From Paludibacteraceae bacterium (GTDB lineage: Bacteria; Bacteroidota; Bacteroidia; Bacteroidales; Paludibacteraceae), in NCBI GenBank assembly GCA_905234025.1, contig CAJOFT010000005.1, positions 23,021 to 62,297 of the forward strand: 39,277 nucleotides of DNA, written 5' to 3'. This document shows positions 1 to 39,277 of this stretch, piece after piece (the stretch's first letter is position 1; every line of letters begins with the position of its first letter). A program made the position numbers and the translations under genes. The notes under the pieces were generated by a model, which saw nothing but the letters and a program-made list of their open reading frames with translations, did no database searches and had not been told where the DNA came from.

Positions 1-831
1 GAAGAATTTCCTGTATTCATGCCGTTTTTTGTGGAGAACGTCTTAGGACTGCCTGTAACAGACACCGCATTTCTGGTGCAGCAACTGCCTGCTTTCTTAT
101 CAGATACGCTTTACGGGTTTGCTCGGACGAATCAGCGTGAAACGGAAGTATTTGCCGACACGAAAGATATCGAAAACGCTCTTGGCAATGCGTTTGCCCG
201 TGTGCACTTTCTTTATCCGGACCTGCCTCTTCCGACGGTATATCTGTTTATTTCCGGTTTCAACTCGTCCCTGCTGTTTGTGGATGAGGATATGGCGGTC
301 GGAGCGGATATGTATCTTGGTTCGGATTATGAGTACTATAATCGCGTAGTATATGATTATCAGAAAGTTACGATGCGCAAGGAATGTGTGCCGGTGGATG
401 TGGTGAGTGCGTTTCTGTTCCGCAATCTGCCGTATACTTCTTCCAAAAGCCGCCTGCTTGACAATATGATATATCGCGGTAAAATAATGTACCTTCTTGC
501 ACAGATATTCTCTGATTTGCCTGAATACGAGGTAATGGGTTACACCAAAGAACAATGGGATTGGTGTGTCCGCAACGAACGTGACATATGGCATCTTATG
601 ATGGACAAGCGCGATTTGTTCAGAACAGAATCGCTGGTTCTTACCTCTTATCTCAATGACGGACCGTTTACGTCTGAAATCTCCCAAGATTCTCCGGGGC
701 GTCTTGGTACGTGGATTGGCTGGCGCATTGCAGAAAGTTATATGCAGCACAATAAAGATGTCACGCTTCAGCAACTGATTGCCGAACCCAATGCAGAACT
801 TATTCTTCAAGACAGTTTTTACAAGCCATGA
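1..831 (+). CDS. GldB-related (gliding motility lipoprotein GldB-like) protein, 5' end outside window
   Basis: Frame is open to base 1 (EEFPVFMPFFVENVLG...); C-terminal SPGRLGTWIGWRIAESYM resembles the GldB family; ATGA overlap with the next gene. Confidence 0.65.
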   Translation, partial: EEFPVFMPFFVENVLGLPVTDTAFLVQQLPAFLSDTLYGFARTNQRETEVFADTKDIENALGNAFARVHFLYPDLPLPTVYLFISGFNSSLLFVDEDMAVGADMYLGSDYEYYNRVVYDYQKVTMRKECVPVDVVSAFLFRNLPYTSSKSRLLDNMIYRGKIMYLLAQIFSDLPEYEVMGYTKEQWDWCVRNERDIWHLMMDKRDLFRTESLVLTSYLNDGPFTSEISQDSPGRLGTWIGWRIAESYMQHNKDVTLQQLIAEPNAELILQDSFYKP

Positions 832-2030
832 ACAGAGCAGATTTTCCCATATTGAACGAACAGGTCTATAACAGACCATTGGTGTATTTTGACAATGCAG
901 CCACGACTCAAAAGCCGCAGGTTGTCATGGATGCTATCGTTGATGCCTATAGCCACTGGAATGCCAATATCCACAGGGGAGTGCACCATCTCAGTCAGGT
1001 TGCAACCGCCAAGCATGAGCAGGCACGCCAGCGTGTAGCAGATTTCCTCGGTGCTGCTTCCGCAAAGGAGATTATATTCACCAAAGGCACAACTGACAGC
1101 ATTAATATGCTCGCGTTTTCTTTCGGAGAAGCCTTTGTCCATGAGGGTGATGAGATTATTGTTTCCCAACTGGAGCACCACTCGAATATTGTGCCGTGGC
1201 AGATGCTTTGCGAGCGGAAAAAAGCGGTGCTCAAAGTTATTCCGCTACGGGAGGATTTGAGTCTGGATATACGTGCTTTTGAGGCATTGCTGTCCGCACG
1301 GACGAAATTGGTTTCCATGGCACATGTCAGCAATGTGCTCGGCATCATTAATCCTGTTTCCGACATCATTCGTTTGGCTCATGCGCACAACATCCCTGTT
1401 TGCATAGACGGAGCCCAGTCCGCAGCACATCTGCTGGTGAATGTACAGGAAATGGATTGTGACTTTTTTGTTTGCTCGGCGCACAAAATGTACGGTCCCA
1501 CCGGTCTCGGCGTACTTTACGGCAAAGAAAAATGGCTCGAACTTCTGCCGCCGGCAGAAGGTGGGGGCGAGATGATTGAGCACGTCCGTTTTGACCATAC
1601 TACGTACAACACGCTGCCTTACAAGTTTGAGGCAGGAACTCCCGATTTCATCGGCACTGCCGCTTTTTCAAAAGCACTGGATTTCCTCGATTCCATCGGG
1701 CGTGATGCCATTCGGAACTATGAAGAAGAACTCACCCGCTATGCAGAGGAACAGCTCGCGCAAGTTCCTGATATACATATTTATGCCGCCGGTCTACCCA
1801 AAGCAGGAGTAATCAGTTTCAACGTCGGAAACATCCATCCTTTTGACCTCGGCACCCTTCTTGACAGACAAGGTATTGCCGTCCGCACAGGGCATCATTG
1901 TGCTGAACCGCTGATTGATTTTCTTGGTGTTCCGGGCACGGTGCGCGTCTCCTTTGCGTTGTACAACACTATCGGTGAAATCGACGTTTTTCTTACATCT
2001 CTCCGTAAAGCCGTTGATATGTTGTTGTAA
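828..2030 (+). CDS. sufS: Cysteine desulfurase SufS
   Basis: YFDNAATTQKP, SAHKMYGPTGLGVLYGK and RTGHHCAEPL motifs; full-length 400 aa. Confidence 0.95.
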   Translation: MNRADFPILNEQVYNRPLVYFDNAATTQKPQVVMDAIVDAYSHWNANIHRGVHHLSQVATAKHEQARQRVADFLGAASAKEIIFTKGTTDSINMLAFSFGEAFVHEGDEIIVSQLEHHSNIVPWQMLCERKKAVLKVIPLREDLSLDIRAFEALLSARTKLVSMAHVSNVLGIINPVSDIIRLAHAHNIPVCIDGAQSAAHLLVNVQEMDCDFFVCSAHKMYGPTGLGVLYGKEKWLELLPPAEGGGEMIEHVRFDHTTYNTLPYKFEAGTPDFIGTAAFSKALDFLDSIGRDAIRNYEEELTRYAEEQLAQVPDIHIYAAGLPKAGVISFNVGNIHPFDLGTLLDRQGIAVRTGHHCAEPLIDFLGVPGTVRVSFALYNTIGEIDVFLTSLRKAVDMLL

Positions 2031-2938
2031 TGAGGTGGTTCTTTCTGGTTATCGGTTTATGGTTATCTGTTTCGGCTGCTGCTGAAGTGACCATTATGTC
2101 CTATAATGTGGAGAATTTCTTCCATCCTTCCGTGGATTCCCTTAATCCCGACCGTGATTATACGCCGGATGGTCCGCGGCGATGGTCATATGCCCGATTT
2201 TACCGCAAAACAGAACAAATTGCCCGTGTCATCGCGTCTGTCACGCCGGATTCTTATCCCGACTTTGTGGCACTGAACGAGGTGGAAAGTGATAGTTGTC
2301 TCATCCGTCTCTGCCGTAAAATGCCGCATTACCCCTATCGTTTCATTCATTTTGACAGCCCTGACAAGCGCGGTATTGATGTCGCTTTGCTCTATGACTC
2401 CACCCGTTTCCGTCTCATTTCTGCCAAACCTGTTCCCGTTTGTCTGCCGCAAACAACTACCCGCGACCTTCTTTACGCCTCGTTCACTCTCGGTGAAATC
2501 GACACAATTCACATCATCGCCTGTCATTTGCCTTCCCAAGTGGGTGGCTACAAAGCTTCACAACCCAAGCGTGACACTATCAAGGCGCTTGTCCGTTATC
2601 TTGCGGATTCTATCCTTCTGGCGTTTCCCGCTTCCCGTATTATTGTGTGCGGAGACATGAACATGCCGCCCAAAGACGATTTGCAGCCACTCAGAAATCT
2701 GATGCCCAAGACTTGCGCTACCCATAAATTCCGCGGCATATGGATTTGTCTTGACCAGTTCTATGTCTCTGAATCGCTTCTGGAACATTCTTCCGCGCGT
2801 GTCTTCGATGCACGTTGGCTGCAGGAGGAAGACCGACGGTATCTGGATCTTCGTCCGAAACGTACATTTGTGGGCTTCCGTTACAACAGAAACGGTTTCT
2901 CCGACCACCTTCCGATTCTGCTCACAATAAATCTCTAA
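2030..2938 (+). CDS. Endonuclease/exonuclease/phosphatase family protein, secreted
   Basis: Signal peptide, then MSYNVENFF, NEVES, CGDMNMPP and FSDHLPI motifs. Confidence 0.88.
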   Translation: MRWFFLVIGLWLSVSAAAEVTIMSYNVENFFHPSVDSLNPDRDYTPDGPRRWSYARFYRKTEQIARVIASVTPDSYPDFVALNEVESDSCLIRLCRKMPHYPYRFIHFDSPDKRGIDVALLYDSTRFRLISAKPVPVCLPQTTTRDLLYASFTLGEIDTIHIIACHLPSQVGGYKASQPKRDTIKALVRYLADSILLAFPASRIIVCGDMNMPPKDDLQPLRNLMPKTCATHKFRGIWICLDQFYVSESLLEHSSARVFDARWLQEEDRRYLDLRPKRTFVGFRYNRNGFSDHLPILLTINL

Positions 2939-3055
2939 TTCCGCTTTATATACAAAAAATACGCATTTTTCGTTAAAAAATGCACTTTTTTTTAAGATTA
3001 TTCGTAATAATCAGATTTTTTTTGTACCTTTGCCGCCCAAAATAGAAAAAATAGT

Positions 3056-3901
3056 ATGGAACTGCAAAAAAACATCCCTTTGTTGGATTGCCCTGTGGAT
3101 TATCTGATTGGTGATGCCAGTGGTAAAATCATGAATGAATACGGACGCTTCCCGTGTAAAATCATGTGTGGTGTATATGCTTTTCTCGTGCGCGGAAAAG
3201 CAACCGCTACCATCAATATCACCAAGTACGAATTCAACCAGAACGACATTCTGCTTCTTGAGCCCGGAAGTTTCCTCCTTATTCATGAATGCAGTGAGGA
3301 CGCTCTTGTGTATTACCTGTTGTTCTCTTCGTCTTTTCTGGAGAAGAACACTTTCAACAGCCGTATGTCGCTGGCTGCCATGCAGGTGCAGTCCCCGATT
3401 GTCCATCTCCAACCCGCTCAGGCATCGGTTATCAATGACTTCGCATCTCTTCTGTTCAAGGCAACGAATGTTGAGCCGTCCATGCTTAATACTGAAAAGA
3501 TGGTGCATGTCTTCAACCTCCTGCAAACGGCATATTCCAACTATGCCCAATCTTCCGAAGACATGATTATCAAGCCGATGGACCGTAAAATGGAGATTTA
3601 TCAGGACTACTGTCAATTGGTCATGAAGCACTATCAGGAATGGCATCATGTTTCCCAATATGCTGATGCCATGCGGCTTACCCTGCCGCATTTGTGCTCA
3701 ACCATCCGTTCTGCCAGCAGCCGTACGGCGGGTGATATCATCATTGATGCCATATTGACGGACGCCAAGGCACAGCTCAAACTTACCACCACGCAAATCA
3801 AGGAAATTGCTGCTTCTCTGGGATTTGACAATGTCGCGTTCTTCAACAGGTTCTTCAAAACCCACACCGGTATTACTCCGAAAGTCTATCGCAACTCCTA
3901 A
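3056..3901 (+). CDS. AraC family transcriptional regulator
   Basis: C-terminal HTH: TTTQIKEIAASLGFDNVAFFNRFFKTHTGITPKVYR. Confidence 0.92.
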   Translation: MELQKNIPLLDCPVDYLIGDASGKIMNEYGRFPCKIMCGVYAFLVRGKATATINITKYEFNQNDILLLEPGSFLLIHECSEDALVYYLLFSSSFLEKNTFNSRMSLAAMQVQSPIVHLQPAQASVINDFASLLFKATNVEPSMLNTEKMVHVFNLLQTAYSNYAQSSEDMIIKPMDRKMEIYQDYCQLVMKHYQEWHHVSQYADAMRLTLPHLCSTIRSASSRTAGDIIIDAILTDAKAQLKLTTTQIKEIAASLGFDNVAFFNRFFKTHTGITPKVYRNS

Positions 3902-3915
3902 TAACAAGTATAACG

Positions 3916-4410
3916 ATGAAAAAAGTCATTATTCTCGCACTAATTGCATTGCTCTTTATGCCCGTATTCGCTCAAAACAAAACTCTGGTTGCATTTTTCT
4001 CTGCAACAGGCACAACGAAAGCCGCAGCCACCAAACTGGCACGGCAGCATGGCGCTGATAGTTGGGAAATTGTGCCCGCAGTTCCTTATACGGATGCCGA
4101 TTTGGACTGGCGTAATCCGAAGTCGCGCTCTTCAGTAGAAATGAACGATCCGGAGGAGCGTCCTACCATCAAGCAATGCACGAATATTATGCCCTACGAC
4201 ACCATTTATGTCGGTTTCCCTATCTGGTGGGGGATTTGTCCGCGTATAATCAATTCCTGGATTGACAACAATCTTGAGCAATTGCAGTCAAAAACGCTTA
4301 TCCCGTTTGCTACCAGTGGCAGCAGTGGCATTGATGAAGCTGTGGCGTATTTGCGCAAAACCTATCCATCCCTTACATGGCAGGAAGGACTCTTGCTTAA
4401 CAAACGATAA
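3916..4410 (+). CDS. Flavodoxin with N-terminal signal peptide
   Basis: MKKVIILALIALLFMPVFAQ signal, then FFSATGTTKAAA FMN loop and VGFPIWWG. Confidence 0.88.
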   Translation: MKKVIILALIALLFMPVFAQNKTLVAFFSATGTTKAAATKLARQHGADSWEIVPAVPYTDADLDWRNPKSRSSVEMNDPEERPTIKQCTNIMPYDTIYVGFPIWWGICPRIINSWIDNNLEQLQSKTLIPFATSGSSGIDEAVAYLRKTYPSLTWQEGLLLNKR

Positions 4411-4416
4411 CACACT

Positions 4417-5589
4417 ATGCAAGGAAATTTTACCTATCACAATCCCACCAAGTTGTACTTTGGTGAAGCGTCTTTGGAAAAACTCAAGGATGAATTGAAG
4501 AACTTCGGAGACCGCGTGTTGCTGAACTACGGAACCGGCAGTGTCAAGCGAAACGGTATTTATGACGAAGTCGTTGCCATTCTCAAAGCCGGAGGCAAGA
4601 CCATTATTGAGAACGCCGGAGTAATGAGCAACCCGACATTGGAAAAACTCCACGAAGGAGTCCGCATTGCCCGCGAGAACAGGGTTGATTGGATTCTGGC
4701 ACTTGGTGGCGGTAGTGTCTGTGACTATTCCAAGGGCGTGGCGGCATCGGTATGCTATGACGGTGATTATTGGCAGCAATTCTGGTTGGACGGAAACCAG
4801 CCTGCTTCCGACCAGCATATTCTGCCGGTTGGCTGTATTCTTACGATGGCAGGTACAGGCTCCGAAATGAACGGCGGTTGCGTGATAACGGACGCGGCAA
4901 ACAGTTTCAAGACGGGTCATGTGTTTGACTCACGGCTTATGCCGCGTTTCTCGATCCTCAACCCGCGCTATACCATGACGGTGCCGCTTGAGCAGATGAA
5001 AGCGGGCATATACGACATCATGAACCATATATTCGAACAGTATTTCTCGGATTTCGATGACAATACAAGCGACTATATCGCCGAAGGCCTCATGCGCTCA
5101 CTCATTCATTCAAGCCGTATCGCTGTCAAGAATCCGCAGGATTATGAGGCGCGCTCCAACATCATGTGGACAGCTACTTGGGCACTCAACACACTCATCA
5201 AATGCGGCAAGAGCCAGGACTGGATGGTACATATGATAGGTCATTCGTTGGGTGCGTGGACGCATGCTCCGCATGGTTATTGCCTTGCTGCCGTGTCCAT
5301 GGCATATTACCGCAGGGTGATGGAGAAAGGAATGCCTAAATTCGCACGTTTTGCGCAAAACGTCTGGAACATACAGCCGGACGGAAAAGCGGAACGAGAA
5401 CTGGCAGAAGCCGGACTCGAAGCACTCAAGCAATGGATGCTCGAAATCGGCCTGCCGCTGACCATCACCGAATTGGGGGCGAACAGAGATATGATTGACA
5501 ACATCACTTCCACCACAGTCATTTATCCTGCCGGTTATCTGGATCTTACTCCGGATGACATCAAGCAGATTTTGAAGGAAAGTCTTTAA
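4417..5589 (+). CDS. Iron-containing (YqhD/BdhA-like) alcohol dehydrogenase
   Basis: NPTKLYFGE, ALGGGSVCDYSKG, GTGSEMNGGCVIT and HMIGHSLGAWTHAPHG motifs. Confidence 0.93.
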   Translation: MQGNFTYHNPTKLYFGEASLEKLKDELKNFGDRVLLNYGTGSVKRNGIYDEVVAILKAGGKTIIENAGVMSNPTLEKLHEGVRIARENRVDWILALGGGSVCDYSKGVAASVCYDGDYWQQFWLDGNQPASDQHILPVGCILTMAGTGSEMNGGCVITDAANSFKTGHVFDSRLMPRFSILNPRYTMTVPLEQMKAGIYDIMNHIFEQYFSDFDDNTSDYIAEGLMRSLIHSSRIAVKNPQDYEARSNIMWTATWALNTLIKCGKSQDWMVHMIGHSLGAWTHAPHGYCLAAVSMAYYRRVMEKGMPKFARFAQNVWNIQPDGKAERELAEAGLEALKQWMLEIGLPLTITELGANRDMIDNITSTTVIYPAGYLDLTPDDIKQILKESL

Positions 5590-5637
5590 TACAACGCTTG
5601 CGATTTTTGCAGTCTCATTGCGCGTAAATTTCGGAAA

Positions 5638-7071
5638 ATGGAGAATATAATAGAAGATATTACCAGTCAGGACTACAAGTACGGCTTCACAACGGATGTT
5701 GAAACCGATGTCATTACAAAAGGACTGAACGAAGACGTAATCCGTCTTATTTCCGCCAAGAAAGGAGAGCCTGACTGGTTGCTTGAATTCCGTCTCAAGG
5801 CGTACCGGAAATGGCAGACTATGCCTGTCCCGAAATGGGCGCACCTCACTATTCCCGACATTGACTTCCAGAATATCTCATACTATGCCGCTCCGAAAGC
5901 CAAGTCTGAAAAAGCAGGCAGCGAGATAGATCCCGAGATAATGAAAACCTTTGACAAACTGGGGATTCCGTTGGAGGAACGTGCTGCGTTGGCGGGTAAT
6001 ATGGCGGTGGATGCAGTGATGGACTCTGTGTCTGTCAAGACCACTTTCCGTGAGACGCTGGCGGAGAAAGGCATTATCTTCTGTTCTATTTCCGAAGCGG
6101 TAAAAGAACATCCCGATTTGGTCAAAAAGTACCTCGGTTCAGTTGTCCCGTACAGCGACAATTTCTACGCGGCACTCAACTCAGCGGTCTTCTCGGATGG
6201 TTCGTTTGTCTATATCCCGAAAGGCGTCCGCTGCCCGATGGAGCTGTCCACCTACTTCCGCATCAATGCCGGTAACACCGGACAGTTCGAGCGCACACTG
6301 CTTATTGCGGACGAAGGGGCTTACCTCAGTTATCTGGAGGGTTGCACAGCGCCGATGCGGGATGAGAACCAACTCCATGCTGCCATTGTGGAAATTATTG
6401 TTCACGACAATGCCGAAGTCAAATATTCTACCGTTCAGAACTGGTACCCGGGCGACAAAGAGGGCAAAGGCGGAATATATAATTTCGTTACCAAGCGCGG
6501 CATTACGCATAAGAACGCACGTTTGAGCTGGACGCAGGTCGAAACAGGCTCTGCAATTACGTGGAAATATCCAAGTTGCATTCTCAAGGGCGACAATTCC
6601 TCGGCAGAGTTCTATTCGGTGGCTGTCACCAACAATTACCAGCAGGCGGATACGGGTACGAAGATGATTCATTTGGGCAAAAACACCCGTTCCCGCATTA
6701 TCAGCAAAGGAATTTCTGCCGGTTACTCGCAGAACAGTTATCGTGGCTTGGTCAAGGTTGTTTCCGGCGCGGACAATGTCCGCAATTACTCGCAGTGCGA
6801 TTCGTTGCTGTTGGGTGACAAGTGTGGCGCACACACGTTTCCTGACATGCAGATTGCCAATCCGACTGCCACGATTGAGCACGAAGCAACCACTTCCAAA
6901 ATATCCGAAGAACAGCTCTTTTACTGCCGGCAACGCGGTATAAGTACGGAAGATGCTGTCGGACTGATTGTCAACGGCTATGCCAAAGAGGTGATGGACA
7001 AATTGCCGATGGAGTTTGCTGTGGAGGCGCAGAAACTGCTGCAAGTCTCGTTGGAGGGGACGATAGGTTAG
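5638..7071 (+). CDS. sufB: Fe-S cluster assembly protein SufB
   Basis: [56 protein letters not shown]. Confidence 0.96.
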
Positions 7072-7072
7072 T

Positions 7073-8458
7073 ATGAAGATTTTAGCAACTATATTATTGA
7101 ATATCAGTCTGTTGACAGGCAATCCTATTTGTGAGCAGGCGAATATCAGCGTCCTTGTCAAGGATGTGCAAACGGGAAGGGTAATCGACGAACACCGCTC
7201 GGAGAATGTCGTGCCGCCTGCCAGTGTCATGAAACTGCTTACTACCGGTGCGGCATTGGAAATGCTCGGACCGTCTTTCCGGTTTACCACCACGTTGGAA
7301 TACACTGGCGAGATTAGCAATGGCGTGCTTAACGGCAACCTCTATGTTCGTGGCGGCTGTGACCCGTCGTTGGGCAATCTCAAAGGTACGCAGGCGTTTC
7401 TGTACAAGTGGGTTAAGGCTGTCAAGGAGGCGGGAATACGTGCCATCAACGGCTCCGTCATTGCCGACATGAGCCTGCTTGACGGTGATGCTACCAATCC
7501 CAACTGGTTGTGGGAGGACTGCGGTAACTATTATGCGCCGGGAATTTTTGCGCTCAATTACATGAGCAACACCCTGAATATTGTCCTCAAGAGCGGACCT
7601 GTCGGGTCTGTGGCGGAGGTAATCCGTATAGAGCCTAATTATCCGGGATTGCAGACAATTAACCATATCCGTTGTACGGAAATAACCTACGACGGGGCGT
7701 ATGTGCATGGACTGCCGTATTCCATGGAACGCTATCTCACCGGCAGTGTACCCAGTAACCGCGGGCAGTTCGGCGTGCGGAGCGACATTCCCAATCCCGG
7801 CTGGCTCCTTGCCGCACATTTGACCAAGTACCTCAACGAGGCAGGCATAACGGTCTCCGGGGCTGCGTCTTATATGGCGGAGCGCGGACTGGAATTTGGC
7901 GTGCGCCAACTGATTTACGAGCACAAATCCGACTCGCTGGGTGCATTGCTTGCCGAGACGAATATCTATAGCAACAACCTCTATGCCGAGTCCATTTTCC
8001 GCTATCTCGGTCTTAACTACGGCAAGCCGGGCACCATTCACAACTCCTGTGAGGTTATCCGTGAGTTCTGGCGGCAGCGGGGAATCAGCATCAAAGGTGC
8101 GCTGATCAAGGACGGGTGCGGTTTGGCGCCGCAGGATGCCGTGAGTGCCGAAACACTGGTACAACTCCTCCTGTACATGAACCGTAGCAAGTACCGTGAC
8201 ATATGGATTCAGTCTTTGCCGGTCAGTGGCGGACAAGGCACATTGAGCAGTCTTTGTCGTGGCACGGTGTTGGAAGGCAAGATTCACGCCAAGAGCGGAA
8301 CAATCGCCGGTACGAAGAACTTCGCCGGTTATATTGACCTGCCCGACGGAGGACAATGGGTATTCGCTATCCTCGTCAACAGCGCACAGGGCAAAGCAAG
8401 AAACGTACAAACCGTTATTCAGCAATACTTGTTGGATGTTTATCAGTCAAACAAATAG
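7073..8458 (+). CDS. dacB: D-alanyl-D-alanine carboxypeptidase/endopeptidase (PBP4/DacB family)
   Basis: PASVMKLLTTGAAL (SxxK), YSNNLYAES (SxN) and HAKSGTI (KSG) motifs. Confidence 0.92.
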   Translation: MKILATILLNISLLTGNPICEQANISVLVKDVQTGRVIDEHRSENVVPPASVMKLLTTGAALEMLGPSFRFTTTLEYTGEISNGVLNGNLYVRGGCDPSLGNLKGTQAFLYKWVKAVKEAGIRAINGSVIADMSLLDGDATNPNWLWEDCGNYYAPGIFALNYMSNTLNIVLKSGPVGSVAEVIRIEPNYPGLQTINHIRCTEITYDGAYVHGLPYSMERYLTGSVPSNRGQFGVRSDIPNPGWLLAAHLTKYLNEAGITVSGAASYMAERGLEFGVRQLIYEHKSDSLGALLAETNIYSNNLYAESIFRYLGLNYGKPGTIHNSCEVIREFWRQRGISIKGALIKDGCGLAPQDAVSAETLVQLLLYMNRSKYRDIWIQSLPVSGGQGTLSSLCRGTVLEGKIHAKSGTIAGTKNFAGYIDLPDGGQWVFAILVNSAQGKARNVQTVIQQYLLDVYQSNK

Positions 8459-9164
8459 TACCAACGACTGGCTCAAGCAGCATCCCGAATCGGATGCAGT
8501 ATGGACAACGTGGCAGACCGCAGGACGTGGTCAGGCGGGGAACTCGTGGGAAAGCGAACAGGGTAGGAATGTCCTGATGTCTTTGCGTTTCCGGCATCCG
8601 CAAGTGCTTGTTGAGCAGCAGTTCCGTCTCACGATGGCGGTCAGTCTTGGCGTGCAGGAAACGGTTTCCAAACTTCTTCCGAATGAACAGGTCACTATCA
8701 AGTGGCCCAACGACATCTATGTGGGCGACCGGAAGATTTGTGGCATACTCATTGAAAGCACCATTGCCGACAGACAAGTTGCCGAAGCAATCGCCGGAAT
8801 AGGTCTCAATGTCAATCAGACGGTCTGGCATTCCGGCGCACCTAATCCGGTGTCTGTCAAACTGCTCACCGGCGCAGACTCTGACCTGCCGGCTGTTTAT
8901 GATGCCCTCTGCAACGCCATAAATGCCAGGATGTTAATGTTGTCTCAGCCGGAAACGCTCAAACAACACTATCTCTCTGTGCTTTACCGTTTCGGTGTAA
9001 AGGCGCTGTATGCCCGCCGCGAAGTCAGTCTGACGCCTTCACGCATCCTGACAGACATCCCTAAAAATGCTTTTCAGGCAACGATAACCGATGTCACGGA
9101 GCAAGGGGAATTGGTATTGGATAGCAGTAAGTTCCACTTTAAAGAAATCCAGTTTGTTCTATGA
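8436..9164 (+). CDS. birA: Biotin--[acetyl-CoA-carboxylase] ligase
   Basis: QTAGRGQAGNSWES and KWPNDIYVGDRKICGILIES; ATG at 8436 is in frame with the listed ORF and overlaps the end of dacB. Confidence 0.9.
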   Translation: MFISQTNSTNDWLKQHPESDAVWTTWQTAGRGQAGNSWESEQGRNVLMSLRFRHPQVLVEQQFRLTMAVSLGVQETVSKLLPNEQVTIKWPNDIYVGDRKICGILIESTIADRQVAEAIAGIGLNVNQTVWHSGAPNPVSVKLLTGADSDLPAVYDALCNAINARMLMLSQPETLKQHYLSVLYRFGVKALYARREVSLTPSRILTDIPKNAFQATITDVTEQGELVLDSSKFHFKEIQFVL

Positions 9165-10582
9165 AAAAGTACGCCTTATATATATTGCTTGTATCTGTTT
9201 TGTTCGGCTGCACGCCTCATAATGAGCCTGAAAACAAGAGCGGAAGCGACTCCTCCTCCGACTCCGCTTCCTCACACCGCGACTTGGCTTATCTCTTTGA
9301 TATAGAGGCTGTTCCGCAAATCAAACTCACGCTGACGGAACAGGACTGGAACACCTACCTTTCCAATTTCGACAAATGGGAAGACAACAGCCTTTATGTG
9401 CCTGCTGCTTTTGAGTTCACCAAGGATGGCACCACATATACCCGCGATAGTGTCGGCTTGCGTCCGCGTGGCAATACAACCCGCAAACGTCCCGAATCAT
9501 CGTCCGGACAGAAGCATCAGAACGGCGCACAGTTCCACCGTGCACATTTTGGCATACGTTTCACGAAGTACGACAGCGGAGAGCGCTTCTTTGGCATGGA
9601 CCGCCTTATTCTCAAATGGAATGCCTCAGACCCGTCTTATATCCGCGAAGTCTTCTGCTACGACCTCTTCCGCCGCTTCGGCGTATGGTCGGCACCGCTG
9701 GCTTCTTTCTGCCGCCTGACCATATATATACAAGGCGATTCCAAACCCGTGTATATGGGCGTCTATTCGATGATAGAGAATCCCCGCAAGGGATGGCTGG
9801 ATGCCCTTTACCACGCGGGAAAGATCCCCGATAAGGACGGCAACTTGTGGAAAGCAGGCTATGGCGCTGACCTCAGTTCGGCTGATCAGGGCAAGATGGG
9901 CTTGCAGGACGATTATGGCAAGCGTTTCCCGTATAACCTGAAGACCAACAAACAGCAACTGGCTGCGGCAAAGACGGAGTTGTGCGATTTCATCAACGGC
10001 ATGACACCGCTCAAATCCGGCAGCGCGGAGTTGCAGACGTGGTTGGAGCAGCATATGGACGTCGATTTGTTTCTGCGCGCATACGCGGTTAATGTCATGG
10101 TCGGTATGTGGGACGATTACTGGAAGAACATGAATAACTACTACTTCTATTTTGACAGCCAGCATCGTTTCTACTTCATTCCCTTTGATTATGACAACAC
10201 GCTTGGCACGGCGCAGGACAACTACGGCAACCCGGGCACGGACAATATGCTTTATTGGGGAAGCCTAGAGGGTGACCGTATTCTCATGCGCAAGGTGATG
10301 TCCATCAGTGCCTTCAAGGAGAAATACAAATCCTACATCAAGCAGCTTGCCGCTTCGTCCGACCTTATGGAACCGGCTGCGGCTGCCGCGCGGGTGCAGC
10401 ATATGCAGAGCCTCATCCGCGATTACATCGTCAATGACACCGGAGAGGACGGAACAATCGAAGACCGCCCTGCCTATTGGAGTTCGTGCCCGAACTACCG
10501 TCTGCTGACAGGTAGTGCAGGCAACGGCAAAAATGCCCAATCGAACTTCTTCAAAACAAAAGCGGCGGCAATAAACTGGTAA
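9161..10582 (+). CDS. CotH kinase family lipoprotein
   Basis: Lipobox LFGC; LRPRGNTTR, MDRLILKWNASD, YMGVYSMIE, FIPFDYDNTLG motifs. Confidence 0.88.
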   Translation: MKKYALYILLVSVLFGCTPHNEPENKSGSDSSSDSASSHRDLAYLFDIEAVPQIKLTLTEQDWNTYLSNFDKWEDNSLYVPAAFEFTKDGTTYTRDSVGLRPRGNTTRKRPESSSGQKHQNGAQFHRAHFGIRFTKYDSGERFFGMDRLILKWNASDPSYIREVFCYDLFRRFGVWSAPLASFCRLTIYIQGDSKPVYMGVYSMIENPRKGWLDALYHAGKIPDKDGNLWKAGYGADLSSADQGKMGLQDDYGKRFPYNLKTNKQQLAAAKTELCDFINGMTPLKSGSAELQTWLEQHMDVDLFLRAYAVNVMVGMWDDYWKNMNNYYFYFDSQHRFYFIPFDYDNTLGTAQDNYGNPGTDNMLYWGSLEGDRILMRKVMSISAFKEKYKSYIKQLAASSDLMEPAAAAARVQHMQSLIRDYIVNDTGEDGTIEDRPAYWSSCPNYRLLTGSAGNGKNAQSNFFKTKAAAINW

Positions 10583-10602
10583 TAATACAAAAAACGGAAT
10601 AT

Positions 10603-11736
10603 ATGCAATCAATCATCATCACCGGCGGAGCCGGATTCATCGGAAGTCACGTAGTACGGCTGTTTGTGAACAAGTACCCCGACTACCGCATTATCAACGT
10701 CGATAAACTCACTTACGCAGGCAATCTGGCGAACCTGAAGGACATTGAGGACAAGCCCAATTACCGCTTTGTCAAGGCGGATATCTGTGACTTTGATGCC
10801 ATCTATGCACTCATGCAGGAAGAGCACGTCACAGGTGTGATACACTTGGCGGCGGAGAGCCATGTGGACCGTTCCATCAAGGATCCGTTCACATTTGCGC
10901 GTACCAACGTACTGGGCACGCTCAGCATGCTCCAAGCCGCCAAACTGTATTGGGAGAGCCTGCCCGAAAAGTTCGAAGGTAAACGCTTCTACCATATCTC
11001 CACCGATGAGGTCTATGGTGCACTCAAACTCACACATCCCGAAGGACTGGAGTCTCCTTTTACCACCACGGCTTCTTCCGCGGAGCACCATTATGCCTAC
11101 GGTGAGGATTTCTTTGAGGAAACCACGAAGTACAACCCGCACAGCCCGTATAGTGCTTCCAAAGCCTCTTCTGACCACTTTGTACGTGCATTCCATGACA
11201 CGTATGGCATGCCGACTATTGTCACGAACTGCTCCAACAACTACGGTCCTTACCAGTTCCCTGAGAAACTTATTCCGCTCTTTATCAACAACATCCGTCA
11301 CCGCAAGCCTTTGCCTGTCTATGGCAAGGGAGAGAACGTCCGTGACTGGCTTTTTGTAGAGGATCATGCACGTGCGATTGACCTGATTTTCCACAAAGGC
11401 AAGGTCGCGGAAACGTACAATATCGGCGGTTTCAACGAGTGGAAGAACATTGACATCATCAAGGTCGTTATCAAGACGGTGGACCGCTTGCTCGGACGCA
11501 AGGAAGGTGAGGACATAGATCTGATTACTTTTGTTACCGACCGTGCGGGACACGACATGCGTTATGCCATTGACAGCCGCAAACTGAAGGATGAATTGGG
11601 TTGGGAACCGAGTTTGCAGTTTGAGGAAGGCATTGAGCGCACAGTCCGGTGGTATTTGGACAATCAGCCGTGGTTGGACAACATCACCTCCGGCGAATAC
11701 GAAAAGTACTACGAATCCATGTACTCCAACAGATAA
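10603..11736 (+). CDS. rfbB: dTDP-glucose 4,6-dehydratase
   Basis: ITGGAGFIGSHVVR, HLAAESHVDRSI, STDEVYG, NCSNNYGPYQFPEKLIP. Confidence 0.96.
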   Translation: MQSIIITGGAGFIGSHVVRLFVNKYPDYRIINVDKLTYAGNLANLKDIEDKPNYRFVKADICDFDAIYALMQEEHVTGVIHLAAESHVDRSIKDPFTFARTNVLGTLSMLQAAKLYWESLPEKFEGKRFYHISTDEVYGALKLTHPEGLESPFTTTASSAEHHYAYGEDFFEETTKYNPHSPYSASKASSDHFVRAFHDTYGMPTIVTNCSNNYGPYQFPEKLIPLFINNIRHRKPLPVYGKGENVRDWLFVEDHARAIDLIFHKGKVAETYNIGGFNEWKNIDIIKVVIKTVDRLLGRKEGEDIDLITFVTDRAGHDMRYAIDSRKLKDELGWEPSLQFEEGIERTVRWYLDNQPWLDNITSGEYEKYYESMYSNR

Positions 11737-11762
11737 AAAAGTGCGGGCAACCGCACTTTTTT
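11735..11762. terminator. Intrinsic (bidirectional-looking) terminator after rfbB
   Basis: AAAAAAGTGCGG-GCAA-CCGCACTTTTTT. Confidence 0.85.
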
Positions 11763-11864
11763 ATCTCCAAACCTCAAACTTGAAATTTGAAATAATCGTT
11801 CCCTTTGGATAAGAAATTTTAAATCTTAAATCTTAAATTTGAAATATAAATTTACCCTGCTTTT

Positions 11865-11985
11865 CCCAAAGGTCGCCCAAAGGTCACCCAAAGGTCGACC
11901 ATAAGTCAGCCAAAATTTTCCCAAAGGTGACTCAAAAGTGAAAGGGGACTTGAAGGGACTTTACAAGGACTTTGTACGGGCTTCA
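11865..11985. repeat. Degenerate tandem array with 11-bp period (CCCAAAGGTCR-type drifting to AAGGGACTTTR-type)
   Basis: Consecutive 11-mers CCCAAAGGTCG/CCCAAAGGTCA/CCCAAAGGTCG/ACCATAAGTCA/GCCAAAATTTT/CCCAAAGGTGA/CTCAAAAGTGA/AAGGGGACTTG/AAGGGACTTTA/CAAGGACTTTG/TACGGGCTTCA. Confidence 0.7.
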
Positions 11986-12040
11986 TATATCATGGTACAC
12001 CGGTATATAACCCCAAAAGTGCAGCAAAACACCACTTTTA

Positions 12041-12072
12041 TTTGCACAATCCCCAAATAAGTATTACCTTTG
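12041..12072 (+). promoter_or_regulatory. Bacteroidota sigma-ABfr type promoter
   Basis: TTTG 12041-12044, 20-bp spacer, TACCTTTG 12065-12072. Confidence 0.75.
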
Positions 12073-12117
12073 CCGCGTCAAACCGATAATTTGTCAAACC
12101 TTTAAAATTGTATAATT

Positions 12118-12947
12118 ATGAAGAAAAATTTTATTTATGCCGCAATGGCATTGGCACTTGCTTCCGCAGTATAGTATGCAGTTGCTCTAAAAAAGATTCC
12201 GAGCCGGAACCTGAACCGACACCGAAACCTGAATCTATGGTGGAGCCTCAATTGGCGATTATCAAACTGAGTCAGGAAATGCAGAATCACGTCTTTGCTA
12301 CTCCTGTTGTTGATTCGGCTATCGTGGATAGTAAAACCAATCTGACGACTTTATTTTATGGCGATGGATTGGTATTGACTAATCCCAACGAAAAGAACAC
12401 GGCTTTGGCGAAGTTCGCACAATCGGAATTGAAAATTGTCGGAACGAATCCCTATTTGCTTTTAAGCGGAGGATATGCTATTATTGATTGGAAATGGTGG
12501 CAGTTCCATCCGTTGTCAGGTGAATTCAGAGCCCCGCGGTTTTATAACAGTCATTTAAGAATGGCCTATAGTACGAACAGCGGTTTGAATAATGGCGCAA
12601 TTGCAAACGAAGAATATTATCTGCTGAACTCTGATTGGAAAGACGTAAGTGATTTGACCGCCACTTGGAAATTCCCGGAAGGAGAACATTTGAACATTCC
12701 CGAAATTCGTTATATAGATTGTGCCAAGTTGGAAGAATACGGCAAATATACCCATAGTGTCAAGGAAATATTGCGCAAATATAATCTGGAAGATTTGCAT
12801 GGACTATATGTTTTATTTTCCGGGGATGCAGAAAAAGGGAAAGCTTGTGTTGCAGAATGTAATGCTATGCAATCCGCCTATGTGGAGACATTGAAAGAGA
12901 TGATTGACAATAACGATTTGGACAAATGGACGCGATTGAGAGATTGA
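12118..12947 (+). pseudogene. Hypothetical lipoprotein with a frameshift in the signal peptide
   Basis: ATG 12118 gives MKKNFIYAAMALALASAV*, while the downstream CSCSKKDSEPEPEPTPKPE... is in another frame (listed ORF 12108..12947 starts at a TTG). Confidence 0.6.
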
Positions 12948-12978
12948 TGCTAAAATAGTCAATAGTCCAATGGTCAAT

Positions 12979-13006
12979 AAAAAAATGCGGTTGCCCGCAT
13001 TTTTTT
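12979..13006. terminator. Bidirectional intrinsic terminator between convergent genes
   Basis: AAAAAAATGCGG-TTGC-CCGCATTTTTT; overlaps the stop codon of the minus-strand amylase. Confidence 0.82.
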
Positions 13007-14867
13007 ATTGTAATTTGCTTCCCAACACATTGTATACATCCCCGTCATGGATAATCAGCAGGTGACCGTTCCGGAGAATTTTACGGTTGGAAGATTCCCT
13101 GTTTTCGGTTTCATTTGTGTCGATTTGCTCGGAGCCTGAAGAAACTGTTACGCCGTTGTCCCGCACGGTGATATAATAGTCGCCGGTTTTGGTGAGATCA
13201 AGCAGTTGGCGCTTGTCACCAGACTTGCCTTCACCGACATTGTTGTGGAAAATGAGGTGCATATTCATCTCGTTTTCACCTTTGGAGACGGTATAGTCAT
13301 AAACCTTGTAGGTCGTTCCGCCCATGGTAACGGTCGGAGGTGATGTCACTCCGGGCCATTTGCCGAAGTACTCGTAGTCTCCCCACGCGTACAGGTCGAA
13401 AGTGGACCAGCTCGTCTGGTTGTCCACATAGAGATGACAGGTGTTGAAATCGCTCCTGTTGGAATAAACATGATAACCTTTGGATTCCAGATGGATAGTC
13501 GGCGAAGCTGACAATGTCGTGCTTGTCGTGGTATGACCTGACCGGATGGTCTGGCTGTCAAGAAGGCGTGTATAGTCCCCTGCCGTTACGCCGGAAAGGG
13601 TCACATCTACCGCAGACGTGCCGAGATTCAGCACCACGAGAACGATATTGTCACCCTTGGATTTCTCGTACGCAAAGACGGAACTGTTACCGGTAGCGAT
13701 GAGTCTGGCATTTGCCCGCTCTGCCGCTGTTCCGTCAGCAAGTGCCGGCAGGGTGTGCTTCATTGCCACAAGTACGCGGATTGTATTTGCAATCTTCGTG
13801 TTGACGTTGTTCCAGTCAATGTCATTGCGGTTGAAGTAATTGAGAATCTTTGTCTGCCCGATCTCCTGACCATTATAGAGCAGTGGCATTCCGCAGAAGG
13901 TGAAATACATTACGGTGAGAGGGGCGACATTACCGCCGCATTTGGTCATGTAATTGCTGCTGAAGTTGTTGCCTATGTCATCGTGGTTCGTCAGAAAAGA
14001 CATCCTGCTCATGCCACTGTATTTCTGCTCAAGGGTGTTAATCATTGCATTGGCGGCATTGGTGAGTGCTGTGACTGATGTGCCCGTTCCGACGGACTTG
14101 ATGGCTTCGGCAAATCCCCACGCATAATCATAGCGGAAACCGGTCTCATAATGGTTTTCCTGGACATCGGAGGAAGTGAAATCCGCTTCTGCGAGGAACT
14201 CCACCCTTTTGTTGCGGGTGTTATCCTGCAAGGCGGCAATAGCCGTAGTCCAGAACGCCGCTCCGATAAATGTCGAGGAAACATAATCGCAGCGGAATCC
14301 GTCAACGTCTGCCTCCTCCACCCAGTACCGCATAGCCTCGATCATGGCATCATTGAGTCCCGAGCCTCCTTTGTAGTTGAGCTGATAGACATCGCCATAG
14401 TTGTTGGGGTGCTGGATGACGTTGTTCACACGATAATAGTACTCGGGGTGCGAAACCGTCCAGGGATGATCCAGAGAGGTGTGGTTCGGAACCCAGTCCA
14501 GCCACACGCTCATTCCCAGTCCGTGCGCCGTGTTAACGAACGACTTGAAGTCAGCAAGCGTGCCGTGTGCCGGATTGACTGCCTGGAAGTCCCGTACGGC
14601 ATAAGGGCTTCCCAAATCGCCGATTTTGCCCTCAATGCCACGCGGAAAAATGGGCATAAGCCAAATAATGTCTATGCCTAAATTCCGTAATTCGGACAAG
14701 CGCTGCTCGGCGGCAGCGAAAGTCCCCTTGGGGGTAAAGTCATATACGTTGAGCTCGTATATGACGCGGTTGTTGTCGGAAAGCGGAGTGGTGTTACTCG
14801 CATTGATAGCACCGGACACTTGCGCTGCAATCAGCAGCAAGGTCAATAAAAACTTTGTATATCTCAT
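13005..14867 (-). CDS. Secreted alpha-amylase (GH13) with C-terminal starch-binding-like module
   Basis: WLDWVPNHTS, DGFRCDYVS, EFLAEADF, FLTNHDD; downstream LYAWGDYEYFGKWPG resembles a CBM26-type module; tail KILRNGHLLIIHDGDVYNVLGSKL. Confidence 0.9.
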   Translation of the reverse strand: MRYTKFLLTLLLIAAQVSGAINASNTTPLSDNNRVIYELNVYDFTPKGTFAAAEQRLSELRNLGIDIIWLMPIFPRGIEGKIGDLGSPYAVRDFQAVNPAHGTLADFKSFVNTAHGLGMSVWLDWVPNHTSLDHPWTVSHPEYYYRVNNVIQHPNNYGDVYQLNYKGGSGLNDAMIEAMRYWVEEADVDGFRCDYVSSTFIGAAFWTTAIAALQDNTRNKRVEFLAEADFTSSDVQENHYETGFRYDYAWGFAEAIKSVGTGTSVTALTNAANAMINTLEQKYSGMSRMSFLTNHDDIGNNFSSNYMTKCGGNVAPLTVMYFTFCGMPLLYNGQEIGQTKILNYFNRNDIDWNNVNTKIANTIRVLVAMKHTLPALADGTAAERANARLIATGNSSVFAYEKSKGDNIVLVVLNLGTSAVDVTLSGVTAGDYTRLLDSQTIRSGHTTTSTTLSASPTIHLESKGYHVYSNRSDFNTCHLYVDNQTSWSTFDLYAWGDYEYFGKWPGVTSPPTVTMGGTTYKVYDYTVSKGENEMNMHLIFHNNVGEGKSGDKRQLLDLTKTGDYYITVRDNGVTVSSGSEQIDTNETENRESSNRKILRNGHLLIIHDGDVYNVLGSKLQ

Positions 14868-15181
14868 AATAGTGTTTTGTTCTCGTTTCGGTAATCACAA
14901 AAAATGAAACGCTCTTCGTCCTGTGTCGTCTTCCGTAGGTCCGAGTCAAAACAACCTTTCTGTTCCGGTAGTTGCAAACCGCATGAAACGGTTCTGCAAA
15001 TACCAATCCCAGACCAAACCATTCGAGCATCGTAGCACCATCTTGCGGCACACCGTACTCGGGGAATGCTACTTTCCGACATACGCAAACAAAATCGAAG
15101 AGAACCATCCGGAGACAGGTTTTGCTGCCGATTGCAAGATAATAACAGCAGTACAGACACTAAGACGAAGAGGCGTTTCAT
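14864..15181 (-). pseudogene. Small lipoprotein ORF, possibly decayed or frameshifted, ATGA-coupled to the amylase
   Basis: MKRLFVLVSVLLLLSCNRQQNLSPDGSLRF signal/lipobox; middle has an atypical C/R/W-rich composition while another frame reads KVAFPEYGVPQDGATMLEWFGLGLVFAEPFHAV; TGA stop overlaps the amylase ATG. Confidence 0.4.
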
Positions 15182-15201
15182 AACATCTGCAATTTGGTGC
15201 G

Positions 15202-15233
15202 CAAAATTACTTTATCCCGCGCACATGTGCAAA
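15202..15233 (-). promoter_or_regulatory. Minus-strand promoter for the lipoprotein/amylase unit
   Basis: Reverse complement: TTTG (15233-15230), 20-bp spacer, TAATTTTG (15209-15202). Confidence 0.65.
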
Positions 15234-15267
15234 AAATATTAAAAAAATCAAGAAAAATAATATTAAA

Positions 15268-15299
15268 TTTGGCTACGTAAAATAGTTTTTGTACCTTTG
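15268..15299 (+). promoter_or_regulatory. Promoter for the DUF6377-like gene
   Basis: TTTG 15268-15271, 20-bp spacer, TACCTTTG 15292-15299. Confidence 0.72.
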
Positions 15300-15319
15300 C
15301 GAAAAATTTGTGCAGGCTT

Positions 15320-16921
15320 ATGAAACGAATAGTGCTTTTTACCCTTCTCTCCTTCTGTATACTAGATGGCGTATTTGCGTCTGAATACAATATAAAAGAA
15401 GAAATTGAGCGTTTGGACAACGCCATCGGAATGCGCCCTTATTATGAGAGGGCAAAGCGTATGAAAATTGATAGTCTGAAAGCCCATGTTTTCACCTCTG
15501 ACAATCCCTATCAGGATTACAAAAATATCTATGAAGAATATAGATCGTATAACTACGATACGGCGCTTGTTTTTGCACAAAAAATGCAGGAAGAGGCAAT
15601 CCGTTTAGGGGATGAAAATTATCAAATCGAATCAGCTGTTGCCAATGCATTTGTATATATGTCCGGCGGGTTGTTCATGGAGTCATATAACATCCTTTCA
15701 TCCTTGCAGCAGCGTTATGACTCGCTGCCGGACGAGTATTATTTTACTTTTATACACTTGCTTTGGGAAATGGCGGATTATGCGGGCGCAGAAACATTTT
15801 TGCGGTATGATTCGGAGGTTACATCGTGTTTGCAACAGGTACTCTGTGATATTTCTCCGTCAGATTCTGCAAGGTATTGGTTCCCGCTTGCTGTCATGGA
15901 CTCGCGTCAGCATAATTACGAATCATCTGTTGTGCGCTTTCAGGAGGCGTTGCTGGACAGCAGTTGTAGCGAACATGCACGTGCCGTAATGGAGAGTTCA
16001 TTGGCGTTTGCCTTGTACCAGTTAGGCAGAACGGATCAGGCGCTGCATTATTATATCAATGCCGCCATATACAACGTCCGCACGTTCACTTATGGAACCA
16101 CGGTATTGCCCATGGTGGCGGAAATCCTTTACCGGCAGGGAGAAACCGCATTGGCGGAACAATATATCCGTCTTGCCATGGAAGATGCGACATACTATCA
16201 TGCCCGTCACCGGAAAGTCGGCATATCACAACTGCTGCCTATTATCGAGGAAAAGTATAACGAGGAACTGCTAACCCAGAGTCTCATAGCTTACATACTG
16301 TTGGTCATTGTCGTTATTTTGCTCATCGGTGCAGGATTTGCCATGTGGTTCATCGTAAAACGCAGTAAGGCGATTCATGCGGCACAACATACCATCCATG
16401 ACATGAACCAGAAACTGCTTGTCGCCAACATACTCAAAGAAGATATGCTTAGCCGGATATTCGTGTTCATTTCGCATTACCTTAAAAGCATAGAACATTA
16501 TCAACAAGATATCAGGCAGCACGCAATCAACCGCCGCTACAATGAATTGATGACGATTCCCCGTAACGTGGATGCGCACATGCAACGCGCAAACCTCGAA
16601 CGTAAAATGGATGAAATGCTGCTGGATATATATCCGTCATTTGTGCAAGACTTCAATGCGCTGTTGCGCAAAGGTGAGCAGTATGTAATCAAGCCCGATG
16701 AATTGTTAAACACCCAGATGCGTATATTTGCCCTGATACGTCTTGGGGTCGTGCACAATGAATTGATTGCCGAAATACTCGATTGCAGCGTCAACACGGT
16801 ATATACTTACAAGACACGCACCATTGCCCGCTCCGACCTCAACGCAGACGAATTCCATGAGGCACTGATGCGTATTCCGTCCTTCTCTTCGCTCCCGCAG
16901 GCAACGGTTTCTGCCGGATAA
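15320..16921 (+). CDS. DUF6377-type regulator (TPR-like periplasmic domain, TM, coiled coil, C-terminal HTH)
   Basis: Signal peptide; [54 protein letters not shown]. Confidence 0.8.
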
Positions 16922-16953
16922 AATAGTCTTTTTTCCTGTTTTAAGCAAATTTA

Positions 16954-16985
16954 TTTGCGTAATTGTAGAAAAAGCAGTACTTTTG
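16954..16985 (+). promoter_or_regulatory. Promoter upstream of gpmI
   Basis: TTTG 16954-16957, 20-bp spacer, TACTTTTG 16978-16985. Confidence 0.72.
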
Positions 16986-17039
16986 CAGCCGCAATGTGAA
17001 ATTGCTATGGATAGACTGATTATAAAACAATACAACCAT

Positions 17040-18587
17040 ATGAAAGCATTACTGATGATTCTCGATGGCTGGGGAATCGGTGAAAAAACAACAGCCAATG
17101 CTATTTATTCTACCAATACACCGCACTGGACGGCATTGTTGGACAAGTACCCACACTCGCAGTTGCAGGCTTCCGGCGAGAATGTTGGTCTGCCTGACGG
17201 GCAGATGGGAAACTCCGAAGTAGGGCACCTCAACATCGGCGCAGGCCGCGTCGTTTATCAGGATCTGGTTAAGATTAACCGTGCATGCAAGGACGGTTCA
17301 ATCCGTCAGAATCCGGAGATAGTTTCCGCTTTTTCAACGGCGCAGAAGTCCGGCAAGAACCTGCATATCATGGGACTGACCAGCAACGGCGGCGTACATA
17401 GTTCGCTTGACCACTTGTTCTTCCTGCTGCAAATTGCAAAAGAGTACGGTCTGGACGGCAGAACGTTTGTACACTGCTTCATGGACGGGCGCGATACGGA
17501 TCCCCATTCAGGAATCGGATTCATAGATGAACTGGAGGCGCAAATGGCAAAGACTACCGGTGAAATCGCAACAATTCAGGGACGTTTCTATGCCATGGAC
17601 CGTGACAAACGCTGGGAGCGCGTGAAGATTGCATACGACTGTCTGGTTCACGGTGAAGGTGCGCAGTTCGAGAACATGCACGAGGCGATGGAAGCATCTT
17701 ATAATGCCGATGTCACCGATGAATTCATCAAACCGATAGTACATGTGCGCAACGGTAAACCGCTGACAACCATACAAGAGGGCGATGTGGTTATTTTCTT
17801 TAATTACCGCAACGACCGCGCACGCGAGATGACTATTGTTCTGACGCAACAGGATATGCCCGAGCACGGAATGAAGACTATCCCGAACCTGAATTACTAT
17901 TGCATGACACCGTATGAGTCCACATTTACAGGATTACATATCCTTTTCCCGAAAGAAAATGTGCAGAACACCCTCGGTGAAATCGTGGCAAATGCAGGAT
18001 TGAAACAGCTCCGCATCGCCGAAACGGAGAAATTCGCCCATGTGACATTCTTCTTCTCCGGTGGTCGTGATGCGCAGTTTGAGAACGAAGACAGAATCCT
18101 TATTCCGTCGCCGAAGGTGGCAACCTACGATTTGCAGCCTGAGATGTCGGCTCCGGAGGTGGCGGCAGCACTGTGTGATGCGATGGATTCGAACAAATAT
18201 GATTGTATCATGCTCAATTTCGCCAACGGAGACATGGTCGGACATACCGGTGTTTACAACTCCATACAGCAAGCAGTTGTGACAATTGACATTTGTGTTG
18301 ACCGTGTAGTGAACTCTGCCCGCAAGAACGGCTATGAAGTAATTATTATCGCCGACCACGGTAATGCGGATAATGCGGTTAATCCGGACGGAACACCCAA
18401 TACGGCACACTCGCTGAATCCTGTCCCGTTTGTCTATATTCCCGCGGACAGCAAGGAGAAAGACGGCAAGTTCCCGTATACATGCGAGAACGGCATCCTT
18501 GCGGATGTCGCTCCCTCCATCTGTCATATACTTGGTATCGAGCAACCGGCGGAAATGACCGGTCACTGCCTCATTCACGAGGCTTAA
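17040..18587 (+). CDS. gpmI: 2,3-bisphosphoglycerate-independent phosphoglycerate mutase
   Basis: [53 protein letters not shown]. Confidence 0.97.
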
Positions 18588-19289
18588 TCAGTTTGCATAA
18601 CGCTTGATAAGTATATCAACCAATTCAGGCACACCTTCGGAAGCTTTCTTCCGGAGGTGTTGTATTCTGTCACGATAGATTCCGAATTCCGGCATTCCCA
18701 GATCAACCACATAGATAGTCGATGAAATCGGCGCATATTGCAACAAACTGGCTGCAGGATAAACGTTCAAACTGGTGCCGACTACAACCATGATATCCGC
18801 TTCCGAGGCAATGGCACAAGCTTGTGGAAAATACGGAACACCTTCACCGAAGAATACAATATACGGTCTGAGCAATGAGCCGTCGGGATGACGGTCACCG
18901 TAATGCTGCTCCCAACCATTCAGCGGAACGGTGGCGGTTTCATTGTTCTCCGAGCGTAATTTCACGATTTCACCGTGTAAGTGAACAATGTCTTTGCTGC
19001 CGGCGCGTTCATGCAAATCATCAATGTTCTGCGTGATGATTTGTGTCGAAGGGATTGCCTGTTGCAACTTCGTAATGGCATAGTGCGCGGCATTCGGCTG
19101 CGCCGCCAAAGCATCTTTGCGGCGGGCGTTATAGAACTCTACGCACAATTGCGGATTGCGCAACCATGCCTCGTGGGTGCAGACATCTTCAATCCGGTAC
19201 TTTTCCCATAATCCGTCTGCGTCGCGGAACGTTCCCAAACCGCTCTCAGCTGATACGCCGGCTCCGGTGAATACGACGATTTTTGGCAT
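18588..19289 (-). CDS. SIR2 family NAD-dependent protein deacylase
   Basis: FTGAGVSAESGLGTFRD, TQNIDDLHERAG, HLHGE, VVGTSLNVYPAA. Confidence 0.93.
   Translation of the reverse strand: MPKIVVFTGAGVSAESGLGTFRDADGLWEKYRIEDVCTHEAWLRNPQLCVEFYNARRKDALAAQPNAAHYAITKLQQAIPSTQIITQNIDDLHERAGSKDIVHLHGEIVKLRSENNETATVPLNGWEQHYGDRHPDGSLLRPYIVFFGEGVPYFPQACAIASEADIMVVVGTSLNVYPAASLLQYAPISSTIYVVDLGMPEFGIYRDRIQHLRKKASEGVPELVDILIKRYAN
18631..18660 (+). terminator. Candidate gpmI terminator hairpin inside the convergent sirtuin CDS
   Basis: ACACCTTCGGAAG-CTTT-CTTCCGGAGGTGT, 13-bp stem with one G:U; only a weak T tract (TGTATTCT) follows. Confidence 0.4.
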
Positions 19290-19340
19290 TTTGACCTCCT
19301 CTTTTATGTCTATAATTTATTTCTTTTAGCCTATGTATTT

Positions 19341-20597
19341 TCAACGTCTTATGATTTTAAATGCTTTGCCGTCTTTTCTCATAATAATTACTCCGGAAAA
19401 AGAAGCATCTATCTGCATGCCTTGCATGTTATAGTATCGGACATGCTCGTCGGCACTATTGTTGGAACAAGCGTCAAAATCGGTGGTTCCATTGCCAAAA
19501 ACAAGCAATGCCAATGCTGCTTTTCCGTCTTTTGTGAATGCGCCGTTGCAACTGACATACTTGCCATATGCGCCGTTGTTTTTGATAGTAACGCCGTTTT
19601 CATCAATGTAGTGCTCCCAACCGCCATATACTTCCGGCTCCCAGTACAGAATCCCTTTGCAGCCGGATTGTTTTTCCATCTTTCCGAACAGGTCTTTGAA
19701 AACGTTTTCCGCCAGTTTGCTGTCTCCTGTTTGTTCTTCTCCGGAACCTTTGGTGGTATCCCAGGTGGAGAATCCTGTCTCTACAACCATTACGGGTACA
19801 TGGAAGGTGTTGTGGAGATTTTGAACCTGTTGCGCCGCCAATGTATTGCTGTTCTGCCAATCCGACCAATCGGGATAGCAGGAGAGTCCGATCATGTCAA
19901 ACTTGCCTCCGTGCTGTTTGAAGGTCTGATAGAAACTTGAATTATCCGCCGAACCGTTGTCATGATGAACGATAACGAACGCATTCGGAAAGATCTCTTT
20001 GACCGCATCATACCCTGCGTTGCTGAGTGTGGCATAGTTTGTCCAACTGGCATCGAGGAAACTGGTGTTCCACATAATGCGTCCGTCGTCATACGCCATT
20101 CCACTGCTGGTTTCGTTGCCCACTTGCACCCATTTGGCTTCGATTCCCTCATCTTTCATGGCCTGCAGCACATCTTTTGTATGGTTGGCAATGTCTGTCT
20201 TCAGTTGTTCGAAACTGTGCCCTTGCCATGCTACAGGTTTTGTCTGTTTGCCGGGGTCGGCAAAGCAATCGCTGTAATGGAAATCAATTAAAATGTCCAA
20301 TCCTGCTGCATGAGCCCGTCGGCACTTTTCCAGAACATCCGTTTTATCGCTCCACGGACCGTATTGCTGTTCCGGATTTACCCAAACGCGCAAACGGATG
20401 GCATTCAAGCCGATTTGTTTCATCAATTGGAAGATTTCGGTCTCTTTGCCGTTCCGGTCATAGAACCTCATACCATCAGCTTCCATCTCGGTGCACCAAC
20501 TTAAATCCGCTCCCCGGACAAAATCTGCAGCGGGTAATTGGCAGCAGACAAGCGTCATCAGGCTTGCAAGAATGTTTTTTCGGATGGTTCGAAACAT
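19341..20597 (-). CDS. Arabinogalactan endo-beta-1,4-galactanase (GH53)
   Basis: RGADLSWCTEMEADG, NAIRLRVWVNP, DFHYSDCFADPGKQTKP, WVQVGNETSSGM, VVETGFS. Confidence 0.93.
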   Translation of the reverse strand: MFRTIRKNILASLMTLVCCQLPAADFVRGADLSWCTEMEADGMRFYDRNGKETEIFQLMKQIGLNAIRLRVWVNPEQQYGPWSDKTDVLEKCRRAHAAGLDILIDFHYSDCFADPGKQTKPVAWQGHSFEQLKTDIANHTKDVLQAMKDEGIEAKWVQVGNETSSGMAYDDGRIMWNTSFLDASWTNYATLSNAGYDAVKEIFPNAFVIVHHDNGSADNSSFYQTFKQHGGKFDMIGLSCYPDWSDWQNSNTLAAQQVQNLHNTFHVPVMVVETGFSTWDTTKGSGEEQTGDSKLAENVFKDLFGKMEKQSGCKGILYWEPEVYGGWEHYIDENGVTIKNNGAYGKYVSCNGAFTKDGKAALALLVFGNGTTDFDACSNNSADEHVRYYNMQGMQIDASFSGVIIMRKDGKAFKIIRR

Positions 20598-20612
20598 GTA
20601 TTTCTCAATTAT

Positions 20613-21119
20613 TTACGTATTTTCCCGTCTGCGGAGTTTGCCGGACAGCCAGTTCCAGATGTATTTGACGAGATAGGTATAGAAATTCAGTTCGCGGGTA
20701 GCGTTGTCCACTTTTGTCTCGATACGTACTGTTTGCAAGGTTACTTCCTGTTCTGCTTTGAGAGTCTCAATCGTCAGTTGTTCCTGTGTTCCAATTACTT
20801 GTTTGGTCAGCAACGATATGAACGGATGGACAAACAGCGGCTTGCGGGCAAGAACAGCCACAATCATAAGTACAAGGTACGTACTGCCGATAAGCAGTGC
20901 TGCCGCCCATACTGGCATATATTTCGCCAACACATCGATTGCTGCCACAGCGCCGAACGTGAAGAGTGCAAATACGCACAATACAACGGTAAGTATCAGC
21001 AGAAAAAGTCCCAAAACACGACTGACAATGCCGATGAAATGCAGTTTGCCGACCTTGCCGAGTGCTTTTCCGTAGGTGATGGCTTCGTCCTTGACCTGCT
21101 CAAAAAGTTTGTTCTCCAT
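20613..21119 (-). CDS. Phage holin family (holin superfamily III-like) membrane protein
   Basis: Two TM segments after an amphipathic N-terminus; followed on the same strand by GH53 and preceded by a YtxH-like gene. Confidence 0.6.
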   Translation of the reverse strand: MENKLFEQVKDEAITYGKALGKVGKLHFIGIVSRVLGLFLLILTVVLCVFALFTFGAVAAIDVLAKYMPVWAAALLIGSTYLVLMIVAVLARKPLFVHPFISLLTKQVIGTQEQLTIETLKAEQEVTLQTVRIETKVDNATRELNFYTYLVKYIWNWLSGKLRRRENT

Positions 21120-21122
21120 AAC

Positions 21123-21338
21123 TTATGCCTCCTTTTCGGATTGGTGTTGCCCGGACTGCGGCTCCTCTGCCGCCATGTTTTGTTGCGCTTGTTCGCAGTA
21201 ATCGTGCGCCCGTTTTTTTGCCTCGTCCGCTAAATCTTTGATCTTTTCGCGTATCTGCTCCCGTGTTTCCGGCGTGAGCAACAAAGCCACCGCAGCACCG
21301 GCTATGGCGCCTGCAGCAAATTTAATCAAACCTTTCAT
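21123..21338 (-). CDS. YtxH domain-containing protein
   Basis: MKGLIKFAAGAIAGAAVALLLTPETREQIREKIKDLADEAK. Confidence 0.82.
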   Translation of the reverse strand: MKGLIKFAAGAIAGAAVALLLTPETREQIREKIKDLADEAKKRAHDYCEQAQQNMAAEEPQSGQHQSEKEA

Positions 21339-21356
21339 GGTAGTGCTCCCTGTTTG

Positions 21357-21860
21357 TTATTTTGCCACTACGAACTTCGGCGCAAAGAGCTCTGAAACAG
21401 ATCCGATGTGGGCGTCATTGCTGAATGTGATGGTTTCTTGTGCCACAAAGATGTTCTTCAATGTAGCGGAATAGTAGCGGATAGCAACCTGATTGTCTTC
21501 CGAAGCCGGACTTGTGATGTACAGGAAGAAGAGATTGTCTGTCAGTTCTGCGACACCAATACATGTATTGCCGTCAAAGGCGGCAAGTACGTCTCCTTCA
21601 TTCAGGACTTTCTCTTTCAAGGCAGCAACCTGGTCAGGGTACGTAAGACTTAAATCGACTTTGACAATCGTCGTCATGGAAGATGTCATGTCGTAGTCCT
21701 CAGGTACTGCCCAACTGGGCTTGGACTGGTTGCCGGTAATGGTAGTCTCCGTGTTCGGCTTTTGAGGGTTAGCGGGTTGCAGTTCATCTGCTTCCTCCGT
21801 GCAACCGGCTGCGAAGAGCAGCATCATGCATGAGGCGATAAAAAACAAATTCTTTCTCAT
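21357..21860 (-). CDS. Hypothetical lipoprotein
   Basis: MRKNLFFIASCMMLLFAAGCTEEADE lipobox. Confidence 0.7.
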   Translation of the reverse strand: MRKNLFFIASCMMLLFAAGCTEEADELQPANPQKPNTETTITGNQSKPSWAVPEDYDMTSSMTTIVKVDLSLTYPDQVAALKEKVLNEGDVLAAFDGNTCIGVAELTDNLFFLYITSPASEDNQVAIRYYSATLKNIFVAQETITFSNDAHIGSVSELFAPKFVVAK

Positions 21861-21924
21861 ATGCGTTTGTGTTTTTAGGATTATCTACGAATGTTCCTTG
21901 TGCGTTGTGCACTCAAAAATCCCG

Positions 21925-21956
21925 CAAAGATACAACTTTTTTTCGTATTATGCAAA
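21925..21956 (-). promoter_or_regulatory. Minus-strand promoter for the 21860->18588 gene cluster
   Basis: Reverse complement: TTTG (21956-21953), 20-bp spacer, TATCTTTG (21932-21925). Confidence 0.72.
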
Positions 21957-21970
21957 AAAAAAACAATAAT

Positions 21971-22002
21971 TTTGCACATATCAAAAAAAAGCAGTACTTT
22001 TG
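21971..22002 (+). promoter_or_regulatory. Promoter for the sigma-54 type regulator gene
   Basis: TTTG 21971-21974, 20-bp spacer, TACTTTTG 21995-22002. Confidence 0.75.
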
Positions 22003-22020
22003 TGCGCAAAATTATAGTCA

Positions 22021-23160
22021 ATGATGCAACAGGAAATACAAACTATCAAACAACGGTTCGGAATTATCGGAACGAATGCCGCCCTCAGCCGCGCCATTGA
22101 GGTTGCTGTGCAGGTGGCGGTAACCGACCTCAGCGTACTCGTTACAGGCGAGTCCGGAGTCGGCAAAGAATTTTTTCCTCAAATCATCCACGCGTATTCC
22201 GCCCGCAAACACGGTCCTTATTTCGCAGTGAACTGTGGTGCCATTCCCGAAGGAACGATAGACTCCGAATTGTTCGGGCATGAGAAAGGTGCCTTCACGG
22301 ATGCCAAGAATGAGCGTCGCGGTTATTTCGAAATTGCGAACGGCGGTACGCTTTTCCTTGACGAAGTCGGTGAACTGCCTATGTCCACACAGGTTCGTTT
22401 GCTCCGTGTGCTGGAGACGGGCGAATTCATCAGAATGGGCTCCAGTCAGGTGCAGAAGACGAATGTGCGCGTAGTTGCCGCGACAAACATAGATATCCCG
22501 AAAGCAATCTCGGAAGGTCGCTTCCGCGAGGATCTGTACTACCGTCTCAACTCTGTTGAGATAAAAGTACCGGCATTGCGTGACCGCAAAGAGGATATCC
22601 CGTTGTTGTTCCGAAAGTTCTCCGTGGACTTCGCCGAGCGCTACAAAATGCCTGCGCTGCGGCTGAACGAGGAAGCCACGCGCCTCCTGCAGTCGTATTA
22701 TTGGAGCGGTAATATTCGTCAGTTGAAGAACGTTGCCGAACAGATTTCCATTATGGAAACCAACCATGACATCACAGCGGACACTTTGCGCAAGTATCTG
22801 CCGGACAACGGATTGCAGAACTCGCTCATGCTTGCCAAATCGCAGCAGCCGGGTGACACATTCATGAACGAGCGTGAACTGCTGTACAAGGTGCTGTTCG
22901 ATATGAAACGCGATATGTCCGAGATGCGGCAGCAACTGAACGGACTGCTTGCAGGACAACCTGCTGCACAGCCGATTAATCATGACGAATATCAGGCGGT
23001 GGAAGTGCTGCACGACGAACCGACGAACCTTGAAGAAATTGAACGCGAGAGCATCCGGAAAGCATTGGAACGTACCGGCGGAAACCGCAAAGCTGCCGCA
23101 GATGCACTCGGGTTCTCGGAACGGACACTGTATCGGAAGATCAAAGAATATGGACTATAA
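22021..23160 (+). CDS. Sigma-54-dependent transcriptional regulator (AAA+ and Fis-type HTH)
   Basis: GESGVGKE Walker A, FVNCGAIPE-like AVNCGAIPE, ELFGHEKGAFTDA (GAFTGA variant), C-terminal TGGNRKAAADALGFSERTLYRKIKEYGL. Confidence 0.95.
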   Translation: MMQQEIQTIKQRFGIIGTNAALSRAIEVAVQVAVTDLSVLVTGESGVGKEFFPQIIHAYSARKHGPYFAVNCGAIPEGTIDSELFGHEKGAFTDAKNERRGYFEIANGGTLFLDEVGELPMSTQVRLLRVLETGEFIRMGSSQVQKTNVRVVAATNIDIPKAISEGRFREDLYYRLNSVEIKVPALRDRKEDIPLLFRKFSVDFAERYKMPALRLNEEATRLLQSYYWSGNIRQLKNVAEQISIMETNHDITADTLRKYLPDNGLQNSLMLAKSQQPGDTFMNERELLYKVLFDMKRDMSEMRQQLNGLLAGQPAAQPINHDEYQAVEVLHDEPTNLEEIERESIRKALERTGGNRKAAADALGFSERTLYRKIKEYGL

Positions 23161-23716
23161 GAGCATACAATACACTATGCAGAAAAACTATCGCGCAGAG
23201 AGAACAAAGATTGCCATGCTCTCTTTGCTCGTTGTCCTTTGCTCTTTGCTTCTGAACAGTTGTGCGGTCTCGTTTAAATTCAACGGAGCCAACATTGACT
23301 ACACAACCACCAAGTCCATTTCCGTGGCGGATTTCCCGAACAATGCGGCACTGGTTTATCCTCAACTCAGCAACTACCTGTCCGAAGGCATCCGTGACCA
23401 GTATCTGCGCCAGACGCGTCTTCAGGTGCCGCCAAAAGGTGGTGACCTTGAATTGGAGGGCGAGATCATCGGTTACCAGCTCACGCCGATGTCGATTGCA
23501 GCGGACAGTTATTCGGCGGAAACAAAATTGACGATTACGGTGCGGGTGCGGTTCATTAACAATGTCCGTCCTGAAGAGAGTTTTGAGAAAACTTATTCCG
23601 CATACCAGACATTTGATTCATCCCAATTATTGAATGATGTTCAGGATGATTTATGTCAGGTAATGGTCAAGGAAATTGCAGAGAGTATTTACAATGATAC
23701 GGTCGCAAAATGGTAA
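23150..23716 (+). CDS. lptE: LptE family lipoprotein
   Basis: Lipobox LLLNSCAVSFKFNGANIDY; family-typical region; alternative ATG at 23177. Confidence 0.85.
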   Translation: MDYKSIQYTMQKNYRAERTKIAMLSLLVVLCSLLLNSCAVSFKFNGANIDYTTTKSISVADFPNNAALVYPQLSNYLSEGIRDQYLRQTRLQVPPKGGDLELEGEIIGYQLTPMSIAADSYSAETKLTITVRVRFINNVRPEESFEKTYSAYQTFDSSQLLNDVQDDLCQVMVKEIAESIYNDTVAKW

Positions 23717-23740
23717 AATTGCGATAAAAATTGCGAATTA

Positions 23741-23772
23741 TTTGCGTATTTGATTTATTTGTAGTAATTTTG
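23741..23772 (+). promoter_or_regulatory. Promoter for secG
   Basis: TTTG 23741-23744, 20-bp spacer, TAATTTTG 23765-23772. Confidence 0.7.
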
Positions 23773-23834
23773 CGGGCTGATTTGTGGTTTTTAAGGTACA
23801 CAAACTCACGTAATTAACTAAATATCAAAATATT

Positions 23835-24164
23835 ATGTACATTTTATTTACAATCTTGATTGTTATTGCAGCGATTCTGCTGATTCTCCTTGTGCTCGTT
23901 CAGAACAGCAAGGGTGGTGGTTTGGCTGCTGGTTTTGCAAGCGGTAACCAAGTGATGGGTGCGCCGAGAACGGCTGACTTCTTGGAGAAAGCAAGTTGGA
24001 CGCTCGCCGCAATTATCGTCTTCCTCAGCATTCTGGCTGTTGGCGTTAGCCAAGGTCAAAAGGCTGCCAGCGATGACGACAGCGCCATTGTAGAGCAGGT
24101 ACAGGAAGCTAACGAAGCTATCCAACCCGCCGCTGCGGACTTTAATGAAGAAGCCGGTGAATAA
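23835..24164 (+). CDS. secG: Preprotein translocase subunit SecG
   Basis: LLVLVQNSKGGGLAAGFASGNQVMGAPRTADFLEKASWTLA. Confidence 0.93.
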   Translation: MYILFTILIVIAAILLILLVLVQNSKGGGLAAGFASGNQVMGAPRTADFLEKASWTLAAIIVFLSILAVGVSQGQKAASDDDSAIVEQVQEANEAIQPAAADFNEEAGE

Positions 24165-24905
24165 TCACCAGGCGTGACGGAACAATCCGCCGACAAGGCA
24201 TACTGCCATGTAAAAAGGGTAGAGCAGTTCCAGTAACAAAGCATCAAGGAGAGAGACGGACGCGTCTCTCTTTTTGATTAGACGGTATTCAATCGGGAAC
24301 TTTACGAACAGCACCAACGGACAAAGAACCTGCAAGATGTTGGCGACCAGTACTTTTATCCCGCAACGCCGGATGTCTTTATCTGTGAAACGCGGTGCTT
24401 TGCCTGCCCAGCGCATTCGTTGGCGGAAGAACGCCCGCCATGTCGGAACGGCTCTAATGCGGGCGGTATATTCGGGGGCATCTGCTACGTCTATACGCAG
24501 TCCGCGGCGCTTGAAGGACTCCAGCAGGAACATATCGTCGCCACTCGGAATTTCAGAATGCAGGTCGCCCCAACTCTCCATCCACCGTTCGCGGCGGACA
24601 ATCAGGTTCGCACCGCTGCATAGTACCGGTTTGCCTTGTTGCGCGGATTCAATGGTCAGTTGCTGGATGGCAGCATACTCGGCGATTTGGAGACGTTCAA
24701 GCAGGGACTTTCCGCCCGTCATTTTCAATGGCAGAATAAGCATGTCGGCATCCGTTTCGGGTGTCTTCTCCGACGGAATAACATCATCATCCTGCAACCA
24801 CACATATTCGGTCGTTGCCGCAGCAATGAGTTTGTGCAGGGCGTGTTTCTTGCCTTTGCCGTCATCGTTGATGCCTCGTCGCGGTATTATCGGTGTAATA
24901 GACAT
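24165..24905 (-). CDS. Glycosyltransferase family 2-like protein lacking the usual N-terminal strand
   Basis: KGKKHALHKLI, WLQDDDV, SGANLIVRRE, DDMFLLESFKRRG, RQRMRWAGKAPR motifs. Confidence 0.8.
   Translation of the reverse strand: MSITPIIPRRGINDDGKGKKHALHKLIAAATTEYVWLQDDDVIPSEKTPETDADMLILPLKMTGGKSLLERLQIAEYAAIQQLTIESAQQGKPVLCSGANLIVRRERWMESWGDLHSEIPSGDDMFLLESFKRRGLRIDVADAPEYTARIRAVPTWRAFFRQRMRWAGKAPRFTDKDIRRCGIKVLVANILQVLCPLVLFVKFPIEYRLIKKRDASVSLLDALLLELLYPFYMAVCLVGGLFRHAW
24248..24275 (+). terminator. Plus-strand intrinsic terminator for secG within the antisense GT2 CDS
   Basis: GAGAGACG (24251-24258) GACG CGTCTCTC (24263-24270) followed by TTTTT. Confidence 0.65.
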
Positions 24906-25891
24906 AGCTGCTCGTAAAAGGTGGGGTAGGACTTGCGGATGCAGGTGGTATCATCGCAAGGCAGGTCGGCTGCCAATAGTGCCATCGCTATACGGTGGTC
25001 GCCGTAGGTCTTGTGTTCGCGGACTGCCTGCAGACGGTCGGATTCTTTGAAACGCAGCGTCTCGGTGTCTGTTGCAATCAGAGTAATCCCAAGTCTTTCG
25101 CAGGTAATCGCAACTGCCGGATACAAGTCCGGACAATCCTTGAAGGAAAGGCGGATTTCGGAATCTTGGACAGGATGTTCGCAGATTATCCGCACGCCGT
25201 TCTCCGCGAAGTACGTCTCCACGCCGAAATGCCGGAAAATATCCGTTACAACCTTGTCGCCCTGTATATCCGTGTCATGCAGTCCTTCTAAAAACAGTTC
25301 TCCGCCGTGCAGTGCCACATACTCGTACCAGAATGTTGCGGCACTCCAGTCACGTTCCGAAAAATACCGTTCGCCTGCCCTCCATCGCCTGATTACCTCG
25401 CGCGTAATATATATATAAGGTGAGGTGCTGTCAGTCGTTACATCCAAACCAATCAGCAGCAAAGCTGTTACAAACTGTGTGGATTCAGGTTGGGACAGGA
25501 TAATTTCGCCGTTGGGCTGAAGCTTGACACCTGTTATCTGCAACGGAGGAAACCCGTCTTCGCCCAAATACTGGATTTCAGCTCCGCAGGAACGCAGGAC
25601 GTCCACCAAACGTCCAATTGGCCGGTGTCTCATCCGTTCGCATCCGTCCAAAACTATCGTTTGGCCCTCTCTTTGTGCGCAGTACGCCGTCAGGAAGCGC
25701 ATCGCCGTGCCGCAGTTCTGCAAATCTAATTCCGCGGCTCCGTTCCTGATTGCTGTCAGTGCGTCATGCATCAGTCGCACATCCTCCGGCACATCGTCTC
25801 CCGACACATCCATAAGCGGCACACCATTCAACGCCTGCAAAACTAACAGGCGGTTCGCAATACTTTTGGATACAGGGAGGTGTATCGTCAT
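24887..25891 (-). CDS. aroA: 3-phosphoshikimate 1-carboxyvinyltransferase (EPSP synthase)
   Basis: PVSKSIANRLLVLQAL, NCGTAMRFLTAY, LDGCERMRHRPIG, FKESDRL, TYGDHRIAMALLAA. Confidence 0.93.
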   Translation of the reverse strand: MTIHLPVSKSIANRLLVLQALNGVPLMDVSGDDVPEDVRLMHDALTAIRNGAAELDLQNCGTAMRFLTAYCAQREGQTIVLDGCERMRHRPIGRLVDVLRSCGAEIQYLGEDGFPPLQITGVKLQPNGEIILSQPESTQFVTALLLIGLDVTTDSTSPYIYITREVIRRWRAGERYFSERDWSAATFWYEYVALHGGELFLEGLHDTDIQGDKVVTDIFRHFGVETYFAENGVRIICEHPVQDSEIRLSFKDCPDLYPAVAITCERLGITLIATDTETLRFKESDRLQAVREHKTYGDHRIAMALLAADLPCDDTTCIRKSYPTFYEQLCLLHR

Positions 25892-25892
25892 A

Positions 25893-27347
25893 TTACAGGT
25901 TCTTCAGCGTCTCACACAGCCATGCCCAGCAACGTTGCGTTGAGAAAATGCTCAACCGTTCTTGCGGCGAATGTACACCGTACATTTGCGGACCAATTGA
26001 CACCATGTCTAAATAGGGGTATTTCTCCAAGAACAGCCCGCATTCCAATCCCGCATGAATAGCCAGCACTTGCGGCTCTTCTCCGAACAGCGTCTTATAG
26101 GCTTTGCGTGTCACGTCTAACAATGCCGACTTCACATTCGGTGCCCAGCCCGGATAGCCGTCACCGTGTGTCACCTCGTCACAGGCAGCCCTCAATGCTG
26201 CTTCAACGGCATCTTTTATCTTGTGTTTCTCCGCTTCGACGGATGACCGCTGGCTGGTGTTTATTTCGATAAACAGACCTTGCTCATCGCGTTTCATCTT
26301 CACAGACGCTAAATTTGTGCTCGTCTCCACTAATCCGGGCATATCTTTGGACATCGCAATCATTCCGTGCGGACACTCGCATAGCGCCTGCACAAGTGCT
26401 TTTGCTTTCGCGGGTTCAATCACTTCTTTTGGTTCCTCTGCCGACTCCAATTCCAGCCTCATTTCTTTCTCCACTTCGCCGAAACGCTCTTCCACCTCTG
26501 CCACATAGTGGTTGAACTCAACCCGCAATTGCTCCTTGTACGCAAACGGCACGCAGAAAACAGTCTCTGCCTCGCGCGCAATGGCATTCCGCAGGTTACC
26601 GCCTTCAATCACCGCCAACTGCACATCAGTTGCTGCATATACGCGTTGCAGGAACTCCGCAATAACTTTGTTGGCATTCGCACGACCTTTGTTGATGTCA
26701 TCGCCTGAGTGACCGCCTGTCAGTCCGCTCACGCACACATGTGCCGTGAACCATTTTCCTTCCGGCAGGGCAATTGGCGCATAGTGCATCTTTGCTAACG
26801 TGTCAATTCCGCCTGCGCAGCCGATGAAGATCTGCCCGTCGTCCTCTGAATCAAGGTTGATGAGCCGTTTGCCTTTCAGACATCCGTCTTGCAACTTGAA
26901 CGCACCCGTCAATCCTGTTTCCTCGTCCACGGTGAACAGTGCTTCGACAGCTGGATGCGGCAACTCTTTGCTGGTCAAAACAGCTAACGCCATTGCCATT
27001 CCTATTCCGTCATCGCCGCCGAGAGTTGTCCCGCGTGCTTTCAGCCAGTCGCCGTCAACATATACATCTATCGGGTCTTTCATGAAATCATGCTGCACGT
27101 CACCGTTCTTCTCGCATACCATGTCCATATGTGCTTGCAGAATCACGCCTTCGTGTGCTTCATAGCCTTTCGTGGCAGGTACGCGCATAATGACATTCAT
27201 CGCTTCATCGCGTTCACACTCGATACCATGCGCTGCAGCAAAGTCAACTAACCATTGGCTGATTTGTTCCTCATGCTTGGAAGGACGCGGTACACGCCGG
27301 ATGGCATCAAAAATCGAAAATACTTCTTTGGGTTGTAGTTCTGTCAT
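25893..27347 (-). CDS. pepD: Aminoacyl-histidine dipeptidase
   Basis: QAHMDMVCEKN, GTTLGGDDGIGMAMALA, TVDEETGLTGA, GLTGGHSGDDI. Confidence 0.95.
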   Translation of the reverse strand: MTELQPKEVFSIFDAIRRVPRPSKHEEQISQWLVDFAAAHGIECERDEAMNVIMRVPATKGYEAHEGVILQAHMDMVCEKNGDVQHDFMKDPIDVYVDGDWLKARGTTLGGDDGIGMAMALAVLTSKELPHPAVEALFTVDEETGLTGAFKLQDGCLKGKRLINLDSEDDGQIFIGCAGGIDTLAKMHYAPIALPEGKWFTAHVCVSGLTGGHSGDDINKGRANANKVIAEFLQRVYAATDVQLAVIEGGNLRNAIAREAETVFCVPFAYKEQLRVEFNHYVAEVEERFGEVEKEMRLELESAEEPKEVIEPAKAKALVQALCECPHGMIAMSKDMPGLVETSTNLASVKMKRDEQGLFIEINTSQRSSVEAEKHKIKDAVEAALRAACDEVTHGDGYPGWAPNVKSALLDVTRKAYKTLFGEEPQVLAIHAGLECGLFLEKYPYLDMVSIGPQMYGVHSPQERLSIFSTQRCWAWLCETLKNL

Positions 27348-28393
27348 CGTTTCTCAGGGTCTATGGCCAGCTTCACTACATTTGCTTGGTGGTTGAGTGC
27401 AGTTGGCGTGGTTGTGAATTTATTGTTTTCTGCGCCGATCAGAGGCATATACAGCACGCTGTCCGGAGCTGACCAGTATATACGGTTATTGACGATGTCT
27501 GCGCACAGGGTCAGCACCTTCCCCGAATAGATCTGTTCCTTGAAGGTCCCGTCTATATTGGCAACGTACAATCCGTCTGCCTGACGGAAATATATCTTCC
27601 GCGCAGCGATACCGAATCCTTGCATTTCTGCGACCACTGTCTGCAACTCTTTCAGCGTGAACGTCTTGCCGTTATACACCTGCATTGAATCCTGTGCAGC
27701 GTCCGCTAATGCTTTCCCGCTCTTGTCCTCAATTGCTGTTTCCGTACGGCTGCCGAATATACGCTGCCGCAGATAGACCGAATCGCCGGTCATCATCACC
27801 ACCGACGTTGTCTGCACATTGTTTATCTTGAACACGCGCAGCGTGTCACGTGTGGCACCGTTGATGGTAACTGTCAGCTGCACACCGGTGCCATTCGTTG
27901 CTGCTTGCTCGAAATACACCTTGAACGTACTTTCCGTATTCGTCTCCGACAACTGTGTGTACGGCACGTTCGACGGCACAGTCCACTCGTACTCCACCGT
28001 ATAATTATAAGGATTATACACCAACGCCGTGAACGTCACGTCCTCGAATATGTCTATACCAGCCGTGTCTGCGCCTTCCACAGAGCACGTGAACGTCGGC
28101 ACCGTGTCAAGCACCGTAATCGACTTTGTCTTTGTCAGTCTTGCTTTGCCGTCAACTTTCAGTGTTACCGTGTATGTCCCCGGCAACTTGTAGATTTTCG
28201 ACGGGTTCTTTACTTCGGACGTACCTCCGTCGCCGAAGTTCCATTCCCATTCCTCGCCGTCGGTCGCAAGGTTGGTGAACTGCACTTTCTCGCCTGCCCG
28301 CGGTTGGGTCGGCGAGTAACCGAAGTCAACGTTGTTCTTGCTGCATGACAGCATCACGCAGCCAAGTGCTAATATGAGCCATTTGTTCTTCAT
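27344..28393 (-). CDS. PKD-domain lipoprotein with DUF5050-like C-terminal part
   Basis: Lipobox LGCVMLSCSKN; EWNFGDGGTSEVKNPSKIYKLPGTYTVTLKV is a PKD repeat. Confidence 0.8.
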   Translation of the reverse strand: MKNKWLILALGCVMLSCSKNNVDFGYSPTQPRAGEKVQFTNLATDGEEWEWNFGDGGTSEVKNPSKIYKLPGTYTVTLKVDGKARLTKTKSITVLDTVPTFTCSVEGADTAGIDIFEDVTFTALVYNPYNYTVEYEWTVPSNVPYTQLSETNTESTFKVYFEQAATNGTGVQLTVTINGATRDTLRVFKINNVQTTSVVMMTGDSVYLRQRIFGSRTETAIEDKSGKALADAAQDSMQVYNGKTFTLKELQTVVAEMQGFGIAARKIYFRQADGLYVANIDGTFKEQIYSGKVLTLCADIVNNRIYWSAPDSVLYMPLIGAENNKFTTTPTALNHQANVVKLAIDPEKR

Positions 28394-29291
28394 ACGTCAT
28401 GTTGGCGTCTAACCAGTGTATTGTTTTGTCTGCGCGGAACCACGTCATTTGTCGTTTGGCGTAGTGCCGCGAATTTTGTTTGATCAGTCTTATTGCTTCT
28501 TCGCGGGTCGTCTTGCCGTCAAAATAATCGAATAGTTCGCGGTACCCTACGGTTTGCAGGCTGTTCAGTTCCCGCAACGGATAAACCGTACGTGCTTCCT
28601 CTTCTAATCCTGCTTCCATCATGGCATCTACACGCCGGTTGATACGTTCGTACAGTTCTTCTCTCGGACGTTCCAGACCTACTTTCACTATCCCGAACGA
28701 ACGTTTGGTTTGTGCTTCACGCCGGAAGTGTGAATAGGGTTCGCCTGCACTTAATGTCACTTCCAGACAATGCATTAACCTTTGCGGATTCTGACGGTCA
28801 ACGGTTTCCCAGTATGCTTTGTCTAACCGTTCCACTTCGTTTTGCAGCCATTCCAACCCCTTCTCCGCATAATCCTGTCTTACCTTTTCCCGCACGTCTG
28901 CCCGCACTGCCGGTATATCGTCAAACCCCTTGCACACGGCATCTATATACAGCATGCTTCCGCCTGTCAGTATCGCAAACACCTCTTTGGGTACGCGGGT
29001 CTTTACGTCTCGGTCACTGACCGCGCCTGCCAGTTTCTCCAACACCTCTAACGCGTCCCGCTCGTACATTCCCGCGTTGTAGTCTTCCCGCACGGACTTT
29101 GTCCCGACGAAGTAATGCTTCACCCGTTCCAATTCCGTGGCAGTCGGTGCGGCTGTTCCGATCGGTATTTCACGGTATATCTGTCGCGAGTCGGCGCTAA
29201 CAATCGGGCACCCGTATGCTTCTGCCACCCGCAATGTCAGTTCCGTCTTCCCGACTCCCGTCGGTCCTGTTATCACTAACAGCGTCCCCAT
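28326..29291 (-). CDS. miaA: tRNA dimethylallyltransferase MiaA carrying an in-frame palindromic insertion
   Basis: VITGPTGVGKTELTLRVAE, VSADSRQIYREIPIGTAAPT, LTGGSMLYIDAVCKGFDDIP; extra AVSDRDVKTRVPKE segment before VFAILTGGS. Confidence 0.94.
   Translation of the reverse strand: MGTLLVITGPTGVGKTELTLRVAEAYGCPIVSADSRQIYREIPIGTAAPTATELERVKHYFVGTKSVREDYNAGMYERDALEVLEKLAGAVSDRDVKTRVPKEVFAILTGGSMLYIDAVCKGFDDIPAVRADVREKVRQDYAEKGLEWLQNEVERLDKAYWETVDRQNPQRLMHCLEVTLSAGEPYSHFRREAQTKRSFGIVKVGLERPREELYERINRRVDAMMEAGLEEEARTVYPLRELNSLQTVGYRELFDYFDGKTTREEAIRLIKQNSRHYAKRQMTWFRADKTIHWLDANMTYEEQMAHISTWLRDAVMQQEQR
28983..29026. repeat. Palindromic repeat element, short form, inside miaA
   Basis: CTCTTTGGGTACGCGGGT+CTTTACGTCTCGGTCACTGACCGCGC, identical to the two halves at 30552-30569 and 30583-30608. 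Confidence 0.85.
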
Positions 29292-29342
29292 ACAATCTAA
29301 CTTCCAACAGGGCAGCGGTCCCACTTTTAACAGCGCAGCGGT

Positions 29343-29897
29343 CTAAAACATGCTTCCGTCATCAAACGACAAATCCTGGAATCCTTCCATATCAATGTCG
29401 CCCTCGTCGTACTGGCTGTCGCCATAGAAGTCTTCGTCCGCTTCCCAGTCTGCTTTGCCGCCTTTGCCTGTCAGACCTTCCAACGGGTCTTCCGTATGCA
29501 GCTGTTTGGGTGCTTTGCCTTTGCTTTCAGTGCATTTCACGCCCTCAACGGTACCGGGTTCTATCTTCTTCAGCGAACCGAAGAAATAACGTTCGAACAT
29601 CGGGTCGAAGATATAAATCAGACGTTGTCCTTGTTCTTCCATCAGGTCGCTCAAGCGGGTGGATTCCATCACCATGTTGTCATACTCGAAGCTTGATTCC
29701 ATCGGCACAAGCGTCACTTCCTGTTCTTTCTCCCAGCGGTCATTGCACATGAAGAACGATGTCATTTGGTCGTCGGGATAGTTCACCGACGCAAGGATGG
29801 CTTTGTGCAGGTCTAAAAACGTTGCTTCGCTGTCTGCCTCGAAGGTGCGCCGGAAGTTGTCAACTTCTTCGCACGAGAATGTAATTTGGTATATCAT
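29343..29897 (-). CDS. pRiA4b ORF-3 / IS1096 passenger TnpR-like family protein
   Basis: FRRTFEADSEATFLDLHKAILASVNYPDDQMTSFFMCNDRWEKEQEV and YIFDPMFERYFFGSLKKIEPG. Confidence 0.75.
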   Translation of the reverse strand: MIYQITFSCEEVDNFRRTFEADSEATFLDLHKAILASVNYPDDQMTSFFMCNDRWEKEQEVTLVPMESSFEYDNMVMESTRLSDLMEEQGQRLIYIFDPMFERYFFGSLKKIEPGTVEGVKCTESKGKAPKQLHTEDPLEGLTGKGGKADWEADEDFYGDSQYDEGDIDMEGFQDLSFDDGSMF

Positions 29898-29923
29898 TTT
29901 CCTTATTTGATAGAAATTTTGCG

Positions 29924-29954
29924 CAAAGATACAACTTTATTTTGATATGTCAAA
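29924..29954 (-). promoter_or_regulatory. Minus-strand promoter for the 29897->24165 gene cluster
   Basis: Reverse complement: TTTG (29954-29951), 19-bp spacer, TATCTTTG (29931-29924). Confidence 0.68.
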
Positions 29955-29971
29955 ATTTTGTTGTACTTTTG
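29941..29971 (+). promoter_or_regulatory. Plus-strand promoter overlapping the divergent minus promoter
   Basis: TTTG 29941-29944, 19-bp spacer, TACTTTTG 29964-29971. Confidence 0.68.
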
Positions 29972-29980
29972 CGCGAGAAA

Positions 29981-30040
29981 ATGAAAAAATATGAAAATGA
30001 GAAAATGAAAAAATGTGAAAATGAGAAAATGAAAAAATAC
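29981..30040 (+). repeat. 24-bp tandem duplication over the translation start
   Basis: ATGAAAAAATATGAAAATGAGAAA / ATGAAAAAATGTGAAAATGAGAAA / ATGAAAAAATAC. Confidence 0.88.
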
Positions 30041-30523
30041 ATTGTTATCGCCGAAGAAGGTGAACGCGACCTGATCGCCAAGTATCTCCCTGATTGTGAT
30101 TATCCTGTTATTGTAACGGGAGTTGGTGCCATTAACATTATCCGTTCCTTGCAGGATCTTCCCCGTGATGCCGGATTGATTAACATCGGCTATGCCGGCA
30201 GTTCAAACTTTGATATTGGTACGTTGGTCGAAGTCACCGAGGTGCGTCTCAATCATCCGAACGTCACTTATCCTGAGCCTGTCCTCCATCTCACCCCGCT
30301 TGCCGACCAGATAGCAACTGTCCATAATCAATTGTCAATTAAGAAAAGCATTTGCTATTCGAACTGTGATTTTGTCCTTGCTTCGGACTACAAGGATTGT
30401 GTCTTTGACATGGAATTGGCGTTTATTGCTGCTTTGGGCTTCAAGTCCTTGTCGTCATTGAAGCACGTGAGTGACAATCTCTCTCTCCACGCTTACCACG
30501 ACCTCACCCACGGTGTCGAATAA
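29981..30523 (+). CDS. Nucleoside phosphorylase-like (MTA/SAH nucleosidase superfamily) protein; true start may be 30029
   Basis: MKKYIVIAEEGERDLIAKYLPDCDYPVIVTGVGAINIIRSL, INIGYAGSSNFDIGTLVEV, DMELAFIAALG. Confidence 0.7.
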   Translation: MKKYENEKMKKCENEKMKKYIVIAEEGERDLIAKYLPDCDYPVIVTGVGAINIIRSLQDLPRDAGLINIGYAGSSNFDIGTLVEVTEVRLNHPNVTYPEPVLHLTPLADQIATVHNQLSIKKSICYSNCDFVLASDYKDCVFDMELAFIAALGFKSLSSLKHVSDNLSLHAYHDLTHGVE

Positions 30524-30551
30524 CATCGCGGATATACTCATCTTTTGCTGT

Positions 30552-30608
30552 CTCTTTGGGTACGCGGGTGTCCCGCCCGCGGCTTTACGTCTCGGTCACT
30601 GACCGCGC
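30552..30608. repeat. Palindromic repeat element, long form, intergenic copy
   Basis: Same 44 nt as in miaA, plus an internal GTCCCGCCCGCGG that makes CGCGGG-TGTCCCG-CCCGCG; second palindrome CGGTCA-C-TGACCG. Confidence 0.83.
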
Positions 30609-30638
30609 TCGCATTTTTGCGGGCGGATGTGTTTGCCC

Positions 30639-30771
30639 ACACCATACACCGTACACCGTACACCATACACCGTACACCATACACCATACACCGTACACCA
30701 TACACCATACACCATACACCGTACACCATACACCATACACCATACACCATACACCGTACACCATACACCGT
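30639..30771. repeat. 19-copy perfect-length 7-bp tandem repeat ACACC(A/G)T
   Basis: 19 consecutive 7-mers counted directly; only position 6 of the unit varies. Confidence 0.95.
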
Positions 30772-30782
30772 ACACTTAAATT

Positions 30783-30903
30783 TCACCTAACCTTACACGA
30801 ACGATACACGAAGGATAAACGAACGATAAACGAAGCGTAAACAACGCATAAGTATAAGAGCACCGTAAGAACACCGTAAGAGAAACGCAAGCAAAACGCA
30901 ATT
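30783..30903. repeat. Degenerate tandem array with 11-bp period (TAMACGAACGA-type)
   Basis: TCACCTAACCT/TACACGAACGA/TACACGAAGGA/TAAACGAACGA/TAAACGAAGCG/TAAACAACGCA/TAAGTATAAGA/GCACCGTAAGA/ACACCGTAAGA/GAAACGCAAGC/AAAACGCAATT. Confidence 0.75.
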
Positions 30904-30926
30904 TTTTCCAAAAAACACCACATTTA

Positions 30927-30958
30927 TTTGCACAATTCAAAATAATGTCGTACCTTTG
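30927..30958 (+). promoter_or_regulatory. Promoter for the OPT transporter gene
   Basis: TTTG 30927-30930, 20-bp spacer, TACCTTTG 30951-30958. Confidence 0.75.
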
Positions 30959-31004
30959 CCGCGATTTTGGGAAACTGGGCTTTCTTTGTAGAAAAAATGT
31001 ATAT

Positions 31005-32981
31005 ATGGCAGAAATAAAATTACCCGAAAATGCAGGTCGTCCGTTGAAGCCGGGCGAAAAATACGAGCCGGTTATGCCGGCAAACAGTAACTTTGCGGAA
31101 GTTACGCCTTATAGCGTACTCATGGGCGTGCTCATGGCAGTTATTTTCTCTGCCGCTGCGGCTTATCTCGGACTTAAAGTCGGGCAGGTCTTCGAGGCGG
31201 CGATACCAATTGCCATCATTGCGGTCGGACTTTCCGCAGCAACACGCCGCAAGAACGCCCTCGGCGAGAACGTCATCATTCAATCAATCGGCGCGTCCTC
31301 AGGAGTGATTGTTGCAGGAGCTATATTCACGCTTCCTGCACTCTATATCCTCCAAGCCAAGTACCCCGAGATTACGGTCAGCTTCATGCAAGTTTTCCTC
31401 TCCAGTCTCCTCGGTGGATGTCTCGGAATACTTTTCCTCATCCCCTTTAGAAAATACTTCGTGCAGGAGAAGCACGGCGAATACCCCTTCCCCGAAGCAA
31501 CGGCGACCACACAAGTCCTCGTTTCCGGCGAGCAGGGCGGTTCGCAGGCAAAACCGCTTCTCTGGGCGGCGGGAATAGGCGGATTATATGACTTCGTCGT
31601 TTCCACGTTCGGACTTTGGTCGGAATCGTTGAGCACCCGCATGACAGGCTGGGGCGAACTCCTCGCTGGCAAACTCAAACTCGTCTTTTCCATCAATACC
31701 TCGGCAGCTGTACTCGGTCTCGGTTATATCATCGGTCTCAAGTATGCCGCGGTTATTTGTGCCGGCTCGTTCTTCGTATGGTGGGTACTCTTGCCTGTGC
31801 TCGGAACGATGCCCGAAATGGCGGCTGCGGATCCGCAGATGCTCTTTACTGCCTACGGCAGAAACATCGGCATCGGAGCCATTGCCATGGCGGGACTGAT
31901 CGGCATTGTCAAGTCCTGGGGCGTCATCAAATCCGCTGTTGGCTTGGCGGGCAAGGAACTGGGCGGCAAAGGCAAAGCTGTTGTACAGGCTTCTTTGCGT
32001 ACGGAGCGTGACCTCAGTATGAAGTTCGTCGTGCTGGCGGTGGTCGTGGCACTCTTGGCAACGCTGGTGTTCTTCTGGGTAGGCGTACTGCATAACTTCG
32101 TGCAGGCATTCGTCGCTTTCCTGGTAGTGGCGGTCATTGCTTTCTTGTTCACAACTGTCGCGGCGAATGCGATTGCTATTGTCGGTAGCAACCCAGTCTC
32201 CGGCATGACGCTCATGACGCTCATCATCGCCTCGGTCGTCTTCGTGGCTATCGGCATGAAAGGGGCTTCCGGCATGGTTGGCGCTATGGTTATAGGTGGT
32301 GTCGTATGCACGGCACTCGCTATGGCTGGCGGGTTCATTACCGACCTGAAGATTGGATATTGGATTGGCACGACGCCTGCCAAGCAGGAGACTTGGAAGT
32401 TCCTCGGAACGCTTGTCTCCGCGGCTACGGTCGGCGGTGTGATGATTATTCTCAACAAGACGTATGGCTTTGTCGGAGACAACGCACTCGTTGCGCCGCA
32501 GGCGAATGCGATGGCGGCGGTTATTGAGCCGCTGATGTCAGGACAGGGAGCGCCGTGGATGCTCTATTTCGCAGGAGCGGTGCTTGCGCTGATTCTGAAC
32601 TTTATGGGCGTGCCTGTATTGGCATTTGCGTTGGGTATGTTCATTCCTTTGACGCTGAATACGCCTTTGCTCGTAGGCGGTGCCATTTCGTGGATTGTCA
32701 GCCGCCCGAGAACAACTTCAAACAAGGGCGAAGCCTCAAACAGCGACGAAGTCGCCAAACAAGAAGCGCAGGCGCGCTTCAACAAGGGCACGCTTATCGC
32801 CAGCGGTTTCATCGCAGGCGGAGCACTTATGGGTGTGGTATCTGCTATCATCAAGTTCTGCGGTGCAGAGTGTTATCTGACCGGTTGGGCTGCCTCTTCC
32901 GGCGCACAGATAACGGCTATCGTTGCCTACATCGCCCTCATCACCTATTTTATAATAGCAAGTCAAAAATCAACAAAATAA
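31005..32981 (+). CDS. OPT family oligopeptide transporter
   Basis: Multi-TM; EYPFPEATATTQVLVSGEQGGSQAKPLLWAAGIGGLYDF; N-terminal PYSVLMGVLMAVIFSAAAAYLGLKVGQVFEAAIP. Confidence 0.93.
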   Translation: MAEIKLPENAGRPLKPGEKYEPVMPANSNFAEVTPYSVLMGVLMAVIFSAAAAYLGLKVGQVFEAAIPIAIIAVGLSAATRRKNALGENVIIQSIGASSGVIVAGAIFTLPALYILQAKYPEITVSFMQVFLSSLLGGCLGILFLIPFRKYFVQEKHGEYPFPEATATTQVLVSGEQGGSQAKPLLWAAGIGGLYDFVVSTFGLWSESLSTRMTGWGELLAGKLKLVFSINTSAAVLGLGYIIGLKYAAVICAGSFFVWWVLLPVLGTMPEMAAADPQMLFTAYGRNIGIGAIAMAGLIGIVKSWGVIKSAVGLAGKELGGKGKAVVQASLRTERDLSMKFVVLAVVVALLATLVFFWVGVLHNFVQAFVAFLVVAVIAFLFTTVAANAIAIVGSNPVSGMTLMTLIIASVVFVAIGMKGASGMVGAMVIGGVVCTALAMAGGFITDLKIGYWIGTTPAKQETWKFLGTLVSAATVGGVMIILNKTYGFVGDNALVAPQANAMAAVIEPLMSGQGAPWMLYFAGAVLALILNFMGVPVLAFALGMFIPLTLNTPLLVGGAISWIVSRPRTTSNKGEASNSDEVAKQEAQARFNKGTLIASGFIAGGALMGVVSAIIKFCGAECYLTGWAASSGAQITAIVAYIALITYFIIASQKSTK

Positions 32982-33014
32982 CAAATAAACATAATAACAA
33001 AAACAACAATTCCT

Positions 33015-33985
33015 ATGGTAAACTACAAAGACCTCGGCCTTGTGAACACCCGTGAGATGTTTGCGAAGGCAATCAAAGGCGGCTACGCTATTCCCGCCTT
33101 CAATTTCAACAACATGGAGCAACTGCAAGCCATCGTGAAGGCTTCTGCAGAAACCAAATCGCCGGTTATTCTCCAAGTATCCAAAGGTGCTCGTAACTAC
33201 GCCAACGGCACTCTTCTCCGCTACCTCGCTGAAGGAGCTGTTGCTTATGCACGCGAATTGGGTTGGGAAAAACCGCAAATCGTGCTGCACCTCGACCACG
33301 GTGACAGCTTCGAAACCTGCAAATCCTGCATCGACAGCGGTTTCTCAAGCGTTATGATCGACGGTTCTTCCCTTCCTTATGAAGAGAACATCGCCCTCAC
33401 CAAGAAAGTTGTTAGGCAGAGCTCGGCGTACTCGCAGGCGTGGAAGACGAAGTGGCTTCCGAAGAATCCCACTACACCAAACCCGAAGAAGTGATTGACT
33501 TCGCTACCCGCACAGGTTGCGACTCGCTTGCTATCTCTATTGGTACTTCGCACGGTGCGTATAAGTTCAAACCCGAACAGTGCACCCGTGACCCGAAGAC
33601 CGGACGTCTTGTTCCTCCTCCGTTGGCATTTGACGTGCTTGACGCTGTAATGGAGAAACTGCCCGGCTTCCCCATCGTTCTCCACGGCTCGTCTTCTGTT
33701 CCGCAGGAGTATGTGGACATGATCAACCGATACGGTGGTAAGTTGCCCGATGCAGTGGGTATTCCTGAGGAGCAGCTCCGCAAAGCTGCCAAGAGTGCTG
33801 TCTGCAAGATTAACATTGACTCCGACAGCCGTCTGGCGTTCACCGCTGCAGTGCGCAAAGTCCTTGCCGAGAAGCCCGCAGAGTTTGACCCGCGCAAATA
33901 CTGTGGTCCTGCCCGCGACCTCATGGAGGAGCTCTACAAGCACAAAATCATCAACGTCCTCGGCTCCGACGGCAAAGCAGAATAA
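33015..33985 (+). pseudogene. fba: Class II fructose-1,6-bisphosphate aldolase with frameshifting internal deletion
   Basis: ORF 33015..33494 (HLDHGDSFETCKSCIDSGFSSVMIDGS...TKKVV) and ORF 33440..33985 (VEDEVASEESHYT...NVLGSDGKAE) are two frames of one gene; AELGVLAGVEDEV continues in the second frame. Confidence 0.88.
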
Positions 33986-33993
33986 ATGAATTA

Positions 33994-34050
33994 GTTTGAG
34001 TCCTATGGACTTTGTTTGAGGGTTTGAATCCTTTAGGATTGCGTTTGAAT
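33994..34050. repeat. Two hairpin repeats GTTTG-N5-loop-N5'-NNGTTTGA upstream of the four-helix-bundle gene
   Basis: GTTTG-AGTCC-TAT-GGACT-TTGTTTGA and GTTTG-AATCC-TTTA-GGATT-GCGTTTGA. Confidence 0.75.
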
Positions 34051-34440
34051 ATGACAATCAAAAAATTTGAAGATCTTGAATCTTGGCAGCAGGCACGTTT
34101 GCTTTGCAAAGAGGTTTATCAAGTTACTCAAACACAAGGGTTTGAAAGGGATATACGTTTTTGTTCTCAAATCCGAGCCGCGGTAGGTTCTATTATGGAT
34201 AATATCGCGGAAGGATTTGAGCGCGAAGGCAAAAAAGAATTCGTTCAGTTCTTATATATTGCTAAAGGTTCTTGTGGCGAGGTACGCAGTCAGTTATATC
34301 GGGCTTTTGATGTCGGTTATATTACTGAGAATCAGTTTCTTCAGTTGAAGGAAAAGACACTTGATTTAGGCAATAAGCTAACAAATTTCATTCGTTATTT
34401 GAATAGAACTGACATTCAAGGTAAAAAGTATAAGGCGTAA
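34051..34440 (+). CDS. Four helix bundle protein (23S rRNA intervening sequence protein, IVP family)
   Basis: KKFEDLESWQQARLLCKEVYQ, QIRAAVGSIMDNIAEGFEREGKKEFVQFLYIAKGSCGEVRSQLYRA. Confidence 0.92.
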   Translation: MTIKKFEDLESWQQARLLCKEVYQVTQTQGFERDIRFCSQIRAAVGSIMDNIAEGFEREGKKEFVQFLYIAKGSCGEVRSQLYRAFDVGYITENQFLQLKEKTLDLGNKLTNFIRYLNRTDIQGKKYKA

Positions 34441-34444
34441 ACTC

Positions 34445-34658
34445 TCAAACCAAGCGATTTATCGCTCAAACAATGTCAAACCAAGCGATTTATCGCTCAA
34501 ACAATGTCAAACCAAGCGATTTATCGCTCAAACAATGTCAAACCAAGCGGTTTATCGCTCAAACAATGTCAAACCAAGCGGTTTACCGCTCAAACAATGT
34601 CAAACCAAGCGGTTTACCGCTCAAATGTCAAACCAAGCGGTTTATCGCTCAAACAATT
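34445..34658. repeat. Seven-copy ~31-bp hairpin tandem repeat
   Basis: TCAAACCAAGCGRTTTAYCGCTCAAACAATG; copies at 34445, 34476, 34507, 34538, 34569, 34600 (28 bp) and 34628. Confidence 0.95.
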
Positions 34659-34664
34659 TAAAAA

Positions 34665-36167
34665 ATGCTTCCATTTTTATCGGCCGCTCAAGCGGCAGAA
34701 TATATCTTTGACGGTGCGATCTGCGGCATGGGTGGTTTCACCCCCGCAGGTGCGCCTAAAGACGTCCCGACAGCCATTGCCAAACGTGCTGAAGCGTTCC
34801 ATGCAGAAGGCAAACCCTTCAAGATCGGTATGTACACCGGTGCTTCTACCGGCGACAGCTGCGATGGCGCACTGGCACGCGCACATGCTATCGAGTTCCG
34901 TACACCCTATCAGGGCAACAAAGACCTCCGCACGGAACTGAACGCACAGGGTGCACATTACTTTGATATGCACCTCTCCGAACTGGCACAAGACCTGCGC
35001 TACGGCTTTATGCCGAAGCCGGACTTTGCCATCATCGAGTCCTGCGAAATCGTTGAGAAAGGTGACACGGTCGAAATCGTTCCGACAGCCGGTGTGGGCA
35101 ATATGCCTACATTCTGCCGCTTGGCGGACAAAGTCATCGTCGAACTCAACGAAGCTATGCCTGCAACCATGCGCGGCATGCACGATATCTACGAACCCGC
35201 AGACCCGCCACAACGCCGCGAGATCCCTGTTTATCACGTCTCCGATCGCATTGGTAAAGATTGCATCACCATTCCCGCGTCCAAACTCGCCGCAGTAGTG
35301 AGAACCAACCGCCCGAACGAGGTCGGCAAGTTCACACCGCTGGACGAAGTCACCGAGAAGATTGGTGCCAACGTCGCTGCTTTCCTGGAGGCGGAGATGA
35401 AAGCCGGACGTATTCCTGCAACCTTCCTGCCCATCCAATCCGGTGTAGGTAATGTTGCAAACGCTGTCCTCGGCGCACTTGGTGAGAACAAACACATCCC
35501 GCCGTTTGAGATGTACACCGAAGTTATTCAGGACTCCGTAGTAGGTCTTATGGACGAAGGACGCATCAAGTTCGCTTCCGGCTGCTCGCTCACGATTGGC
35601 GCGGACAAACTGCAGCATATCATGGACCATATTGATTTCTTCCGCGACAAGATTGTGCTTCGTCCGCAGGAGATTTCCAATAACCCCGAGGTGGCACGCC
35701 GTTTGGGTCTCATTACCATCAACACTGCACTTGAAGCGGATATCTTCGGTAACATCAACTCGACGCACGTCTGTGGCACAAAGATGATGAACGGTATCGG
35801 CGGCTCTGGTGACTTCACCCGCAATGCCTACGTCAGCATCTATACCACGCCTTCCACGGCGAAGGGCGGAGCCATTTCCGCGTTTGTGCCGATGGTTAGC
35901 CACTTGGATCATTCCGAGCACTCCGTAAAGATTATCATCACCGAGCACGGTATTGCCGATTTGCGCGGCAAATCGCCGATACAGCGCGCGCACGCGATTA
36001 TAGATAATTGTGTGGACCCGCAGTATCGTCCTTTGCTCAAGGAGTATCTTGAGATGGCAAAGACCGCTCACACGCCTCACGTCCTCAGTTGTGCCCTTGC
36101 CATGCATGAGGAGTTCCTCAAGTCCGGCGACATGCGCAACACCAAGTGGGAAAACTACCGCAGATAA
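34665..36167 (+). CDS. Acetyl-CoA hydrolase/transferase family protein (succinate/propionate CoA-transferase-like)
   Basis: GGFTPAGAPKDVPTAIAKRAE, YTGASTGDSCDGALARA, FRTPYQGNKDLR, YFDMHLSELAQDLRYGF, ITEHGIADLRGKSP. Confidence 0.93.
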   Translation: MLPFLSAAQAAEYIFDGAICGMGGFTPAGAPKDVPTAIAKRAEAFHAEGKPFKIGMYTGASTGDSCDGALARAHAIEFRTPYQGNKDLRTELNAQGAHYFDMHLSELAQDLRYGFMPKPDFAIIESCEIVEKGDTVEIVPTAGVGNMPTFCRLADKVIVELNEAMPATMRGMHDIYEPADPPQRREIPVYHVSDRIGKDCITIPASKLAAVVRTNRPNEVGKFTPLDEVTEKIGANVAAFLEAEMKAGRIPATFLPIQSGVGNVANAVLGALGENKHIPPFEMYTEVIQDSVVGLMDEGRIKFASGCSLTIGADKLQHIMDHIDFFRDKIVLRPQEISNNPEVARRLGLITINTALEADIFGNINSTHVCGTKMMNGIGGSGDFTRNAYVSIYTTPSTAKGGAISAFVPMVSHLDHSEHSVKIIITEHGIADLRGKSPIQRAHAIIDNCVDPQYRPLLKEYLEMAKTAHTPHVLSCALAMHEEFLKSGDMRNTKWENYRR

Positions 36168-36204
36168 GAAAAACTATTTATATAGTTTGTTCCCCGAAAA
36201 TCAC

Positions 36205-36236
36205 AAAAAAAGCACACCTCGAAAGTGTGCTTTTTT
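36205..36236 (+). terminator. Intrinsic terminator after the CoA-transferase
   Basis: AAAAAAAGCACAC-CTCGAAA-GTGTGCTTTTTT. Confidence 0.85.
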
Positions 36237-36367
36237 GGTGTCTGTCACATTGCCCGAAAATGTAGTTTGAACATGATTTCCCGTGCTTTTATAGGGCAAA
36301 AACAACGAAAAATAACAAAAAAATAAATTTTTTCAATGAAATTCTTGCATATTTGAAAGGTTTGTTG

Positions 36368-36375
36368 TAATTTTG
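36368..36375 (+). promoter_or_regulatory. -7 element TAATTTTG upstream of the 36416 gene
   Basis: GTAATTTTGC; the -33 element is imperfect. Confidence 0.5.
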
Positions 36376-36415
36376 CCGCCTGATTATTATGTTACCCGTA
36401 CTGGGACAAGATTAA

Positions 36416-36895
36416 ATGTATACACTGATGAAAAACGAAAAGGTTATGCTTGATTCAATGCCGCGTTGGCGTAGATTTGTGTGGACAATAGTGGTTATGA
36501 TGCTGTTCCTGCCGGGAATGGCGGGTCACACATGGGCGGATACGGGGCCGTTTAGCTGGTCGCGTAATGCGGATGGTGTCCCGTATGTGGATGCGTGGGT
36601 GGTGGCTCAGACCAGGACTGCCGACGCGAGCGGTGTAACTACCTATTCGCCGACCATTTATGCGGTTGGCACGGACGAAGTGCCGTCGGATGCGTATAAT
36701 CCGTCTGGCGGGAGCCGCGCAAACAAACCGGGTATTCGTACGGGGCACGGTGACGATGATATTCATGGTCCCGAGTATGGTAATACGGAGGATTATTCGC
36801 CTGTCGGCGAGCCGCTTGTATTGTTGCTTTTTGCTGTCCTCTTTGCCGGTGTACTAACCTTCCGCAAAGCGAAAAAATCCCCCAAAGCAGAGTAA
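36416..36895 (+). CDS. Hypothetical exported protein with C-terminal PVGEP-TM-basic tail
   Basis: N-terminal signal/TM and C-terminal YSPVGEPLVLLLFAVLFAGVLTFRKAKKSPKAE. Confidence 0.6.
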   Translation: MYTLMKNEKVMLDSMPRWRRFVWTIVVMMLFLPGMAGHTWADTGPFSWSRNADGVPYVDAWVVAQTRTADASGVTTYSPTIYAVGTDEVPSDAYNPSGGSRANKPGIRTGHGDDDIHGPEYGNTEDYSPVGEPLVLLLFAVLFAGVLTFRKAKKSPKAE

Positions 36896-37003
36896 TTGTC
36901 AGCCTTTTGCCGATGACACCAAAATAAGCAAACATTAAAGTCCATCCTCCTCCTCTTCATCGAATAGACGTGGGCATAACCGAATATAAATTTAAAACAA
37001 ATA

Positions 37004-37345
37004 ATGCCGATAAACAATCCGTTTAATATTGAATTTTTGGATGAAGCAGCAGATTTTGTGCGCAGCCTGAATATGGAGGAAAAGAGGGAGATGCTTGCCA
37101 ATATTAGTGCCGCAAAGATTGCATTGGACTCTTCTTTGTTCAAAAAATTAACAAAAGATATTTGGGAATTTAGGGCAAAACACTATGGGAAACAATTTCG
37201 TCTTCTGGCATTTTGGGACAAAACAAGAAAATCAATGGTAATAGCTACGCATGGTTTTGTAAAGAAGACACAAAAAACACCACTGCAAGAAATTAAACAT
37301 GCAGAGCAAATTATGAAATTGTATTACATGAATTTAAAGTCATAA
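37004..37345 (+). CDS. RelE/HigB (Gp49-like) family toxin
   Basis: LTKDIWEFRAKHYGKQFRLLAFWDKTRKSMVIATHGFVKKTQKTPLQEIKHAEQI. Confidence 0.88.
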   Translation: MPINNPFNIEFLDEAADFVRSLNMEEKREMLANISAAKIALDSSLFKKLTKDIWEFRAKHYGKQFRLLAFWDKTRKSMVIATHGFVKKTQKTPLQEIKHAEQIMKLYYMNLKS

Positions 37346-37352
37346 AATAATT

Positions 37353-37646
37353 ATGAAAACAATAGGTGAAAACATGCACGTATGGTCATTGGAAGAAATG
37401 ATTGATCGGGAAATAGCTCCGAAGGGGACCTCCGAACGTGCAGCATTTGATGCAGAGGTTGATGCTAAAGTGCTGAAAATTGTTGCGAAAAAACAGAGAA
37501 AGAGCGAGCCAAAAGTATCTTTCCATATTACTATACCTGTTGCGCTACGCGATACCATCAAACGGAATGCAATGGAATTAGGGGAAAGTGCAAATGTCTA
37601 TGTAAATAATATCCTTACACAGTCCATGCACGCCGTCGCATTGTAA
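37353..37646 (+). CDS. Cognate antitoxin with HigA-like N-terminus and ribbon-helix-helix-like C-terminus
   Basis: 7 bp after the toxin stop; SLEEMIDREIAPKGTSERAAFDAEV resembles Gp49-associated antitoxin N-termini; PKVSFHITIPVALRDTIKRNAMELGESANVYVNNILTQ looks RHH-like. Confidence 0.65.
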   Translation: MKTIGENMHVWSLEEMIDREIAPKGTSERAAFDAEVDAKVLKIVAKKQRKSEPKVSFHITIPVALRDTIKRNAMELGESANVYVNNILTQSMHAVAL

Positions 37647-37649
37647 GTT

Positions 37650-37701
37650 AACAAAAAGCACAAACCCGGAAGTATGCCGGAGCAGGGACTTTCGGGTCTT
37701 A
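37650..37701 (-). ncRNA. Candidate small minus-strand RNA (promoter, hairpin, U-rich end)
   Basis: Promoter at 37739-37708, then CCCGAAAGT...ACTTCCGGG stem and TTTGTGCTTTTTG. Confidence 0.35.
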
Positions 37702-37707
37702 CGGCTG

Positions 37708-37739
37708 CAAAAGTACAACAAAGTTTTGAATTGACCAAA
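37708..37739 (-). promoter_or_regulatory. Minus-strand orphan promoter
   Basis: Reverse complement: TTTG (37739-37736), 20-bp spacer, TACTTTTG (37715-37708). Confidence 0.6.
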
Positions 37740-37793
37740 TATTTCTTTGAAAAAATGTACAAACATACGAAATAATTTTTAAATCCAAAAGAT

Positions 37794-38009
37794 ATGACAC
37801 AAACAATGACCATAGAATACAACCCTACTGATGCGCTTGTACAGCCGATCATTCAGTTAATCCAGCAAGTTAAAAAAATACGCATTGTCAGCAGAACAGA
37901 GACATTTGTTCCTAATGCCAAGACAAAAGCGGCCATGAAGGAGGCGAGAACTGCCGACCTGAAAACATATAGTAGTGTAAAAGAAATGATGACTGACATT
38001 TTGGATTGA
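37794..38009 (+). CDS. Small RelB/DUF2683-like antitoxin-type protein
   Basis: MTQTMTIEYNPTDALVQPIIQLIQQVKKIRIV...LKTYSSVKEMMTDILD. Confidence 0.6.
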   Translation: MTQTMTIEYNPTDALVQPIIQLIQQVKKIRIVSRTETFVPNAKTKAAMKEARTADLKTYSSVKEMMTDILD

Positions 38010-38106
38010 ACCGGAACGCATTCAGACTTATTCTGAACCTCAGGGCTTTAGGTATTGGTTTACCTACTGCTCACTAAAATAAGTAAACATTTTAAATCCA
38101 AAAGAT

Positions 38107-38295
38107 ATGACACAAACAATGACCATAGAATACAACCCGCTTAGTGCAGTTGCACAACAGCTTGTTGCTTTGTTGCGAGTTTCTAAGGAAGTAAAGGTTA
38201 TAGAGAGCCCTTACGATGCTCAATTCGTTAAACGCGTGAAACGTGCAGCAAAAGAACCTGTGCAACGAGTGAAAAGAGAAGATTTATGGAAGTGA
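38107..38295 (+). CDS. Paralogous small antitoxin-type protein
   Basis: Identical MTQTMTIEYNP start and identical leader TTTTAAATCCAAAAGATATG to the preceding gene. Confidence 0.55.
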   Translation: MTQTMTIEYNPLSAVAQQLVALLRVSKEVKVIESPYDAQFVKRVKRAAKEPVQRVKREDLWK

Positions 38296-38333
38296 TTTAA
38301 GAGGCAGTTTTTTTCATAAACGGGGAAAAAACA

Positions 38334-39183
38334 ATGGCAATACAAATATTAAAACAGAATTATGCGGAAGAGGTTAAGGCGATAAAAGAAGCCATCTCTA
38401 TAAGCAGGTACAACGTGGCAAGGCAGGCTAATACGGCTCAACTTGGCTTGTACTATTCTGTGGGCGGCTATATATCTCAGCATACTCGCAAGGCCAAGTG
38501 GGGAAGCGGAGCATTGAAAGCCATTTCGCAACAATTACAACAAGAGATGCCGGGACTAAAAGGATTCTCAGAAGGCAATATGCGTAAGATGCGGTTGTTT
38601 TATGAGGCATGGCAACCGATATTTGAAAAACGTTCACCACTGGCGAACGAAATAGAGATTGCTCTTGTGCCGGACAAGGTATTGCCTTTCGATTTTACAA
38701 AATGTTCACAGGCTGTGAACGAAATTGATGGCAGAAAATGTTCGGCAGTGCCGAACGAATTGAGCGAGGAGTTTATAAGAAACTTCTTAAATATCGGATT
38801 TTTTAGCCATATGCTCATATTGGCAAATGTGCAAAGCAAGGAAGAGCAGATATTTTACGTGGAACGTTGCGGTAGAGAGTTTTGGGGAAGAGAGCGTCTT
38901 AAATTAGCATTGCAAGAAGATCTCTACCATCAGCAGGGGACGATGCCGAATAATTTTGCGCTAACATTGACGGATGAGCAGCAGCGTGCGGTTGCAATGC
39001 AGACATTCAAGGAAAACAATGTGCTTGATTTCTTGCATGTAGAGAATCCTTCTGTAGGTATTAGAATTTGCTTTACGAGACATAAGCAAGCCGATGGGAG
39101 TAGCAACCTATCGCAGTCGCGATGAGTTACCGCAAAACTATAGGTATCTACCATCAACCGAAGACTTAAAAAAACTATTGTAA
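38334..39183 (+). pseudogene. DUF1016 (YhcG-like, PDDEXK nuclease) gene with internal deletion
   Basis: N-terminal DUF1016 region intact to ~39045; C-terminal EFALRDISKPMGVATYRSRDELPQNYRYLPSTEDLKKLL* readable in another frame to 39183. Confidence 0.82.
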
Positions 39184-39214
39184 ATATACGAAATAATTTT
39201 AAAATCCTAAAAAT

Positions 39215-39277
39215 ATGAAAAACTTTAATTCTTTGATTCGTGAATCGAACAACAATGCTGCCGGCTACGGCAACAAC
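39215..39277 (+). CDS. Start of an unidentified gene truncated by the window end
   Basis: MKNFNSLIRESNNNAAGYGNN, preceded by a leader similar to those at 37760 and 38090. Confidence 0.45.
   Translation, partial: MKNFNSLIRESNNNAAGYGNN

Follow-up and report, generated by a model that had tools for sequence, protein, structure and literature searches.

A palindromic repeat read in frame within miaA of a Paludibacteraceae bacterium: probably one copy of a dispersed element family in a single genus of Bacteroidales

Introduction

The gene for tRNA dimethylallyltransferase (miaA, minus strand, 28329-29291) lies in the window, namely the whole stretch of 39,277 nucleotides analysed here, and encodes a protein of 321 residues with an in-frame insert. 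The DNA of this insert recurs between genes about 1.5 kb away, and the question is how one short palindromic sequence came to be both a spacer and a set of codons in a tRNA-modification enzyme. The original prediction was that a mobile or duplicating palindromic element had been fixed in the gene in the manner of the Rickettsia palindromic elements (the RPE families, reportedly described by Ogata et al. in 2000) but in Bacteroidota. As set out below, the miaA insert belongs, with high probability, to a REP/RPE-like family of dispersed palindromic elements, which is confined to one genus of Bacteroidales as far as we have searched. Beyond that first reading, the family is genus-wide, its copies inside genes strongly favour a single frame and strand, and a transposase of the REP type is a candidate for the mover.

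Results

The copy of the element in miaA (28983-29026, minus strand) encodes AVSDRDVKTRVPKE and was claimed to be identical to two intergenic blocks of 18 and 26 nt. Both the sequence and the coordinates were confirmed: positions 28983-29000 are identical to 30552-30569 and positions 29001-29026 to 30583-30608, with 13 additional nucleotides separating the two blocks in the intergenic copy compared with that in miaA. Within the miaA copy is the core motif CGTCTCGGTCACTGACCG (29006-29023, plus strand), which includes the inverted repeat CGGTCACTGACCG (29011-29023) with a stem of 5 bp and a loop of 3 nt, forming the hairpin CGGTC-ACT-GACCG. This palindrome is expected by chance about 0.06 times per window and was observed twice; a count on the opposite strand with one mismatch finds each copy once again. 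The intergenic copy is a composite (30552-30625, plus strand), in which a complete extra hairpin (30558-30582) precedes the core (30588-30605) and a third hairpin follows (30606-30625). This extra hairpin is a palindrome, GGGTACGCGGGTGTCCCGCCCGCGG (module A), which also occurs alone on another contig of the same genome (G000:C2:37431). Because other copies, too, have the core after the left arm GGGTACGCGGGT, the 13-nt difference need not represent a deletion in the miaA copy, as far as can be judged from the sequences. When folded as DNA, the intergenic copy gave three hairpins (z = -3.97), and the miaA copy alone folded no better than shuffled sequence.

The vicinity contains other repeats as well. 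An array of 7-nt ACACCATACACCGT-type units (30639-30782 of the window) comes soon after the intergenic copy, a similar array being present after the copies on contig C26, and a 31-nt tandem repeat, TCAAACCAAGCGATTTATCGCTCAAACAATG, with a small palindrome inside and without spacers, is located at 34445-34656.

MiaA itself is intact, scoring 234 bits against the cut-off of 149 for the NCBIfam equivalog TIGR00174, and has homologues in the PDB (2qgn, 3d3q and 2zm5); an AlphaFold2 model made from the single sequence had a mean pLDDT of only 37 and was discarded. MiaA was detected in 138 of 151 genomes of the genus. The segment from PIGTA to GGSMLY has 73 residues in our protein, compared with 61 in 36 of the 48 congeneric rows (our own included) and 66 in the closest MiaA found (78%, genome G075), and the AVxDRD sequence is absent from all 47 other congeneric proteins that were read across the loop. 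The comparison of orthologues at this site thus supports the claim that the palindromic element forms extra codons in frame. We also noticed that MiaA of another congener (G133, L325) reaches 73 residues in the same loop by means of a different in-frame tandem repeat, KSQKPIANSQKPIA; the loop is therefore variable, and its site appears to tolerate insertions. The closest relative by RecO (86%, genome G172) was left out of the MiaA search, but its single core match at one mismatch is located in aroB, and hence its miaA either has no core or is missing from this genome, which is 76% complete.

If the two copies in the window were the only ones, the notion of a duplicating element would fail. In the same genome (79% complete), however, the core CGTCTCGGTCACNGACCG was found in 11 copies at no more than one mismatch together with a diverged copy on contig C62 with two mismatches, that is, about 12 copies. 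Across the genus, an uncultured gut group of Bacteroidales whose members here are deposited as Paludibacteraceae, the core was found in 32 of 178 genomes, with as many as 85 copies in a roe deer reticulum metagenome-assembled genome (RGIG4829, hereafter G009), while a reversed control pattern gave 2 matches over the whole set. The core was absent from about 180 genomes of 32 other genera in the family (Fisher p about 5e-11). A collection-wide scan for exact matches returned mainly RGIG4829, in contig coordinates matching those of G009; there were besides a few further Bacteroidales and isolated matches elsewhere, mostly in GC-rich genomes, which are consistent with chance. No real match was obtained in Rfam, and none to the element in the plasmids and viral contigs searched. 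All the copy numbers come from pattern searches only, by which diverged copies are missed. The number and dispersal of the copies, both here and in the congeners, together with orthologues lacking the insert, bear out the idea of a duplicating palindromic element.

The element is 18 nt long as the core and about 32-57 nt long with its arms, which are frequently supplied by a second GC-rich palindrome in which the core is nested. Copies of the type in our genome have the form GGGTACGCGGGT-CTTTA-CGTCTCGGTCACWGACCG-CGCCCGC; in G009, the core sits in the loop of GGGACGCGGGC...GCCCGCG, a core-free version of which is GGGACGCGGGCGGCTCGCCCGCG; elsewhere in the genus, the arm is CCGCATGGCTTTC. From these sequences, the element consists of a constant core within lineage-specific arms.

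As to what moves the copies, their spread by transposition is an inference, and the probable agent would be a single-strand transposase of the RAYT type (Y1, HUH) acting in trans, for which we would put the chance a little below even. One Y1 transposase (PF01797) with the RAYT-like motif MPNHVHVLIEV was found in G009. Inverted pairs of module A form a bracket around its gene (242/323 and 1073/1158 of locus L228), core copies are present around it (375, 1927, 1985 and 2042), and the 6 copies of module A within 1.9 kb exceed the local density (p about 3e-7). Such palindromes abound in this genome, so that the bracket hints at the RAYT as the mover without proving it. A relative of this RAYT (59%) in genome G107 lies between palindromes of another kind, SASVPLA/RERDAHAP, which are also read in frame. 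The two brackets speak against the alternative that the family is mobile as described but has a mover other than a RAYT, be it a route through RNA, a different transposase or slippage during the replication of hairpins. This alternative nonetheless remains nearly an even prospect: no Y1 transposase gene was found in our own (incomplete) genome nor in G066, G067 and G097, all of which have the core, a Y1 gene of the RAYT type was not found in most of the core carriers examined, and the CGTC-tagged REPs were reported without a dedicated transposase (PMC3733652). Y1 genes are present in G055, in which the core is absent. Neither a target-site duplication nor an excision product could be shown.

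Two further observations concern transposase genes. On contig C38 of G107 (L262), the RAYT relative just mentioned sits in frame inside a methylase-like open frame of 1290 residues, which has several SASVPLA...RERDAHAP palindromic inserts consisting of inverted pairs of GGAGCGCGAGCGTCCCGCTCGCG-like units. Also, five core carriers (G044, G045, G085, G093 and G113) have a further family of Y1-like proteins (MPRTARIKSTTGTYHVLLRAQKKRGIF..., PGYVHLLV), which is encoded next to tilS-like genes, at the least in G045 and G113. It was rejected as the mover on the grounds that its HxH motif is lost, reading GYVH or KYVH (L207, L209, L267, L272, L274 and L275), and that no core copies were seen in the surrounding loci; the family is probably a domesticated transposase.

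Filled and empty alleles are available in metK, where 30 congeners (L231-L260) have the same insert patchily present or absent at one position. The empty allele reads GAC GAG CAG AAC CGC and the filled one GAC GCGGTCNGTGACCGAGACGGAAAGCCATGCGGACAG CGC, with a net gain of 27 nt; a few target bases are replaced at the junctions, and no target-site duplication was seen at this site, as would be expected of a MITE along with the terminal inverted repeats of its parent transposon. Between sister species, the upstream flanks of filled and empty alleles are 98-99% identical (the 3' flanks were excluded, their identities being distorted by indels), and the insert alternates among sisters, so that the gene tree requires 7 or more changes, 6 of which are forced by supported branches. 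Given that the junction is identical, the alignment favours a single origin of the metK insertion followed by short-tract transfer, while repeated insertion at this one site is not excluded. A bolder proposal, to which we give a rather low chance, is that RAYT transposases would move protein-coding palindromes into genes with a strand preference and that these would then spread between species as tiny alleles; under this proposal, the switching in metK (at least 6 or 7 times at one nucleotide position, with shared tracts down to about 55 nt) looks like homing or site-specific re-insertion.

The inserts in metK of G139 and G102 have rare variants in common on different backgrounds, and conversion of short tracts may hence occur. 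Together with the identity of the two copies in the window over 18 and 26 nt, this could suggest that the miaA copy arose not by transposition but by local duplication or recombination, having been converted from the intergenic copy nearby. We consider such an origin improbable, because copies occur across the genus and, in this genome, on many separate contigs, and because conversion depends on homologous flanks, which are lacking between miaA and the intergenic site.

Internal copies were found in at least 21 different genes across the genus. In 16 of these, the gene is antisense to the core and reads AV[S/C/R/G]DRD or a close variant: namely, miaA, aroB, metK, fmt, batA, mnmE, prfC and the genes for a TonB plug protein, class I fumarase, an M24 peptidase, an iron-containing alcohol dehydrogenase (Fe-ADH), a nitroreductase, a lipoprotein-like protein, a BT4734-like protein, a metallo-beta-lactamase-fold protein and a DUF5686 protein. 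The reading is RSVTET or a variant in nadC, lpxB and an MFS transporter gene, SRSQTA in dxr and RLGHRPR in recO. The preference for one frame (16 of 21 genes, p about 1e-6) and for one strand (19 of 21, p about 1e-4) was evaluated by binomial tests, which assume four equally open frames and are thus approximate. Genes and frames were tallied by hand without the copies in G009, where true and spurious open frames could not be distinguished. That the AVxDRD reading prevails might point to a conserved protein motif (AVSDRDGK), selected and copied as a functional peptide module and not as selfish DNA, but this can be very nearly set aside, because the same DNA is also intergenic, tandem (C26) and read in other frames (RSVTET, SRSQTA and RLGH), its synonymous sites are conserved in unrelated enzymes, and there are MiaA, MetK and MnmE orthologues without the segment.

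Full-length enzymes with an internal copy include those of metK, fumarase, fmt, prfC, mnmE, nadC, lpxB, dxr and Fe-ADH, among others. Insertion in frame relative to orthologues was shown for miaA, recO, metK and mnmE; the comparison with homologues covered only these four genes, aroB and fmt, and the remaining in-gene sites rest on intact domain matches. MnmE aligned with PDB 3gee has a gap at the AVCDRDVKGDRDLK segment, and Fmt diverges too greatly from the PDB chains around the segment for a gap to be placed. In RecO, one and the same linker holds a long segment both in our protein and in that of the near relative G172; the segment consists of module A plus the core in the former and of a different repeat in the latter. 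AroB was at first counted as an insertion but was withdrawn, as its alignment gives no net gain in length from the element-like 27 nt, which may represent a replacement. Separately, AroB of our genome (L293, G000:C117:761-1663) is lengthened by a second in-frame repeat, KSQESRVKSQESRAKSREA, which apparently derives from GAGAGTCAAGAGTC-type tandem DNA.

Discussion

A dispersed palindromic element is, therefore, our preferred account of the miaA insert. Its point of entry would be the variable loop of MiaA that precedes the strand running to GGSMLY, where it lengthened the protein by about 12 residues and kept the frame. The retention of copies inside genes is attributed, by inference, to selection for those that preserve the frame and fall in surface loops able to tolerate them. 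By default, we regard the insert as a neutral or nearly neutral passenger, and no benefit to MiaA needs to be assumed. The family places in-frame palindromes in more than 20 genes, usually essential ones (metK, fmt, dxr and lpxB) included, in a genus phylogenetically distant from Rickettsia. Because this genus offers filled and empty alleles in close relatives as well as a candidate transposase, the mover, the frame preference and the effect on the proteins can be tested directly.

Among known systems, the RPEs are the closest in behaviour, being dispersed palindromes that are read in frame in many unrelated housekeeping genes with insert-free orthologues. The RPE-like behaviour proposed for Bacteroidota is substantiated by repeated in-frame insertion of identical DNA into unrelated genes, while no shared ancestry with any RPE has been shown. 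RPEs are about 100-150 bp long (PMC3767692; ~150 bp in PMC10969869) in contrast to the 18-nt core, or about 32-57 nt with arms, of the present element, which moreover belongs to a different phylum and, among the genomes searched, is confined to one Bacteroidales genus and not to Rickettsia or Rickettsiales. The CGTC-tagged REPs (Di Nocera et al. 2013, PMC3733652), which include RPE-4 and RPE-6 of R. conorii, were reported from phyla including Bacteroidetes, with some copies in genes. They resemble our element in having CGTC at one end of a short palindrome, CGTCTCGGTCACNGACCG, for which there are TGTC variants as published. Their stems of 8-9 bp starting with AT, loops of 4-5 nt and mostly CCA tail (PMC3733652) are, however, unlike the 5-bp stem (CGGTC/GACCG), 3-nt loop (ACN) and missing CCA tail here, and they were reported without association with a transposase, whereas our palindromes bracket a RAYT gene in one genome. 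This bracketing of a Y1 RAYT-like gene by inverted pairs, in G009 alone, is as in the GTAG REPs and their RAYTs (REPtrons), but the present element has no GTAG end, and such a gene was not found in most of the carriers examined, our own genome included.

Descriptions of RPEs present them as repeats that rewrite proteins in frame with unusual frequency, and a 2024 review called an RPE-like process in other prokaryotes only "conceivable" (PMC10969869). In the open-access literature, we found no description of the present element, nor of palindromes read in frame in this group. While RPEs and REPs inside genes, and thus in-gene palindromic repeats as such, are already established (PMC3767692, PMC3733652, PMC10969869), what we describe here is a new family of elements with an unusual prevalence of in-frame copies.
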